Origin: Kosakonia quasisacchari
GTDB taxonomy: Bacteria; Pseudomonadota; Gammaproteobacteria; Enterobacterales; Enterobacteriaceae
Direction: 5' to 3'
Assembly: GCF_004331415.1 (NCBI RefSeq)
Contig: NZ_SJOP01000009.1
Span: 124,001 to 188,000, forward strand
Length of the DNA: 64,000 bases
Below the pieces are notes generated by a model. It saw only the letters and a program-made list of their open reading frames with translations. It did no database searches and was not told the DNA's origin. Below, in pieces: positions 1-64,000 of this stretch. The position numbers and the translations under genes are program-made. Each line of letters starts with the position of its first letter. Position 1 is the stretch's first letter.

Positions 1-1
1 T

Positions 2-508
2 ATGCTGTGTACTTCGCACGCCATGATGCGTGATCTTGCCGAGCAATTTCGCGCCACCATGAGCCTGCCTGTATTACTGCAAGGCGAAACCAGCAAAGGT
101 CAGCTGTTGCAGCAATTTGTGAATGCCGGTAACGCCTTACTGGTGGCAACCAGCAGCTTCTGGGAAGGGGTGGACGTGCGTGGCGATACGTTATCGCTGG
201 TGATTATTGATAAGCTGCCGTTTACATCCCCGGAAGATCCCTTGTTAAAAGCGCGGATGGAAGATTGCCGTCTGCGCGGAGGCGATCCGTTTGATGAAGT
301 ACAACTGCCGGACGCGGTTATTACCCTGAAACAAGGTGTCGGGCGCTTAATTCGTGATATTGACGATCGCGGTGTGCTGGTCATTTGCGATAACCGTCTG
401 GTGATGCGCCCGTATGGCGCGGTGTTTCTCGCCAGCCTGCCGCCTGCACCACGAACCCGGGATATTCGCCGCGCGGTTGAATTCCTTGCCTCTCCCCCGG
501 CGCAGTAA
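2..508 (+). CDS. yoaA: YoaA helicase, C-terminal part (cut by window start)
   Basis: This is the last 168 residues of a DinG/XPD-type superfamily 2 DNA helicase; the rest lies upstream of the window. YoaA is an ATP-dependent helicase linked to DNA repair and to tolerance of replication-blocking drugs. The visible part carries helicase motif V (around the SSFWEGVD segment) and motif VI (QGVGRLIR), typical of the C-terminal RecA-like domain. The iron-sulfur domain and Walker A motif would be in the missing part. The gene ends 58 bases before tsaB on the same strand, as in E. coli. The ATG at base 2 is an internal codon, not the start. Confidence 0.9.
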
Positions 509-566
509 TTTACTGCGGACTGTGGTAAGATGCGCGCCATTTTGTTTTTCATGGACTGCTATTCCC

Positions 567-1262
567 ATGCGCATTCTGGCTATTGATACTGCCACAGAAG
601 CTTGTTCTGTCGCCTTATGGAACGATGGAATAACCTTCGCTCACTTCGAACTTTGCCCACGTGAACACACACAACGCATCCTGCCGCTGGTCAGGGATGT
701 GCTTGGCGATGCTGAACTTAAACTGACGCAGCTGGACGCACTGGCCTTTGGTCGTGGCCCGGGGAGCTTTACCGGCGTGCGCATCGGCATTGGCATTGCG
801 CAGGGGCTGGCGCTCGGCGCTGAACTGCCGATGATTGGCGTGTCAACGCTGGCGACAATGGCGCAGGGCGCGTGGCGTAAAATGGGCGCGACCCGTGTGT
901 TGGCGGCAATTGATGCGCGGATGGGCGAAGTCTACTGGGCAGAATATCAGCGCGATGAAAATGGCGTCTGGCACGGCGAAGAGACGGAAACGGTGTTAAA
1001 ACCGGAAGCCGTAACTGAACGTTTGCAGCAGTTAAATGGCGAATGGGCGATGGTCGGTACTGGCTGGCCCGCATGGCCCGATATGAGCAACAACAGTACG
1101 GCTACACTGCGCGATGGTGAGATCTTATTGCCCGCCGCAGAAGATATGCTGCCCATTGCTCGTCAACTGTTGGCTGCACAGAAAACCGTCGCCGTTGAAC
1201 ACGCCGAACCGGTTTATTTACGTAACGAAGTGGCGTGGAAGAAACTTCCTGGCCGGGAATGA
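567..1262 (+). CDS. tsaB: tRNA threonylcarbamoyladenosine modification protein TsaB
   Basis: A 231-residue protein, the same length as E. coli TsaB (YeaZ). It is the inactive partner that pairs with TsaD and, with TsaE and TsaC, makes the t6A modification at position 37 of tRNAs reading ANN codons in the cytoplasm. The N-terminal start [12 protein letters not shown] and the [13 protein letters not shown] segment are family hallmarks of the ASKHA fold. The frame is open further upstream to 414, but the ATG at 567 gives the family N-terminus, so the longer start overlapping yoaA is rejected. It lies between yoaA and the Slp-type lipoprotein gene, as in E. coli. Confidence 0.96.
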
Positions 1263-1298
1263 ATCTCAGTAGTATCCACTGGGGTAAGGAGTCGCATC

Positions 1299-1892
1299 AT
1301 GGCGGGTCAAAAGAATGTTGTGCGCGGATTGCTGGCTGGGCTGGCAATCGCGGTATTAAGTGGTTGTGTTTCTGTGCCTGACGCGATTAAAGGAACCAGT
1401 CCCACGCCGCAGGATGATTTAGTGCGGGTGATGAGTGCGCCGTCGCTGTATGTCGGCCAGGAAGCCCGCTTCGGCGGTAAAGTGGTTGATATCCAAAATC
1501 AGCAGGGGAAAACCCGGCTTGAAATCGCCGCCGTCCCGCTCGACAGCGGCGCGCGTCCGGTGCTGGGCGAGCCATCCGTAGGGCGCATCTTTGCAGACGT
1601 GAATGGTTTTCTCGATCCAGACGACTTCCGCAATCAACTAGTGACCGTGGTTGGCCCGATAACCGGTACGGCCGACGGCAAAATTGGCAACGCACCGTAT
1701 AAATTTATGGTCATGCAGGCAAATGGCTACAAACGCTGGCGATTAACCCAGCAGGTGATGTTGCCGCCGCAGCCCATCGACCCGTGGTATTGGGGACCGG
1801 GACCGCACCCACGCGCGTGGCATGGCGGGTACGGTGGATGGGGCTGGTTCCCCCCCGAGCCTGCGCGAGTCGAGACGGTCGTAACAGAGTAA
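1299..1892 (+). CDS. yeaY: Slp-family outer membrane lipoprotein YeaY
   Basis: A 197-residue lipoprotein of the Slp (starvation lipoprotein) family. The N-terminus has two basic residues, a hydrophobic stretch and a lipobox LSGC, so the mature protein should start at Cys23 and be anchored by lipid in the outer membrane. The C-terminal tail is rich in Trp, Pro and Gly. A good ribosome site (GTAAGGAG) lies 9 bases before the ATG. It follows tsaB by 36 bases and probably shares its transcript; a strong terminator follows. The exact role of YeaY is not known. Confidence 0.9.
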
Positions 1893-1915
1893 TTTCTTGT
1901 TTTATCAAGAAAACG

Positions 1916-1941
1916 AAACAGCGGCTAAGCCGCTGTTTTTT
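1916..1941 (+). terminator. Rho-independent terminator after yeaY
   Basis: A perfect 10-bp stem (AAACAGCGGC / GCCGCTGTTT) with a TAA loop followed by a run of T. It ends the yoaA-tsaB-yeaY direction of transcription 24 bases after the yeaY stop. Confidence 0.9.
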
Positions 1942-2009
1942 ATATTGGGCTATGTATAAGAAAAATAATTAGTGACGCGCTTCGCAACCTTCAATCCGCT
2001 TAATTAATA

Positions 2010-2027
2010 AACTGGTACGCTGAGTTA
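2010..2027 (+). promoter_or_regulatory. Candidate FadR operator upstream of fadD
   Basis: The sequence AACTGGTACGCTGAGTTA resembles the FadR consensus (core CTGGTNNGANNNGTT). It lies about 70-90 bases before the fadD start, where E. coli fadD has its FadR operators. FadR represses fadD until long-chain acyl-CoA releases it. The assignment rests on motif likeness plus the downstream gene. Confidence 0.6.
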
Positions 2028-2098
2028 ATATTATGTTAACGGCTTGTTTATTAACTGGGGTTGTGATGACCAAGAATACTCATTTTAGAGGTGATGCA

Positions 2099-3784
2099 TT
2101 GAAGAAGGTTTGGCTAAACCGGTATCCCGCCGATGTTCCGGCGGAGATCAATCCTGACCGTTATCAATCCCTGGTTGAATTATTTGAACACTCCACGGCG
2201 CGTTACGCCGACCAGCCTGCGTTTATCAACATGGGCGAGGTAATGACGTTCCGTAAACTTGAAGAGCGTAGTCGGGCGTTTGCGGCTTATTTACAGCAGG
2301 GGCTGGGGCTGCAAAAAGGCGATCGCGTTGCGTTGATGATGCCGAACCTGCTGCAATACCCGGTGGCGCTGTTTGGTATCTTGCGCGCCGGGATGATCGT
2401 GGTGAACGTCAACCCGCTTTATACCCCGCGTGAGCTGGAGCACCAGCTTAATGACAGCGGTGCTGCCGCGATTGTTATTGTGTCGAATTTCGCCCATACG
2501 CTGGAAAAGATCGTTGATAAAACCCAAGTGCGGCATGTCATTTTGACGCGCATGGGCGACCAGCTTTCCCCGGCAAAAGGAACGCTGGTGAACTTCGTTG
2601 TGAAATATGTGAAACGGCTGGTACCGAAGTATCATCTGCCGGACGCGATTTCCTTTCGCCGGGCGCTGCAGACCGGTTACCGCTTGCAGTACATCAAACC
2701 CGAAGTGGTTGCCGAAGATCTCGCCTTCCTGCAATACACCGGCGGCACAACCGGCGTGGCGAAAGGGGCCATGCTGACGCACCGCAATATGCTGGCAAAC
2801 CTTGAACAGGTGAACGCGACCTACGGGCCGCTGCTGCATCGCGGAAAAGAACTGGTGGTGACAGCGCTGCCGCTGTACCACATTTTCGCGCTGACCATGA
2901 ACTGTCTGCTGTTTATTGAGCTCGGCGGCCAAAACCTGTTGATTACCAACCCGCGCGATATTCCTGGGCTGGTGAAGGAGCTTGGTAAATATCCGTTTAC
3001 GGCCATGACCGGCGTGAACACGCTGTTCAACGCCTTGCTGAATAATGAAGATTTCCGCAAGCTGGACTTCTCCTCGCTGCACCTTTCTGCCGGTGGCGGG
3101 ATGCCTGTTCAGCAAGCCGTTGCCGATCGGTGGGTGAAATTAACCGGTCAGTATCTGCTGGAAGGTTACGGTCTGACCGAATGTGCGCCGTTGGTGAGTG
3201 TGAATCCGCATGATATTGACTACCACAGCGGTAGCATCGGTCTGCCGGTTCCCTCGACGGAAGCCAAGCTGGTTGATGACGACAACAATGAAGTATTGCC
3301 TGGCGAACCGGGAGAGTTGTGCGTGAAAGGCCCACAGGTAATGCTGGGATACTGGCAGCGCCCGGACGCCACGGATGAGATCCTGCGCGACGGCTGGCTG
3401 CATACTGGCGATATTGCGGTGATGGATGGGGAAGGCTTCCTGCGCATCGTCGATCGCAAAAAAGACATGATTCTGGTTTCCGGTTTTAATGTCTATCCGA
3501 ATGAAATTGAGGATGTGGTGATGCAACATGCCGGCGTGCACGAAGTGGCGGCGGTGGGTGTACCATCGGAAAACAGCGGCGAAGCGGTGAAGATTTTCGT
3601 GGTGAAAAAAGATGCCTCGCTGAGTGAGGAGGCGCTGATCGCTTTCTGTCGTCGTCAACTGACCGGATATAAAGTGCCGAAGCTGGTTGAATTTCGCAAT
3701 GAACTGCCAAAATCGAATGTCGGCAAGATTTTAAGACGAGAATTGCGTGACGAAGCGCGTGGCAAAGTGGACAATAACGCCTGA
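2099..3784 (+). CDS. fadD: Long-chain fatty acid-CoA ligase FadD
   Basis: A 561-residue acyl-CoA synthetase, the same length as E. coli FadD. It activates exogenous fatty acids with ATP and CoA at the inner membrane, coupling FadL import to beta-oxidation. The AMP-binding signature [12 protein letters not shown], the GYGLTE segment, the LHTGD adenylate motif and the late [12 protein letters not shown] region are all present. The start is a TTG codon at 2099 ([11 protein letters not shown] follows) with AGAGGTG just upstream. In-frame ATGs at 2033 and 2066 would give an N-terminal extension unlike the family, and a TTG start is also used in E. coli. A FadR operator candidate lies upstream, and fadR itself is 6 kb away in this window. 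Confidence 0.97.
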
Positions 3785-3803
3785 GCTATGCGTGAGTCCC
3801 CCT

Positions 3804-3828
3804 AACGCCGGTTAAGCCGGCGTTTTTT
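3804..3828 (+). terminator. Terminator after fadD
   Basis: An 8-bp GC-rich stem (AACGCCGG / CCGGCGTT) with a 5-base loop and six T residues, 20 bases after the fadD stop. Confidence 0.9.
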
Positions 3829-3854
3829 ATGGGCGCAACTAAAGAGAAGATGAC

Positions 3855-4982
3855 GTGAATTACCAGATGATAACGACGAACGATGCGCTGGCAGCGTTAT
3901 GTGAAGCAGCCCGCACATTTCCAGCGATTGCCCTGGATACCGAATTTGTCCGCACCCGCACCTATTATCCGCAACTGGGGTTGATCCAGCTGTATGACGG
4001 TGAACATGTGGCGCTGATTGATCCGCTGACCATCACCGACTGGACGCCGTTTCGAGATTTGCTCATCAACACCGCCGTGACCAAATATTTGCATGCGGGA
4101 AGTGAAGATCTGGAAGTGTTCCTCAATGCGTTTGGCGTACAGCCACAGCCGATGATTGACACGCAGATCCTCGCCGCGTTCTGTGGTCGTCCGCTGTCGT
4201 GGGGCTTTGCTGCGATGGTGGAAGAGTTTACAGGGCTGGTGATTGATAAGAGCGAATCCCGCACTGACTGGCTGGCGCGTCCCCTGACCGAACGCCAGTG
4301 CGATTACGCCGCCGCTGATGTGTGGTATCTGCTGCCGATCGCCGGAAAATTACTGGCTGAAACCGATCAGGCTGGAAGGCTGGATGCCGCGCTGGATGAA
4401 TGCCGCTTAATGATGCAACGCCGCCAGGAAGTGTTAGCGCCGGAAGAGGCGTGGCGCGAAATTACCAACGCATGGCAATTACGTACACGCCAGCTTGCCT
4501 GCCTGCGTTTGCTTGCCGACTGGCGGCTGCGCAAAGCGCGTGAGCGCGATTTAGCCGTCAACTTTGTGGTGCGTGAAGAGAATCTGTGGGCAGTGGCGCG
4601 TTATATGCCTGGCAGTATGGGCGAGCTGGATAGTATTGGTCTTTCCGGTAGCGAAATCCGCTTCCATGGCAAAACGCTGCTGGCGCTGGTTGCGCAGGCG
4701 CAGGCATTGCCGGAAGAGGCGCTGCCAGAACCGCTGCTTAACCTGATGGATATGCCAGGTTATCGTAAGGCCTTCAAAGCTATCAAAGCGCTGGTGCAGG
4801 CCATCAGCGAAAGTCAGAACATTAGCGCTGAGCTGTTGGCATCACGTCGGCAGATTAATCAATTACTCAACTGGCACTGGAAATTGAAACCGCAAAATTC
4901 GTCACCGGAATTAATTAGCGGCTGGCGCGGGGAATTGATGGCCGATCAGCTGAAAATATTACTTGCGGAATATCCGCGTTAA
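3855..4982 (+). CDS. rnd: Ribonuclease D
   Basis: A 375-residue 3'-to-5' exoribonuclease, the same length as E. coli RNase D, which helps mature the 3' ends of tRNAs and small stable RNAs. The DEDD catalytic residues appear as D28 and E30 (ALDTEF), the HAGSEDLEVF segment and the YAAADVWYLL segment. Two helical HRDC domains make up the C-terminal half. Translation starts at GTG 3855 after an AGAAGATGA ribosome site; the E. coli gene also uses a weak non-ATG start. The gene is followed by a terminator shared with the convergent min genes. Confidence 0.96.
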   Translation: MNYQMITTNDALAALCEAARTFPAIALDTEFVRTRTYYPQLGLIQLYDGEHVALIDPLTITDWTPFRDLLINTAVTKYLHAGSEDLEVFLNAFGVQPQPMIDTQILAAFCGRPLSWGFAAMVEEFTGLVIDKSESRTDWLARPLTERQCDYAAADVWYLLPIAGKLLAETDQAGRLDAALDECRLMMQRRQEVLAPEEAWREITNAWQLRTRQLACLRLLADWRLRKARERDLAVNFVVREENLWAVARYMPGSMGELDSIGLSGSEIRFHGKTLLALVAQAQALPEEALPEPLLNLMDMPGYRKAFKAIKALVQAISESQNISAELLASRRQINQLLNWHWKLKPQNSSPELISGWRGELMADQLKILLAEYPR

Positions 4983-5021
4983 ATACTGTAAATAAATACA
5001 GCTTATTTGCGGAAATAAAAT

Positions 5022-5052
5022 AAAAAAGGCAGAAAATATTCTGCCTTTTTTT
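5022..5052. terminator. Bidirectional terminator between rnd and minE
   Basis: A 13-bp stem with an A run on one side and a T run on the other (AAAAAAGGCAGAA / TTCTGCCTTTTTT). It can stop transcription from both the rnd and the minCDE directions. Confidence 0.93.
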
Positions 5053-5072
5053 ATCCCTGTATGGGAGGGAAT

Positions 5073-5339
5073 CTATTTTGTCTCTTCGGTTTCCGGTAGG
5101 GTGACGTTGAGTTCCAGAATGGAAATATCATCCCCTTTTTGCTCCAGTTGCACCGACACCATTTCCGGATCGATTTGCACATATTTGCAGATCACTTCCA
5201 GAATGTCCCGCTTGAGTTGCGGTAAATAATGCGGTTCAGCATCGCTGCGGCGGCGTTCTGCGACAATAATTTGCAGACGCTCTTTCGCAATGCTAGCGGT
5301 GTTCTTTTTTCTGGAGAGAAAAAAGTCGAGTAATGCCAT
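5073..5339 (-). CDS. minE: Cell division topological specificity factor MinE
   Basis: An 88-residue protein of standard MinE length. It stimulates the MinD ATPase at the membrane and drives the pole-to-pole oscillation that keeps the division ring at midcell. The N-terminus [12 protein letters not shown] is the membrane-targeting segment, followed by the MinD-contact helix and the C-terminal dimer domain that gives topological control. It is the last gene of minC-minD-minE and starts 3 bases after the minD stop, so the two are translationally close. Confidence 0.98.
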
Positions 5340-5342
5340 AAC

Positions 5343-6155
5343 TTATCCTCCGAACAGGCGTTTGAGGAAACCTTTCTTCTCTTCTTCAATGAAGCGGAAA
5401 GGACGATCTTCTCCCAGCAGACGTTCCACGGCATCGGCATAAGCTTTGCCGGCGTCAGCATCGGTATCCAAAATAACGGGTTCACCCTGGTTTGACGCAC
5501 GTAATACCGACTGATCTTCCGGGATCACGCCAATCAGTTTGATACGCAGGATTTCCAGCACATCTTCCATACTGAGCATGTCACCACGGTTTACGCGGCC
5601 CGGGTTATAACGGGTGAGCAGCAGATGCTCTTTAATCGGCTCGTCGCCATTTTCCGCGCGGCGGGATTTCGACGCCAGAATGCCGAGAATTCGGTCAGAG
5701 TCACGCACGGAAGAGACTTCCGGGTTGGTGGTAATAATCGCTTCATCAGCGAAGTAGAGCGCCATCAATGCGCCAGTCTCAATGCCTGCCGGGGAGTCGC
5801 AGACGATAAAATCAAAGTCCATTTTCTTCAGGTCTTCCAGCACTTTATCGACGCCTTCACGAGTAAGCGCGTCTTTATCGCGTGTTTGCGATGCCGGGAG
5901 AATGAAGAGGTTCTCAGTGCGTTTATCTTTGATTAACGCCTGGTTGAGTGTGGCATCGCCCTGAATAACGTTAACGAAATCATAAACTACACGGCGCTCG
6001 CAGCCCATAATAAGGTCGAGGTTACGCAGGCCGATATCGAAATCGATAACAACGGTCTTTTTGCCCTTCTGGGCTAAACCAGTAGCGATGGCCGCGCTGG
6101 AGGTGGTCTTGCCAACGCCCCCTTTACCCGAAGTAACAACAATAATGCGTGCCAT
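5343..6155 (-). CDS. minD: Septum site-determining ATPase MinD
   Basis: A 270-residue deviant Walker-type ATPase, the same length as E. coli MinD. The P-loop GKGGVGKT covers residues 10-17, with the signature lysine at 11. The C-terminal amphipathic helix ending in KKGFLKRLFGG is the membrane-targeting sequence. ATP-bound MinD dimers recruit MinC to the membrane and are released by MinE. It lies between minC (22 bases upstream) and minE. Confidence 0.98.
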   Translation of the reverse strand: MARIIVVTSGKGGVGKTTSSAAIATGLAQKGKKTVVIDFDIGLRNLDLIMGCERRVVYDFVNVIQGDATLNQALIKDKRTENLFILPASQTRDKDALTREGVDKVLEDLKKMDFDFIVCDSPAGIETGALMALYFADEAIITTNPEVSSVRDSDRILGILASKSRRAENGDEPIKEHLLLTRYNPGRVNRGDMLSMEDVLEILRIKLIGVIPEDQSVLRASNQGEPVILDTDADAGKAYADAVERLLGEDRPFRFIEEEKKGFLKRLFGG

Positions 6156-6177
6156 AGGAGTTCCTTGTTAAAAGGGC

Positions 6178-6870
6178 TTAATTTAAGGGTTGAATTGTCA
6201 AAGCGTCGTTGGCCAACTGCAAACGCGCCGCTTTGCCATAAAATTCGGCCGGGATTTGATCGCTCAGCCAGTATTCCCCCGCAATGGAGACCAGCTCCGG
6301 CGTGAGATGAGAACAGAATATTTGAGCGTCTTTATCGCCACTGGCGCCTGCCAGCGCACGACCGCGCATCATGCCATAGACATGAATATTGCCATCGGCG
6401 ATTAGCTCCGCGCCCGCGCTAACGTGGCTGGTCACAATCAAATCACAGTTTGGTGCATAAATGCGCTGGCCGGAACGCACCGGCGCGTCAATTAAGCGTG
6501 TTTTTGTGACCGGTGCTGCAACCGGCGTCGGTTCCGGTGCGCGCTCTTTACGCGGTGCTTTCTCTTTCCCTTCCGTCAGCAGGGGAAGACCCGCGCGTTC
6601 AACTTCAGCCTTCAGTTCTGGATCTTTGCAACCGCTGATGCCAACCACATGTAAATCTGTTGTGGTGATAGCCTGCAACAGCGCGGGCCAGTTAACCGCG
6701 CCTTCCAACGCAGAAACATTGACAACGATAGGAGCGTGCAGCAAAAAAGCGGGAGCCTGAGCGATTTTGTCTTCTAACGCCTGACGAATAACCTCGGGTT
6801 TTGCATCATGCAAGTGAACCACTGATAAGGTAAAACTACTGCCTTTTAGCTCGATGGGCGTATTTGACAT
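6178..6870 (-). CDS. minC: Septum formation inhibitor MinC
   Basis: A 230-residue protein close to E. coli MinC (231). The N-terminal domain inhibits FtsZ polymerisation. The C-terminal beta-helix, with the [11 protein letters not shown] and [11 protein letters not shown] segments, dimerises and binds MinD. A Pro/Ala/Lys-rich linker joins them. The frame stays open upstream to 7116, but ATG 6870 ([10 protein letters not shown]) is the conserved start; the extension runs across the minC-ycgL promoter region and is not family sequence. It is transcribed away from ycgL and is first in minCDE. Confidence 0.96.
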
Positions 6871-6992
6871 CCTGACCTTACTCATTTTGCTATTATCACC
6901 CGCATATTGAGTGATATTCCGAAGACTATCAGGCATGTTATAGTCACTATTATTTTCAGGCAAGTAACCTCCCGATAATTCCGAGTAAAAGT

Positions 6993-7268
6993 ATGTTTTG
7001 TGTGATCTATCGAAGTGCCCGACGCGATCAGACTTATCTGTACGTCGAAAAAAGAGACGATTTTTCCCGTGTGCCGGAAGCATTAATGCAAAGTTTCGGT
7101 CAGCCGCAGTTGGCAATGATTCTGCCGCTTGATGGTCGTAAGAAATTAGTCGGTGCAGATTTAGAAAAAGTAAAAGAGGCGTTAATTTCGCAGGGCTATT
7201 ATTTGCAACTGCCTCCGCCGCAAGAGAATTTATTGAAGCAGCATCTCGCCGACCAGGGTAAAGAATAA
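6993..7268 (+). CDS. ycgL: YcgL family protein
   Basis: A 91-residue cytoplasmic protein of the YcgL domain family. The [15 protein letters not shown] start and the LPLDGRKKL and [10 protein letters not shown] segments are conserved in the family. Its biochemical role is not established. The annotated E. coli protein has a slightly longer N-terminus; here the ATG at 6993 gives the conserved MFCVIYRS start. It is divergent from minC with a 122-base shared upstream region. Confidence 0.92.
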
Positions 7269-7280
7269 TCCTGCGGCAAT

Positions 7281-7310
7281 AACGGCGGATCTCTCCGCCG
7301 TTTCTTATTT
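7281..7310 (+). terminator. Probable terminator after ycgL
   Basis: A 9-bp stem (AACGGCGGA / TCCGCCGTT) with a TCTC loop followed by a T-rich stretch, 12 bases after the ycgL stop. Confidence 0.75.
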
Positions 7311-7414
7311 ATGCCTGTTGTATCGCCGTAACATATTGGCATTTGACAAACCGCCGGGTGGCGCGGATAGTCATTTTTCGCTCATGTTCAATGTGTTACC
7401 GGAGGTCGAACACC

Positions 7415-8074
7415 ATGTATCAACATCATAACTGGCAGGGCGCTCTGCTGGATTTCCCGGTGAGTAAAGTGGTTTGCGTTGGCAGCAACTATGCGAAACA
7501 TATTAAGGAGATGGGGAGCGCTACCCCAGAAGAGCCGGTACTGTTTATCAAACCCGAAACTGCGCTGTGCGATATTCGTCAGCCGCTGGCTCTGCCGCAG
7601 GATTTTGGTTCGGTCCACCATGAAGTTGAACTGGCGGTGCTGATTGGCGCAACGCTGCGCCAGGCGACGGAAGATCATGTGAAAAAAGCGATTGCCGGTT
7701 ATGGTGTCGCACTCGATCTGACGTTGCGCGATCTGCAAAGCAAAATGAAAAAAGCCGGACAGCCATGGGAAAAAGCGAAAGGGTTCGATAATTCCTGCCC
7801 GATCTCAGGGTTTATCCCGGCGGCGGAATTCCAAAGCGATCCGCAAAACACCACGCTTGGGCTAAAAATCAACGGTGAAGTGCGCCAGCAGGGCACCACT
7901 GCAGATATGATTCATAAAATTATTCCGCTGATTGCCTATATGAGCCGCTTCTTCACCTTAAAAGCCGGCGATGTCATTCTAACCGGCACGCCAGAAGGGG
8001 TAGGGCCATTGAACAGTGGCGATGAGCTGGAAGTCAGTTTTGACGGGCTTGCGTTAACGACCCGCGTGCTTTAA
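7415..8074 (+). CDS. ycgM: Fumarylacetoacetate hydrolase family protein YcgM
   Basis: A 219-residue member of the fumarylacetoacetase (FAH) family, the same length as E. coli YcgM. FAH-family enzymes are metal-dependent hydrolases, decarboxylases or isomerases of 2-oxo-acid compounds. The metal ligands are expected in the HHEVELAVLIG segment and at the conserved Asp in ALDLTLRDLQ; the LTGTPEGVGP loop near the C-terminus is also typical. Start ATG 7415 has GGAGG nearby; the longer frame from 7343 covers non-conserved sequence. A hairpin without a T run lies just after the stop. Confidence 0.93.
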   Translation: MYQHHNWQGALLDFPVSKVVCVGSNYAKHIKEMGSATPEEPVLFIKPETALCDIRQPLALPQDFGSVHHEVELAVLIGATLRQATEDHVKKAIAGYGVALDLTLRDLQSKMKKAGQPWEKAKGFDNSCPISGFIPAAEFQSDPQNTTLGLKINGEVRQQGTTADMIHKIIPLIAYMSRFFTLKAGDVILTGTPEGVGPLNSGDELEVSFDGLALTTRVL

Positions 8075-8166
8075 AGCAGTTTGCCGCCTTTATTGGCGGC
8101 AAAACTTGCATCCGCATGCCAGACTGGTTATAAGGTGCACCCTGGATTTCAACGGCGGATTTCATC

Positions 8167-8613
8167 ATGAGCGACACTCCTTTCTGGCAAAGCAAAACCC
8201 TCGACCAAATGACGGACGCGGAGTGGGAGTCGCTGTGTGACGGCTGCGGGCAGTGCTGCCTGCATAAACTGATGGATGAAGACACTGACGAAATCTATTT
8301 CACCAATGTCGCCTGTCGCCAGCTAAACATAAAAACCTGCCAGTGCCGCAACTATGAACGCCGCTTCGAATATGAGCCGGACTGCATCAAGCTGACCCGC
8401 GAAAATCTCCCCACTTTCGAATGGCTGCCGCCAAGCTGTGCTTATCGTCTGCTGGCGGAAGGAAAGGCATTGCCGCTGTGGCATCCGCTGCGCACAGGCT
8501 CAAAAGCCGCCATGCATGCTGAACGTATTTCGGTACGCCACATTGCAGTGAAAGAGTCAGAAGTTCGCGACTGGCAGGAGCATATCCTTAATAAGCCTGA
8601 ATGGGCGGACTAA
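8167..8613 (+). CDS. ycgN: UPF0260 protein YcgN, Cys-rich
   Basis: A 148-residue cytoplasmic protein of the UPF0260 / YkgJ-like cysteine cluster family. Cysteines in [22 protein letters not shown] and at two later positions form the conserved cluster, which is likely to bind metal or an iron-sulfur centre. No function is established. E. coli YcgN is a few residues longer at the N-terminus. The 3' end overlaps a convergent membrane-protein gene by 26 bases. Confidence 0.92.
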
Positions 8614-8887
8614 AGAAAACGTCATAAATCACCGAGACAATCAGTAGCCAACAGGGCAGGGAAAAGTGAAGAACTGCTCTCTTATCACGGTTGCGGTTGA
8701 GGGGCAGCAAGATAACGAAAGTGATGAGCAGACAGGCCAGCAATAGCCCGGTCAGAAGCGCACTTGTGGCAGCAATATGCAAGGCCACATAGAGAATAAA
8801 AGAAGAGACAATGGCGAACAGCCTAATCTTCTGCGTAAAAAAGACTGTCCCTAATACGAAATAAATGAGTGCGATAACGCCTTCCAC
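8588..8887 (-). CDS. Small integral membrane protein of unknown function
   Basis: A 99-residue, very hydrophobic protein with about three predicted membrane segments (residues roughly 5-20, 25-62 possibly as two helices, and 77-95), separated by a basic loop NRNRDKR. I do not recognise the family. I prefer the GTG at 8887 because an AAGG ribosome site lies 9 bases ahead of it, whereas the ATG at 8896 directly abuts that site. It sits between ycgN and dsbB, where E. coli carries hlyE and umuDC. The convergent 26-base overlap with ycgN leaves no room for a terminator between them. Confidence 0.55.
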
Positions 8888-8956
8888 TCGAACCATCCTT
8901 TTCGCTGAGGGTAATAGTTACTTCTTTGTGAATGTTGCCTTTATCCGAAACCCGTC

Positions 8957-8982
8957 AAAAAAAACGCTCCCGAGGGAGCGTT
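8957..8982 (-). terminator. Terminator after dsbB
   Basis: An 8-bp stem (AACGCTCC / GGAGCGTT) with a 4-base loop immediately after the dsbB stop, with an A run on the + strand that reads as a U run in the dsbB transcript. Confidence 0.88.
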
Positions 8983-8985
8983 CTG

Positions 8986-9516
8986 TTAGCGACCAAATAG
9001 ATCGCGTTTTTTCGGCTTGAATGGCTGGGCAATCAGCACCAGCAGGGCAACAACCAGATAAGCAACAAAAATACCCAATAACCATTGTGGCATTTCCAGC
9101 GTCAGGAATGACCACTGGCGCTCGGCGCAGTCACCGGAAGCCACAAACACCTGCGGCAGCCATTTGTCCAGCGGCAGCCAGGTTGGAAAACGTGCGGCAA
9201 AATCGCAGGTCAGAAATGGCGATGGATGTAACTGGATCATGGTGTGTTCCCAGGCCAGCTGGATGCCGCGCCAGGCGCTGTAGATCCAGATAGCCAGAGC
9301 GACATAACGTAACGGCGTTTTCGGTGCAATGGCACCCACAATACCTGCGCCCATTACGCCAAAGAGCGCGCTGCGTTCATAAATGCACAGGACGCACGGT
9401 TTCAGCAGCATGACATGCTGGAACCACAATGCGACCATTTCAAGCGCAAACGCTGTTAGCGCCATCAAAAGCCAGGCGCCGCGCCCGTGTGAGCACCCGT
9501 TTAAATATCGCAACAT
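8986..9516 (-). CDS. dsbB: Disulfide bond formation protein DsbB
   Basis: A 176-residue inner membrane quinone reductase that reoxidises periplasmic DsbA and passes electrons to ubiquinone or menaquinone. It has four membrane helices. The first catalytic pair is C41-C44 (CVLC) in the first periplasmic loop, and the second corresponds to C104 and C130 in E. coli ([17 protein letters not shown]). ATG 9516 gives the family start MLRYLN and has an AGGGA site 7 bases ahead; the upstream ATG at 9522 is too close to that site. nhaB, which separates dsbB from fadR in E. coli, is absent. Confidence 0.96.
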
Positions 9517-9799
9517 AATCATTTCCCTGGGAGATGCGTAGACAAAGCAGTGTAAACGAAATCATTGCGCAGGCCACTAGCGGGCAAGAAAATAATGCGT
9601 AATCGAATGTTTATCATGCGGAAAGTCAAACCTGACAACAAAGTGCTGCTATTTAAGCAACAAAATATTATGCGCGCTGTGGCGCAAAGATTTCGGATGA
9701 AAGCCCTGCTGCTTCTGTGGATAAGTGTCGATAAATCGCCAAAATGGATCCCCGATCCCCTTTTTTCTTCATGAGGTACGCTACCTGCACTGGGTGCGG

Positions 9800-9817
9800 T
9801 CTGGTATGATGAGTGTC
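9800..9817 (+). promoter_or_regulatory. Likely fadR promoter -10 region, FadR-operator-like
   Basis: TGGTATGAT at 9802-9810 is an extended -10 element (TG-N-TATGAT) about 40 bases upstream of fadR. The surrounding sequence TCTGGTATGATGAGTGTC also resembles a FadR operator and shares CTGGTA..TGAGT with the site before fadD. The rest of the 332-base gap from 9517 to 9848 shows no convincing gene; a 69-codon open frame in it lacks support. Confidence 0.5.
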
Positions 9818-9848
9818 CTTTGCTTAGCTGTGTAATGGAAATCTCTCT

Positions 9849-10568
9849 ATGGTCATTAAGGCGCAGAGCCCGGCGGGTTTCGCGGAAGAGTACATCATTG
9901 AAAGTATCTGGAATAGTCGCTTCCCCCCGGGGTCGATTCTTCCGGCTGAACGCGAACTCTCTGAACTGATTGGCGTCACTCGTACCACATTGCGTGAAGT
10001 TTTACAGCGCCTCGCCCGTGATGGCTGGCTGACAATTCAGCACGGCAAACCGACAAAAGTGAACAACTTCTGGGAAACCTCCGGGCTGAATATTCTGGAA
10101 ACGCTGGCGCGTCTGGATCACGAAAGTGTTCCGCAACTGATTGATAATCTCCTTTCAGTACGCACCAACATTTCTACCATCTTTATCCGCACTGCGTTTC
10201 GTCAGCATCCTGAAGATGCGCTGAAAGTGCTGGCCAGCGCGCGCGAAGTTGAAGATCATGCCGATGCCTTCGCTACCCTGGATTACAACATTTTCCGCGG
10301 TCTGGCCTTTGCATCCGGGAACCCGATTTATGGTTTAATCCTTAATGGCATGAAAGGGTTATATACGCGAATTGGTCGCCATTATTTCTCCAGCCCTGAA
10401 GCCCGTAGCCTGGCGCTCGGTTTCTACCATCAACTGGCGCAAGTGTGTGAACAGGCGCAGCATGACAAAGTCTACGAAGTCGTGCGTCGATATGGCCATG
10501 AAAGTGGTGAGATCTGGCATCGGATGCAGAAAACGATGCCCGGTGATTTAGCCTTACAAAGCCGATAA
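9849..10568 (+). CDS. fadR: Fatty acid metabolism regulator FadR
   Basis: A 239-residue GntR-family transcription factor, the same length as E. coli FadR and nearly identical in its DNA-binding half. The N-terminal winged helix (about residues 10-75, with [24 protein letters not shown]) binds operators. The all-helical C-terminal domain binds long-chain acyl-CoA, which releases DNA. It represses fad genes, including fadD in this window, and activates unsaturated fatty acid synthesis genes. It is convergent with ycgB across a bidirectional terminator. Confidence 0.98.
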
Positions 10569-10574
10569 GCAAAG

Positions 10575-10598
10575 AAAACCCCTCGACAGAGGGGTTTT
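10575..10598. terminator. Bidirectional terminator between fadR and ycgB
   Basis: A 10-bp stem (AAAACCCCTC / GAGGGGTTTT) with a GACA loop between the convergent fadR and ycgB stops. Confidence 0.92.
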
Positions 10599-10601
10599 TC
10601 A

Positions 10602-12134
10602 TTACAGGCTGCTGGGGCGAGGCGGACAACGTTCCAGTAACTCCACGCTGCCATCTTCATTTTGCTGTTCCAGCAACACATCAAAACCCCACAAGCGATG
10701 CACATGTTTCAGCACTTCGCGGCGGCCCTTATCAAGCGGCGCGCGGTTGTGAGGAATATAGCGTAGCGTCAGCGAACGGTCGCCGCGCAGGTCCACATTC
10801 CACACCTGAATGTTGGGCTCAAGGTTGCTGAGATTATATTGCGACGACAGTTTCGAGCGGATCTCCCGGTAACCCTCTTCATTATGAATAGCGGCGATCT
10901 CAAGATAATTGTTACGATCATCATCCAACACGGTAAAGAAGCGGAAATCACGCATGATTTTCGGCGACATAAACTGGCTGATAAAGCTCTCATCTTTGAA
11001 ATCGCGCATCGCGAAATGCAGCGTCTCAAGCCAGTCCGAACCGGCAATATCCGGGAACCAGTAGCGGTCTTCATCCGTAGGCGACTGGCAAATACGCTTA
11101 ATATCCTGGAACATCGCGAAGCCGAGTGCATACGGGTTAATGCCGCTGTACCACGGGCTGTTATAGGGTGGCTGGAACACCACATTGGTGTGGCTATGCA
11201 AAAATTCCAGCATAAAGCGGTCGGTCACTTTGCCTTCGTCATACAGGTGATTGAGGATGGTGTAGTGCCAGAACGTCGCCCAACCTTCGTTCATCACCTG
11301 CGTCTGTTTTTGCGGGTAGAAATACTGGCTCACTTTACGCACAATGCGCAGGATCTCGCGTTGCCACGACTCCAGTAACGGTGCATTTTTCTCCATAAAG
11401 TAGAGCAAGTTTTCTTGCGGCTCCGCCGGATAACGACGCGCTTGCGCGATGGTTATTTCTTCTTCGCGTTTGGGCAGCGTGCGCCATAACATATTTACCT
11501 GGCTTTGCAGATACTCTTCACGGCTTTTCTGCCGCGCTTTCTCCTCCTGCAACGAGATTTTCTGCGGGCGTTTGTAGCGATCCACACCGTAGTTCATCAG
11601 CGCATGGCATGAGTCGAGTAACTTTTCCACTTCGTCCACACCGTAGCGCTCTTCACAATCGGTGATGTATTTACGCGCGAAAATCAGGTAGTCGACAATC
11701 GAACTGGCATCGGTCCAGCTGCGGAATAAATAGTTGTTTTTAAAGAAAGAGTTATGGCCATAACAGGCGTGAGCCATCACCAGTGCCTGCATAGTGATGG
11801 TGTTCTCTTCCATCAGATAAGCGATGCAGGGGTTAGAGTTAATCACTATCTCGTAGGCCAGCCCCTGTTGCCCATGCTTATAAAGCCGCTCGGTTTCGAT
11901 AAATTTCTTCCCGAACGACCAGTGAGGGTAATTGATCGGCATGCCGACGCTGGAGTAAGCGTCCATCATTTGCTCTGAGGTGATCACTTCGATTTGATGC
12001 GGATAGGTATCCAGCCGATAAAGTTTCGCCACCCGGTCAATCTCCGCCAGATAATCATCCAGCAGTTCGAAAGTCCAGTCGGGTCCATCGCTCAGACGAA
12101 TAGAATCCTTATTCATTGAGTCAATCGTAGCCAT
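10602..12134 (-). CDS. ycgB: SpoVR family protein YcgB
   Basis: A 510-residue cytoplasmic protein of the SpoVR family, the same size as E. coli YcgB. In Bacillus, SpoVR is needed for spore cortex formation; in enterics YcgB is associated with stationary-phase and stress expression, and its chemistry is unknown. Conserved stretches include MNEGWATFWHY in the middle and the NPYALGF region. It is transcribed away from dadA, with 319 bases between the two starts. Confidence 0.93.
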   Translation of the reverse strand: MATIDSMNKDSIRLSDGPDWTFELLDDYLAEIDRVAKLYRLDTYPHQIEVITSEQMMDAYSSVGMPINYPHWSFGKKFIETERLYKHGQQGLAYEIVINSNPCIAYLMEENTITMQALVMAHACYGHNSFFKNNYLFRSWTDASSIVDYLIFARKYITDCEERYGVDEVEKLLDSCHALMNYGVDRYKRPQKISLQEEKARQKSREEYLQSQVNMLWRTLPKREEEITIAQARRYPAEPQENLLYFMEKNAPLLESWQREILRIVRKVSQYFYPQKQTQVMNEGWATFWHYTILNHLYDEGKVTDRFMLEFLHSHTNVVFQPPYNSPWYSGINPYALGFAMFQDIKRICQSPTDEDRYWFPDIAGSDWLETLHFAMRDFKDESFISQFMSPKIMRDFRFFTVLDDDRNNYLEIAAIHNEEGYREIRSKLSSQYNLSNLEPNIQVWNVDLRGDRSLTLRYIPHNRAPLDKGRREVLKHVHRLWGFDVLLEQQNEDGSVELLERCPPRPSSL

Positions 12135-12351
12135 TAGCGCGCCCTCGTTGTTAACGACACTCTCTGTATGGAGCGTCTCATTTCAAGCATAGAACACGCA
12201 ATTAAATCTGTACCTAAGCCATAGATTTTTCTTCGCGATTTTTCATCACATCAACGGCGTAAATAGCAAGTGTATCGAAATATTATGCTGCGGCGAAAAG
12301 TCGCGCAGCAGGAGATGCTAAATAACAGAAACCCTTGTCATACGGCGAGGC

Positions 12352-12367
12352 TGTGAGGAAGCTCACC
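12352..12367. promoter_or_regulatory. CRP binding site upstream of dadAX
   Basis: TGTGAGGAAGCTCACC matches the CRP consensus TGTGA-N6-TCACA with one mismatch in the half-sites. It is centred about 94 bases before the dadA start. E. coli dadAX is known to be controlled by cAMP-CRP and Lrp. The remainder of the 319-base ycgB-dadA gap (12135-12453) is AT-rich promoter DNA. Confidence 0.8.
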
Positions 12368-12453
12368 ATAAAAAAGCCATATGTTGAATAATATTTTCAT
12401 CTGGGTTATCAATTTGTAATCAGATGATCGTGCTTTACTCACAGGAGAGGGAT

Positions 12454-13752
12454 ATGCGAGTTGTTGTATTAGGAAGTGGTGTGGTGGGTGTCACCAGCGC
12501 CTGGTACTTACGCCAGGCCGGACATGATGTCACGGTGATTGATCGCCAGCCTGGTCCTGCGCAGGAAACCAGCGCTGGTAATGCCGGGCAGATTTCACCA
12601 GGCTACGCCGCGCCCTGGGCGGCTCCTGGTGTGCCGTTAAAAGCCATAAAATGGATGTTCCAGCGCCACGCGCCGCTCGCAATCAGCCTTGATGGCTCCT
12701 CATCACAACTGAAGTGGATGTGGCAAATGCTGCGCAACTGCGATACGCGCCACTATATGGAAAACAAAGGCCGTATGGTGCGTCTGGCGGAATATAGCCG
12801 CGACTGCCTGAAACTGTTGCGCGAAACGACCGGCATTCAGTATGAAGGGCGGCAAGGCGGCACATTACAGCTTTTCCGCACCGCGGAGCAGTACGAAAAT
12901 GCCACACGTGATATTGCTGTGTTGCAGGATGCCGGCGTGCCTTATCAGTTGCTGGAATCTGCCCGGCTGGCGGAAGTCGAACCCGCGCTGGCCGAAGTGG
13001 CGCACAAACTGACAGGCGGTTTGCGTCTGCCAAATGATGAAACCGGCGACTGTCAGCTTTTCACCCAGCAACTGGCGCAAATGGCGGCGCAGGCGGGCGT
13101 GGAGTTTCGTTTTAACACGCCGGTGGATCGCCTGCTGTATGAAGGTGAGAACATCTACGGTGTGAAGTGCGGTGAAGAGGTGGTCAAAGCCGACGCGTAT
13201 GTGATGGCGTTTGGCTCCTGGTCTACTGGCTTACTGAAAAATATCGTCGACATCCCGGTGTATCCGCTGAAAGGCTATTCATTAACGATCCCGATTGCCG
13301 AAGAAGATGGCGCCCCGGTTTCAACCATCCTCGACGAAACTTACAAAATTGCGATTACCCGCTTTGACCAGCGTATTCGCGTCGGCGGCATGGCGGAAAT
13401 CGTCGGTTTTAATACGGAACTGCTGAAACCACGCCGCGAAACGCTGGAGATGGTCGTGCGCGATCTCTTCCCGCGTGGCGGATTTGTCGAGCAAGCGACA
13501 TTCTGGACGGGCTTACGTCCCATGACGCCGGATGGCACGCCGGTTGTCGGGCGCACTCCGTATAAAAATCTATGGCTGAATACCGGGCATGGCACCCTTG
13601 GCTGGACGATGGCTTGCGGTTCCGGCCAGTTGTTAAGCGACCTGATGTCCGGCAGCACCCCGGCGATTGCCGCCGATGATTTAAGCGTGGCGCGCTATAT
13701 GCCAGGGTTTACCCCCGTGCGTGCGCAGCACTTACACGGCGCCCATAACTGA
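12454..13752 (+). CDS. dadA: D-amino acid dehydrogenase small subunit DadA
   Basis: A 432-residue FAD enzyme, the same length as E. coli DadA. It oxidises D-alanine and other D-amino acids to 2-oxo acids and ammonia at the inner membrane, passing electrons to the quinone pool. The Rossmann motif GSGVVG lies at residues 7-12, with the [11 protein letters not shown] and [10 protein letters not shown] segments of the DAO family near the C-terminus. ATG 12454 has AGGAGAGGG just ahead; the frame upstream to 12424 is not family sequence. It forms an operon with dadX 18 bases downstream, together turning L-alanine into pyruvate. Confidence 0.97.
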
Positions 13753-13770
13753 TTCAAAGAAGGAATAGTA

Positions 13771-14841
13771 ATGTCTCGTCCGGTTCTCGCCACGCTTGAT
13801 TTAGCGGCACTCGGCAATAACTTGCAGGTTGTGCGCCGCGCCGCGCCTGCTGCAAAAGTCTGGTCGGTCGTAAAGGCGAACGCTTATGGTCACGGTCTGG
13901 ATCGTATCTGGCGCGCACTCAACAGCACTGACGGCTTCGCGATGCTCAATCTTGAAGAGGCCATTTTGCTCCGCGAACGCGGCTGGAAAGGGCCAATTCT
14001 GATGCTGGAAGGTTTTTTCCATGCCGATGAACTGCCGCTGTTTGACAAATATCGCCTGACGACCAGCCTGCACAGCAACTGGCAGATCAAAGCCTTGCAG
14101 GACGCACGCTTGCAAGCACCGCTCGACGTTTACCTGAAGATCAACAGCGGCATGAACCGGCTCGGTTTTATGCCTGAACGTATTCACACCGTGTACCAGC
14201 AACTCAATACCATGCCCAACGTGGCGACAGTCACCCTGATGTCCCATTTTGCTGAAGCGGAGCGGGCAGACGGTATCGCTACGCCACTGGCGCGCATTGA
14301 GCAGGCGGCGGAAGGCATTGACGCGCCGCGCTCACTGGCTAACTCTGCCGCCACGCTGTGGCATCCCGAAACGCATTTTGACTGGGTGCGCCCCGGCGTG
14401 GTGCTGTATGGCGCTTCGCCATCGGGCGCGTGGCAGGATGTCGCCAACAGCGGGATCCGCCCGGTAATGACACTGAGCAGTGAGATCATTGCCGTGCAGA
14501 CGCTGAAAGCCGGTGAAACGGTGGGGTACGGTTGTCGTTACCGTGCGCAAACCGAGCAGCGTATTGGTGTTGTCGCCTGCGGTTATGCGGACGGTTACCC
14601 GCGCATTGCACCTTCCGGCACGCCGGTGCTGGTGGATGGCATTCGTACCGGCATTGTTGGCGCGATCTCAATGGATATGCTGACGGTGGATTTAACCCCA
14701 TGCCCGCAAGCCGGTATTGGTACGCCAGTTGAACTATGGGGTAATGGGATCAAAATCGATGAAGTGGCTGCGGCGGCCGGAACGGTGGGGTATGAACTGA
14801 TGTGCGCTCTGGCGCCGCGTGTACCTGTCGTGACGGTGTAA
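13771..14841 (+). CDS. dadX: Catabolic alanine racemase DadX
   Basis: A 356-residue pyridoxal-phosphate enzyme, the same length as E. coli DadX. It converts L-alanine to D-alanine, the substrate of DadA. The cofactor lysine is K35 in VVKANAYGHG. The opposing catalytic tyrosine lies in the GYGCRYRAQ segment, and the MDMLTVDL segment is typical of the C-terminal beta domain. The ribosome site AGAAGGAA precedes ATG 13771. It is second in dadAX. Confidence 0.96.
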   Translation: MSRPVLATLDLAALGNNLQVVRRAAPAAKVWSVVKANAYGHGLDRIWRALNSTDGFAMLNLEEAILLRERGWKGPILMLEGFFHADELPLFDKYRLTTSLHSNWQIKALQDARLQAPLDVYLKINSGMNRLGFMPERIHTVYQQLNTMPNVATVTLMSHFAEAERADGIATPLARIEQAAEGIDAPRSLANSAATLWHPETHFDWVRPGVVLYGASPSGAWQDVANSGIRPVMTLSSEIIAVQTLKAGETVGYGCRYRAQTEQRIGVVACGYADGYPRIAPSGTPVLVDGIRTGIVGAISMDMLTVDLTPCPQAGIGTPVELWGNGIKIDEVAAAAGTVGYELMCALAPRVPVVTV

Positions 14842-14847
14842 CTTAAT

Positions 14848-14870
14848 GCGAGGCGGTTATTCCGCCTCGT
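14848..14870. terminator. Hairpin between dadX and cvrA
   Basis: A 9-bp stem (GCGAGGCGG / CCGCCTCGT, last pair G-T) with a 5-base loop that overlaps the cvrA stop codon. It lacks a clear T run, so termination is probable rather than certain. Confidence 0.5.
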
Positions 14871-16590
14871 CTTCTACGACGCGAACCCCGACTTTCAGTA
14901 CCGCATTATCGGCTTTTTCCGCCACCGTCCAGATCATTCCGGCGAACTCTACCTGATCCCCCACGACCGGCGCGGCGCCCAGTAATTGCTGAACAATGTC
15001 GCCCAGCGTTTGCTGGCTTTCGCGATATTCCAGCCCATCTTCCAGGCCGTAAATCAATGCCACATCGGCAAATTTAGCGTCGGCTTCAAGGATAAAATCA
15101 CCGAAGAAGCGCTGATCCAGCGCCACCGGCGGAGACTGGCTAAACAGTTTCCCGAGCGCGGGCAGATCGCTTTCACGACCAATCACACACAACACATCAC
15201 CTTCACGCAGTCGGGTGCTGCCGGTGGGGTGCAGAAGGTTATTGTCGCGAAACAGCGCGGCAATGCGCGTATCCGCAGGCATATGTAAATCGCGCAGCGC
15301 TGCGCCAACGCACCACTTATCCGCACTGAGTTGATAAACAAACTGTTCAAACGGGTTTTCCGGGTGAATATCCAGACCGACGCGGGAGACCGGCCAACCA
15401 ACAGGCGGCACGACAACCTTGGCTTTTTTCGCCGCCCAGGAGAGTGACGTTCCCTGAAAAAGTAGCGAGATTAACACCACGAAGAAGGCGACATTAAAGA
15501 ACAGGCGCGCGTGATCAAGCCCTGCCATCATCGGGAAAGTAGCGAGAATAATCGGCACCGCGCCGCGCAAGCCCACCCAACTGATGAAAATGCGTTCGCG
15601 CAGGTTAAAACCGCGAAACGGCAACAGGCTGGCAAACACGGACAGAGGACGAGCAACAAAAATCATCCATGCCGAGAGGATGAGTGCGGAAGCCGCAATC
15701 GGCCACAAATCAGACGGTGTGACTAACAGCCCCAGCACCAGGAACATGGCGATTTGCGCCAGCCAGGCCAGGCCATCAAAGTTTTGCAAGATGCCGTAAC
15801 GGTTGCGGATAGGGCGATTGCCCAACACAAAACCACACAGGTAAACCGCCAGAATGCCGCTCCCGTGCAGAGCCGTGGTTAAGGCAAAAACCAAAATACC
15901 GCCGCTCAGCGCCAGCAGCGGGTAAAGACCCGGTGGCAGAGAGATGCGGTTAATCATCTGCTGTAACAAATAACCACCCGCGCCGCCAAGCAAAATGCCG
16001 AGGCCAAACTCCTGCACAATATGCACCAGGAACATGATATCGAGATCGGCCGTGTGCTTCTGGATCATCTCAATCAGCGTGATGGTAAGAAACACCGCCA
16101 TCGGATCATTGCTGCCGGATTCGATTTCCAGCGTCGAGCCGACGCGTTCGTTCAGCCCTTTACCGCCGAGCAGCGAGAAGACCGCGGCGGCATCTGTTGA
16201 GCCCACAATCGCCCCGATCAAAAAGCCTTCCATAATATTAAGCTTGAACAACCAGGCGGCCATCATCCCGGTGAGACTGGACGTAACGAGTACACCAATT
16301 GTTGCCAGGGAAAGTGCAGGACCAAGTGCGACGCGAAACGAACTGGCGCGGGTACGCATCCCGCCATCGAGTAAAATGATCGCCAGCGCGAGGTTACTGA
16401 CCATATAAGCAAAAGGGTAGTTATCGAACGGAATTCCACCGATACCATCAACACCAGCCAACATGCCTATTGCCAGAAAGATAACCAGAATGGGAATGCC
16501 AAGACGGGAGGAGAAAGAACTTAATAAAATACTGCAGGTTACAAGAACTGAACCCAAAATAAACAGACTGATTATCGCCTCAGCGTCCAA
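14857..16590 (-). CDS. cvrA: K+/H+ antiporter NhaP2 (CvrA)
   Basis: A 577-residue inner membrane antiporter of the CPA1 family, expected length 578. The first ~390 residues form about twelve membrane helices. The [11 protein letters not shown] segment (131-141) and SGSNDPMA (158-165) hold the conserved acidic transport residues. A cytoplasmic RCK_C (TrkA-C) domain (about 400-485) and a CorC/HlyC-type C-terminal domain follow and probably sense ligand or ionic strength. It lies 123 bases downstream of ldcA on the same strand. Confidence 0.94.
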
Positions 16591-16713
16591 TGTTGTGCTT
16601 CTCCTTAATCCTCACCGTGGGGGATCCCGGGCGGCATTTACCGGCCGGGTTTATTAGTGCGTCATATAATAACGGCAGAAACAACGTTTTAATAAGGGCA
16701 TAAAGCGCTTTTT

Positions 16714-17625
16714 TTACAGCAAGATCGTGGGATGACCCGATAAAGTCAGTTGCGTCTTTTCAGCATGTTGCAACCGGGCATGTGCGCCGAGCGGCAGTGT
16801 GACGGTCTGCGGTTCATGACCAAACGCCAGCCCGCTGATAACTGGGATCGTTAATTGCGCGCGTAGATAATCAATCATCTTATTAAGATTGTAGCCCGCA
16901 TCGTAATCGTTGGGTTGCGCCAGCGAGAAACTGCCGAGGATCAGCGCTCGCTGCTGTGCCAGAATGCCGGTGTGTAACAACTGCAACAGCATGCGTTCCA
17001 CGCGGTAGGGATGTTCATTAATGTCTTCAACCACCAGAATGCCGCCGGGTATTTGCGGCAGCCAGGGCGTGCCAATCAGCGAGGTTAACATCGCCAGATT
17101 TCCACCCCACACGGTGCCTTCCACGTCACATTGCGGGCCTTCACCGTCCCACTCAATGGTAAAGGTTTCATTGCTGATAGCACGCCAGAAGTGATCTGCC
17201 GTAAAGGCATCCAGCGTTTCGGCACCGAAATTCCCCGCCAGCATTGGCCCGCTAAACGTGATGACTTTCCCGTTCGCCAACAGCCCAAGTTGAATGGCGG
17301 TGAAGTCACTATGGCCGCAAATCAGCAGCGCTTGATGCTGCTGGCGCGCCGCCAGTGCCTGCCAGTCAATCCCGGCGAGCAGACGGCTGGCACCGTACCC
17401 CCCGCGCACCGGCATCACGATAATATTTTCACCCGGCAATTGCGCCAGTGCGTTGATATCCGCCAGCCGCTCCTCGTCACGCCCGGCGAAACGTTCATGA
17501 CGGCGAGTAATGACGTGTTGGTTGCTAACCTGATGACCCTGCTGAGCGAGACGTTCGACGCCAAGCGCCGCTGCGTGCTGATTAATGCAATAGCCGGAAG
17601 GGGCAATCAGGTGGAAGGTGGACAT
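16714..17625 (-). CDS. ldcA: Muramoyltetrapeptide carboxypeptidase LdcA
   Basis: A 303-residue L,D-carboxypeptidase of family S66 (E. coli 304). It trims the terminal D-alanine from cytoplasmic murein tetrapeptides during cell-wall recycling. The serine nucleophile is S106 in ICGHSDFTA; the other members of the Ser-Glu-His triad fit E200 (VVEDINEHPY) and H270 (GLAFGHEPQ). No signal peptide is seen, in line with a cytoplasmic site. It is divergent from emtA, another murein enzyme gene. Confidence 0.95.
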   Translation of the reverse strand: MSTFHLIAPSGYCINQHAAALGVERLAQQGHQVSNQHVITRRHERFAGRDEERLADINALAQLPGENIIVMPVRGGYGASRLLAGIDWQALAARQQHQALLICGHSDFTAIQLGLLANGKVITFSGPMLAGNFGAETLDAFTADHFWRAISNETFTIEWDGEGPQCDVEGTVWGGNLAMLTSLIGTPWLPQIPGGILVVEDINEHPYRVERMLLQLLHTGILAQQRALILGSFSLAQPNDYDAGYNLNKMIDYLRAQLTIPVISGLAFGHEPQTVTLPLGAHARLQHAEKTQLTLSGHPTILL

Positions 17626-17726
17626 GGCAATTCCTTGCTGACATCTATAGGGAAACGGTTATCATGCCGCTAACCTGTGTCGTTGTCATCCGTCGTAGAT
17701 GAACACCTAAATAAGGATTAGCTTGC

Positions 17727-18338
17727 GTGAAATTAAGATGGTTTGCTTTTTTAGTGGTACTGCTTGCCGGATGTAGTTCAAAACAGGATTACCGTAACCC
17801 GGACTGGAATCCGGAAGTGCCGGTAAAACGCGCAATGCAGTGGATGCCCATCACCGAAAAAGCAGGTGCAGCCTGGGGCGTCAGTCCTCAATTGATTACT
17901 GCTATGATCGCCGTGGAATCCGGTGGCAACCCCAATCTGGTCAGCAAATCAAACGCCGTTGGCCTGATGCAGCTCAAAGCCTCCACCGCCGGGCGCGAAG
18001 TTTACCGCCATATGGGCTGGAGTGGGCAACCGTCCACCAGCGAACTCAAAAACCCGGAACGTAATATCTCTATGGGCGCGGCTTACTTAAGTATTCTTGA
18101 ACATGGGGCGCTAGCGGGCATTCGCGATCCGAAAGTCATGCAATACGCGCTGGTGGTTTCGTACGTTAATGGTGCTGGTGCGCTACTGCGGACCTTCTCG
18201 TCCGACAGAAGCGAAGCCATAGAAGAGATAAATGATTTAAGCGCAGACGCGTTTATGAAGCATGTGGCGGAAAACCACCCTGCGCCGCAAGCACCGCGCT
18301 ATATCTGGAAAGTGCAAAAAGCGATGGATGCGATGTAA
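17727..18338 (+). CDS. emtA: Endo-type membrane-bound lytic transglycosylase EmtA (MltE)
   Basis: A 203-residue outer membrane lipoprotein, the same length as E. coli EmtA. It cleaves glycan strands internally, forming 1,6-anhydro-muramyl ends. The lipobox is LAGC with the lipid Cys at 16. The catalytic glutamate is E64 in IAVESGGN, followed by the SLT-fold segments [13 protein letters not shown] and NISMGAAYL. Translation starts at GTG 17727 after AAGGATTAG. The stop codon TAA directly abuts the stop codon of convergent ycgR, with no spacer. Confidence 0.96.
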
Positions 18339-19070
18339 CTAGCGTACCCGGCTGGCGCGTTCGCGCGCCTCGCGCTCCAGGGCAAAAATAATGCGCTGGA
18401 GTTCGCGCTCTACGCCCGGGCTGACATTCAAAAAGCGAAAACTCAGGCGCGGCGTAACAACGGTTTCATTCTTGCCATCAACGACTTTACGCTCACCAAT
18501 CGCAATCAACTGTGCGTCAAAATAGAACTGCCCCCACGAAGCCATATCCAGCTCCACCTTGGAAAAACGCATACCCGGCTGCAATGTGCCGGGTGCTACG
18601 CCATCCAGCAGTGCGCCCATGCCACCTAACGACAAGTCGAACAGACGAAAGCGAATCTCGCTTTTATCCGGCATGAATGCTTTACAAAAATAGGCCGGGT
18701 GGAGCGGGGCGCTGATGCGGAAATATTCCCGGCGCTGAATAAACCACAGTGTTTCCGGAAGCGGGGTAATAAAAGCAGGTAAAGCCTGGAAATCGCCGGT
18801 AGAAAGCTTGCTCAGTGTGAATTCGACTTTGGCGCCATGCGTTTCAGCGGTCACGGTCACCTTTCCGGCACGCTGTACTGCGTTGTTCTCGTACTCCTGG
18901 CTACCAAAATCCATGATCAGCTCTTCTGGATTCACTTCCAGTATCTTGCTGATGAACTGACCGCTGCCCCAGGTGATGCAAATGGGCACCTGGTTTTTTT
19001 GCAGGTCGCGCAAAACGCCCAGCACGGCCAGAGGATTTTGTTTCAGGAACTGCTCACTGTAATTGCTCAC
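18339..19070 (-). CDS. ycgR: Flagellar brake protein YcgR (c-di-GMP receptor)
   Basis: A 243-residue protein (E. coli 244) with an N-terminal YcgR domain (about 5-105) and a C-terminal PilZ domain. The c-di-GMP motifs are RxxxR (R114-R118) and DLSLGGMGA. When loaded with c-di-GMP it acts on the flagellar motor and slows swimming. I choose GTG 19070 because AAGGAG lies 9 bases ahead and it reproduces the family start SNYSEQFLKQNP. The frame from 19097 would start almost at the predicted transcript 5' end. A near-consensus sigma-28 promoter lies upstream. Confidence 0.94.
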   Translation of the reverse strand: MSNYSEQFLKQNPLAVLGVLRDLQKNQVPICITWGSGQFISKILEVNPEELIMDFGSQEYENNAVQRAGKVTVTAETHGAKVEFTLSKLSTGDFQALPAFITPLPETLWFIQRREYFRISAPLHPAYFCKAFMPDKSEIRFRLFDLSLGGMGALLDGVAPGTLQPGMRFSKVELDMASWGQFYFDAQLIAIGERKVVDGKNETVVTPRLSFRFLNVSPGVERELQRIIFALEREARERASRVR

Positions 19071-19109
19071 GCCGAATGGCTCCTTGATGGCTGACACACC
19101 TTCGTTGCT

Positions 19110-19136
19110 TTATCGGCATTTTCAGCCAGAACTTAA
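19110..19136 (-). promoter_or_regulatory. Sigma-28 (FliA) promoter of ycgR
   Basis: Read on the minus strand, TTAAGTTC-N11-GCCGATAA matches the flagellar sigma-28 consensus TAAAGTTT-N11-GCCGATAA with a perfect -10 element and exact spacing. It predicts a 5' leader of about 30 bases before GTG 19070. This fits the known placement of ycgR in the class 3 flagellar regulon. Confidence 0.85.
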
Positions 19137-19210
19137 TACAAATAACGTAAATATTTTCTCAAACCGTTTGAATTAAGTCTGTGAGATGAAAATAGTTTTA
19201 TGACCGACAT

Positions 19211-19217
19211 CTATACT
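19211..19217 (+). promoter_or_regulatory. Candidate sigma-S type -10 element for ymgE
   Basis: CTATACT, about 70 bases before ymgE, equals the core sigma-S -10 sequence. No clear -35 element is seen, which is compatible with RpoS promoters. YmgE/YeaQ family genes are commonly stress or stationary-phase induced. Confidence 0.4.
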
Positions 19218-19281
19218 GTAGCTAACGCGTCGCCGAAGTGGTATGTGCGCGTCAACAAGACTAACAGAAGGAGAGAGAAAC

Positions 19282-19536
19282 ATGGGCATTCTCGCGTGGA
19301 TCGTTTTTGGCCTGATTGCTGGCGTTATCGCTAAGTTGATTATGCCAGGACGGGATGGGGGCGGTTTCATTCTGACTTGTATACTGGGGATCGTCGGGGC
19401 CGTAGTCGGCGGCTGGCTCGCGACACAATTTGGTTATGGCGGAGATATCACCGGCTTCAACTGGCACAGTTTCCTCATCGCGGTGCTGGGTGCGATTGTC
19501 GTGCTGGCCGTATTCCGGTTGTTTAGACGAAATTAA
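19282..19536 (+). CDS. ymgE: GlsB/YeaQ/YmgE family stress membrane protein
   Basis: An 84-residue inner membrane protein of the transglycosylase-associated (Tag) family. Three hydrophobic segments are visible (about 1-20, 27-50 and 60-80), with Gly-rich repeats such as GLIAGVIAKLIMPG and GIVGAVVGGWL. The molecular role is unknown; the family is linked to stress responses. ATG 19282 follows a good AAGGAGAGA site; an upstream in-frame ATG at 19243 adds polar residues not found in the family. It is followed by a shared terminator with treA. Confidence 0.9.
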   Translation: MGILAWIVFGLIAGVIAKLIMPGRDGGGFILTCILGIVGAVVGGWLATQFGYGGDITGFNWHSFLIAVLGAIVVLAVFRLFRRN

Positions 19537-19563
19537 CCGCCAGTTCATCCATTTTTGAGACAA

Positions 19564-19595
19564 AAAAAGCCGCAACATGATTGTTGCGGCTTTTT
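19564..19595. terminator. Bidirectional terminator between ymgE and treA
   Basis: A 14-bp perfect stem (AAAAAGCCGCAACA / TGTTGCGGCTTTTT) with a TGAT loop between the convergent stops. Confidence 0.94.
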
Positions 19596-19607
19596 ACTGC
19601 GCGCGTG

Positions 19608-21329
19608 TTACTGCGCGACAGCTTGCTGCTGTTTTTGTGGCTGAGTGGCCGGTTCAACCTTCGCGGCAGGCTGCTGTGCCGGCTGCGTTTGCGGTACGCT
19701 GTCGCACTGTTTCTCTTTCGGGCAGATCAGGTCGAGCATTTTCAGCGTCACACCGTTCGTCCAGCCGAAACCATCCTGCAGCGGATATTCACCACCGCCG
19801 CCACCGGTGCCGGTGGTGCTGACATTATATTTCTCGACCAGCTTTTTCTCTCGATCGTAGGTATGCTGCACATTGGTCAGAAAACGCCAGCTCACTTCCA
19901 TCGCCAGTTTCTGCTGATCGTAATTTTGTAGGCCAGCGGTTGCCACCCATTGCAGCGGCGCCCAGCCGTTTGGTGCATCCCACTGTTGGCCACTGTTTAC
20001 CGTGGTGGTAGAAATTCCCCCCGGTTTCAGCAACCGTTCTTTTGCCGCGCTGGCAACTTTATCGGCGCGATCTTTCGCTGCGGCATTCACAAACAACGGG
20101 TAAAGCGCTGCCGCTGTGAGTTGATTACGCACCTTCTTCGTCTTCAGATCGTAATCCGCGTACCAGCCCTCTTTTTCATTCCACAGATTGGCCTCGATGC
20201 TTTTCTGTCGCGTGTTCGCCAGCACATCATACTGGCTGGCTTTTGCGCTATCGCCAGCTGCCTGGTAGCCGCGAGCGAGCATTTTTTCCATCTTGAACAT
20301 CAGCGCGTTCAGATCGACCGGTACAATGCTGGTGGTCCGAATGCTGCCAAGTTGATTAGGATCGTCCATCCAGCGGGAGCTAAAATCCCAGCCCGACGCG
20401 GCGGCAGAACGCAAATCGCGGTAAATCTCGGTTGCCGGGCGATTGGGGTTATTTTTAGCGGTGGTGACATCATCAAGCCACGACTCCGGGCGCGGCGTAT
20501 CTCGATCGTCCCAGTAGCGGTTCAGAACGCTGCCATCGCTGAGCTTAACCACGCGCTTATTGGCCTGGCCTGGCTGCAGCGTTTCTGCTCCTTCCATCCA
20601 GTACTGGTACTCTTTTTCCATTTGCGGCAGCCAGGTTTTCAGCGCCTCGTCGCCATCGTGTGTGGCCAGCAATTCCACCATCAACGAGAAGAATGGCGGC
20701 TGCGAGCGGCTCAGGTAATAACTGCGGTTGCCGTTAGGAATATGGCCCCAGGTGTCGATCTCATGGGCAAAGTTGGTAACCATGTCTTCAATTTTGTCCC
20801 AGTGACCGCTCTCGGCGAGACCGAGCATCGTGAAATAGCTATCCCAGTAATAGACTTCGCGAAAACGTCCACCCGGCACAACATAAGGTTTCGGCAGCGG
20901 CAGCAGCGAATCCCACTTTCCAGCGCTGTCGGTGGTGCGTGTTAACACCGGCCACAGTCCATCGATATGTTCACGCAGGTTTTGTCCCTCAGGCGGAACA
21001 TACTTTTCCCCCTCTTTGGGCAGCGTAAAGTTCACATCCACAAAGTGGCGTAAATCGAAACTGGTTTGCATGCGCTGCATGCGGTAATCCGCGAGGATCA
21101 TCAGCGGGTCGCCTTTCGGCACGGCATCGGCGAAGGTTTTTTGATCGGGAAACAACTTGGCGGTTTGCACATCGCTAAACAGCGGGCCGAGCAGGATATC
21201 CGGTGGCTGCGGCGTGCTTTGCGCCTCAGCGGCGAAGCTGTGAGGGATCGTAGCGAGTAACGCGCCGCCTAACGCGATTTGCATGACCAGCAGCAGAGCG
21301 CGCGGCCGGTGTAGAACGGGTCTTGTCAT
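19608..21329 (-). CDS. treA: Periplasmic trehalase TreA
   Basis: A 573-residue family GH37 trehalase (E. coli 565). It splits trehalose into two glucose molecules in the periplasm and is used under high osmolarity. The N-terminal signal peptide ends near SFAAEA. Both trehalase signatures are present: [14 protein letters not shown] and [10 protein letters not shown]. The Gly-rich [15 protein letters not shown] loop near the active site is also there. The C-terminal ~30 residues are low-complexity Gln/Pro/Ala. A strong AAGGAG site precedes the ATG. It is the last gene with E. coli-like synteny before the T6SS. Confidence 0.97.
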
Positions 21330-21635
21330 CGATTATTCTCCTTAGCGGGGGCACAGCGGTGCTGCCGCAATCAACCTTGCACAAAACCATAGTCGAATCT
21401 GAAACAAATCGTGTGTCGCGTTTGGCATTTTGCGCGATTCCAGACAATTTCCCCGTCTGGCTGGAGGAGCAGAGGGATGTGTATGCTGTCCACGCACGAA
21501 TAAAGACCACCGCCTGCATACCTGTTAGCCAGTGCTTTTTTTATTTATTCGCTAAAAGGCCTGTAGCGGGTAAATATTGTGCTGTATCAATTTTGCTGAA
21601 AGGTTTCATTTATTGTGCGTTCACGAGGATTAAGT

Positions 21636-21716
21636 ATGACTAAACAATTTAAGGCGGAGATAAATTTTCATATGAAAGCAATTGATACTTCCCTTCTGGG
21701 ACTGTTACATCCATGA
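21636..21716 (+). CDS. Possible 26-residue small ORF
   Basis: An ATG at 21636 follows GAGGA with 6-base spacing, a near-ideal ribosome site in otherwise non-coding DNA. The frame runs 26 codons (MTKQFKAEINFHM..., ending HP) to TGA. It has no recognised relative. It could be a leader peptide, a small protein or chance. Confidence 0.2.
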   Translation: MTKQFKAEINFHMKAIDTSLLGLLHP

Positions 21717-22026
21717 CTATCTTGCTGCGGAAATAATCTTTCTTTGTTCAATATATTTTGCCTATCGATGGAAAAATAACACCTTTACTTACTTTTCCCT
21801 TTAATCCGTACTTTTATTCCGGCAATTTCACTACTAAATTTTGTAGTTTTTATAAAATATAATTAGTTTTTAGGATTCATCCTATCTCGCAATTTAAAAT
21901 ATATGCTATTGCCTTGTTGTTAGTAATAACTATTAATAATCAGCGGTTTATGTCAGAATTGCGCAATGTTATCAATGTACTGAGTTGGCATCTTTAAGGA
22001 TTTTCATCTAAAGTGAAATTCCTTCT

Positions 22027-22040
22027 TGAGAATTGTCCTA
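22027..22040. promoter_or_regulatory. Candidate RcsAB box upstream of the T6SS
   Basis: TGAGAATTGTCCTA matches the RcsA/RcsB consensus TRAGAATANTCCTA at 13 of 14 positions. It sits about 270 bases before the first T6SS gene. Rcs control of T6SS has been described in other enterics; here the link is inference from the motif. Confidence 0.45.
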
Positions 22041-22311
22041 ATTTGTAAAAAAATTAAATAATAGTATTTCAACAGGTCGGATATCATATTGAATTGAATT
22101 ATCTGATCTGTAAAATCGTGTCATGATAGTCAATGAAAAGTAATATTATTGCAGCCTGTCCCTGCGACAGACTCGTGCGGTAGCTATGCCTTTTATTCAT
22201 TATCTGAGCGTTTAACTGGACATGGATTTGCGTCATTTAGAGCGATTTAAATACCCTTTCCAAAACGCTCCAGGTCAACACAGTAATATATTTGCAATGG
22301 AAAAAAACGTT

Positions 22312-22803
22312 ATGAACATGCGAATGGTATTGGCACTTCTTTTTGTCTTTGGCGTTTCGGCTTGTAAAGCGCCACCTAAGCCCGCCCCAACCGACGACAC
22401 CATCGTCACCAGCGAAGTGAATGGTGTTACGTTGACACACCGCTATGCGGTGATTCCTCCGAAGGAATTCCAGCCTATCAAACAAGACTACCGCGCGCTG
22501 TACCCGGCATCGGTGATGAGCACCCCGGATTACGGCGGCAAAGTGATTCGCCAGCTGCAAGCCGGTAAAACTTACGTTGTACTGGGTCAGGTGGAACACT
22601 TCTGGATGGCGCTGGCCGATGAAGGTCAGGAAGAGCTGATTGGTTACGTGCCGATGCGTGCCGTGGTGAAAAGCGAGCTGTACGAGAAAACCCTGCGCGA
22701 TGATAAACGCCGCGTCGTGCGTAAAAAACAGACCTGCGTGACTGTCGATGGCAGCGGTAAGGCTTGCAAAAACGCCAACTCCGGAACGTGGATCATCAAT
22801 TAA
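22312..22803 (+). CDS. T6SS-associated SH3-domain lipoprotein
   Basis: A 163-residue probable lipoprotein. The N-terminal hydrophobic segment ends in a lipobox VSAC (Cys16 when started at 22312), followed by a Pro-rich spacer. A bacterial SH3-like domain spans about residues 50-125 (VIRQLQAGKTYVVLG...YVPMRAVVKS). Such proteins often bind peptidoglycan or partner proteins. The frame opens at 22222, but the ATG at 22312 starts right before the signal and has GGA upstream; 22297 is an alternative. It is the first gene of the T6SS run, 23 bases before tssJ, so it may help anchor the membrane complex; that role is inferred. Confidence 0.7.
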   Translation: MNMRMVLALLFVFGVSACKAPPKPAPTDDTIVTSEVNGVTLTHRYAVIPPKEFQPIKQDYRALYPASVMSTPDYGGKVIRQLQAGKTYVVLGQVEHFWMALADEGQEELIGYVPMRAVVKSELYEKTLRDDKRRVVRKKQTCVTVDGSGKACKNANSGTWIIN

Positions 22804-22826
22804 TCCAGCCGTGACGAGTACCTGGT

Positions 22827-23333
22827 ATGAATAATAATTCGGTTGTACGCCAGATTAGCCTGGTGTTTTTCTTTGTGCTGGCCACCCTGGCCAGCGGTTG
22901 TGGCTCCTCTTCACACAGCGTACCTACCAGCTATAACCTTCAGTTCAGGGCTCATCCGCAAATCAATGAGTCCGCTCCCCTTAAAGTCAGGGTGTTGCTG
23001 TTGAAATCGGACGCGACATTTATGTCCGCCGATTTCTGGTCGCTGCAAAACAACGCAGATAGCGTACTTGGCGCCAACCTGCTGAACAGTGATGAATTTT
23101 TCCTGATGCCCGGCCAGTTGTCGAAAACGCTGAGCGGTAAAAGCGCGCCCGACGCGCGTTACATTGGCGTGATGGCGGAGTATCAGGCGCTGGATGGCAA
23201 AAAATGGCGGATGTCCTTACCGCTCCCGGTACAGGGAGAGACGCACTTCTACGAATTCTGGAAATCTTCGTCTGATGAACTGGAAGCCAACATCTTCCTC
23301 GACGTCAACGGCATCCGTGTGATTTCCAAATAG
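22827..23333 (+). CDS. tssJ: T6SS outer membrane lipoprotein TssJ
   Basis: A 168-residue lipoprotein with lipobox ASGC and a transthyretin-like beta-sandwich typical of TssJ (SciN). TssJ sits in the outer membrane, faces the periplasm and contacts the C-terminal domain of TssM to form the trans-envelope complex TssJLM. Family features include the LKVRVLLLKSDATF strand region, LLPG-like FLMPGQ segment and the late FYEFWKSS region. It is followed 24 bases later by tssK. Confidence 0.92.
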   Translation: MNNNSVVRQISLVFFFVLATLASGCGSSSHSVPTSYNLQFRAHPQINESAPLKVRVLLLKSDATFMSADFWSLQNNADSVLGANLLNSDEFFLMPGQLSKTLSGKSAPDARYIGVMAEYQALDGKKWRMSLPLPVQGETHFYEFWKSSSDELEANIFLDVNGIRVISK

Positions 23334-23357
23334 CGCCAGTCTTAACAGGAAAACCGT

Positions 23358-24701
23358 ATGAACAAAGCAGAAAAGGTCGTGTGGACCGAAGGTATGTTTC
23401 TGCGTCCTCATCACTTTCAGCGCGCGGAAAGCTATCTGCAACATCATATACGCGAGTGGGGGACACTGCAGCGCCCGTATCTTTGGGGCTACCTTGATAT
23501 CGAGCTCGACGATGCCATGCTGCGCCAGGGCTGTATTGCCCTGAGCTATGCCAGCGGTTTACTGCCGGATGGCACGTTCTTCTCATTCCACGATGCTCGC
23601 CAGGCGCCCACACCGCTGGCTATCCCGGACAACATCAACAATGAGCGCGTGGTACTGGCGCTGCCTGCCCGTCGCGGCGGGCGTGATGAGGTGATCTTTA
23701 GCGAAGAGAAAGACTCGCTGGCGCGTTACGTCACCTGGGAAAGTGAAGTCGATGACGATAACGCCATGTCCGTTGGACCGGCGGCGGTGCAGTTTGGCCG
23801 TCTGCGTCTGAAACTGATGCTGGAAAAAGATCTCTCGGCAGAATGGACGGCGATCGGTGTCGCCCATGTATTAGAAAAACGTAACGATAACCACGTTCGA
23901 ATTGATAGCCGTTATATCCCGCCGATGCTGAATGCGGTTAACAACCCGGTGATTTACGCCAGTATCAACGATCTGGAAAGCTTGCTGAAGCAGCGTAGCC
24001 AGCAGATTGGCCAGCGTCTGCGCCAGCCGGGGCGTTTTAATACCTCCGAAATGGTTGAATTCACGCTACTGGCGTTGATTAACCACCATGTCGGTCAGAT
24101 TTCCCATCTGAAAAGCCTGCCGATGATCCACCCGGAAGAGTTATGGCGAAGCTGGCTGGCGTTTGCCACCGAGCTGACCACCTGGACCGCGTCACGCTCG
24201 CCGGAAGAGACGCTGCCGGTTTATGACCATGACGATCTGGCCGGGTGTTTTGGCAAGTTACAACTGATGCTGCGCAGCGGGTTGTCGCTGGTGATGGAAG
24301 AACACGCCATCCAGCTACCACTCACCGAACGCACGCACGGGCTGAATATCGCCACCTTGCCGAGCACCACCATGGCGCGCGAGTTTGGTTTCGTGCTGGC
24401 GGTGAAAGCCAGCGTCCCTGGCGAAATCCTGCAAACCCATTTCCCGGCACAGATGAAAGTCGCGCCGGTGACCAAAATCCGCGACCTGGTGCAGTTGCAA
24501 CTGCCGGGTATGAAGCTGCGCACCATGCCGGTCGCGCCGCCGCAAATTCCGTGGCATGCCGGTTACAACTATTTCGAACTGGAAAAGGGCGGCGAGCTGT
24601 GGAACGAAATGGAGAAATCGGGGGCTTTCGCGCTGCATCTGGCAGGTGAATTCCCGGGTCTTGATATGGAGTTTTGGGCCATCCGTAGCCCGACTGAATA
24701 A
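23358..24701 (+). CDS. tssK: T6SS baseplate protein TssK
   Basis: A 447-residue cytoplasmic protein of normal TssK length. It forms trimers in the baseplate, linking TssFGE wedges to the membrane complex through TssL and TssM. The N-terminal signature VVWTEGMFLRPHHFQ is diagnostic of the family; the first half resembles phage receptor-binding protein shoulders and the C-terminal domain contacts the membrane complex. It lies between tssJ and tssL with short gaps, as in most T6SS operons. Confidence 0.97.
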   Translation: MNKAEKVVWTEGMFLRPHHFQRAESYLQHHIREWGTLQRPYLWGYLDIELDDAMLRQGCIALSYASGLLPDGTFFSFHDARQAPTPLAIPDNINNERVVLALPARRGGRDEVIFSEEKDSLARYVTWESEVDDDNAMSVGPAAVQFGRLRLKLMLEKDLSAEWTAIGVAHVLEKRNDNHVRIDSRYIPPMLNAVNNPVIYASINDLESLLKQRSQQIGQRLRQPGRFNTSEMVEFTLLALINHHVGQISHLKSLPMIHPEELWRSWLAFATELTTWTASRSPEETLPVYDHDDLAGCFGKLQLMLRSGLSLVMEEHAIQLPLTERTHGLNIATLPSTTMAREFGFVLAVKASVPGEILQTHFPAQMKVAPVTKIRDLVQLQLPGMKLRTMPVAPPQIPWHAGYNYFELEKGGELWNEMEKSGAFALHLAGEFPGLDMEFWAIRSPTE

Positions 24702-24718
24702 TACAGCGAGCGCACAAT

Positions 24719-25957
24719 ATGCAGGAACAACAAGCCTCCGGCAGCGATGCCGCTCTGGCAGGAGCAAGTGGCAACAATCCTCTGGTCGCGGCCGCCAACC
24801 CGCTACTTAACGCGATACCGCAGATCCGTTATTCCGTTTCTCACGATGATCAAAGCGGTCTGCGCCAGCATCTGATTGATGAAATTCGTCGTTTTGAAGT
24901 GCGCTGCCAGCAATCCGGGTTGGCCTACGAAGTGATCGTCGGCGCCCGGTACTGTTTATGTACCGCCCTTGATGAAGCGGCGGCACTCACCCCGTGGGGA
25001 AGCCGTGGCGTCTGGTCCGGTAGCGGTCTGCTGGTGACGTTTCACAACGAAACCTGGGGCGGGGAGAAATTCTTCCAGCTTCTGGCGCGCTTATCGCAAA
25101 ACCCGCGCGAGCATATCGCGCTGCTGGAGCTGATCAACTTCTGCCTGTTACTCGGTTTCGAAGGACGTTACCGGGTGATGGACAACGGCCGCACGCAGTT
25201 GGAAACCATCAAGCAGCGCTTGTGGCAGATGATTCGCGGTGTGCGCGGCAACTATCCGCCGCCGCTGTCGCCACATCCGGAAGATCAACCGGTCATGCGC
25301 AAACTGTGGCGTCCGGTTATTCCGCTGTGGGCATGTGTCGGGCTGGCGGGTTTTCTCGCGTGTCTGTTCTATATCGTCCTCAACTGGCGTCTGGGTGACA
25401 GCACCAACCCGGTGCTGGCGAAAATTTACCAGACGCAGTTGCCGGAAGCCTCCATTGAGCAACCGGTACAAAACGTGCAGCCGGTGCTTAACCTGCGCGC
25501 GTTTCTGCGCCCGGAAATTCAGGCAGGCCTGGTGGCGGTGCGCGATGAAGCCGATCGCAGCGTGGTAACGCTCAAAGGCGATGGCCTGTTTGCCTCGGGA
25601 TCGACAGTGGCACGCGAAAGCTATGAACCGGTTATCGACCGCGTGGCGCAGGCGATGAATAACGTGAGCGGCAAAATTCTGGTGGTGGGCTTTAGTGACA
25701 ACGTGCCGATCCGCAGTGCGCGTTTTGCCTCGAACTACGAGTTGTCGCTTGAGCGCGCGCGTTCTGTGCAGTCTCTACTGCAAAAACACCTGTCGCAACC
25801 GGCGCGTGTCAAAGCAGAAGGGCGAGGAGAGATGAACCCGATAGCGCCGAATAATTCGGCTGAAAACCGCGCCCGTAACCGCCGCGTTGAAATTACTTTG
25901 CTGGTGTCGCCGGGAAATACGGCTGCCGAGCTGAACGGATTGCCGCAAGGAAACTAA
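24719..25957 (+). CDS. tssL: T6SS inner membrane protein TssL with OmpA-type domain
   Basis: A 412-residue protein with a cytoplasmic DotU domain (about 25-195, with DEAAALTPWG and GGEKFF), one membrane helix near 200-225 and a periplasmic OmpA-like domain (about 300-400, with SDNVPI and SAENRARNRRVEI). The OmpA domain should bind peptidoglycan and anchor the complex, so no separate TagL is needed. Many TssL proteins lack this fusion. It is followed 3 bases later by tssM, its direct partner. Confidence 0.96.
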   Translation: MQEQQASGSDAALAGASGNNPLVAAANPLLNAIPQIRYSVSHDDQSGLRQHLIDEIRRFEVRCQQSGLAYEVIVGARYCLCTALDEAAALTPWGSRGVWSGSGLLVTFHNETWGGEKFFQLLARLSQNPREHIALLELINFCLLLGFEGRYRVMDNGRTQLETIKQRLWQMIRGVRGNYPPPLSPHPEDQPVMRKLWRPVIPLWACVGLAGFLACLFYIVLNWRLGDSTNPVLAKIYQTQLPEASIEQPVQNVQPVLNLRAFLRPEIQAGLVAVRDEADRSVVTLKGDGLFASGSTVARESYEPVIDRVAQAMNNVSGKILVVGFSDNVPIRSARFASNYELSLERARSVQSLLQKHLSQPARVKAEGRGEMNPIAPNNSAENRARNRRVEITLLVSPGNTAAELNGLPQGN

Positions 25958-25960
25958 AGG

Positions 25961-28900
25961 ATGAATATGTTGCTTTCATTGCTGACCAACCGCATTTTGT
26001 GGGGTTTCCTTGGCGTAACGGGGCTGGCCGCAGTTATCTGGATGATTGGCCCGCTGCTCTCCGTCGTGGATTCCCGCCCGCTTGAGTCTGAGCAAAACCG
26101 CATGATCACCATTGCGGTGATGTACCTGATTTGGGTTCACAGCCACATTGTGCCGCGTCTTTACAACGCCTGGCTCAACCGCAAGCTGATGGACAACCTG
26201 AAAAGCGAAGAAGCGAAAGATCCGGTTGAGCGCAAACGTCTCAATAATGAAGATCAGGTGCTGAACGAGCGTTTCGAAGAAGCCGCGCAGGTACTGAAAA
26301 AAGCGCACTTCAACCAGCCTGGTCAACGCGGACAGTGGGCGCAGCGCTTCAGCACCCAGTATCTGTATCAACTGCCGTGGTATGTGATTATCGGTGCGCC
26401 GGGTTCCGGTAAAACCACGGCGCTGGTGAACTCCGGCCTGCAATTCCCGCTGGCCGATCGCTTCGGTAAAACTGCGCTGCGCGGAATTGGTGGTACGCGT
26501 AACTGCGACTGGTGGTTTACCAACGAAGCGGTGCTGCTTGATACCGCCGGGCGCTACACCACGCAGGAGAGTGAACAAGTTCAGGATGCGAGCGAATGGC
26601 TGAAATTTCTTGGCCTGTTGCAAAAGTATCGCCGCCGTCAGCCGATCAACGGCGTGATTGTGACGATCAGCATTGCCGATCTGCTCACTCAATCAGCAGA
26701 AGCGTCGCGCGAACAGGCGCTCAACCTGCGCCAGCGCTTGACCGAGTTGCATGAACAGCTGGGGATCCGTTTCCCGGTGTATGTGCTGGTCACTAAAGCG
26801 GACTTGTTGAAAGGTTTTCGCGCGTACTTTGCCGGGTTTGATAAAGCGCAGCGCGATCAAATCTGGGGTTTCACCTTCCCGTGGGAAAAAGCCAAACTGG
26901 CGGATTTCGACCTGCAGGGCAGTTTTCTTCAGGAATTCGCACTGCTGCAACAGCGCCTGGACGCGGCACTGCCGGATACGCTGCTACGTGAAAGCGATGC
27001 GCAAGCCCGCGCGGAATGTTTCCTGTTTCCGCAGGAGTTCGCTGCGCTGCGCCCGCTGCTGGCAGACTATCTGAACACCATTTTTGCCCGCTCCAACTTT
27101 GAAACCGAGTTTTCTCCGCGCGGGATCTATTTCGCCAGCGGTACGCAGGAAGGTCTGCCGTTTGACCGCGTCATGGGCGAGCTGAACCGCGCGTTGTCGC
27201 TGCCACAGGGCAAATCAGGCGATAACTGGGATTCGGTCAGCAAAGACGAACCGGTGCCGGGCGGGAAAGGGCAGAGCTTCTTTATCAAGCATCTGCTGCA
27301 AAACGTTATCTTCCAGGAAGCCGGTATCGCCGGGCAAAACCGCTGGTGGGAACTGCGCAGCCGGGCGGTGATTTGGTCCGGTTATGCGGCGCTGCTGGCG
27401 CTGCTGATTATTATCAGCGCCTTGTGGTTTACCAGCTACGGCAACAACCGTGATTATCTGGATGAAGTGCAGGCCAAAGTGCCCGCGCTGGAAAGCCAGA
27501 TCAAAGCGCTGCGTAACCGCCAACAGGGCGATCTCTTTGCCTTGCTGCCGCTGCTCAATGGCCTCTCTGCGCTGCCGGAAAGCGAGAAGTTTGACGTCAA
27601 TAACCCGCCGATCACCCGCCGTATGGGGCTGTATCGCGGTAACGATGTGGCAGACGCCTCGCAAACGCTGTATCAGAAAGCGCTGCAACAGATGCTGCTG
27701 CCGGAAGTGGCGATGCGCATCACCACCTGGTTGCGTAACGACAATGGCAGCGATGTTGAATACAGCTATGAGGCGCTGAAAGCCTATCAAATGCTGTATC
27801 AGCCGAAGCATTACGACGGTAAGTTCCTGCACGCGTGGGTGATGCTCAATCTGCAACGTAACCTGCCGCAGAACGTCACCAAAGCGCAGTTAAGCCAGCT
27901 TGAGTGGCACTTGACGCAACTGCTGGAGCCGCAAATTCAGTCGTCGCCGTATGCCAAAGACGAGGCACTGATCAGCCGTGAACAGGTGTTAATCAACCAG
28001 CAACCGCTCTCTACCCGCGTTTACGGGCGGCTGAAACGCCTGCTGGAGCGCGATGAAAACCTGAAATCGGTGTCGCTGGCAACGCTGGGCGGCCCGCAGA
28101 GCGAACTGGTCTTTTCACGTAAAAGCGGCAAACCGGTCGGTGAAGGACTGCCGGGTTTGTATACCCCGGAGGGTTACTGGAACAGTTTCAACGCTCAAAT
28201 CGCGCCGGTCACCGCCTCGCTGCATGAAGATGATGTCTGGGTGCTCGGTTCCACCACGCAAGCGGAAGACAAACAACAAACCGATAACGCGGTACGTCAG
28301 TTGTATGCGCGTGATTTTATCGCCATCTGGGATAACTTCCTGAGCGACATCCAGCTCAACAACAGCGCGGATCTGAACCAGCGCATCAACACTGCGCGGC
28401 TCCTTTCCGGCAATAACTCGCCGCTGCGTCGCCTGGTTATCAACCTCAGCCAGCAGTTGAAACTCAGCCGCGATGAAGTGAGCGATGGCAAAGAGAAAGC
28501 GCCGGAGAGCAGCAACCGTGGCACGCAGATGCTTGAAACGCTGTTCAGCAACCATGACGGCGCGTCAGCCACGGCAAACGCCGCCGCCAGCCAGACGCCG
28601 GAACAGCGTGTCACCGAACACTTCGCGCCGATCATTGAACTGGCACAGCCGCTGGAGAAGGGTGGCAAAACCATTGTGTTTGATGATTTTCTCAAACAAG
28701 TGGATGAGCTTTATCGTTACCTGACCGCCGTGCAGGATGCCGCCAACAGCGGGATGCCACCGCCGGGCGGTGAAGCGATTAGCCGTTTGCAGGCCAGCGC
28801 CGGACGTTTACCGGGCGGGCTGCAAACCATGTTCAGCAATATGGCGGTCGGGGCGAGCAGTGATACCCAGCGTCGGGATATGGAAAATGTGCGCAAGCGC

Positions 28901-29572
28901 ATCAGCGTTGAGGTTGGCAGCTTTTGCCGCCAGGCCATCGCCGGACGTTACCCGTTAGTCCGTTCCGCCAGCACCGAAGTTACCCCGGACGATCTGGCGC
29001 GCATGTTTGCCCCCGGCACCGGTCTGATGGATGTCTTTTTTCGTGACAATCTGACCAACAAAGTGGATACCACCCAGGCAACCTGGCGCTTTATGCCGGG
29101 TATCGATGGTAAAACTTTGCCGGGCAGTGAAGGCGTGCTGGTGCCGTTTCAGCAAGCGCAATCAATTCGTGATGCGTTCTTTGCCAACGGCAGCGCAACA
29201 CCGTCGTTTCGCACCACGGTGCGGACGGTGCGCATGGATAACACCATCCTGAATATGACGCTGGATGTAGACGGGCAAATCCTTCGCTACAGCCACGGTC
29301 CGCAGGCGGTGCAAATCGTCAACTGGCCGGGTTCAGGCGGCACCAACCAGGTGCGGATGCAATTAGGGCTGGTCAATGGCACGACAGCAACGCTTGTGAC
29401 CAACGGCGCCTGGGCGCTGAACCGCTTTTTCGATAAAGCGCGTGTCAGCCCCGGCAGTAGCAGCCTGAGCCGCCAGGCGACATTCACGGTTGACGGACAT
29501 CAGGTGACGCTGGAATTCGCGCCGAACAGCATCCGCAACCCGTTCCAGCTTCCACGTTTCGCATGTCCTTGA
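25961..29572 (+). CDS. tssM: T6SS membrane complex protein TssM (IcmF)
   Basis: A 1203-residue inner membrane protein. Two membrane helices lie near residues 10-30 and 45-65, and a third near 475-495. The cytoplasmic part between them holds a P-loop GAPGSGKTT (about 145-153) and NTPase-like segments LLDTAGRY and VTKAD. The large C-terminal periplasmic region includes the IcmF-related and type VI_IcmF_C domains that reach TssJ. The P-loop is intact; not all TssM proteins need ATP hydrolysis. It forms the TssJLM channel with the two genes upstream. Confidence 0.97.
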   Translation: MNMLLSLLTNRILWGFLGVTGLAAVIWMIGPLLSVVDSRPLESEQNRMITIAVMYLIWVHSHIVPRLYNAWLNRKLMDNLKSEEAKDPVERKRLNNEDQVLNERFEEAAQVLKKAHFNQPGQRGQWAQRFSTQYLYQLPWYVIIGAPGSGKTTALVNSGLQFPLADRFGKTALRGIGGTRNCDWWFTNEAVLLDTAGRYTTQESEQVQDASEWLKFLGLLQKYRRRQPINGVIVTISIADLLTQSAEASREQALNLRQRLTELHEQLGIRFPVYVLVTKADLLKGFRAYFAGFDKAQRDQIWGFTFPWEKAKLADFDLQGSFLQEFALLQQRLDAALPDTLLRESDAQARAECFLFPQEFAALRPLLADYLNTIFARSNFETEFSPRGIYFASGTQEGLPFDRVMGELNRALSLPQGKSGDNWDSVSKDEPVPGGKGQSFFIKHLLQNVIFQEAGIAGQNRWWELRSRAVIWSGYAALLALLIIISALWFTSYGNNRDYLDEVQAKVPALESQIKALRNRQQGDLFALLPLLNGLSALPESEKFDVNNPPITRRMGLYRGNDVADASQTLYQKALQQMLLPEVAMRITTWLRNDNGSDVEYSYEALKAYQMLYQPKHYDGKFLHAWVMLNLQRNLPQNVTKAQLSQLEWHLTQLLEPQIQSSPYAKDEALISREQVLINQQPLSTRVYGRLKRLLERDENLKSVSLATLGGPQSELVFSRKSGKPVGEGLPGLYTPEGYWNSFNAQIAPVTASLHEDDVWVLGSTTQAEDKQQTDNAVRQLYARDFIAIWDNFLSDIQLNNSADLNQRINTARLLSGNNSPLRRLVINLSQQLKLSRDEVSDGKEKAPESSNRGTQMLETLFSNHDGASATANAAASQTPEQRVTEHFAPIIELAQPLEKGGKTIVFDDFLKQVDELYRYLTAVQDAANSGMPPPGGEAISRLQASAGRLPGGLQTMFSNMAVGASSDTQRRDMENVRKRISVEVGSFCRQAIAGRYPLVRSASTEVTPDDLARMFAPGTGLMDVFFRDNLTNKVDTTQATWRFMPGIDGKTLPGSEGVLVPFQQAQSIRDAFFANGSATPSFRTTVRTVRMDNTILNMTLDVDGQILRYSHGPQAVQIVNWPGSGGTNQVRMQLGLVNGTTATLVTNGAWALNRFFDKARVSPGSSSLSRQATFTVDGHQVTLEFAPNSIRNPFQLPRFACP

Positions 29573-29590
29573 ACTGCAAAGGAACGCCTA

Positions 29591-30301
29591 ATGACTACGA
29601 CTTCTGCAATTAGCTGGTATGGAAAACTGCCCAGTGCGGGCGATTTTTTACAACGCCGTTTTCCTGATGCGCTTCAGCGTCAGTGGTCCCACTGGTTTCA
29701 GGTGGGGTTGATGAACTGGCAGAAAGAAGAACAGCGCGCAAGCGACCGGCAGTTCAGCAATGCGCCAATCTGGAATTTTGTTGTTCCGCCGATGCTCGGC
29801 GGGCAGCAGGTGCAAATGGGCTGCCTGCTGCCCGGTCGCGACAGCGTGGGTCGCCAGTATCCGCTGTGTGCGTTGATGGCGATTAATCCGCTGGAGTGGT
29901 CGCCACGCCATTTAGCGAAGGCGGGCGACTGGTATGAACAACTCGGGCGCACCATGCTGCATGCCGTGCGCAATGGTTTTTCGCCCGAACAGCTCGACCA
30001 GGCGCTGCTCTCCATTCCACCTGTGCAACTGGTGGAGCCGGAAACGCGCTCGGAAATTCTGGATGTGATTGGTTATGAAGGCGACGGCGAATCAACCATC
30101 GGCTGGCGACAGGCCGCTGAATGTTTTGATCCGCTGCGCCAGATAAGTTTCTGGTGGACCAACCGCAGCGATGGCTACCCGCTCTACACGCATGTGCACA
30201 GCGGCAACTTTACCGGCCAGTTATTCACGCTGTTGTTTGAGCCAGCGGGTGGCGCAAGACCCGGTCGCCACGGCCTCTACCCACCGATGTTTGAAGAATA
30301 A
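29591..30301 (+). CDS. tagF: T6SS post-translational repressor TagF
   Basis: A 236-residue protein of the TagF / DUF2094 family, with N-terminal WYGKLPSAGDFLQRRFP and FWWTNRSDG near the end. In Pseudomonas and Agrobacterium, TagF holds the T6SS inactive by binding Fha, independent of or in parallel with threonine phosphorylation. Its presence with tagH, pppA and ppkA in this cluster suggests full post-translational gating. It ends 11 bases before tssA. Confidence 0.92.
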   Translation: MTTTSAISWYGKLPSAGDFLQRRFPDALQRQWSHWFQVGLMNWQKEEQRASDRQFSNAPIWNFVVPPMLGGQQVQMGCLLPGRDSVGRQYPLCALMAINPLEWSPRHLAKAGDWYEQLGRTMLHAVRNGFSPEQLDQALLSIPPVQLVEPETRSEILDVIGYEGDGESTIGWRQAAECFDPLRQISFWWTNRSDGYPLYTHVHSGNFTGQLFTLLFEPAGGARPGRHGLYPPMFEE

Positions 30302-30312
30302 GCAGGTTGCGG

Positions 30313-31326
30313 ATGACTATAGAATCGTTACTCGCTCCGGTCAGCCCGGAGCAACCGTGTGGTGAGAACCTGGAGTACGACGCCGATTTCCAGGCAATGG
30401 AGCAGGCGAGCCTCGGTAAAGCCGAGCAGCAGTTTGGCAGCACCATCATTCCCGCTGAACCGGCAGACTGGACGCGGGTGGAAAAACTGGCAACCGGGCT
30501 TCTGGCACGCACCAAAGATATCCGCGTGATGATGGCATTAACCCACGCATGGACTAGACGCCGTGGGCTGGAAGGCTATGCTGATGGTTTAATGCTGCTA
30601 GGCCAGGCGCTGGCGCTGTACTGGGATCAGCTCTGGCCTTCGCTGACCGACGGCGGCGAATTCGACCCGTTTTATCGCATTAATGCGCTGGCGGGGTTAA
30701 GCGATAAATCTGCGCTGACCACCACGCTGCGTCAGGCGCCGCTGTTGCGCAGCAATGGCGATGAGCTGAACGTGCGCGACGCGCAGGCGTTGCTCGACGG
30801 CAGCAAAACTGAATGTGCAGGCTACCCCGGCGGTCGGGTGCGTCTGATTGATGAGCTTACGCGCGGCGGTCAGCCTGGCATTGAGGCTATCGGTCAAATC
30901 GAAGGGCGTCTGCAAACTATCCGTACATGGCTGCTGGAACAACTGGGCGAAAGCGGGGTGCCGGAAATGGAACAGTTACTCAAAACGGTTGGGTTAATCG
31001 CCGGTGTCAGCCGCGCGTCCCGTAGTGAAGAGCAACAAATATCAGAACCCACGGCGTCAACGGATAACGCGCCGCAACCAGTCGTCGCGGCACCGCTGGC
31101 GGCGCATACCGACTGGCGAACTGCGCAGGTGACCACGCGTGCCGATGCGCAACTGATGCTGGAAAAAGTGAAGCAATATTTCACTCAGCACGAGCCGAGC
31201 CACCCCGCGCCGTTGATGATTGACCGCGTGCAGCGGCTAATCGAACTGGACTTTATGGAGATTATTCGCGATCTGGCGCCCGATGGCGTGAATCAACTAC
31301 AAAACATCTTTGGGCGTCAGGACTGA
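30313..31326 (+). CDS. tssA: T6SS cap/priming protein TssA
   Basis: A 337-residue TssA protein. The N-terminal ImpA_N domain (about 1-120, with SPEQPCGENLEYD and ALALYWDQLWP) marks the family. The short C-terminal region distinguishes it from the long TssA of EAEC, so it is closer to the short-TssA class. TssA guides sheath and tube assembly. I choose ATG 30313 over the TTG at 30307. A dyad-containing 60-base gap separates it from tssB. Confidence 0.92.
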   Translation: MTIESLLAPVSPEQPCGENLEYDADFQAMEQASLGKAEQQFGSTIIPAEPADWTRVEKLATGLLARTKDIRVMMALTHAWTRRRGLEGYADGLMLLGQALALYWDQLWPSLTDGGEFDPFYRINALAGLSDKSALTTTLRQAPLLRSNGDELNVRDAQALLDGSKTECAGYPGGRVRLIDELTRGGQPGIEAIGQIEGRLQTIRTWLLEQLGESGVPEMEQLLKTVGLIAGVSRASRSEEQQISEPTASTDNAPQPVVAAPLAAHTDWRTAQVTTRADAQLMLEKVKQYFTQHEPSHPAPLMIDRVQRLIELDFMEIIRDLAPDGVNQLQNIFGRQD

Positions 31327-31400
31327 CGCGTACCGAGTTATGACGGCAGGCGTGTTGCCGGTCGTCAAACCTTCACCGCGCATATTCGATGGAGAACATC

Positions 31401-31925
31401 ATGGCAATAAGTAACAGTGGTCAGAAATTTATCGCCCGCAACCGTGCCCCCCGCGTACAGATTGAGTACGACGTGGAAGTGTACGGCGCGGAGCGCAAAA
31501 TCCAGCTTCCGTTTGTGATGGGCGTAATGGCGGATCTGGTAGGGAAACCGGTGGAGAACTTACCCTCTATTGAGGATCGTAAATTCCTCGAAATCGACGT
31601 CGACAACTTCGACGAACGCATGAAAGCGCTGAAACCGCGCGTGGCGTTCAACGTCGACAACACGCTGACCGGTGAAGGTCGTCTGAACGTCGATTTAACT
31701 TTCGACAGCATGGATGACTTCCTGCCGGACGCGGTGGCCCGCAAAGTCGAGCCGCTGAACAAGCTACTGGAAGCGCGCACTCAGCTCTCCAATCTGCTGA
31801 CCTATATGGACGGCAAAAACGGCGCGGAAGAACTGATTGCCAAAGTGTTGCAGGACCCAACCCTGCTGAAATCGCTCAGCCAGTTACCAAACGGTGAAGA
31901 CAGTGCGCAAGGTAAAGAGGAGTAA
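31401..31925 (+). CDS. tssB: T6SS contractile sheath small subunit TssB (VipA)
   Basis: A 174-residue sheath protein. Signature segments are NRAPRVQIEYDVE near the N-terminus and the FDSMDDFLPDAV region. With TssC it forms the contractile sheath around the Hcp tube. The ATG at 31401 is preferred over 31389, since GGAG lies 6 bases ahead of it and overlaps the upstream ATG. It is 3 bases from tssC. Confidence 0.96.
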   Translation: MAISNSGQKFIARNRAPRVQIEYDVEVYGAERKIQLPFVMGVMADLVGKPVENLPSIEDRKFLEIDVDNFDERMKALKPRVAFNVDNTLTGEGRLNVDLTFDSMDDFLPDAVARKVEPLNKLLEARTQLSNLLTYMDGKNGAEELIAKVLQDPTLLKSLSQLPNGEDSAQGKEE

Positions 31926-31928
31926 ACC

Positions 31929-33431
31929 ATGAGCAACCCTTCTCAACAGCAAGAACTGCAGCAGGGCGCACAGGCCTTCAGCCAGGATGAATTCAGTGCG
32001 CTGCTCAGCAAAGAGTTCCGTCCGAAAACGGACCAGGCGCGCTCAGCGGTAGAAAGCGCGGTGAAAACGCTGGCGCAACAGGCGCTGGAAAACACCGTTA
32101 CGTTCTCTAGCGACACCTACCGCACCATTCAAAACCTGATTGCCGGTATTGATGAAAAGCTGTCGCAGCAGATTAACCAGATCATCCACCACGAAGATTT
32201 CCAGAAACTGGAAAGCGCGTGGCGCGGTCTGAGCCATCTGGTGAACAACACCGAAACCGACGAGATGCTGAAAATCCGCTTTATGAGCATCTCCAAGCAG
32301 GAACTGGGTCGTAACCTGAAACGCTACAAAGGCGTGGGCTGGGACCAGAGCCCGCTGTTCAAAAAAATCTACGAAGAAGAGTACGGTCAGTTCGGTGGTG
32401 AGCCGTTTGGCTGCCTGGTCGGTGACTACTACTTCGATCACAGCCCGCAGGATGTCGAACTGCTGGGTGAAATGGCGCGCATTGGCGCGGCGGCGCACTG
32501 CCCGTTCATTACCGGTACTGCGCCGAGCGTGATGCAGATGGAATCCTGGCAGGAGCTGGCGAACCCGCGCGATCTGACGAAAATCTTCCAGAATACCGAA
32601 TACGCCGCCTGGCGTTCACTGCGTGAATCTGAAGATGCCCGTTACCTTGGGCTGGTGATGCCGCGCTTCCTGTCGCGTCTGCCGTACGGTATTCGCACCA
32701 ACCCGGTTGACAGCTTCGATTTCGAAGAAGAGACCGACGGCGCGAACCACAACAATTATTCGTGGGCGAACGCCGCGTATGCGATGGCAACGAACATTAA
32801 CCGTTCGTTCAAAGAGTACGGCTGGTGTACGTCGATTCGCGGTGTGGAATCCGGTGGTGCAGTAGAGAATCTGCCGTGCCATACCTTTCCGAGCGATGAC
32901 GGCGGCGTGGACATGAAGTGCCCGACCGAGATCGCCATCAGCGATCGTCGCGAAGCGGAACTGGCGAAAAACGGCTTTATGCCGCTTATCCACCGTAAAA
33001 ACTCCGACTTCGCCGCGTTTATTGGTGCGCAGTCGCTGCAAAAACCGATGGAGTACCACGACGCCGATGCTACCGCTAACGCGCGTCTGGCGTCGCGTCT
33101 GCCGTATCTGTTCGCCTGCTGCCGCTTTGCGCACTACCTGAAGTGCATTGTGCGCGACAAAATCGGCTCCTTCCGCGAGCGTGACGAAATGGAACGCTGG
33201 CTGAACGACTGGGTGATGAACTACGTCGATGGCGACCCGGCGAACTCCTCGCAGGAAACCAAAGCGCGTAAACCGCTGGCGGCGGCAGAAGTGCAGGTGC
33301 AGGAAATCGAAGACAACCCGGGCTACTACGCGGCGAAATTCTTCCTGCGTCCGCACTACCAGCTGGAAGGTCTGACTGTTTCTCTGCGTCTGGTATCGAA
33401 ACTGCCATCGCTGAAAACCAAAGAGGCGTAA
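31929..33431 (+). CDS. tssC: T6SS contractile sheath large subunit TssC (VipB)
   Basis: A 500-residue protein of standard TssC length. Diagnostic segments include AWRGLSHLV, GDYYFDHSP, the central NYSWANAAYAMATNI stretch and FLRPHYQLEGLTVSLRLVSKLP at the C-terminus, split here only for naming. It interlocks with TssB to form the sheath; contraction propels the Hcp tube, and ClpV recycles the subunits. It is strongly conserved relative to its neighbours. Confidence 0.97.
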   Translation: MSNPSQQQELQQGAQAFSQDEFSALLSKEFRPKTDQARSAVESAVKTLAQQALENTVTFSSDTYRTIQNLIAGIDEKLSQQINQIIHHEDFQKLESAWRGLSHLVNNTETDEMLKIRFMSISKQELGRNLKRYKGVGWDQSPLFKKIYEEEYGQFGGEPFGCLVGDYYFDHSPQDVELLGEMARIGAAAHCPFITGTAPSVMQMESWQELANPRDLTKIFQNTEYAAWRSLRESEDARYLGLVMPRFLSRLPYGIRTNPVDSFDFEEETDGANHNNYSWANAAYAMATNINRSFKEYGWCTSIRGVESGGAVENLPCHTFPSDDGGVDMKCPTEIAISDRREAELAKNGFMPLIHRKNSDFAAFIGAQSLQKPMEYHDADATANARLASRLPYLFACCRFAHYLKCIVRDKIGSFRERDEMERWLNDWVMNYVDGDPANSSQETKARKPLAAAEVQVQEIEDNPGYYAAKFFLRPHYQLEGLTVSLRLVSKLPSLKTKEA

Positions 33432-33470
33432 GCCAGACGGGCCAACCTCGTTAACCACAAGGATGTGACG

Positions 33471-33908
33471 ATGCGACATCGCATTATGTTAGCCGGTCTG
33501 TTGTTCTGCTCAGCGTTGAGCTGGGCAGAACAGGATTACACGCCGCGTGCGCAGGCGTTACCGCAAGACGATACCGCCAATTTTTTGCGCGACCCGGCGT
33601 TGCTTACCAGCCAGGATGTGAATCTGCGCGGCGAACGCTTTTTCAACGCCTGGACATCAAAAAGCAACGAGCGCGAGCGCATTAAAGCCGATCTCTATTT
33701 ATTAGGCGTATTGGATACCACGGAGGGGACGGTCTGGTGCAGTTATCGACGGCTCAAATCCATCACACTACATGAAATTGTGTATCGCTATTTTCGCGAC
33801 TTGCCACCTGAAAGGCTGAAGCAAGAGCGCGCGTCGAGATTAATTATTGAAGCGATGACTCAGCATCACGGCGATTGCGAAAAGAGCCAACCATCGCGGA
33901 ATAAATAA
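33471..33908 (+). CDS. Rap1a/Tai-type periplasmic immunity-like protein
   Basis: A 145-residue secreted protein with a cleavable signal peptide (cleavage near SWAEQ). The mature part carries a helical module with YLLGVLDTTEGTVWCSY and a second Cys near the C-terminus (HHGDCE), like the Rap1a/Tai family that protects against T6SS peptidoglycan amidases in the periplasm. ATG 33471 has AAGGA upstream; the GTG two codons earlier is less likely. No amidase gene lies beside it. It sits between tssC and hcp, so it may be an orphan immunity gene or a repurposed T6SS accessory; family assignment is by pattern only. Confidence 0.6.
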   Translation: MRHRIMLAGLLFCSALSWAEQDYTPRAQALPQDDTANFLRDPALLTSQDVNLRGERFFNAWTSKSNERERIKADLYLLGVLDTTEGTVWCSYRRLKSITLHEIVYRYFRDLPPERLKQERASRLIIEAMTQHHGDCEKSQPSRNK

Positions 33909-34157
33909 CGCGAGCGAATTATCTGAATGCTAATAGTGATATTTCCGTAACGCAACGTCGTTATATTGGCGTCAGTATGTCATGAATTCTTTCTCTCAAC
34001 TGAGGGAATGAGTGTTTCTGAACAGATGCATAATCTTTTCAGAATCAAACGAGGCAGAGGTAAAATATGGACGGTTTTATTCGGCCCCATGCTTACCCGT
34101 TTGCCATATAAGCGCTTTTTCGAAAGCAATATTTATCATTAACGAAGAGTAAATATT

Positions 34158-34640
34158 ATGGCTATTGATATGTTTCTGAAGGTCGATGGAGTTACGGGTG
34201 AATCTAAAGACTCTAACCACACCGGCTGGACTGATATCACATCTTTTTCCTGGGGTGCTTCACAACCTGGAAACATGAGCGTTGGCGGTGGCGGCGGTGC
34301 CGGTAAAGTCAATTTTAATGACCTGCATGTTAACGCACTCATTGATAAATCCACGACGGCTATCCTGAAACATTGCTCTAGCGGCAAACACTTGACCAAA
34401 GTTGAGCTGTCTGTCTGCAAAGCAGGTGGCCAGCAGGTTGAGTACGCTCGCATCACCCTGGAAGATGTGCTGGTCACGTCTGTTCAGTACACCGGCGCTG
34501 ACAACGGCGACACCGTGGGTGTGACCTATGCATTCCAGGCTGCGAAAGTGAAACAGCAGTACTGGGAGCAATCCTCCTCCGGCGGTAAAGGTGCTGAAAC
34601 CAGCGCTGGCTGGAACATCAAAGAAAACAAAGAAGCGTAA
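34158..34640 (+). CDS. hcp: T6SS tube protein Hcp (TssD)
   Basis: A 160-residue Hcp protein. Its hexamers stack into the inner tube and carry small effectors in their lumen. Family marks are the N-terminal AIDMFLKVDGVTGESKD segment, HTGWTDITSFSWG and the late TYAFQAAKVKQQYWEQ segment. It has its own 249-base upstream region (33909-34157) with an imperfect dyad at 33991-34008, and a strong hairpin downstream, so it is likely a separately and highly expressed unit. The next genes encode a muramidase and its immunity partner. Confidence 0.97.
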   Translation: MAIDMFLKVDGVTGESKDSNHTGWTDITSFSWGASQPGNMSVGGGGGAGKVNFNDLHVNALIDKSTTAILKHCSSGKHLTKVELSVCKAGGQQVEYARITLEDVLVTSVQYTGADNGDTVGVTYAFQAAKVKQQYWEQSSSGGKGAETSAGWNIKENKEA

Positions 34641-34647
34641 TCGCTGT

Positions 34648-34669
34648 GGTGAGCCCGCAAGGGCTCACC
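34648..34669 (+). terminator. Terminator hairpin after hcp
   Basis: A 9-bp stem (GGTGAGCCC / GGGCTCACC) with a GCAA tetraloop followed by TGTTTCGTTT. It would end most hcp transcripts before the effector genes. Confidence 0.8.
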
Positions 34670-34763
34670 CTGTTTCGTTTCTGGTAAATCACTATTTAAT
34701 CTTTAAATTGCTGTCTCTTTTTATGTTGAGTTAATCGCGTTTTCCCCAACAAAATAATTTGCT

Positions 34764-34805
34764 ACTCAAACGCAGCCGCTTTTATGAAAGCTGTTTCTTT
34801 TGAGT
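34764..34805. repeat. Stem-loop repeat, copy A (before muramidase gene)
   Basis: An inverted repeat ACTCAAA / TTTGAGT with an inner CAGC / GCTG pairing. It shares TCAAACGCAGCCG at its left end and TTTGAGTGC at its right end with copy B at 36814-36851. It ends about 38 bases before the muramidase start, so it could act in the 5' leader or as a protein-binding site. Confidence 0.6.
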
Positions 34806-34842
34806 GCGTATAAATATTGAAGAATATTTTGAGGATGAACGA

Positions 34843-35676
34843 ATGAGTGTTATGCGCAAGGGTGATCGTGGTACGAATGTTAAAGAGTTACAGCAGCTGC
34901 TGAATAAATCGGGAGCGAAAGTCGGTGAAGATGGTATTTTCGGCTTAAAAACTGAAATAGCCGTCAAACAATTTCAGGCGAAGCAGAATTTACACGTTGA
35001 TGGAATTGTCGGGCGACGCACCCTTGCTGCATTGGGTAAACCGGTCACCACCCGCGCGCCGCAACCGCCTATCTCCGGCAGCGCCGGGCGGCAGGCTGTC
35101 GGCGCCATGGATATCTCCGCAAGTGGCATGACCTTTATTTTTCATCGCGAGGCCTGGGCGAACAAAAGTTGTTACTTGCACTGGCCAGGCGGCGCGAGCG
35201 GCGTGACGCTCGGGCCGGGCTACGACATGAAAGAGCGCTCCGAGCAATCTATCAAAGCGAAAATGATTGAAATCGGCATTGATGCTGTCACCGCGGAAAA
35301 AATCAGTAAAGCCGCCAGATTGCACGACGACCAGGCAAGTCAGTTTGTCGCGGATAACGCAAAACTGGTGCGCCTGACGGCCGATCAAGAAACAAATTTA
35401 CTGCGTGCAACCGTTCCGCCGTACGTTAACGCGGTGAGAAATGGTATTTTTGTGCCGCTAAAGCAGTATGAATTCGACGCGCTGGTTTCCTTTGCCTATA
35501 ACCCCGGCGGGCGGCTGAGCAACGTGTTTGGTTTTATCAACCGCGGGCAGATCTCTGACGCGATGACCGAGATTAAGCGCGCCAATACCAGCAAACACAA
35601 AGTTATGAAGGGTTTGATTAATCGTCGTAATTTTGAAGTGAATCTTTTCTTAAACGGCGACTACGGGACAAATTGA
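34843..35676 (+). CDS. Probable T6SS muramidase effector (PG-binding + pesticin/lysozyme-like)
   Basis: A 277-residue protein without a signal peptide. Residues about 5-65 form a PG_binding_1 domain (GDRGTNVKELQQLL, VDGIVGRRTLAALG). From about 95 on it resembles GH24/pesticin-type muramidases: a Glu in FHREAW (E103) followed by WPGGASGVTLGPGYD, with Thr122 and Asp128 fitting the other catalytic positions. ATG 34843 has AGGA 7 bases upstream. Lack of a signal, the place next to hcp and the LprI-domain gene 3 bases downstream suggest a cell-wall-cleaving effector injected into rival periplasm, perhaps via Hcp. A phage-derived endolysin is the alternative; the neighbours argue against it. Confidence 0.8.
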   Translation: MSVMRKGDRGTNVKELQQLLNKSGAKVGEDGIFGLKTEIAVKQFQAKQNLHVDGIVGRRTLAALGKPVTTRAPQPPISGSAGRQAVGAMDISASGMTFIFHREAWANKSCYLHWPGGASGVTLGPGYDMKERSEQSIKAKMIEIGIDAVTAEKISKAARLHDDQASQFVADNAKLVRLTADQETNLLRATVPPYVNAVRNGIFVPLKQYEFDALVSFAYNPGGRLSNVFGFINRGQISDAMTEIKRANTSKHKVMKGLINRRNFEVNLFLNGDYGTN

Positions 35677-35679
35677 TCA

Positions 35680-36474
35680 ATGACGACTCACAATAAACAA
35701 ATCGTAGCGGCAACGCTCACTTGCCTGGCATTGTTCTCTGCGGCGGTGCAGGCGGGCAACTCACCTGTACAAGGCGAGTGGCAGGTAGAGAAAGCGTTTA
35801 TTAATACCGAAACTGAACGCACCCTGAACTATCAGTTCAATGATGATCGCCTTGTTGGGCGCTTTCTGAGCGTGACACCGCAAGGTATCAGCACCACGTT
35901 GCCTGGCGGGTCAAATTGCCAGTCACCGACAATGAAAGAAAATAGCAGCACGCTGGATGCCTGGGTTGCAGCAACGCAGTCTATCCCGGAGAAAGACGCG
36001 GCGAAAACTTATGAGCTGGGGTTAGACGGGAAAGCGAAAACGCAGGTCGAAAATATTACCTGCGCTTCGGGTCACTTTGCCAACGGCGATGCGGGTAGCG
36101 ACGCCAGTCTGGCGTTAGTTAACCAGCGCTTACTGCTGAACTGGACGGATGGCACCATCCTTTTACTCACCCCAGTGGATAAAAACAGCAAACCGCAGGC
36201 CTCGTTTGATTGTGCAAAAGCGGCGTCTGCGCCGGAAAAAGCAATCTGCGGCGATCGCGAGCTGGCGGCGCTGGATAACAGCGTTGCCCGTTCTTACCGT
36301 TCGTTTCGCAAAGAAGCGGTAAGCCTGGGCAATAAAGATCTGGAAAACAAACTGCAATCGCAGCAGAAAGCCTGGTTAAGCCAGCGCAATAGCTGCAATG
36401 GCGATGTGCAATGCCTGAAAAAATCGATGAACGATCGTCTGGAAACACTGGCGCACAGCCTGGATGGGGTCTGA
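35680..36474 (+). CDS. Periplasmic immunity protein with LprI lysozyme-inhibitor domain
   Basis: A 264-residue secreted protein with signal peptide ending near AVQAGN. The N-terminal part (about 25-165) is beta-rich with one Cys pair and not recognised. The C-terminal part (about 175-262) is an LprI/DUF1311 domain: FDCAKAASAPEKAICGDRELAALD, divided by helices, then QKAWLSQRNSC and CLKKSMNDRL, with four Cys for two disulfides. LprI proteins inhibit lysozymes. It begins 3 bases after the muramidase stop, so it is almost certainly its immunity protein. A degraded second copy of its C-terminus lies just downstream. Confidence 0.8.
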   Translation: MTTHNKQIVAATLTCLALFSAAVQAGNSPVQGEWQVEKAFINTETERTLNYQFNDDRLVGRFLSVTPQGISTTLPGGSNCQSPTMKENSSTLDAWVAATQSIPEKDAAKTYELGLDGKAKTQVENITCASGHFANGDAGSDASLALVNQRLLLNWTDGTILLLTPVDKNSKPQASFDCAKAASAPEKAICGDRELAALDNSVARSYRSFRKEAVSLGNKDLENKLQSQQKAWLSQRNSCNGDVQCLKKSMNDRLETLAHSLDGV

Positions 36475-36490
36475 GTCGTTTCGTGTAAAA

Positions 36491-36511
36491 GGGATGGCGA
36501 ACGGCCATCCC
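36491..36511 (+). terminator. Hairpin after the LprI immunity gene
   Basis: An 8-bp perfect stem (GGGATGGC / GCCATCCC) with a 5-base loop 16 bases after the stop. There is no T run, so termination is uncertain. Confidence 0.45.
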
Positions 36512-36540
36512 TGCTAAAAATAAAACCGTGTATGTATTGA

Positions 36541-36750
36541 ATGCGCGTTACTGGCCTGGATGAAAGGGAAAATATGACAGGAAGTATCATTCGATTTACC
36601 CCGGCGCGCGTGAAATGGGTCGCGCTAGCGGGAATGAAAGCGGTGCAGCGCGACTGGCTTAAAAAACGCAATCAGTGCCAGGCCGACACCGCCTGCTTAA
36701 CAAAATCGATGCAAGATCGGACCTTTGAATTGGTCAGTAAAATCCAGTAA
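36541..36750 (+). pseudogene. Truncated LprI-domain fragment
   Basis: A 69-codon frame whose last ~35 residues (VQRDWLKKRNQC, ADTACLTKSMQDR) match the end of the LprI domain in the gene just upstream (QKAWLSQRNSC, VQCLKKSMNDR). The first half does not resemble the domain and lacks the expected first two Cys and a signal peptide. I read it as the remains of a second immunity gene left by duplication and deletion. A functional short protein cannot be excluded. Confidence 0.65.
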
Positions 36751-36813
36751 AACAAGAGACTTATCCGGTGGCTGCGCCGGGTTCGCGAACGTCAACCTTC
36801 TTTTCGCTTGTCT

Positions 36814-36851
36814 TCAAACGCAGCCGTTTTAGCTAAAGCGGCACCGTTTGA
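36814..36851. repeat. Stem-loop repeat, copy B (before tagH)
   Basis: An inverted repeat TCAAACG / CGTTTGA with inner GCCG / CGGC and a central palindrome TTTAGCTAAA. The ends match copy A (34764-34805), while the inner arms differ but still pair. It ends about 28 bases before tagH. Confidence 0.6.
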
Positions 36852-36879
36852 GTGCACATAACTCCAGCAGGAATACGCG

Positions 36880-38685
36880 ATGCGATTCACTATTATTACC
36901 AGTAAACCCGGTCATCAGCCGCCACAAAATAGCTGCGACTTTTATCCCCCGGGCGGCACCATTGGCCGCGGCACGGACAACAATCTGGTGCTGCCGGACA
37001 ACGACCGTTCCATTTCACGTTTGCAGGCGATTGTTCATATCGCCGGAAATGGCGAATGCCGCGTCACCAACCGTGGCAACGTAACCCGCGTCGTACTGAA
37101 TGACATCCCCCTGGAACGTGGTCGTCAGGTTGAACTGCAAGATGGCGATATTCTTGGCATCGATGAATACCGTATTGAAGTCACCGATCTGATTCAGGAT
37201 ACCCGTCCTGTTACCCGCATGGCTGAAGAGATGTACCCGAAGCCAGCGCAGCCGCAGGTGGCAAAAACGGCACCTGCTCCGGCGCAGAAAAACGCGGCAG
37301 AAGGCGCACCGGCGTCCGTGCCGACGGAAATCTGGGACAGCCTGATGCAGGAGTTTTCCATCTCCGACAGTATCTCCAGCAGCCGCACGAAACCGCAGGA
37401 AGCGCAAAACCTCAATCCGTTCGCCGCGCCGAAAGGGCCGGAACGTAACCCGGAAGATCCGCTGTCGCTGCTCAATAACAACGAACCGCTGGTGACGCCG
37501 AAAGCGCTGGCTTCCGATCAACTGTTCAACGATGAGCAGTTGTTTAAAAACGACAGCATTTTCAATGATGCCACGCCATCAGCGCTGGTGCCGCCGGTTG
37601 AACCGACACAAAAACCACACACGCCGGATAGCGATGAACTCGATCCTTTGGCGCTGTTTGGCGGCAGTGGTAGTACACAGCAAACCCGCAGCGACGATCC
37701 GCTTGGCCTGCTGAGTGGTGCGGTGCCGCTGGCGCATGCCGACGAACTGGTCGCGCAGAAACCGGCCGAGCCACAGTCGATCATTACCGATCTGAACACG
37801 CCGGAACCGCCGCCAACTGCCCAGCCGATTATTACCGAGCTGCGCCCGGAAGATTTAAGCGCGACACCGCTGTTTGCCGACAACGCGCCAGTTTCCGCGC
37901 CGGAAGAGGCGCAAGAGCCACGGGATTATGCCGGGATCACTTTGCCAACGCCGCAGACGGTACAACGCAGCGCTGCGCAAACACCGAAAGGGCGTCTGCG
38001 TATCGACCCGGTGCAAAGCAATGAGGCAAAAAGCGTGCCGTCTGCCAGCAGTGGTGACGGCAGCGATGTGCTGAAAGGCGAACTGCTCGACGCGCTGCTG
38101 GAGGGAATGGGGCTTGGCGACATGCAGCCGGTGCCGCAGTTTGATAAAGAAAATATGCGCCAGTTTGGTCAGATGCTGAGCATGTTCTCACAGGGCACCG
38201 TCGCGCTGTTATCGTCGCGTTCTATTCTTAAGCGCGGCGTAAAAGCGGACATGACGATGGTGCTGGACGATGCCAACAACCCGTTCAAACTGCTACCGTC
38301 CGGTAAAACCGTGCTGATGCAGATGTTCGGTACGCGTATGCCAGGCTTTATGCCGCCGAAAAAATCGGTGCGCGATGCGCTGATCGATTTACAGGCGCAC
38401 CAACTGGGGATGATCTCCGGGATTCGCGCCATTATTGCCGCCATGCTGCAGCAGTTTAACCCGGAGCAACTGGAAGATGACGCCAAACGCGACGGTGCGA
38501 CGGCGCGGCTTGGTGTGCTCTCCAACCGTAAAGCCGCCTTGTGGGATTACTACGTCCGCACCTACGCCCAGACGGCCGGTGAGATTGACGATGACTTCCA
38601 TACCCTGTTTGGCGAAGCGTTTCTCCACGCTTACGACATGGAAGTCAACCAGTACAAAGACTCACAAAGCGGATCGGAAGAATGA
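36880..38685 (+). CDS. tagH: T6SS FHA-domain protein TagH (Fha)
   Basis: A 601-residue cytoplasmic protein. The N-terminal FHA domain (about 1-110, with GGTIGRGTDNNLVLPD and SISRLQAIV) binds phosphothreonine. A long Pro/Ala/Asp-rich disordered linker (about 115-385) follows, then the T6SS FHA C-terminal domain (about 390-595). Fha is phosphorylated by PpkA and dephosphorylated by PppA to switch secretion on and off; TagF can also bind it. All three partners are in this window. It overlaps pppA by 4 bases (ATGA). Confidence 0.93.
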   Translation: MRFTIITSKPGHQPPQNSCDFYPPGGTIGRGTDNNLVLPDNDRSISRLQAIVHIAGNGECRVTNRGNVTRVVLNDIPLERGRQVELQDGDILGIDEYRIEVTDLIQDTRPVTRMAEEMYPKPAQPQVAKTAPAPAQKNAAEGAPASVPTEIWDSLMQEFSISDSISSSRTKPQEAQNLNPFAAPKGPERNPEDPLSLLNNNEPLVTPKALASDQLFNDEQLFKNDSIFNDATPSALVPPVEPTQKPHTPDSDELDPLALFGGSGSTQQTRSDDPLGLLSGAVPLAHADELVAQKPAEPQSIITDLNTPEPPPTAQPIITELRPEDLSATPLFADNAPVSAPEEAQEPRDYAGITLPTPQTVQRSAAQTPKGRLRIDPVQSNEAKSVPSASSGDGSDVLKGELLDALLEGMGLGDMQPVPQFDKENMRQFGQMLSMFSQGTVALLSSRSILKRGVKADMTMVLDDANNPFKLLPSGKTVLMQMFGTRMPGFMPPKKSVRDALIDLQAHQLGMISGIRAIIAAMLQQFNPEQLEDDAKRDGATARLGVLSNRKAALWDYYVRTYAQTAGEIDDDFHTLFGEAFLHAYDMEVNQYKDSQSGSEE

Positions 38686-39476
38686 ATATCAGCACGGCCT
38701 CTATTTCGCGACAGGGCGAACGTGCCAGTAATCAGGATCAGACCGGGGAAACCATCGGCGAACGCGCCGCCTGCTTTGTGGTCTGCGACGGGATCGCCGG
38801 TTTACCCGGCGGTGACGTGGCGGCGCAACTGGCGCGAAACGCCATTATCACCCGGTTCGACGGTGATGAGCACCTTAATGCCCAGTACATTCGTCAGTAC
38901 GTGAATGGCGCGAATCGCGCCATTCGCGAAGAGCAAAAAGCGGTGCGGGATTATCACCGTATGGGCACCACCATGGTGAGCCTGTTTATCGACCGCGATT
39001 ACCAGCTCGCCTACTGGGCGCACGCGGGTGACAGCCGTTTGTACCTGTTTCGTCGCGGCTGGCTTTATCACGTCACCACCGATCACAGCCTTGTCCAGCA
39101 GATGAAAGACGCCGGGCACCAGACTGAAGGTATCAACGGTAACTTGCTCTATTTCGCGTTGGGGTTGGGCGAGGATGAGCGTGAACCGAGCTACAGTGAT
39201 GTGGTGCCGATTGAAGATGGCGATGCTTTTTTACTGTGCACGGACGGTTTCTGGCACGGCGTCACCGAGGAACAGATGCAACAGTCGCTGCACATGGTCA
39301 ATACGCCGGATGAGTGGCTGACATTGATGAATCAAATCCTGCTGAAAAACGGTGTCGGGGCGCAGACCCAGCAGGACAACTATAGCGCCGTAGCGGTGTG
39401 GATGGGCACGCCTCAGGAGACGACGCTTTTGCATACGCTCTCTGAAGCCGCGCAGTTTTTCCCTCTTCGTGATTGA
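38682..39476 (+). CDS. pppA: T6SS PP2C-type phosphatase PppA
   Basis: A 264-residue serine/threonine phosphatase. PP2C metal-binding motifs are visible as NQDQTG, VVCDGIAG, AGDSRLYLF, LCTDGFW and QQDNYSAV. It removes the phosphate that PpkA puts on Fha and so turns the T6SS off. Its start overlaps the end of tagH, and the next gene follows within 20 bases, showing one operon. Confidence 0.94.
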   Translation: MNISTASISRQGERASNQDQTGETIGERAACFVVCDGIAGLPGGDVAAQLARNAIITRFDGDEHLNAQYIRQYVNGANRAIREEQKAVRDYHRMGTTMVSLFIDRDYQLAYWAHAGDSRLYLFRRGWLYHVTTDHSLVQQMKDAGHQTEGINGNLLYFALGLGEDEREPSYSDVVPIEDGDAFLLCTDGFWHGVTEEQMQQSLHMVNTPDEWLTLMNQILLKNGVGAQTQQDNYSAVAVWMGTPQETTLLHTLSEAAQFFPLRD

Positions 39477-39496
39477 TACAGCTTACAAGGACTTTT

Positions 39497-40486
39497 ATGA
39501 AACTTTGGCTACCGGGTTTGGCCCTGCTGGCAGTGTGTGGCAGCGTGCAGGCAGAAAACTACCGCATCGTGCAATCGCCTTCGCAAAAACTGGATGTCTG
39601 GATCGACAACATCGCCGATAACACGCCAAAAAGCTGGTGTGCGAAGACACTGCCGCTGCGCATTGTCGCCAGCGGCGATAAAAAACCCTCGGTACTGAAC
39701 ACCTTTTTACCGCGTCTTGGCGCGCTGCTGGAAAACCAGTGCGGCACGCTGACGCAGGTGCGCTGGAAACTGACCGACCCACAAGGCGCGACGCTGGCTG
39801 AAGGCACCGCCGATAAAGCCAAAGAGTGGGATCCGGTAGTCACCTCAACCGGTGCGACTACCGCGCCAGCCGCAACCCCAACCTCCGGATTAATTGCGCC
39901 TACCGGGCGTGCTGAAGATCTCTCGCCGCCCGCCAGCCGTGCGCCGTGGCAGGAGTTCACTTTGCAGGATGGCTGCCATCTGCGCACGTTCTGGCAGGGC
40001 GGCGCCAGTACGCCCGCGCTGTTTATTCCCGCCAAAGAAGATGGCAAGTGTGAGAAGGGCGGCTGGCTGAACGGGCGCAGCGTGGTGACGCAACTCAGCA
40101 ACGGCGTGGAAAAGAAAATCACCATGACCTTTGTACACGGTTTCCCGGTCAGTGGCCTGAATGCCAATGTGGATGCGGATCGCCTGTTGATCACTACCGT
40201 CAACAACGAACGGATGGTGGTCAGCGAAGGCACTCTGGCGCAGAGCTGGATGATCCTGCCGTATGTTGACGCCCTTAATGGCTGGCAGGCCAACGGCACC
40301 GTGGCGGTGGAAATCTCTCGCGATGTGGCTAATGACGAAGCGCGTTTACAGGCACGTATTGAAGAAGTACGCAAAGCGTGGACGCCGTGGTTTGAACCGG
40401 GCACTCACCTGAACATTTTGCTGATTGACTCGCTGCACCCGCAGTTGCGCAACCCGGCGGTTGGCACCTACAAAACCGTTAACTAA
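39497..40486 (+). CDS. T6SS-associated periplasmic protein of unknown function
   Basis: A 329-residue secreted protein with a signal peptide ending near SVQAEN. It has an N-terminal domain (about 22-115), a low-complexity Ala/Thr/Pro linker (about 120-150) and a C-terminal domain starting near WQEFTLQDGCHLRTFW. Cysteines at about 50, 82, 167 and 191 suggest disulfides. ATG 39497 follows AAGGA; an earlier start at 39473 adds eight residues and overlaps pppA. I do not recognise the family beyond its place inside the T6SS operon between pppA and tagJ. Confidence 0.75.
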   Translation: MKLWLPGLALLAVCGSVQAENYRIVQSPSQKLDVWIDNIADNTPKSWCAKTLPLRIVASGDKKPSVLNTFLPRLGALLENQCGTLTQVRWKLTDPQGATLAEGTADKAKEWDPVVTSTGATTAPAATPTSGLIAPTGRAEDLSPPASRAPWQEFTLQDGCHLRTFWQGGASTPALFIPAKEDGKCEKGGWLNGRSVVTQLSNGVEKKITMTFVHGFPVSGLNANVDADRLLITTVNNERMVVSEGTLAQSWMILPYVDALNGWQANGTVAVEISRDVANDEARLQARIEEVRKAWTPWFEPGTHLNILLIDSLHPQLRNPAVGTYKTVN

Positions 40487-40495
40487 GGAGCGGCG

Positions 40496-41308
40496 ATGAA
40501 TACGTTGTTTCAACAACTGGCGGGCGAATCGTTGCAGGAAAGCCTGGCGCAGCTCGAAAGCCGTATCCGCACCCAGCCGGGCGACGCCGATCTGCGCGCC
40601 GCTTTCGCCCAACTGTTGTGCCTGGATGGCAACTGGTCGCGTGCGCGGGCGCAGTTAAAAAGCTGGCAGGCATTAAAACCGCAGGCACAGCCGACGGTGA
40701 CGCTGCTGGAACAAGCCATTGAAGGCGAGCGTCAGCGAGTGGAAGTGATGGCCGGTCGCGCGCGGCCGGTCACGCCGGATCAACAATGGCCGTGGCTGGC
40801 GGCAATGGTCAGCGCGCTTGACCCGGAAGCGACGAATGCCGGTGCCCATCGCGAAGCCGCGCTGGAAATGGCCGATGCCAACCCCGGCCAGTTGACGACG
40901 CAAGACGGTCAAACCCTGCGCTTTGACTGGCTGATGGATGGCGATTGCCGCTTTGGCCCGGTCTGCGAAGCTATCGTCAATGGCCGCTATTTTTGGCTGC
41001 CGTTCAGCGCGATTGCCGCGATGCAGTTTCAATCCCCGGCCAGCGTGACTGATTTAGTGTGGCGTCACACGCTGGTGCGCTTGCAGGATGGCAGTGAACA
41101 GGTGTGCCAGATCCCGGCGCGCTACCCGCTGGATGTCAATGCCGATGACCGCTTTAAGCTGTGTCGCGTTACCGAGTGGCAGCAACTGCCTGGTGATGCG
41201 CCGCACTATATCGGGCAGGGGCAAAAAGTGTGGCTCAACGACAGCGCTGAATATTCGCTGCTCGATCTCGCGACAGTAAGTTTTAACGTGGAAGCCGCAG
41301 ATGAGTAG
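40496..41308 (+). CDS. tagJ: T6SS accessory protein TagJ (ImpE/SciE type)
   Basis: A 270-residue protein of the SciE/ImpE family. The first ~80 residues form a TPR-like helical part (QPGDADLRAAFAQLLCLDGNW) and the rest is the ImpE fold (FDWLMDGDCRFGPV and the YFWLPFSAI segment). TagJ binds TssB and ClpV and modulates sheath recycling. It lies directly upstream of tssE, overlapping it by 8 bases, as in other clusters of the TagJ type. Confidence 0.9.
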   Translation: MNTLFQQLAGESLQESLAQLESRIRTQPGDADLRAAFAQLLCLDGNWSRARAQLKSWQALKPQAQPTVTLLEQAIEGERQRVEVMAGRARPVTPDQQWPWLAAMVSALDPEATNAGAHREAALEMADANPGQLTTQDGQTLRFDWLMDGDCRFGPVCEAIVNGRYFWLPFSAIAAMQFQSPASVTDLVWRHTLVRLQDGSEQVCQIPARYPLDVNADDRFKLCRVTEWQQLPGDAPHYIGQGQKVWLNDSAEYSLLDLATVSFNVEAADE

Positions 41309-41870
41309 CTCTGCGCATGATGAAGAGGGCGACCTGCTGCGTAGCGGTTGGCGCTCACGGCGCGGTAAAGAAACCGTTGGCGCGCGCGATAAAATGCAGC
41401 CTTCGCTGCTCGATCGCCTGACGGATGACGCGCCGGATAAAGCGCAGGAGCCGGTGAATAACACTCTGGTTTCGCACTCAGCGCTGCGCCGCCATGTGCT
41501 GCGCGATTTGCAGTGGCTTTTCAACACCATTAATAACGAAGCGCAGCAGGATCTGTCGGCTTTCGACCAGGTGCGGCGTTCGGTGGTGAACTTTGGCGTA
41601 TCGCCGCTGGCGGGCAAGCGCATGTCGGATATCGAATGGCAGGATATCCAGCGCAAACTGACTGACGCGATTTTGCATTTTGAACCGCGCATTCTTCCGC
41701 AAGGATTGCAGGTGCGCTGCATCTCCGATACCCAGTCGCTGGATCTGCATAATGTCCTGTCGATTGAGATCAAAGGCCGCCTGTGGTGCGTGCCTTATCC
41801 GCTGGAGTTCCTGTTTCGTACCGATGTGGATCTGGAAAACGGGCATTTCGAGCTGAAAGACGCGGGGTAA
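41301..41870 (+). CDS. tssE: T6SS baseplate protein TssE (gp25-like)
   Basis: A 189-residue baseplate protein with the gp25/lysozyme-like wedge fold. PSLLDRLTDD near residue 34, RRSVVNFGVSPLAG and the conserved Glu-Pro-Arg in LHFEPRILP are family marks. It is somewhat long at the N-terminus for TssE. It joins sheath to baseplate with TssF, TssG and TssK. It overlaps tagJ and ends 2 bases before tssF. Confidence 0.94.
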   Translation: MSSSAHDEEGDLLRSGWRSRRGKETVGARDKMQPSLLDRLTDDAPDKAQEPVNNTLVSHSALRRHVLRDLQWLFNTINNEAQQDLSAFDQVRRSVVNFGVSPLAGKRMSDIEWQDIQRKLTDAILHFEPRILPQGLQVRCISDTQSLDLHNVLSIEIKGRLWCVPYPLEFLFRTDVDLENGHFELKDAG

Positions 41871-41872
41871 CG

Positions 41873-43744
41873 ATGGACAGCAAATTACTCGAATATTACA
41901 ACCGCGAACTGGCCTGGCTGCGCGAAATGGGTCAGGAGTTCGCCGGGCGCTACCCGAAAGTTGCCGGGCGTCTGGGCATGCGCGGCATGGACGTCTCCGA
42001 CCCGTATGTCGAACGCCTGATGGAAGGTTTTGCCTTTCTGACCTCGCGCGTACAGTTAAAAATGGACGCCGAGTTCCCGCGTTTCTCTCAGCGCTTGCTG
42101 GAAATGGTCGCGCCGAATTACCTTGCGCCCACGCCATCAATGGCGATTGCCGAACTGCAACCTGACAGCGCGAAAGGCGATTTGAGCAACGGTTTTGTGG
42201 TGCCGCGCGGCACCATGATGGACAGCCAGGTGATGAAAAAGAATGGCGTCACCTGTAGCTACACCACCGCGCATGATGTCACGCTGCTGCCGCTGAAAAT
42301 TAGCCAGGTGGAGCTGGGCGGCGTACCCGCCGATCTGCCGCTGGCGCAGGTCGGTTTAAGCCAGCGCGGGGCGCAAAGCGCACTGCGTATTCGCCTGAGC
42401 TGCGACGGCCCGGTGAACCTCAGCCATCTTGATTTCGACCGTCTGGAGTTCTTCTTAAGCGGCCCGGATATGCAGGCGCTTAAACTCCTCGAACTGGTAA
42501 TGGGTCACCAGGTGGGGATGCTGTGCCAGGCGAACGGACAGAAAACCGCGCCGCTGGTGCTGGCAGACGATGCGCTGCGCCAGGAAGGGTTCAGCGCAGA
42601 CCAGGCGTTGCTGCCGGACGATCTGCGCAACTTTGACGGCTATCGCTTGTTGCAGGAGTACTTCGCCTTTCCGTCACGTTTCCTGTTTATCAGCCTGCAG
42701 GGCTTGCGCCCGATGCTGGCGCAAAGCGGCGAAGCAAAGTCTTTCGATATCATCATTCTGCTCGACAAAGCCGATGCCCAGCTTGAACGGGTGGTGGATA
42801 AAAGCCACCTCGCGCTGCACTGTACGCCGGTGATTAACCTGTTCCCGAAAGTGGCGGAACGCCAGAAGCTGAGTGACAGCCTGCATGAGTATCATCTGGT
42901 GGTCGATAACATCCGCCCGCTGGATTACGAGATCTACGCCGTTACCAAAATTCACGCCAGCATTGATGGCCAGCGCGATGAGCAGACCTTTCGCCCGTTC
43001 TGGAGCAGTTGGAGCCAGGACGAAGGCAACTACGGTGCTTACTTTTCGCTGCGCCGCGAACAGCGGGCGTTATCGGAACATGCGCAGCGTTACGGCACGC
43101 GTACCGGTTACATCGGTTCTGAAGTGTTCGCCTCGCTGGTGGATGAACAGCATGCGCCGTGGCGTGAAGAGTTACGCTATATCACCGCCGAAGTGCTGTG
43201 CACCAGCCGCGATCTGCCGCTGATGTTGCAGCAGGATATCGGCCAGTTTGTACTGCCGGATTCGCTGCCGGTCAAAACCTTACAACTGCGTAAAGGCCCG
43301 ACACCGCCACGCCCGGCGCTGGCAGAAGGGCTGAGCACCTGGCGGCTGATCAGCCAGTTGCAGATGAACTACTTAAGCCTGATGGATGGTGAAGACGGCG
43401 AAGGCGCTGCGGCGCTGCGCCAGTTGCTGGGGCTTTATACCCGGCTGGCGGAAGCGCCGGTCGCACGGCAGATTGAAGGCGTGCGCCACTGCGTGCTCGA
43501 ACCGGTACATCGCCGCGTGCCGGAACCGGGGCCGATTGTTTTCGCGCGCGGTATTGGCATTACACTGACGGTGGATGAGCAGGCGTTTTCCGGCTTCAGC
43601 CCGTATCTGTTTGGCAGCGTACTGGAGCGTGTTTTTGCCCGTCTGGTGGGCATGAACAGCTTTACCGAATTCACGCTTAAGAGCCAGCAGCGCGGGGAAG
43701 TGGGTTACTGGCCGCCGCGCATGGGCAAGAGGGCGCTGATATGA
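41873..43744 (+). CDS. tssF: T6SS baseplate protein TssF
   Basis: A 623-residue protein of normal TssF length. The N-terminal segment LEYYNRELAWLREMGQEFA and VERLMEGFAFLTSRVQLK are diagnostic. TssF with TssG forms the wedge of the baseplate. ATG 41873 lies 2 bases after tssE; the frame upstream overlaps tssE and is not family sequence. It overlaps tssG by 4 bases. Confidence 0.97.
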   Translation: MDSKLLEYYNRELAWLREMGQEFAGRYPKVAGRLGMRGMDVSDPYVERLMEGFAFLTSRVQLKMDAEFPRFSQRLLEMVAPNYLAPTPSMAIAELQPDSAKGDLSNGFVVPRGTMMDSQVMKKNGVTCSYTTAHDVTLLPLKISQVELGGVPADLPLAQVGLSQRGAQSALRIRLSCDGPVNLSHLDFDRLEFFLSGPDMQALKLLELVMGHQVGMLCQANGQKTAPLVLADDALRQEGFSADQALLPDDLRNFDGYRLLQEYFAFPSRFLFISLQGLRPMLAQSGEAKSFDIIILLDKADAQLERVVDKSHLALHCTPVINLFPKVAERQKLSDSLHEYHLVVDNIRPLDYEIYAVTKIHASIDGQRDEQTFRPFWSSWSQDEGNYGAYFSLRREQRALSEHAQRYGTRTGYIGSEVFASLVDEQHAPWREELRYITAEVLCTSRDLPLMLQQDIGQFVLPDSLPVKTLQLRKGPTPPRPALAEGLSTWRLISQLQMNYLSLMDGEDGEGAAALRQLLGLYTRLAEAPVARQIEGVRHCVLEPVHRRVPEPGPIVFARGIGITLTVDEQAFSGFSPYLFGSVLERVFARLVGMNSFTEFTLKSQQRGEVGYWPPRMGKRALI

Positions 43745-44784
43745 CCGAGACGCTGAGCAGCGCGCCGGTCATTACGCGCGCCAGTGCGCTGCCGGAGGCG
43801 TTCTGGCAAAACGTGATGGCGACGCCGTGGCGTTACGATCTGTTTACTCTGCTGCGCCGCGTTGATGCGCGTGGCGGCGAACGTTACCCGCTGGGACGCG
43901 CGCCGCTACCGCGTTTCGAACCGCTGCGCATTGGTCAAAAACCCTCTCTTGGCTTTGCGCCGTCGACGCTATCGAGCGTTCGCCAACGCGAAAACTCGCC
44001 GCTGTATGACGTATCAATTCTGAGTTTTGGCCTGTTTGGCCCCAACGGCCCGCTACCGGTTCACCTGACTGAATATGCCAGCGAGCGAATTGCGCACCAC
44101 CAGGATGACAGCCTGAGCGCCTTCGCCGATCTCTTTCATCACCGCCTGGTATTACTGTTTTATCGCGCCTGGGCCGATGCGCAGCCGACCGTTTCGCTGG
44201 ATCGCCAGGATAACAAACGTTTTGAGCAGTACATCGCTTCGCTGGTCGGCATGGGGCAACCAGGGCAACTGGAAAAAGGCTGCTTAAGCCCGCACGCCCG
44301 CTTTGCCCTTGCCGGGCATCTGACCCGCAACGGGCGCGACCCGGAAGGGCTGGAGAAGATCCTGCGCAGCTATTTCAATGTGCCGGTCACCATTGTCGAA
44401 AATGTGCCGCAATGGATGCCGCTCAGCGAACGTGAACGCGCGCGCTTACAGGGTGGGCGACACGCGCCGCGCCTCGGACAATCGGCATTTCTTGGCGAAG
44501 CTGTGCGTGATGTGTGCCATAAGTTTCGCATCGAAATTGGCCCGCTTCCCGTTGATACCTATCGGCGTTTTATGCCGGGTGAAAAATATGTCGCCGCATT
44601 ACGCGACTGGGTGCGCCAGTATCTGGGCATTGAGTACCAGTGGGCGGTGAAAGTGATTTTGCGCAGCGAAGATGTCACCGGTGCCACGCTTGGCGGCGCC
44701 GGGCGTCTGGGGTACAGCGCCTGGCTTGGCGCGCAGCCGACGCCACAAGCGCGAGGAGATTTAGTTTTCAGCCCGGAGGGGTAA
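43741..44784 (+). CDS. tssG: T6SS baseplate protein TssG
   Basis: A 347-residue partner of TssF. Family segments include the FDLFTLLRR-like RYDLFTLLRRVDA, FGPNGPLPVHLTEYA and the HRLVLLFYRAWA stretch. It starts inside the tssF stop (ATGA) and is followed by about 110 non-coding bases before clpV. Confidence 0.96.
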   Translation: MTETLSSAPVITRASALPEAFWQNVMATPWRYDLFTLLRRVDARGGERYPLGRAPLPRFEPLRIGQKPSLGFAPSTLSSVRQRENSPLYDVSILSFGLFGPNGPLPVHLTEYASERIAHHQDDSLSAFADLFHHRLVLLFYRAWADAQPTVSLDRQDNKRFEQYIASLVGMGQPGQLEKGCLSPHARFALAGHLTRNGRDPEGLEKILRSYFNVPVTIVENVPQWMPLSERERARLQGGRHAPRLGQSAFLGEAVRDVCHKFRIEIGPLPVDTYRRFMPGEKYVAALRDWVRQYLGIEYQWAVKVILRSEDVTGATLGGAGRLGYSAWLGAQPTPQARGDLVFSPEG

Positions 44785-44897
44785 CCTCCGTGGTTAGTTT
44801 CCTGGTCTGACGTACGCACACATCCTGCATGTCGTATCGCACGACGAGCTGGCTTGCAAGGATGAATGCACACTAATTATGAAAAATGGATGAACTC

Positions 44898-47516
44898 ATG
44901 TCAGAAATCAGCCGCGCCGTTCTGTTCGGCAAACTCGATACGCTGTTATTTACCTCGCTGGAAAGTGCCACCGCTTTTTGTAAGCTGCGTGGCAACCCGT
45001 ATGTGGAGCTGGTTCACTGGCTGCATCAACTGATGCAACAGACGGACGGCGATCTGCAACAGGTTATTCGCCACTTTTCGCTGGATGAAGAGGCGCTGAC
45101 GCGCGATATCGTCGCGGCGCTGGACAAACTGCCGCGCGGCGCAAGTTCGGTTTCCGACTTGTCAGAACACATTGATACCGCCGTTGAGCGCGCATGGGTT
45201 TACGGTTCGCTAAAATATGGCGTGACGCGCATTCGCGGCGGCCATCTGCTGGCCGGGATCCTGAAAACCTGGAGCCTGGCGAACGTGCTGAAAGGCATTT
45301 CGCCGCAGTTTGAGCGTATCAGCGCCGATGCGTTGCTGGATGGCTTCGATGCCATTTTCGCCAACAGCAAAGAGAGCCAGCAAGTCACCGTGGCGCTGAA
45401 CGATGATGCTGGTGCGGGTATTCCGCAGCAGCAGGGCACGCTGGCGCAGTATGGTCAGGATCTGACCGCCCGGGCGCGCGACGGTAAAATTGACCCGGTA
45501 GTGGGGCGCGATGAAGAGATCCGCCAGATGGTGGATATTCTGATGCGTCGCCGCCAGAACAACCCGCTGCTGACCGGTGAAGCGGGCGTCGGTAAAACCG
45601 CCGTCGTGGAAGGGCTGGCGCTGCGCATAGCTATTGGTGATGTGCCGGAACCGCTGAAAGATGTGCAACTGTGGCTGCTGGATATAGGTATGTTGCAGGC
45701 GGGCGCGGGAATGAAAGGCGAATTTGAAGCGCGTTTACAGTCGCTGATTAACGAAGTGCAATCGAGCCCGACGCCGATCATTCTGTTTATCGACGAAATC
45801 CACACGCTGATTGGCGCAGGCGGCCAGCAGGGTACGGGCGATGCCGCCAACCTGCTGAAACCGGCGCTGGCGCGTGGCCAGCTTCGCACCATTGGCGCGA
45901 CCACCTGGGCGGAATACAAAAAATACATTGAGAAAGATCCGGCGTTGACCCGCCGTTTCCAGACCGTACAAGTTGCGGAGCCAGACGAAGAAAAAGCGGT
46001 GCTGATGCTGCGCAGCACCGTTTCGGCACTGGAAAAACACCACCGCGTGCTGCTGCTGGATGAAGCGGTTGTCGCAGCGGTGAAACTCTCGCACCGCTAC
46101 ATTCCGGCGCGCCAGTTGCCGGATAAAGCTGTTGCGCTGCTCGACACCGCCTGTGCGCGCGTCGCGGTAAGCCAAAGTTCTCCGCCGCCGCAGCTGGAAG
46201 ATTGCCTGCACCGCATCGCCGCGCTGGACGTAGAAATTGAGATTGCCAACCGTGAAGCGAAAATGGCGACCGGTGAAAGCGATCGTGTGGAGAAATTGCA
46301 GGTCGAGCTGGAAAAACTGGCGCAACAACGCGACGAACTGACGGCGCGCTGGGAGCAGGAGCAGGCGCTGGTTGACGCGATTATTGCGCTGCGCGCACAA
46401 CTGCACACCTCGCCGGAAGAGGCGTTGGCCGATTTACGCGCCACGCTGACGCAACAGCAGGCAGAACTGCGGGCGCTACAGGGCGACGCGCCGCTGCTGT
46501 TTACCTCGGTCGATGCCAACGTGGTCGCCGCCGTGGTATCCGATTGGACCGGCATTCCGCTGGGGCGGATGGTGAAAAACGAAATCGACGCGGTGCTAAA
46601 ACTCGCCGATACCCTCAACGAACGCGTAATTGGACAGCGCCACGGACTGGAACTGATTGCCAAACGTGTGCAGACCTCGCGTGCGCGTCTGGACGATCCG
46701 AACAAACCGGTGGGCGTCTTTATGCTGTGTGGCCCGTCCGGCGTCGGTAAAACCGAAACCGCGCTGGCGCTGGCGGAGTCGCTGTATGGCGGCGAGCAGA
46801 ACGTTATCACCATCAACATGAGTGAGTTCCAGGAAGCGCATACGGTTTCGACGCTGAAAGGCGCGCCTCCGGGCTATGTCGGTTACGGCGAAGGCGGGGT
46901 GTTAACCGAAGCGGTGCGCCGCCGTCCTTACAGCGTGGTGCTGCTCGATGAGATCGAAAAAGCCCACCCGGACGTGCATGAAATCTTCTTCCAGGTGTTC
47001 GATAAAGGCTGGATGGAAGATGGCGAAGGCCGCCATATCGATTTCCGCAACACCATTATTATTCTCACCTCCAACGTCGGGACTGAGCTGATTACCGGCA
47101 TGTGTGCCGATCCGGAACTGATGCCGGAACCGGACGCCCTGCGCGATGCGCTGCGCCCGCCGCTGTTGCAAGTTTTCCCGCCAGCGCTGCTGGGACGTTT
47201 GCTGGTGGTGCCGTACTACCCGCTCAGCGACGAGATGCTGGCGATGATTGTGCGCTTGCAGCTTAAACGCATTCAGCGCCGCCTGGCGGATAACCACGGG
47301 ATTGTGTCGGAAGTGGACGACAGCGTGGTGGCGCAAATTGTTGCCCGCTGCACGGAAGTCGAATCAGGCGGCCGTATGGTGGACGCCATCCTTACCAATA
47401 CACTGCTGCCGCTGATGAGCCAGCTATTACTCGACGCCAGCGCGCGCGACGAGCAATATAAGCGCTTACGGGTCACGTTTGAGCAGGGTGAGTTTCACTG
47501 TCAGTTTGCGGCGTAA
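44898..47516 (+). CDS. clpV: T6SS sheath-recycling AAA+ ATPase ClpV (TssH)
   Basis: An 872-residue Hsp100 ATPase of the ClpV1 type. The N-terminal domain (about 1-155) recognises contracted TssC. Two AAA+ modules follow: Walker A GEAGVGKTA near residue 230 with LFIDEIHTL, and GPSGVGKTE near 615 with VVLLDEIEKAH. A coiled-coil middle domain lies near 400-500. I choose ATG 44898 (MSEISRAVLFGKL) with GGA 7 bases ahead; ATG 44886 would add four residues. It disassembles used sheaths so TssB and TssC can be reused; TagJ in this cluster may help it. Confidence 0.97.
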   Translation: MSEISRAVLFGKLDTLLFTSLESATAFCKLRGNPYVELVHWLHQLMQQTDGDLQQVIRHFSLDEEALTRDIVAALDKLPRGASSVSDLSEHIDTAVERAWVYGSLKYGVTRIRGGHLLAGILKTWSLANVLKGISPQFERISADALLDGFDAIFANSKESQQVTVALNDDAGAGIPQQQGTLAQYGQDLTARARDGKIDPVVGRDEEIRQMVDILMRRRQNNPLLTGEAGVGKTAVVEGLALRIAIGDVPEPLKDVQLWLLDIGMLQAGAGMKGEFEARLQSLINEVQSSPTPIILFIDEIHTLIGAGGQQGTGDAANLLKPALARGQLRTIGATTWAEYKKYIEKDPALTRRFQTVQVAEPDEEKAVLMLRSTVSALEKHHRVLLLDEAVVAAVKLSHRYIPARQLPDKAVALLDTACARVAVSQSSPPPQLEDCLHRIAALDVEIEIANREAKMATGESDRVEKLQVELEKLAQQRDELTARWEQEQALVDAIIALRAQLHTSPEEALADLRATLTQQQAELRALQGDAPLLFTSVDANVVAAVVSDWTGIPLGRMVKNEIDAVLKLADTLNERVIGQRHGLELIAKRVQTSRARLDDPNKPVGVFMLCGPSGVGKTETALALAESLYGGEQNVITINMSEFQEAHTVSTLKGAPPGYVGYGEGGVLTEAVRRRPYSVVLLDEIEKAHPDVHEIFFQVFDKGWMEDGEGRHIDFRNTIIILTSNVGTELITGMCADPELMPEPDALRDALRPPLLQVFPPALLGRLLVVPYYPLSDEMLAMIVRLQLKRIQRRLADNHGIVSEVDDSVVAQIVARCTEVESGGRMVDAILTNTLLPLMSQLLLDASARDEQYKRLRVTFEQGEFHCQFAA

Positions 47517-47542
47517 AGCCATTATCAAGAGAGTTTTCCAAT

Positions 47543-49015
47543 ATGACGGATCACGATAACAACCGGAGTGTACCGAATGCACTGCCACCGGGATATCGCT
47601 TCAACGAGTTCGAAATTTTAGAAGTGATCGGCGGCGGTGGTTTTGGCATCGTCTATCGCGCCAAGGATCACCAGCTTGAGCGAACCATCGCGATTAAAGA
47701 GTTTATGCCGTCGTCGCTGGCGGTACGTAATGACGACATGACGCTGGTGCTGCGCAGTGAGCGCTTCAGTAAAGCGTTTACCGCCGGGCTGAACAGTTTT
47801 ATTCAGGAAGCGCGTCTGCTGGCGCGCTTCAATCACCCGAACTTGCTGCATGTACTGCGCTTCTGGGTGCAGAACGACACCGCCTACATGGGGACGGTGT
47901 TTTACAGCGGTACCACGCTTTCCCGACTGCGTGAAAAGAACCCGACGCTGATTAATGAAGCGTGGATCCGCCGCATGCTGCCGATGCTGCTGGGCGCTAT
48001 CAAAACCATTCATGACGAAGGCTACCTGCACCGTGATATCTCGCTGGATAACATCCAGATTCAGGATAACGGCCTGCCGGTGTTGCTCGATTTCGGCTCT
48101 GCGCGTCGCAGTATTGGCTCGGTTTCCGATGAAACCGAAACCATGTTGCGTCCCGGTTATGCGCCGATTGAACAATACACCGACGACAACGAAAGCGAGC
48201 AGGGGCCGTGGACTGATATTTATGCTCTTGGTGCGGTGTTGCACACGCTGATTATTGGCTCGCCGCCGCCGGTAAGTGTGGTGCGCAGCATCCAGGACAC
48301 CTATGTGCCGCTGACGCAGCGCGGATTGCCGGGTTACTCGCACACGCTGTTGCAGGCGGTGGATCGCGCGCTGGCGCTGAAAATGGAAGATCGCCCGCAA
48401 ACGATAGATGAATTTGCCGCGCTGATTGAAATGCCGGTCGCCGGGATCGACGACGTAATGAGTGTGAAACAGCCTGGCACCATGCTGGTGCCGGTCGAAG
48501 AAATACCGGAAAAAACCGATGCGCTGAGTAGCGTTAAACGTTACAAAGTGCCGGGGCTGGTGGCCGCTGGCGTTATTGTTGGGGTGATTGCGGGTGCGGC
48601 GCTGTTTGGCGGGAGTTCCTCGCCGGACAATGCGGCGACGCAGAATACCAGCAACGCCGAGCAGCAACAAACCACGCCGCAAGCGTCTGAGCCGCCGCGC
48701 CAGACGGTGCAGGGGACAACCACCGCCCCTGCGGCGACGCCTGCGCAAACCACGCAGACGCAGGCACAAAACCAGACTACCTCACCTGCGGCGCAGGAGC
48801 CGGTTGCGCAGATTTTCGTTCGCATGAACGAGGGCGAAAAACTGACGTTGAACGGCGAAGCGCAGTCTGTTTCTCCTGCAACTAACGGTTTTGCTTCGCT
48901 GAAACTGCAACCGGGGCGTTATAACCTGGTGTTGCAGGGCAATGGCCAGACCCGCAGCCAGACCATTACCATTGGGCAGCCAGGCACCTGGCTTATTAAC
49001 CCGCAAGCACAATAG
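47543..49015 (+). CDS. ppkA: T6SS serine/threonine protein kinase PpkA
   Basis: A 490-residue membrane kinase. The Gly-rich loop IGGGGFG lies near 29-35, the ATP lysine at K52, the catalytic loop HRD at 163-165 and DFG at 183-185. One membrane helix spans about 334-356, followed by a Thr/Gln/Ala-rich periplasmic stretch and a small C-terminal domain (about 425-490). It phosphorylates Fha to activate the T6SS. The periplasmic part is expected to sense envelope signals. It follows clpV by 26 bases, and a strong hairpin follows it. Confidence 0.92.
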   Translation: MTDHDNNRSVPNALPPGYRFNEFEILEVIGGGGFGIVYRAKDHQLERTIAIKEFMPSSLAVRNDDMTLVLRSERFSKAFTAGLNSFIQEARLLARFNHPNLLHVLRFWVQNDTAYMGTVFYSGTTLSRLREKNPTLINEAWIRRMLPMLLGAIKTIHDEGYLHRDISLDNIQIQDNGLPVLLDFGSARRSIGSVSDETETMLRPGYAPIEQYTDDNESEQGPWTDIYALGAVLHTLIIGSPPPVSVVRSIQDTYVPLTQRGLPGYSHTLLQAVDRALALKMEDRPQTIDEFAALIEMPVAGIDDVMSVKQPGTMLVPVEEIPEKTDALSSVKRYKVPGLVAAGVIVGVIAGAALFGGSSSPDNAATQNTSNAEQQQTTPQASEPPRQTVQGTTTAPAATPAQTTQTQAQNQTTSPAAQEPVAQIFVRMNEGEKLTLNGEAQSVSPATNGFASLKLQPGRYNLVLQGNGQTRSQTITIGQPGTWLINPQAQ

Positions 49016-49044
49016 TGATGGTTCCTCCGGGCTGACGCCCGGCA

Positions 49045-49080
49045 GCGCGTGGGAAGCCTTTCCCACGCGCGTCATTTTTC
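49045..49080 (+). terminator. Terminator after ppkA
   Basis: An 11-bp perfect stem (GCGCGTGGGAA / TTCCCACGCGC) with a GCCT loop followed shortly by TTTTT. It separates the structural operon from the eag-vgrG cargo region. Confidence 0.85.
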
Positions 49081-49157
49081 ACATTGCATGATGTTGCAAT
49101 GTTTCCTTATTGCAATAACAACGCTCGTCTCGCTCGTTATATTAAAAAGACAGAACT

Positions 49158-49535
49158 ATGAATTTATTAACACACAGCAATCAGGGTGGCGGTGAATTTA
49201 CGTTTGTCGTATCGCGAAGTAATGCAAAAGCCGACGATAAAGTTCACGCCCTCGCTGCCCGAAAAACGCGTGAGCTGGAGATGACGCTCATTGATTTTCA
49301 CCTTGAATCGTCGGAAATGCTGGAAGTGGACGGTTATCCCGCTGTGGAACTCTTCTACCAGTTCAAAAATGACAACCACGTTATCTTCCAACGCCAAACG
49401 TTAATTTTGCTCGACGATCTCGCCGGAAAAAAAATGGTGAGCTACGTGGGTACCTGCCCTGGCGAATTCAGTGAAGAAAATCAAAAGCAATATCAACAAA
49501 TCATCCAGAGTATTAAATTTCATCGTGCAAAATAG
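49158..49535 (+). CDS. DUF1795 (Eag/DcrB-like) T6SS chaperone
   Basis: A 125-residue cytoplasmic protein of the DUF1795 family. The pattern FTFVVSRSNAKADDKVHAL then LEVDGYPAVELFYQF and the Gln-rich C-terminus (QKQYQQIIQSIKF) fits Eag chaperones, which bind N-terminal membrane segments of effectors and load them onto VgrG. It stands 60 bases upstream of vgrG in its own small unit. No effector with an obvious Eag-bound transmembrane region or Rhs repeats is visible nearby, so its client is unclear. Confidence 0.8.
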   Translation: MNLLTHSNQGGGEFTFVVSRSNAKADDKVHALAARKTRELEMTLIDFHLESSEMLEVDGYPAVELFYQFKNDNHVIFQRQTLILLDDLAGKKMVSYVGTCPGEFSEENQKQYQQIIQSIKFHRAK

Positions 49536-49595
49536 CGTGCGGGTTTTACCGTGCGGAGATTGCCGCTGACAGACACTGAGTAGGGATCTCTCGTT

Positions 49596-51851
49596 ATGCA
49601 GAACAGAATCACGGCGACGTTACCCGTTGAGGGCTTACTTTTCTGGAAACTTACCGGGCGCGAAGCGCTGTCGGAGTCATTTACGCTGGCGCTGACGGTA
49701 CTGGGCACCGATGCGCGCGCAGACCGCAGCAAGTTGCTGGGTCAATCCGTAACGGTTAATATTCCGACCCAGGGAATGGGAACGCGTCATATCAATGGCA
49801 AAATCACCCGCGTGGCGGTGAGCGCCGTGGAGCTTTCGGGTACCCGTTACGCGGTGTATCAGCTCACTGTGGAGCCGGATCTGTGGCCGATGAAACGCGA
49901 CCGCAACCTGCGTATCTTCCAGGGCCAGACTGCGCCGCAGATTGTGAAAACGCTGCTCGGCGAATATCAGGTGAACGTGGAAGATAAGCTGACCGGTAGC
50001 TACCGCACGTGGGATTACTGCGTGCAGTACCAGGAATCGAGCCTCGATTTCATCAGCCGCCTGATGGAACTTGAAGGTATCGCCTACCATTTCCGCCACG
50101 AAGCCGACCGCCATGTGCTGGTGCTGACCGACGCGGCGACCGAACATCAGCCCTTCAGCGGGTATGAAACCATTCCGTACCACCAGACGCCGTCGGGCGG
50201 CAGCACCGATGAAGAGGGCATCAGCCAGTGGGCGCTGGAGGACAGCGTGACGCCGGGCATTTACAGTCTGGATGATTACGATTTTCGCAAACCCAACGCC
50301 TGGCTGTTCCAGGCGCGGCAGAACCCCGCATCACCGCAGCCGGGCAGCATCGATGTTTACGACTGGCCGGGGCGTTTTGTCGAGCACGGTCACGGTGAGT
50401 ATTACGCGCGTATCCGCCAGGAGCGCTGGCAGGTGGAGCATCAGCAGATTCAGGGCACCGCCACGGCGATTGGCGTTGCCCCGGGGAACACCTTTTCGCT
50501 GTATAACGCACCGTTTTTCAGTGATAACGGCGAGTACCTGACCACCGAAGCGAACTACTTTTTCGAGGAAAACCGCTACGCCAGCGGTTCCGATGGCGAA
50601 ACTATTCACCGCATCGATTTCACCGTCATTCCGTCGTCGGTGGTGTTCCGCCCGGCAGCGGTGACGGCGTGGCCGAAAACCTACGGTCCGCAGACGGCAA
50701 AAGTGGTCGGCCCGCAGGGCGAGAGTATCTGGACGGATAAATATGGCCGGGTGAAGGTGAAATTCCACTGGGACCGGCTGGCAAAAGGCGATGACACCAG
50801 CTCCTGCTGGGTGCGTGTGTCGAGTGCCTGGGCGGGGCAGGGCTTCGGCGGGGTGCAAATCCCGCGCGTGGGCGACGAAGTGGTGATCGACTTTATCAAC
50901 GGCGACCCGGACAGACCAATCGTCACCGGACGCGTCTATAACGAATCCAGCATGCCGCCGTGGTCACTGCCGGGTGACTCAACGCGCATGGGCTTCATGA
51001 CCCGCAGCAAAGACGGCAGTAAAGACAACGCCAGCTACCTGTTTTTTGAGGATCGCGCCGGAAGCGAAGCTGTCGAGTTGCATTCCGAAAAAGATATGAA
51101 AGTCTCGGTGGAAAATGACAAGACGGTCAACATTGATGGCAATCGCACGACGACCATTCTGAAAGAGCAGAAAGACGATGTCACCGGCGACGCCTCGTTC
51201 CACTATCGTGCGAAGCGCACGACCACGGTAGATGAAGCGGAAACCACCACCTTCAACAACAGCCAGACGGAAACTATCAAGAATGGGCGTACGCTGAATA
51301 TCACCAGCGGCGGTGATATTGTTAATATTAAAGGTGATCGTATTATCGATATTGACGGCACGAATTTGCATCATGTTACTAAACTAGTTACGGAGAAATT
51401 TGATCAGGGACAGGAAACAACCATTGTTGCGGGGGGGAAGAGGGAAACGATCAGCGGTGATGTTAACGTTAATATTAAAGGCGACTGGACTCAAATAATT
51501 GAGTCAGGGAAAACGTTTATATCAAGTCCAAACGAAATAACTATAAAAAGTGACAAGAAAATTAGCATAGAGTCTCCATCCAATTGGGTGAAAACCTCTG
51601 TACATTCTTTTTCAATTACAGGATTTAATGAAAGCATAACAGGTAATAATGTATCTTTAACTGGTAATTCAATAGGCACGACAGGCATGGGGTCATCGCT
51701 GACGGCAGTTAGTTATGGTAGTACTGCATTAAGTATGAGTCGAACATTAGTTAGCTATTCAGTAAAGACAATAGATAATAAAAGGTCGCTTACGAAAATT
51801 GAAAACTCTGTCCAAAATTTAGTTATTAGTGCAATTCATTTATTTATATGA
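49596..51851 (+). CDS. vgrG: T6SS spike protein VgrG (TssI)
   Basis: A 751-residue spike. The gp27-like part spans about 1-370 and the gp5-like OB-fold about 380-460 (VKVKFHWDRLAKGDD, SSAWAGQGFGGVQIPRVGDEV split by a short gap). It is followed by the triple beta-helix with regular valine/glycine repeats. From about codon 590 the DNA turns AT-rich, and the tail consists of SITG/SLTG-like repeats with a final unlike segment ending SAIHLFI. I see no enzyme domain in the tail; it probably serves to bind a tip or effector. It overlaps or abuts the next small gene. Confidence 0.96.
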   Translation: MQNRITATLPVEGLLFWKLTGREALSESFTLALTVLGTDARADRSKLLGQSVTVNIPTQGMGTRHINGKITRVAVSAVELSGTRYAVYQLTVEPDLWPMKRDRNLRIFQGQTAPQIVKTLLGEYQVNVEDKLTGSYRTWDYCVQYQESSLDFISRLMELEGIAYHFRHEADRHVLVLTDAATEHQPFSGYETIPYHQTPSGGSTDEEGISQWALEDSVTPGIYSLDDYDFRKPNAWLFQARQNPASPQPGSIDVYDWPGRFVEHGHGEYYARIRQERWQVEHQQIQGTATAIGVAPGNTFSLYNAPFFSDNGEYLTTEANYFFEENRYASGSDGETIHRIDFTVIPSSVVFRPAAVTAWPKTYGPQTAKVVGPQGESIWTDKYGRVKVKFHWDRLAKGDDTSSCWVRVSSAWAGQGFGGVQIPRVGDEVVIDFINGDPDRPIVTGRVYNESSMPPWSLPGDSTRMGFMTRSKDGSKDNASYLFFEDRAGSEAVELHSEKDMKVSVENDKTVNIDGNRTTTILKEQKDDVTGDASFHYRAKRTTTVDEAETTTFNNSQTETIKNGRTLNITSGGDIVNIKGDRIIDIDGTNLHHVTKLVTEKFDQGQETTIVAGGKRETISGDVNVNIKGDWTQIIESGKTFISSPNEITIKSDKKISIESPSNWVKTSVHSFSITGFNESITGNNVSLTGNSIGTTGMGSSLTAVSYGSTALSMSRTLVSYSVKTIDNKRSLTKIENSVQNLVISAIHLFI

Positions 51852-51859
51852 AGGTGAAT

Positions 51860-52240
51860 ATGAGTGCTTTTACAGAAACTCCCTTAATAATCGGCGTTAT
51901 CGTATCTATCCTGGGGATTATACTGGCCTTTTCAACATTAAAGCCGAATAAAGATGAAGTTACCACTCTGCGTGACTGGTCATCCAGAGAAAAGTGGAGT
52001 GGTCAAATTATTGAGACGTCACTTGAATCATGGCATCAAACAGATACCAAGTACGGCAATGATTTTTTATACGATTTTACTTTTACGGCTACTATTAATG
52101 ACACAAGGAAAAAATATGTCGCAAAAGGTCTGGTTAGACCTAATGAGATACATAAGATTCAGAAAGGTTTAACTCTAATAATAAAATATAATGCTGATAA
52201 TCCACCACGTATAGCTGTGATGGCTATCGATTATAAATAA
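51860..52240 (+). CDS. Small membrane-anchored protein, array member 1 (family B)
   Basis: A 126-residue protein with one N-terminal membrane helix (about 8-27) and a beta-rich domain with KYGNDFLYDFTFTA, a KGL segment and RIAVMAIDYK at the end. It resembles members 7 and 8 of this array (54823 and 55216). ATG 51860 has AAGG 5 bases ahead; ATG 51848 overlaps the vgrG stop and is the alternative. Placement directly after vgrG suggests immunity or an adaptor. I do not recognise a named family with certainty. Confidence 0.7.
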   Translation: MSAFTETPLIIGVIVSILGIILAFSTLKPNKDEVTTLRDWSSREKWSGQIIETSLESWHQTDTKYGNDFLYDFTFTATINDTRKKYVAKGLVRPNEIHKIQKGLTLIIKYNADNPPRIAVMAIDYK

Positions 52241-52389
52241 AACCTATGCCGCTTTTTTCAAACGATGAATAAAGATAGTTTTGAATTGGTATCATATGCA
52301 TATAATTTCCTTTGTTATTACATTTTAGCTAGTTGAAATTATTCATTTAAAGCCATCTTATCGATAAATATAAATCTTAAGAGGTCATA

Positions 52390-52749
52390 ATGTTCACTGG
52401 CGATAATGTTGGCCTGATATTAAGCATTGTAACGCCATGCTTCCTTATTTATTTGGTATTCCATACAGGGATGGCTCATGATGATTTTAAAAAGAACGGT
52501 ATAAGGACAGTTGCTAAGATAAATAATATCAAGCAAATATCCACTTCAGGTACTGGTTCGCCAAAATGTGTCTTTACGCTTTCTTTTACTACGCAAGATG
52601 GTCAAGATATAAGTCTGGAAAAAACACAAGTTGTTACTGTGTTAGATATGATGCCTCTCGAGCGAGAGCGCAAAGTGGATATTTACTACAAGAAAGAAAA
52701 TCCTAAAAAAATATGGCTGATACTTGAATCAGAAAGTCGGATAAAGTAA
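52390..52749 (+). CDS. Small membrane-anchored protein, array member 2 (family A)
   Basis: A 119-residue protein: N-terminal helix (about 8-26), then HDDFKKNGIRTVAKI, SGTGS and a beta-rich domain ending YYKKENPKKIWLIL. It is clearly related to members 3 and 4 (shared DxFKKxGIRTxAKI and SGTG), but its C-terminal half has diverged. The layout resembles DUF3592-like proteins, an uncertain match. The ribosome site AAGAGG precedes the ATG. Confidence 0.7.
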   Translation: MFTGDNVGLILSIVTPCFLIYLVFHTGMAHDDFKKNGIRTVAKINNIKQISTSGTGSPKCVFTLSFTTQDGQDISLEKTQVVTVLDMMPLERERKVDIYYKKENPKKIWLILESESRIK

Positions 52750-52821
52750 TTAAATATATGGCTTAATCTAGACGTTGTCATCGGCAACGTCTTACTCTTT
52801 TATCGTGCTTAGTGCACAGCT

Positions 52822-52938
52822 ATGGTAGTTGAGGCAGAAACCAACACCGTCAAAAACAGCCAGATGAAAATCATTAAAAATGGATGTGCGCTGAATATTA
52901 CCTACTGTGGTGTAACTATTTCTAAATTAAGAATTTAA
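52822..52938 (+). pseudogene. Decayed vgrG 3' fragment inside the array
   Basis: A 38-codon frame whose first 27 residues match the VgrG segment encoded at 51225-51305 at 17 of 27 positions (VEAET, KNSQ, IIKNG and LNIT blocks), with close DNA likeness as well. After LNIT the match ends. It has no ribosome site of note. I read it as the remains of an older vgrG 3' end left between array members 2 and 3. Confidence 0.75.
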
Positions 52939-52973
52939 ATCCATATATTACAGTTCTTATATAAGGTTAATCG

Positions 52974-53321
52974 ATGTCAGATTCATCAATGTGGTCTATT
53001 GTGATCATTGTATTGGTTATAGCCTGGCTTATTTATGGGATTATGAAATCCGGTTATGATGATGACAGGTTTAGAGCTAAGGGCATTAAAGTAGAGGCAA
53101 GGATTATTGATAAGAAAAATATCGGTGTGTCCGGTACGGGTAATGTTAAATTTAAAGTAAAAGTGGAATTTGAAACAACAGATGGTATCGTCAGTGCACA
53201 GGCTAAAAGGTATTTTACACCTGAGGACTTGATCAAGGTAATGAGGAAAAACACTGTGCTGCTATTTTATCTGCCAGAAAATCCTCAACAGATTTATTTG
53301 GTCCCTCAAGATATGGAATAA
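52974..53321 (+). CDS. Small membrane-anchored protein, array member 3 (family A)
   Basis: A 115-residue protein: N-terminal helix (about 7-24), DDDRFRAKGIKVEARI, SGTGN, then KRYFTPEDLIKVMRKNT and FYLPENPQQIYLV. It is highly similar to member 4 over the whole length. Basic residues follow the helix, which suggests a cytoplasmic C-terminal domain. The function is unknown; tandem copies after vgrG suit immunity. Confidence 0.72.
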   Translation: MSDSSMWSIVIIVLVIAWLIYGIMKSGYDDDRFRAKGIKVEARIIDKKNIGVSGTGNVKFKVKVEFETTDGIVSAQAKRYFTPEDLIKVMRKNTVLLFYLPENPQQIYLVPQDME

Positions 53322-53479
53322 CTATTATTGTAAATGGTGAATCGAATTGGTTAGTTGCAAAGATAATCCTGGTTGGCTTTTTTTGAAGGTCGGAGGCTGT
53401 AAAAATAACGGTTTTTCAGTAAGTGCAATCGTTTTTGACTGTGAAAAATATAAATTATATTCTTTTAATTATTTAAATC

Positions 53480-53839
53480 ATGGCAGCTATCGTGTTTGAC
53501 TCTCCTGTTTTTACCATCTCAATTATTTTTATTGTCTGCATTGGCATCCTTTTATTCTGTTACCATACAGGTGTTGTTCACGATAAATTTAAAAAAGAAG
53601 GAGTTAGAACAGAAGCGAAAATTTTAAGTAAGGAGAAAATTGGCGCATCGGGCACGGGAAATACTCGATTTCGCATGGTTGTCGAGTTTACAACTAAAAA
53701 TGAAACTGTAACCGTTACAACTAAAAGATTTTTTACGCCTGAGGATTTAATAAAAATCATGAGGAACAACACTGTTGTGCTTTACTATCTCCCTCAGGAT
53801 CCTCAACAAGTACTTCTTATGCCGGGCGAAATGGAATAA
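53480..53839 (+). CDS. Small membrane-anchored protein, array member 4 (family A)
   Basis: A 119-residue paralogue of member 3: N-terminal helix (about 10-28), HDKFKKEGVRTEAKI, SGTGN, KRFFTPEDLIKIMRNNT and YYLPQDPQQVLLM. The paired genes diverge mostly in the first 30 residues. The ribosome site is weak, so the start at 53480 is probable but not firm. Confidence 0.7.
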   Translation: MAAIVFDSPVFTISIIFIVCIGILLFCYHTGVVHDKFKKEGVRTEAKILSKEKIGASGTGNTRFRMVVEFTTKNETVTVTTKRFFTPEDLIKIMRNNTVVLYYLPQDPQQVLLMPGEME

Positions 53840-53861
53840 GTTAACTGGCTTTTTTTGAGCG

Positions 53862-54317
53862 GTGCGTGACTGGTTATACTATCGGGTTGCATTTCAAAAA
53901 AAATTCAAAGCGTTAATAACAACTATACGGCATGATAAAAAGGTCCAAATGGCAATTTCTTATTTTGTTACTTATCCCTTGCTGGTTGTCTTTTTTGGTA
54001 TGTTTGTTTTCTTCGTCTATAACATCATCATGGCTGGTAGAGGGTCGGTTAAAATTGACCCGACTGATGCGGGGCAGGCGCAGGGCGAGATTGTTAACAT
54101 TCGTAGTTCCAGTGGCGAGAATTCCGCTTTTATCAATGTGAACATTCAGGTGCGGTTTATTACCGCTGATCATAAAATCGTTAACACTGAAGGGAAGGCG
54201 GTTATTGATGCGGTTAAGGTTACAGAATATCAAAAAGGAACAAAGGTGCCTCTGACTTACTCAAAGAAAGAACCTAAGAAAATAAAGATTAATATCCCAT
54301 CCTCACTGGATAAATAA
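53862..54317 (+). CDS. Small membrane-anchored protein, array member 5
   Basis: A 151-residue protein with a basic N-terminus (residues 1-30), one membrane helix (about 33-55) and a domain with GEIVNIRSSSGENSAF, RFITADHKI and LTYSKKEPKKIKI. The end resembles family A member 2 (KKENPKKIWL). Charge distribution suggests the domain lies in the periplasm, opposite to members 3 and 4. The start is GTG 53862 with a poor ribosome site; a later start is possible. Confidence 0.6.
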   Translation: MRDWLYYRVAFQKKFKALITTIRHDKKVQMAISYFVTYPLLVVFFGMFVFFVYNIIMAGRGSVKIDPTDAGQAQGEIVNIRSSSGENSAFINVNIQVRFITADHKIVNTEGKAVIDAVKVTEYQKGTKVPLTYSKKEPKKIKINIPSSLDK

Positions 54318-54486
54318 TTCTCTATAAATAAAGATGACTATTTCTGATAAGCCTTGAATTTTAAGCAATTAACTTTTCATTACGCATTTTTTAAACCGCC
54401 AACAAAAAATATAATGAGCATCTCTTACTCTTCCGGTCCCATTAATGGTTTTCGATATAGATATTTTGCATAATGAGGTAATTCCC

Positions 54487-54804
54487 ATGGAGGCTCTTCT
54501 TGTTATCGCACTTGTTGGTGGGTTCGTTTTATATATAGGCAGGCAATGTTATTTAGCGTATCAGACAGATCAGCGCGGCAGGCTGCTTAATGCGAAGATT
54601 TTGAGCATGTGCGCTACCGGTTCGAATGACGGCAGCAGCACCAACGTTGTCTATGAACTGGCGGTGGATTTCGATGGTGTCCAGCGAATAATCAAAGGTA
54701 CGGATGCCGTTAATACTTTCTGCTCTTATCAGTTAGAGCCCGGCAAAGAAATACAAATAAAGTATCTCGACGATAAAAATATCTTATTTCAGTACCGAAA
54801 ATAG
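54487..54804 (+). CDS. Small membrane-anchored protein, array member 6
   Basis: A 105-residue protein: N-terminal helix (about 2-20), RGRLLNAKILSM, a Gly/Ser/Asp loop and a beta domain ending GKEIQIKYLDDKNILFQY. The layout matches family A, but identity is low. ATG 54487 has GAGGT 8 bases ahead; the upstream in-frame ATG at 54445 lacks one. Confidence 0.65.
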   Translation: MEALLVIALVGGFVLYIGRQCYLAYQTDQRGRLLNAKILSMCATGSNDGSSTNVVYELAVDFDGVQRIIKGTDAVNTFCSYQLEPGKEIQIKYLDDKNILFQYRK

Positions 54805-54822
54805 TGCATCAGGAATACCGTA

Positions 54823-55194
54823 ATGGAGCTTGAATATTACTCGAAATATTTTATGTATGGCGGTATTGCAGTGTCCGTCATAGCCACTCTGTTTTTTTAT
54901 TTTCTGTCCAGAATGGAGAGTAAGAAAAAAGCAGATATTGGTATCTTTCTGACTTGCCATCTTTGGCCGGGAGATATTGTCGAAAGCAAAATTATTTCCT
55001 GCAAAATCACAGACGATCGGTTTGGTAATGACTTCTTTTATGATATTCGCTTTCACCTGCCGGGTGATAATAAACTCTACACTGCTAAAACACTGGTGAA
55101 TATTTCTCAGATGTCATTGATTCGTCCAGGACTGCGGATGAAAGTGAAGAAAGGAAACGAAGGCCGTTTAGCGGTCATTAAAATCGAGTTCTAG
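54823..55194 (+). CDS. Small membrane-anchored protein, array member 7 (family B)
   Basis: A 123-residue protein: N-terminal helix (about 10-30), then GDIVESKIISCKITDDRFG, NDFFYDIRF, a TAKTLVNISQ segment and RPGLRMKVK with LAVIKIEF at the end. The GNDFxYD and final AVxxI elements match member 1. It starts 18 bases after member 6. Confidence 0.68.
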   Translation: MELEYYSKYFMYGGIAVSVIATLFFYFLSRMESKKKADIGIFLTCHLWPGDIVESKIISCKITDDRFGNDFFYDIRFHLPGDNKLYTAKTLVNISQMSLIRPGLRMKVKKGNEGRLAVIKIEF

Positions 55195-55215
55195 CGAAAT
55201 AAGGCACTGCCAGTA

Positions 55216-55638
55216 ATGATGGAATTAATTGCTAAATACTCAACGCTCTTTTCATGGTGTGTATTGGCCCTTTTTCTTTATCTCACCGTTAAAGGCCTGC
55301 GCGAACCAACCGGCAACGCAAAACTCATTAAAGATTGTGCTACTCAGCGTGACTGGTATGGCCCGGAAAAAGAGGCCGTACTTGAATCATGGTCGCCGCT
55401 GAAATCCACCCGCAAAGGGGAATATTTTATTTTCCATTTCACCATAGTTATCGACCGGCAAACACAACATAAAAAAGCAGCGGCGCTGCTGAAAACAAAA
55501 GAGATTGATCGATTAAAACAAGGCCTCAAGCTGCGGGTGAAATATCAGGGGTTAGCGGCGAAAAGAATTGCAGTCGCTGACATGATTTTCGATGAAGTTA
55601 TAAATCAATTACCTGATATTTCTGGCACTTCTGTTTAA
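55216..55638 (+). CDS. Small membrane-anchored protein, array member 8 (family B)
   Basis: A 140-residue protein: N-terminal helix (about 8-27), QRDWYGPEKEAVLESW, a FHFTIVIDRQ strand region, KQGLKLRVKY and KRIAVADMIF. It shares LESW, KxGL and RIAV elements with member 1. Codon use is closer to the GC-rich neighbours than that of members 1-5. It is the last of the array before the DUF2169 operon, 106 bases away. Confidence 0.68.
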   Translation: MMELIAKYSTLFSWCVLALFLYLTVKGLREPTGNAKLIKDCATQRDWYGPEKEAVLESWSPLKSTRKGEYFIFHFTIVIDRQTQHKKAAALLKTKEIDRLKQGLKLRVKYQGLAAKRIAVADMIFDEVINQLPDISGTSV

Positions 55639-55744
55639 TACATTGTCCGTTTTTACTTCACACATAATTTTATTCATCGTAAGGCGGTCTTTCCTGACGT
55701 TAAAAAAACGCCGACGATACGCTTAATCTTCCAAAGGATGTTAT

Positions 55745-58285
55745 ATGAAGATTATTAAACCGCTGCGGCTGAGCGTGCTTAATCGCCCATTTCGCCTGCA
55801 GGGGCAAAATCACCTGGGTGTTTCTGTTCTTGCGCTGCTGGATATGAGCGCGCAACCAAAATTACGTCCTGAAGTCGAGTTGTGGCAACTGGCCGCCAGT
55901 GAGTTGCAAACCAGCGGCGGTGTGCTGGATATGGCAATGCCGAAAGCGCGCGCCGAATTCCTCGCTACCGGCTTCGCTTACTCGCACCATCATCAGGATA
56001 AAACCGCTTGTGCGGTACGCATTGAAATCGGCGAACTCAGTAAAACGCTGGCCGTCACTGGTGATCGCTACTGGGCCGGTTCACGCCCGACCGCCGCCAA
56101 ACCTTTTGAACAGATGCGTCTCGACTGGAGCCGTGCTTTCGGTGGCGAAGGTTTTGAGGAAAACCCGCACGGTATCGGTGCGGTGGAAGAAAACCATAAC
56201 GGCACCCGGTTCCGTCGCCTGCCAAATATTGAACTCTTAAATCAGCGTGTCACGTCTCCGCGCGCAAAACCTGAACCAGCCTGTTTCGGCCCGCTGGATC
56301 TTCTCTGGCCTCGCCGCTTTCGCCGGATGGGCAAAAACTATGATGCCCACTGGTTACAGCATGATTTCCCCGGCTTCGCGCCCGATATCGACTGGCGGGT
56401 ATTTAACGCCGCCAGCCCCGATCAGTGGTGGGAAGAGCGAGATGCGCTTCCGCCGCAGGCTGCATGGCGCATCTGGAATATGCACCCGGAGCAGCATTTG
56501 CAGGAAGGAACACTGCCGCCGTGGCAGGCGCGATGCTTTATGCAGCGCCAGCGCGGCGATGAGATCCTGTTTGAAGAGATAGCGCTGCGCGCCACCACGG
56601 TGTGGTTTTTTCCGCACCTTGAGCAGATGGTGCTTATCTGGCAGGGCAATCAACGTATTAATGAAGACGATGCCGCAGACGTTTTGCAACTGATGCCCGC
56701 GCTGGAAAAAATCGGTGCTGCCCGCTCGGTCAACCACTATCGCAAAGTGCTCCATCAGCGGCTGGATAAAGAGAAAGGCGCGCTGTTTGCGTTCCGTGAA
56801 AAAGATCTGCTACCTGAAGATGTTATTGGCCCGTGGATCGACAGCGAGGTGCAGGAAAACCACAGCCCGATGCGCGATAACCAGCAAAACCGCGCCATGC
56901 AGCTGCGTGAGCAGCATCGCGCGCGGCTGGAAGCACAGGGCGCGGACACCGCCGATCTGCTCCAGGAGATGGAGGAACCCGCGCTTCCAAAACTGGAAGA
57001 TTTGCCTGAGTTTATCGAAGAGATGGAGCGCAAAGCCCAACACATGCAGGCGCAGGCCGAAACACGCAAAGCAGAGATGGAGGCGCGTTTCCCGCAGATG
57101 AATGCGCAGGAAAATCAGCCGCGCGGGCCTGAGTCGATGATGCGCATGCAGGATTTACTCGAGCGCAACGCCGACAACATGAGTGAGAAAAAGCTAAAGC
57201 AGAGCCGGGAAGCGCTGCACAAACTCTATCTGATGTCTGCCGCCGAACAACCACCTGCCATCAAACTGACTGGCGATATCGCGCTGATTATTCGCCAGCG
57301 TGCCGAAAGAACGATGGCGCAGGGCGGGGATTTCAGCGGGCTGGATTTGACCGGCGCGGATTTCTCCGGCATGGATTTGCGCGGAGCCAATTTCCGTAAT
57401 GCGCTACTGGAGTGTGCCAACCTCAGTCAGTGCCAGCTTGATGGCGCTGATTTCAGCCACGCGATGCTGGCACGTACGGATTTACAGGGCGCTTCGTTTC
57501 GTGAATGCAACTTCACCGAAGCAAGCCTCGCGCTGGCGCAGTGCCGTCAGACGAATTTCACCGGCGCGCAGTTTAAAGAATCTGAAATGACCGACGCGCT
57601 GTTTGACGCGTGTGATTTCAGCCATGCGCGGCTGGAAAACCTGCTGCTGCGTAAAACCGGCTTTAGCCAGTGCATATTCCGTCACGCGACGCTGGATAAT
57701 TGTGTGTTTATGGAACTTACGCTGCCGCAACCTGACTTCAGCGCGGCAAAAATGAATAAAAGCAGTTTTATCCAGTGTGAACTGCAAAGCGCCTCTTTTG
57801 CCGGAGCGTACCTGGACGGCTGTTCCTGGGTAGAGAGTCGGCTGGAGCGAGCCCTGTTTCGTGACGCCACGCTTATCACCTGCGCGGTGGCATCTGGTGG
57901 CACGCTGTGCGGTGCAGATTTCAGCGGTGCGCAGCTTAAGCAGAGTAATTTACGCCAGGCGGTACTGACGGACGCTCATTTCGTTCGTGCGAAGCTGGAT
58001 AACAGCGATCTCAGCGAGGCGCAATGCGAAGGGGCGGATTTTAGCGGCGCGACGCTAACCGGCAGCCTGTTTATGCGTACCGATTTTCGGCGTGTGCGTT
58101 TTACCGACGCCAATTTAATGGGTGCGATGATGCAAAAATGCCGTCTCGAAGGCGCCGATCTCAGTTTCAGTAATCTATTCCGCGCCGATCTTTCCCAGTC
58201 GATAGCGGACAGCGCCACGAAATTTGAGGGTGCCTATAACAAACGCGTGAAAACCCTGCCGAAGCGCGACGGGGAGGTGATATGA
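55745..58285 (+). CDS. DUF2169 protein fused to pentapeptide repeats
   Basis: An 846-residue cytoplasmic protein. The N-terminal DUF2169 domain (about 1-310, with SRAFGGEGFEENPHGIG and FGPLDLLWPRRF) is found in T6SS effector loading factors near VgrG and PAAR-like genes. A charged coiled-coil linker (about 380-500) follows. The C-terminus (about 510-835) is made of pentapeptide repeats A(D/N)(L/F)xx forming a square beta-helix. The AAAGGATG site precedes ATG 55745. It overlaps the next pentapeptide gene by 4 bases. Confidence 0.85.
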   Translation: MKIIKPLRLSVLNRPFRLQGQNHLGVSVLALLDMSAQPKLRPEVELWQLAASELQTSGGVLDMAMPKARAEFLATGFAYSHHHQDKTACAVRIEIGELSKTLAVTGDRYWAGSRPTAAKPFEQMRLDWSRAFGGEGFEENPHGIGAVEENHNGTRFRRLPNIELLNQRVTSPRAKPEPACFGPLDLLWPRRFRRMGKNYDAHWLQHDFPGFAPDIDWRVFNAASPDQWWEERDALPPQAAWRIWNMHPEQHLQEGTLPPWQARCFMQRQRGDEILFEEIALRATTVWFFPHLEQMVLIWQGNQRINEDDAADVLQLMPALEKIGAARSVNHYRKVLHQRLDKEKGALFAFREKDLLPEDVIGPWIDSEVQENHSPMRDNQQNRAMQLREQHRARLEAQGADTADLLQEMEEPALPKLEDLPEFIEEMERKAQHMQAQAETRKAEMEARFPQMNAQENQPRGPESMMRMQDLLERNADNMSEKKLKQSREALHKLYLMSAAEQPPAIKLTGDIALIIRQRAERTMAQGGDFSGLDLTGADFSGMDLRGANFRNALLECANLSQCQLDGADFSHAMLARTDLQGASFRECNFTEASLALAQCRQTNFTGAQFKESEMTDALFDACDFSHARLENLLLRKTGFSQCIFRHATLDNCVFMELTLPQPDFSAAKMNKSSFIQCELQSASFAGAYLDGCSWVESRLERALFRDATLITCAVASGGTLCGADFSGAQLKQSNLRQAVLTDAHFVRAKLDNSDLSEAQCEGADFSGATLTGSLFMRTDFRRVRFTDANLMGAMMQKCRLEGADLSFSNLFRADLSQSIADSATKFEGAYNKRVKTLPKRDGEVI

Positions 58286-59367
58286 GTCAGTTAAGTGCCG
58301 CTGAGCTGCAACAGAAAGTGAAAAGCGGCGAGGCCATTATGGAACTCAACCTTGATGGCTGCGATCTGCGCGGATGTGATTTATCCGGCGGGATTTTTCA
58401 GGAGGTCTCTTTCGAAGGGGCCAACCTGCAAGGTTGCAATCTGCAGGAGAGCGTCTTTACCGAATGCCAGCTCGCAGGCGCCGTGCTTGCTGCGGCACAC
58501 CTCGAAGAGACCGTGTTTAACCAGTGCGATTTAGCCACGGCGAATTTCAGTAATACATCGCTGCTGCGTTGCGTATTCAACGAATGCACATTGACCGGCT
58601 GCGACTTCTCGCAGTCGGCTTTTGACAGCACACAGTTTATGCGCAGCCCGCTGAATAAAAGTCTTTTTACCGGTGCGCGTTTAGAACGTTCGACCCTGTT
58701 TGAGTGCCCGCTTGAAGGGGCGAAGCTCAATCATTGCCATAACCTGCTGACCACATACTTCGGTATTGATCTGCGCGAAGCGGATCTCGGCGGGAGCCAG
58801 TTTGAACGGGCGGTGTTTTTTAACTGCGACCAGCGCGGCAAAAACTATGCGCAACATCAGTTCACCGGCTGCCAGTTTACCGACAACCAGCTTGATGGCG
58901 CTGATTTCACCGGGGCGCAACTCACCCAATGTAATTTTAAAGGCGCATCGCTCAAACAAGCGCGACTGAACAACGTTAACGCCTCGCAGGCGCTATTTAT
59001 GCAGGCCGATTTGAGCGGCGCGCATGCCCACGGCAGCCTGTTCGATCAGGCGATTTTTGTCGGCGCGACATTACAGGAGGCCAGTTTTAAACAGAGCCGC
59101 TTTTTTCAGAGCATCCTGCAACACGTTGCGGCCCGGCAGGCCGATTTCACCCTGTGTGATTTTACCTATGCCGATTTCAGCGGCGCGGAGGTGTGCGAAG
59201 CCGATTTTCGCGGCGCGACTTTCTCACGCAGCCGTTTTCATCGCGCGCGGCAAGAGGGCGCGCGTTTTGCCGATCGCAAAGGCATTCTTGAGTACGACGA
59301 AGAGTTACTGGCGGCGGAGGCCTGGACCGCCGAACGCCACAGCCGAATTTACGGAGACCTGCAATGA
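58282..59367 (+). CDS. Pentapeptide repeat protein
   Basis: A 361-residue protein made almost wholly of pentapeptide repeats from residue 20 to about 330, such as CDLRGCDLSG and ADFSGAEVCEADFRGATF. It should fold as a long right-handed square helix. Such proteins can be adaptors or DNA mimics; in T6SS loci next to DUF2169 they are probably part of the effector-loading module. It overlaps both neighbours by 4 bases, so the operon is translationally coupled. Confidence 0.88.
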   Translation: MSQLSAAELQQKVKSGEAIMELNLDGCDLRGCDLSGGIFQEVSFEGANLQGCNLQESVFTECQLAGAVLAAAHLEETVFNQCDLATANFSNTSLLRCVFNECTLTGCDFSQSAFDSTQFMRSPLNKSLFTGARLERSTLFECPLEGAKLNHCHNLLTTYFGIDLREADLGGSQFERAVFFNCDQRGKNYAQHQFTGCQFTDNQLDGADFTGAQLTQCNFKGASLKQARLNNVNASQALFMQADLSGAHAHGSLFDQAIFVGATLQEASFKQSRFFQSILQHVAARQADFTLCDFTYADFSGAEVCEADFRGATFSRSRFHRARQEGARFADRKGILEYDEELLAAEAWTAERHSRIYGDLQ

Positions 59368-59969
59368 ACAACCTCAATCAACCTTTGGCTCTCGCCACGC
59401 TGCCCGGCGGGCAGTTTTCCGCACGCGTTACCCACTGTTTTGACAATGGCAGCCTGATGGTCGAGTGCGACGGGCGCGGCTGGCACTGTCGCCGGGCAGT
59501 AAGCTGTGTGATTGCGCCGCAGGCGGGCGATACGGTGCTGATAAGCGCGGTCGATAACCAGATGTGGCTACTCGCGGTGCTGGAACGCGGTAACGCGGAC
59601 GCCACCGAACTTAGCGTGCCGGGCGATTTGCGTATCACAAGCCAGGGCGCGTTAACCCTGAGCAGCGATGCGCTCAACGTCAGTGCAGCGAAAGGCGATT
59701 GCCATATCAGCGAGATGAACTACAGCGGCGACAAGATTTCCGCGTGGGTTACGCTTTCGCGCATTGTTGGCAAACGTGCGGAATCCGTCTGGCAGACAGT
59801 CACGCAGATGAGCCAGCACCTGTTTCGCACCACCCGCCAGACCGAGCATGTGCGCGCCGGGCAACTGGATATGAAAGCGGATGATTATCTGCGCATGCAC
59901 GCACAAAACACGGTGATCACCTCGAAAGCGATCACCAAAGTCGACTCTGAACAGATCCACATGGGGTAA
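59364..59969 (+). CDS. DUF3540 family protein
   Basis: A 201-residue protein of the DUF3540 family, which accompanies DUF2169 and DUF4150 genes in T6SS loci. It shows an N-terminal OB-like beta part (FSARVTHCFDNGSLMVECDG, AGDTVLISAVDNQMWLLAVLE) and a helical/beta end resembling short VgrG-tail repeats (LRITSQGALTLSSDALNVSA). A tip or adaptor role is inferred. It starts inside the preceding stop. Confidence 0.82.
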   Translation: MNNLNQPLALATLPGGQFSARVTHCFDNGSLMVECDGRGWHCRRAVSCVIAPQAGDTVLISAVDNQMWLLAVLERGNADATELSVPGDLRITSQGALTLSSDALNVSAAKGDCHISEMNYSGDKISAWVTLSRIVGKRAESVWQTVTQMSQHLFRTTRQTEHVRAGQLDMKADDYLRMHAQNTVITSKAITKVDSEQIHMG

Positions 59970-59973
59970 TTCG

Positions 59974-60366
59974 ATGTTTGCAAACTGCCAGTTAATGGGT
60001 GTTGATCTCGCATTTCCGGATGTCTGCCTGACGCCGATGCCCGCACCAACGCCGATTCCGTACCCGGATATCGCGCTTGGGCCAACTGCGATACCGAACG
60101 CACTCAATATTCTGTTTATGGGCATGCCCGCGCACAATATGGCGACCATCACGCCACTGACCAATGGCGATAACCCTGGCGTGGCGACCGGCGTGGCTTC
60201 CGGCACGGTGATGGGGCCATCGCGTCACCTGACCGGCGCATTCACTGTGCTGCTAAAAGGCACACCGGCAACGCGCTTAACCAGCGTCAGCCTGCAAAAC
60301 TCCACTAATGCCATCGGCATGCGCATTGTGCCAAGCCAGTTCAAAGTGTTAATGCTGGCACCGTAA
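59974..60366 (+). CDS. DUF4150 PAAR-like tip protein
   Basis: A 130-residue protein matching the DUF4150 PAAR-like family, which caps VgrG spikes. The hallmarks are the Pro-rich start (DVCLTPMPAPTPIPYP), NILFMGMPAHNM and SRHLTGAFTVLLKGTPATRL. It stands alone rather than fused to a toxin domain, so its effector should be a separate partner. It is preceded by DUF3540 at 4 bases and followed by a 51-codon frame that may be a truncated effector. Confidence 0.88.
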   Translation: MFANCQLMGVDLAFPDVCLTPMPAPTPIPYPDIALGPTAIPNALNILFMGMPAHNMATITPLTNGDNPGVATGVASGTVMGPSRHLTGAFTVLLKGTPATRLTSVSLQNSTNAIGMRIVPSQFKVLMLAP

Positions 60367-60407
60367 CGCACGGTCAGCTTTGAAGACAACGTAGGGGAGG
60401 GGCCGGT

Positions 60408-60563
60408 GTGGGTCCTGGCGGAGCGCAGCCAAACCTGTCCACTGCCGTTGGCGGGGATAATGCTTTTAGTAACGAGAAGAGCAAAAAATTTATGCCGTTT
60501 AGTGAAGGCGTGGTGGGGAAAAAGAGTTCGCCAAATGAGAAAATGTACAATGCCTATATATAA
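60408..60563 (+). CDS. Short 51-residue frame, possible effector remnant
   Basis: A GTG at 60408 lies 5-15 bases after a strong purine run (AGGGGAGGGG) and opens a 51-codon frame with protein-like composition (GPGGAQPNL, GGDNAFSNEKSKKF, MPFSEGVVGKKSS). It ends in TAA 14 bases inside the next gene, a typical toxin-immunity coupling. It is too short for a known T6SS toxin. I infer either the leftover of an effector after internal deletion or a very small protein. Confidence 0.4.
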   Translation: MGPGGAQPNLSTAVGGDNAFSNEKSKKFMPFSEGVVGKKSSPNEKMYNAYI

Positions 60564-61080
60564 GGTAAGACGCCTGATTAAAATGCTTGTCATTACCCTG
60601 GCTTTATTCCCCTCGGTTGACTCATTTGCAGAAGGAAATAATATTAACGTTGAATCGTTATGGCGCTTCGCAACACAGCTTAAAAACACTGTCGGACAGG
60701 ATGTAAATACACTTGATGCAATAATTCCTGAGCCGCTTGTTCGTGAAGATCCACATATTGCTGAACGATTAAAAGTTGCACCTTTCACTATTGCAGGTGG
60801 AGTACAAATCAGGAATATGAGAGTTCGCCTTGATCTGAATAATGCGGGTAAGATTTCTATTATTTCTTACAATCTGGCGAATGCCAATATTTCGTTAGAA
60901 GACGTCAAGAAAACCTACCCGCAATTAAAGCTAATTGACGTTCCGCATGGGCATTCTGATGAGGAAACGTTTTCCTGGATCACACCCGTTGATGAAAAAG
61001 GGAACGGTATTGGGTTTGGTTTCCCCTATGCGCAACCCTCTTATTTAAAAAATATGACCCTCCGAAATTTTCAGGATTAA
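60550..61080 (+). CDS. Secreted immunity-like protein
   Basis: A 176-residue protein with a signal peptide: basic start (MPIYKVRRLIK), hydrophobic core and cleavage near SFAEGN. The mature part is mixed alpha/beta with no recognised domain (NINVESLWRFATQL, IRNMRVRLDL, DEETFSWITPVDEKGNG). ATG 60550 is chosen because it lies within the end of the 60408 frame; ATG 60535 is an alternative, and the open frame back to 60406 is not used. Position after a PAAR-like gene and export to the periplasm suggest immunity to a periplasmic effector. Confidence 0.62.
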   Translation: MPIYKVRRLIKMLVITLALFPSVDSFAEGNNINVESLWRFATQLKNTVGQDVNTLDAIIPEPLVREDPHIAERLKVAPFTIAGGVQIRNMRVRLDLNNAGKISIISYNLANANISLEDVKKTYPQLKLIDVPHGHSDEETFSWITPVDEKGNGIGFGFPYAQPSYLKNMTLRNFQD

Positions 61081-61216
61081 CCTGTGCAATACACCCCAGG
61101 AAGGTTTCTTTTCGCTTTTTTTGCCCACTGGCAGGACGCCAGTATGACCATCGCTTCGCGATGATGTGTTTTAGCATGTGTACCTTTATTATTTTATAGA
61201 ATTATCAGGGGGAACC

Positions 61217-61471
61217 ATGTCTGATGTTAATGTTATTCATAAAGAAAAAGGCGATTTCTTTATTTTGCAAAGCGACGGTAAATACCTCATTTGCATGATT
61301 TGGCCTTATAATAGTATGTGGGATGTGCAGAAGTGTTTTGTTTTGGATAACGATGAGATGAGTAAGTACGCGAACTTTCATGAAATGGTCTCATTAGCAA
61401 AAAATATGAGAGATAATTATGATAAATACAAACATCGTGAAATACCCGTTCCTGAATTTAAAGTGCGTTAA
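61217..61471 (+). CDS. Small cytoplasmic protein of unknown function
   Basis: An 84-residue soluble protein without signal or membrane segment, after a strong CAGGGGGA ribosome site. The content is aromatic and charged (KGDFFILQSDGKYL, MIWPYNSMWDVQKCF). It is not recognised. Sitting between two secreted immunity-like genes, it may be immunity to a cytosol-acting effector. Confidence 0.6.
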   Translation: MSDVNVIHKEKGDFFILQSDGKYLICMIWPYNSMWDVQKCFVLDNDEMSKYANFHEMVSLAKNMRDNYDKYKHREIPVPEFKVR

Positions 61472-61491
61472 ACAGGATGTGAATTAAATTT

Positions 61492-62265
61492 ATGCGAAAT
61501 GTTTTTTCTGGCAATGTGCATTTGTCGATATTTTTTGTTTGCGTGTTCTCTTTTTTCTCCTTTGGCGCTTCTGCGGTTATTAATATTAACCGTTTTGACA
61601 AGCTCGAAACCGTCGAAAATATCACCATGGATAAGCAGGTGCAGGCGTCGTTAAAAAATGTGTTGGGAGCAGATTACGATGCGTTTATGGGGAATTTCGA
61701 TGTGTATGGCGAACCGCGACACACTGCGGATGGCGGGTTGTTCGTTGAAGGCTGGCTGAAAGATCTCTATCTGGAAAATGCGTCTGCATTTGTGATTTAC
61801 CCGGATGGCAGGCTTTCTGCCGCATGGGTGGTGCCAGAGGCATCGGTTGCACACTCTAAAAGCAATACGGGTGAAAAACGCATTCCTGAGGTTCTGCAAC
61901 AATGGGTTAGCCGTTTTCAGAACGTGTCGTTTAACACGCCAGCGGTTAGTCAAACGGCTGAGACATTCGTTGATTTTTTTGAAACCGATAAATTCAAGAT
62001 AAAGCTTGTTACGGCGTGTGGTAATGGCGTGAATTGTAACGAAGCGACGTATTACGGCGTGCGTAAAAAAGATCGTGCCGAAGTCACTCTGAAAGGTAGT
62101 GTGGTGCGTCAATACTGCGAGCAGGCAATCTGTCCGATTATCACCTACACCTTTAAAAATGGCACCACGACGTATAGGTTGAGTAAAATTGATAACAGCT
62201 TAACCGTGATACAAAACGGTAAAATTCTCCTCGATGAAAAAGGTATCTGGAAAGAGCATCAGTAG
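61492..62265 (+). CDS. Secreted immunity-like protein sharing C-domain with 62681 gene
   Basis: A 257-residue protein with a signal peptide ending near FGASAV. The N-terminal part (about 25-165) is not recognised. The last ~85 residues carry a CGNGVNC motif, then YYGVRKKDRAEVTLKG, YTFKNGTTTYRL and NGKILLDEKGIW. The same order of elements ends the protein encoded at 62681. This looks like a shared inhibitor or folding module joined to different N-terminal parts. Confidence 0.66.
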   Translation: MRNVFSGNVHLSIFFVCVFSFFSFGASAVININRFDKLETVENITMDKQVQASLKNVLGADYDAFMGNFDVYGEPRHTADGGLFVEGWLKDLYLENASAFVIYPDGRLSAAWVVPEASVAHSKSNTGEKRIPEVLQQWVSRFQNVSFNTPAVSQTAETFVDFFETDKFKIKLVTACGNGVNCNEATYYGVRKKDRAEVTLKGSVVRQYCEQAICPIITYTFKNGTTTYRLSKIDNSLTVIQNGKILLDEKGIWKEHQ

Positions 62266-62406
62266 ATTCGCATTTCAGTGCCATCGTGCATTTCAAAGGT
62301 GTAAGTGATATTGCTGCGAAACAGAAAAGCATTGATGGCGTTATTTAGCGGAAGAAATGCAACCATCACGTTTTCGCTGCTGAATTAATACAATGAGACA
62401 ATGCTC

Positions 62407-62634
62407 ATGAATCTCTTAACCCGTGAAGAGGGCGAAGCGCTACTGTTTAAATTCCTTAGCAGAGCGCTCAAAAATCCGTCGGATATTGAAATGCTAATGG
62501 CAATGGCAAGGGAACATCCGACGACGATTCCCATGAAAGGAATTATCTACCAGTACGACATGATGGAAAAAAATGTGTTATCAAAAGCGGATCTCGACGA
62601 CCTCTCGACACTGATGTTCTTTTACGGGCCTTAA
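62407..62634 (+). CDS. Small helical protein of unknown function
   Basis: A 75-residue, mostly helical cytoplasmic protein (LTREEGEALLFKFLSRAL, MLMAMAREHP, LSKADLDDLSTL). It has no signal peptide. The ATG at 62407 has GAGAC upstream; the ATG at 62401 is equally possible. I do not recognise it. Its setting within the immunity-like cluster is the only clue. Confidence 0.5.
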   Translation: MNLLTREEGEALLFKFLSRALKNPSDIEMLMAMAREHPTTIPMKGIIYQYDMMEKNVLSKADLDDLSTLMFFYGP

Positions 62635-62680
62635 GAATCAACTGATTTTCTGTGATGCTGATAAGGAACAGACGCACGTT

Positions 62681-63397
62681 ATGCACAGTATTAATCCAAC
62701 TCACCAGGGGCTTTATTTTGTTGTCGCGAGCTTTTTGCTCTCTTGTTGCGCCAGCGCTGCCTCGGCAACTGATTTTTCCGGGCAGTGGCACGGCAGTGAA
62801 CGCAACGAATCCACATTAACGCTGAAATTATCCCAACTGAATAACAAGCTTACCGGATCATATTGCTTTATTACTCAGCGCGGCAATCGCATCGATTGCC
62901 CGGATGAACAGCAGGATAACCTGCGCGGCGACGTTAAAAATAATACCGCCACCATTACGTTTGACTCGAGCTTTGGCGGTAAAAACGGCAAAGCCACACT
63001 GGTTGTTAATGGCGACAAACTGGCGTGGCATTTAACGCAGCCGCCTGAACACGGTGACTATTACGCCCCGGAAAATTACGCGCTGGTTAAAGAGGTTATT
63101 CACAATGGCGCGACCACGAAAATTATCCGCACTGATAGCTTTATGATTGCGATCCGCAATAATTGCGGCGCGTTCACCACACCTTGCGATGACCTGCTTT
63201 ATACCGGTGCGCGAAACCGTGACCGCCAGCAGATTAGCCTGCGCGGTAAAACGCGCGTGGATGCTGCAAACCGCGTGGTTGGCGCAGAATTCCATAATGG
63301 CGATGTGCTTTACCTGGTCGATTACAACCCGCTGAAACTGGTGGTGACTCAGGCGGGTAAAACGCTTGTCAATCAGGCGGGTAGCTGGCTTAAATAA
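62681..63397 (+). CDS. Secreted immunity-like protein sharing C-domain with 61492 gene
   Basis: A 238-residue protein with a signal peptide ending near SAASATD. The N-terminal part (about 30-130) is a lipocalin-like beta domain with FSGQWHGSERNESTLTLKL and LTGSYCFI. The C-terminal ~80 residues (NCGAFTTPC, LYTGARNRDRQQISLRG, FHNGDVLYLV, AGKTLVNQAGSWL) match those of the 61492 protein. Periplasmic location and context suggest immunity. Confidence 0.66.
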   Translation: MHSINPTHQGLYFVVASFLLSCCASAASATDFSGQWHGSERNESTLTLKLSQLNNKLTGSYCFITQRGNRIDCPDEQQDNLRGDVKNNTATITFDSSFGGKNGKATLVVNGDKLAWHLTQPPEHGDYYAPENYALVKEVIHNGATTKIIRTDSFMIAIRNNCGAFTTPCDDLLYTGARNRDRQQISLRGKTRVDAANRVVGAEFHNGDVLYLVDYNPLKLVVTQAGKTLVNQAGSWLK

Positions 63398-63427
63398 CGG
63401 TTCTTTTGATGGGCTATGGAAAGGTTA

Positions 63428-63946
63428 ATGCGACGAATATTCCCTCTTTTTGCGCTGCTGTTTGGTTTTTCTGCCCAGGCCGCGCAAGCGCCGCTGACGG
63501 AAAACGACTTCACCGTGAAGATCAATAAACAGGCTATCACCCTGGGGCAGGACTGGGATCGCGATCTGATGACGGCGCTGGGGAAACAAGCCAGTGAAGA
63601 TTTTGTCGGAGAAGTGCCGTTTGGCGATGAAAACTATAAATTTTACCGCCACATTTTTGCGGGCTTTGATATCTACAGCGCCAATATCGACTGGCAGCAA
63701 CGCGGCAAAAGCATCGACAGTTACATCATCGGGCAGATAACGCTGCATTCTTCCACATTGCATACCGCGCGTGGTGTAGCGCCCGGCGATGCGAAACAGC
63801 GTGTGATTGAGCAGTATGGCGCGGGTGAAACCGATAACAGCGATGGCGAAGAGTGGATTATGTATTCACTGGCGCACAAAAATATCGCTTTCGATGTCAC
63901 CGGCGGCAAAGTGCAGGTCATTAATATCAGCGTTGGGAATGACTGA
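63428..63946 (+). CDS. Secreted protein of unknown function
   Basis: A 172-residue protein with a signal peptide ending near SAQAAQ. The mature part starts with PLTENDFTVKINKQAITLG and ends with NIAFDVTGGKVQVINISV, a mixed beta domain not recognised. ATG 63428 has AAAGGT ahead; ATG 63416 is four codons upstream. It is the last full gene of the immunity-like run. Confidence 0.62.
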   Translation: MRRIFPLFALLFGFSAQAAQAPLTENDFTVKINKQAITLGQDWDRDLMTALGKQASEDFVGEVPFGDENYKFYRHIFAGFDIYSANIDWQQRGKSIDSYIIGQITLHSSTLHTARGVAPGDAKQRVIEQYGAGETDNSDGEEWIMYSLAHKNIAFDVTGGKVQVINISVGND

Positions 63947-63989
63947 ACAGTCGATCTGAATGATCAACTTTCCGGCCAGGGTGACGACA

Positions 63990-64000
63990 ATGAAACTCGA
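63990..64000 (+). CDS. Start of a further gene (cut by window end)
   Basis: ATG at 63990 follows AGGGTGA with about 7-base spacing; only the first codons (M-K-L) are visible. A basic start fits another secreted protein, but nothing more can be said. Confidence 0.35.

Follow-up and report, generated by a model that had tools for sequence, protein, structure and literature searches.

Arrays of immunity genes produced by sequential displacement of T6SS effectors have been described in V. cholerae (Kirchberger et al. 2017, PMC5361080). C-terminal displacement has also been reported for the rhs genes of Enterobacteriaceae, together with a circle-insertion model of how it takes place (Jackson et al. 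2009, PMC2935791). In bee gut Orbaceae, vgrG is said to diversify by exchange of its C-terminal coding parts, and displacement is named in that account (PMC8125069), and in agrobacteria the vgrG genes are presented as recombination hot spots, with orphan immunity genes inferred from such recombination (PMC8546570). We analyzed an array of small genes behind a vgrG gene of Kosakonia quasisacchari in which a short stretch related to vgrG, here called the ghost, lies between the second and third members. From sequence comparison we conclude, with a probability of roughly 85%, that the ghost is a remnant of an older vgrG and that the array grew by C-terminal displacement, with orphan immunity-type genes retained along the way.

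The window, meaning the whole stretch of 64,000 nucleotides that was analyzed, lies in a T6SS gene cluster of a 5.15-Mb genome, and the closest named relatives for the locus are Kosakonia. All features discussed here are on the + strand. Behind the vgrG gene (49596-51851, 751 codons) stand eight small genes, m1 to m8, with a DUF2169-type gene at 55745 after them. This last gene (55745-58285), also a pentapeptide-repeat gene and one that we take to be DUF2169, was the fixed downstream border in all array comparisons. Upstream of vgrG is a DcrB-family gene (49158-49535; Pfam PF08786, E 1.3e-15). The DcrB family includes Eag-type chaperones. The resident VgrG has the gp27/gp5-like core domains of a VgrG/TssI protein, with Pfam and TIGR03361 matches above cut-off. 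On the basis of Pfam and of the amino acid identity of relatives, its conserved core (Phage_GPD, Phage_base_V and Gp5_trimer_C) was placed at 49596-51314, and the variable tail, of a type that we call T1, at 51315-51851 with the stop included, on the basis of its divergence from the tails of relatives. The same genome holds more vgrG-like genes (G000:C37, C73, C30 and C38), with 69-80% DNA identity over the matched parts.

The first small gene, m1 (51848-52240), overlaps the vgrG stop and is the presumed cognate immunity gene of T1. We regard the remaining seven as orphan immunity-type genes. For m1 and m2 (52390-52749, found behind m1 in three species) the assignment comes from the positions of homologues, for m3 (52974-53321) from homologues and a structure model, and for m4 (53480-53839) from homologues and a match to DUF3592 below the cut-off. 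For m5 (53952-54317), m6 (54490-54804), m7 (54823-55194) and m8 (55216-55638) it comes from homologues that stand as first genes elsewhere. None of m1-m8 reached a curated cut-off in the Pfam and NCBIfam scans. The DUF3592 match of m4 scored 21.4 bits, under the Pfam gathering cut-off of 25.3, and that of m2 scored 12.5 bits; m4 is possibly related to DUF3592, but we did not file it as a member. Among the papers searched, none mentioned DUF3592 together with type VI secretion.

The ghost was delimited by alignment. Positions 52770-52930 aligned to resident vgrG positions 51173-51331 with a score of 104, whereas 2000 dinucleotide shuffles of the 223-bp intergenic region gave a mean of 20.9 and a maximum of 33. 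Ghost and resident vgrG were 74.4% identical over a gap-free block of 117 bp. The preliminary description of this DNA had singled out the frame 52822-52938 as the ghost of a vgrG 3' end, matching the part of vgrG at 51225-51305 (residues 544-570 of VgrG) in 17 of 27 residues, and this count was exact. The homology extends upstream of the ATG at 52822, however, and crosses an in-frame TAG at 52810, so that this ATG is not the original start. In the other direction the match stops at the vgrG core/tail boundary (codon ~573), about where the residents of relatives begin to differ. Because it ends where resident tails diverge, the ghost, which covers roughly codons 526-573, is the end of the conserved vgrG core with the old tail missing. 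The proposed origin from vgrG thus held, but the piece corresponds to the end of the core only and not to the end of the whole gene, the tail being lost.

A chance match was rejected on the alignment score and on the absence of vgrG pieces from three shuffled sets of arrays, described below. At the start of the ghost (52770-52792) a short inverted repeat is followed by a T-rich run, giving a terminator-like appearance. Terminator-like sites in the region numbered 2, compared with 2.9 expected in shuffles, and the one at 52770-52792 may be there by chance.

We examined whether selection acts on the ghost by comparing the window with K. pseudosacchari. Between the two ghosts we counted 24 differences, 18 nonsynonymous and 6 synonymous, with flat change over codon positions, and it is on these that the dN/dS of 0.81 rests. 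For the same genome pair, m2 and m3 each gave a dN/dS of 0.19 (Fisher P 0.017 for the contrast with the ghost). Values for m1-m5, m7 and m8, with m6 not included, ranged from 0.12 to 0.28 in 12 comparisons, where m1 is represented by very few changes and one m8 value by saturated synonymous sites. The in-frame TAG and the near-neutral change mark the ghost as a pseudogene piece, and it is decaying while most of its neighbours are kept. An ATG and an open frame do exist here in the window and in K. pseudosacchari alike, as would be the case for a small expressed gene of 38-40 codons derived from vgrG sequence. We consider such a gene highly improbable, and a conserved small ORF was rejected, in view of a dN/dS of 0.8 that is flat over codon positions, C-terminal ends that differ between the genomes, and the lack of an ATG in the corresponding stretch of a third Kosakonia genome (G011, locus L019). 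By alignment and dN/dS, the 38-codon frame at 52822-52938 is part of the ghost and not a conserved gene. Neither of the two outcomes named in the preliminary description as refuting its reading, a match no better than shuffled sequence and a conserved ORF, was obtained.

The resident gene itself is divided into a constant and a changing part. Up to codon 573, the amino acid identity of the core to the residents of G009 and G011, two other genomes of the genus, was 98%. The last 111 residues, which belong to the T1 tail, shared only 16-34% with the residents of five relatives (29% with G009 and 16% with G011). A conserved 5' core with strongly diverged 3' ends among close relatives is one of the features by which displacement is recognized. 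The T1 tail begins as a repetitive, needle-like extension. A structure model of the last 175 residues of VgrG had pLDDT values below 50 across the final 88 and is unreliable there. Judged by eye, nearly all of the tail types among 37 VgrGs compared end in a short hydrophobic stretch.

We then looked at the same place in the relatives. Among 15 Kosakonia genomes, counting that of the window, 8 matched the m2-m4 stretch. K. pseudosacchari (G007; L017/L033) carries m2, ghost and m3 in the order of the window. G011 carries m2 with an early stop, then the same core start in shortened form, and then another gene. The join of m2 to the vgrG core is at the same place in the window, in K. pseudosacchari (L033) and in G011 (L019). 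A different arrangement was found in G009 (L018), where m3, m4, m5, an m6-like gene (28%), part of m7, and m8 stand behind a different tail. That tail's own first gene precedes m3, and there is no m1, m2 or ghost. The similarity of G009 to the m2-m4 stretch begins at the ghost's 3' edge (52928) and takes in part of an m3 leader (52928-52973) that, judged by eye, possibly consists of the last codons of the lost tail and a spacer.

These arrangements bear on the order of events that had been proposed for the array, in which a past vgrG tail was followed by members 3 onward and a new vgrG tail with members 1-2 was later placed in front. The second step is supported by the shared m2/core join and by G009, which has neither m1 and m2 nor the ghost. 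For the first step, the older vgrG was borne out, but m3 was not seen as the first gene after a vgrG tail in any locus examined. Strains in which members 3-8 directly follow a vgrG tail had been suggested as a check; G009 does have m3-m5 and m8 behind a tail, with the reservation that the first gene belonging to that tail intervenes.

The relatives also carry traces of a later step. In G007 and G011 the resident vgrG has another tail, followed by other small genes and then by the last ~41 bp of the T1 tail directly before m1 and m2. In G011 m1 is full-length and 98% identical, and in G007 it is cut to 28 residues. Since T1 is attached in the window and is present as a displaced remnant before m1 in these two relatives, as displacement predicts, the window represents the state before, and G007 and G011 the state after, one further displacement. 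K. pseudosacchari has two copies of m3 (L033:5310-5657 and 8207-8554), of which one follows the ghost and the other lies near the front together with m4; this suggests the import of a multi-gene block.

Identity values were also considered with respect to duplication. The ghost has the same orientation as the resident vgrG and comes from the same gene, and it is as close to the residents of the window, G009 and G011 (74.4%) as to any resident compared, all of which would be seen if it were an old partial tandem duplication of the resident gene, made by slippage or unequal crossing-over, with no displaced vgrG involved. Such a duplication must indeed be old, because in the same block the window's resident shares 96.6% identity with those of G009 and G011, and a recent duplication of the resident gene was rejected on this comparison. 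More distant Kosakonia residents (L023, L025, L071, L073 and L074) are only 75-86% identical, nearly as diverged as the ghost, and identity alone therefore leaves room for an old duplication. It speaks against a duplication that the ghost lies precisely where two blocks of genes meet, each of which is found without the other elsewhere, and that other genomes have displaced pieces, of other tail types, which are mostly followed by the matching gene. We judge it quite unlikely, and favor displacement of an older vgrG.

To see how common such pieces are, we surveyed 40 arrays of at least 150 bp that lie behind a vgrG match of at least 350 residues. Seven further loci (L020, L059, L079, L080, L104, L107 and L2122) have no long vgrG and are outside the 40. 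Pieces of vgrG (E<=1e-4) were present in 8 of the 40 arrays, all on the + strand, and in none of the three shuffled sets. Core pieces were found in the window, L019 and L033, and pieces that were wholly or mostly tail in L023, L076, L081 and L084; the piece in L062 belongs to a resident gene that is itself broken, and is no ghost. Downstream pieces of the vgrG 3' end, displaced but in the orientation of the gene itself, are thus found as well, as displacement would leave them. In L062, which is from Serratia rubidaea (L062:2693-5521), the vgrG frame is interrupted between core and tail; behind its T1-like tail end comes an m1-like gene that is broken as well.

One locus holds whole displaced units. 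In G013 (L021 and L022; G013:C1:2728000-2762000), orphan units of core, tail and gene, with different tail types, are stacked behind a broken front vgrG. This stack looks like an earlier stage of the state of the window. We compared the gene behind each of 13 tail ends outside intact long vgrG genes, which were picked by hand and have no shuffled control, with the type predicted by the best-matching tail, and it ranked first out of 37 in 8 of the 13. For the displaced tail ends alone, leaving out the front-most ones (L020, L059, L062 and one G013 end), 5 of 9 ranked first. Another G013 end ranked second, and that of L033 ranked third, with a truncated m1 that is adjacent and 96% identical. In the remaining three (L023, L062 and L084), the next gene was not of the type predicted by the tail end.

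Tails and first genes were compared in loci running from vgrG to DUF2169, which we gathered from the genus, from the family and from named genomes. The first gene was defined as one of at least 80 codons with its start -8 to +18 bp from the vgrG stop; of the 38 loci in which vgrG and DUF2169 lie 250 bp or more apart, 37 have one. Left out were L040, which has no adjacent first gene, L062, in which vgrG is broken, and arrays under 250 bp. The similarity of the last 110 VgrG residues correlated with that of the first gene (Mantel r 0.76, P 2e-4, 37 loci), as expected for an effector and immunity gene in which tail and adjacent gene are inherited together. With core similarity controlled, the partial correlation was 0.76, while core and gene given the tail gave -0.08; the relatedness of species is controlled in this test only through core similarity. 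At E<1e-8, 240 of 666 locus pairs had similar tails, 120 had similar first genes and 90 had both. The tie between tail and first gene is strong but not strict, since only 90 of the 240 pairs with similar tails share similar genes (90 of 120 in the reverse direction).

For every one of m1-m8, a homologue occurs at some other locus as the first gene after a vgrG tail, whether attached or orphan. Homologues of m1 follow T1-like tails in L081 and L083 (51%), one of m2 follows another tail in L076 (50%), and those of m5 follow vgrG tails in L025 and L074 (62-66%). For m3, the nearest first genes are of the m4 type (42-51%). First genes homologous to m4 are found in L055, G013 and G014 (68-73%), although the vgrG genes of G013 and G014 are broken or short. 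Those homologous to m6 are in L019 and, after an orphan tail, in G013 (30-33%), to m7 in L018, L070, L072 and L073 (47-53%), and to m8 in L093 and L094 (30-31%). We found no DNA similar to 51330-55240 in the E. coli collection, and no relative of m3 in the plasmid collection.

Arrays are not present everywhere. In the Xenorhabdus loci (L034-L051, L053, L056 and L063), 22-333 bp separate vgrG from DUF2169 and there is no array. The tails of 11 of these 21 loci are distantly T1-like (30-40%), and their 22-140 bp to DUF2169 leave no room for such a gene. A homologue of any first gene was absent from 24 loci, namely the 21 of Xenorhabdus and 3 from metagenome assemblies. In view of the Xenorhabdus loci without such genes, a tail of the T1 kind is not always paired and need not be a toxin everywhere.

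The co-variation of tail and first gene would be expected from partnership alone, and the small genes could accordingly be chaperones or anchors needed for each tail type, with the array as a reserve of partners. This seems improbable to us, if less so than a duplication, for three reasons. The genes m2-m8 (m6 not measured) are beside no attached tail and are nonetheless under purifying selection, which is unexpected for a chaperone without a client; 11 Xenorhabdus loci lack such a gene despite their similar tails; and the model of m3 combines a beta domain with a single long helix at the N-terminus, and that helix suits a membrane immunity protein. Searched against PDB with Foldseek, this model had only weak hits, none at E<=0.001 and many of them to OB folds.

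Together these data suggest the following course of displacement. The ancestral locus would have had the order core, old tail, m3, m4 and so on. An incoming module may have recombined into the core, bringing core sequence, T1 as the new tail, m1 as its partner and m2 as a passenger. T1 would thereby have taken the attached position, and the end of the old core would have been shifted downstream behind m2, along with the old tail and its partner gene. The old tail would then have been deleted and the core piece would have decayed, while the partner genes were held under purifying selection. We infer that m3 was the partner of the old tail, which is itself gone. The attached tail and first downstream gene would be a putative effector/immunity pair, and the array a set of immunity genes stacked by successive displacements, likely of use as protection against neighbours still firing the old tails. 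Circle insertion (the rhs model, PMC2935791) and homology-facilitated illegitimate recombination (PMC5361080) both fit the end products, which are all that is visible.

The ends of the locus are near-identical between species and the arrays differ, a pattern that would also follow if the whole array, ghost included, had been imported by homologous recombination between the vgrG core and DUF2169, with the displacement having occurred in a donor lineage. The part of the V. cholerae report available describes this route there (PMC5361080). Import relocates the displacement but does not remove it, and the join common to three species fits inheritance or transfer alike. We regard import as the most plausible of the alternatives but still unlikely, and retain growth by displacement in either event.

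The large screen outlined in the available part of an effector report (PMC11148199) kept only VgrGs of >796 aa with a non-needle extension of >=120 aa and removed needle-like ones. The resident VgrG, with 751 aa and a needle-like tail start, falls outside this definition of a specialised (evolved) VgrG, and a T1-like tail, being short and with a needle-like start, would not enter that screen. We tentatively propose, at somewhat less than even odds, that the short needle-tip extension of ordinary-length VgrGs, generally regarded as structural, is itself a polymorphic effector against bacteria, acting on the membrane of the target through its hydrophobic end and neutralised by small membrane proteins outside curated families. 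If this is true, the class would have escaped notice, since short needle-like VgrG tails are discarded in effector screens. The tail/partner pairs are unnamed by Pfam and NCBIfam and would be skipped by a length-based effector screen, and a direct test of toxicity and protection now becomes possible.

A literature search, mostly at the level of titles, found no published description of this Kosakonia array. The array provides a stepwise record of the growth of an immunity-type array behind an enterobacterial VgrG, from G009 through the window to the two relatives, with joins that can be read to some tens of bases. Its closest counterpart is in V. cholerae, where, according to the portion of the report available (PMC5361080), the vgrG 3' end is replaced by an effector-immunity module, the old immunity gene is kept and shifted downstream, and one old effector 3' end has likewise been shifted back. 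The Kosakonia remnant differs from what is described there in that it is the end of the core with the tail lost, in the needle-type start of the tail, and in partners that fall below family cut-offs. The rhs loci, as far as the available text of that report goes (PMC2935791), similarly have a constant core, exchangeable tips, and strings of dissociated tips with core fragments. In Kosakonia the gene is a VgrG, and what survives in the ghost is core sequence without a tip. For rhs, attached and displaced cores are reported to be identical, an observation on young events, compared with 74% identity here, and we did not take identity of cores as defining. The available portions of the Orbaceae (PMC8125069) and agrobacteria (PMC8546570) reports show no core remnant between orphan immunity genes of the kind seen in Kosakonia. 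Salmonella SAIDI-1, from what is accessible of its description (PMC7400221), is also a row of orphan T6SS/CDI immunity genes with an Rhs-related pseudogene nearby, but it is a T6SS/CDI mosaic at another locus and not behind a resident vgrG. The preliminary description had offered displacement as the mechanism of array growth, which agrees with our reading, and had set it, here in a VgrG, beside the displacement known for Rhs/CDI toxins. Displacement in a VgrG is not new, given the V. cholerae account (PMC5361080) as far as that is available and its naming for vgrG in bee symbionts (PMC8125069). The displacement process is therefore already known, and the Kosakonia array is a clear new case of it, the less ordinary point being a short tail with a needle-like start.
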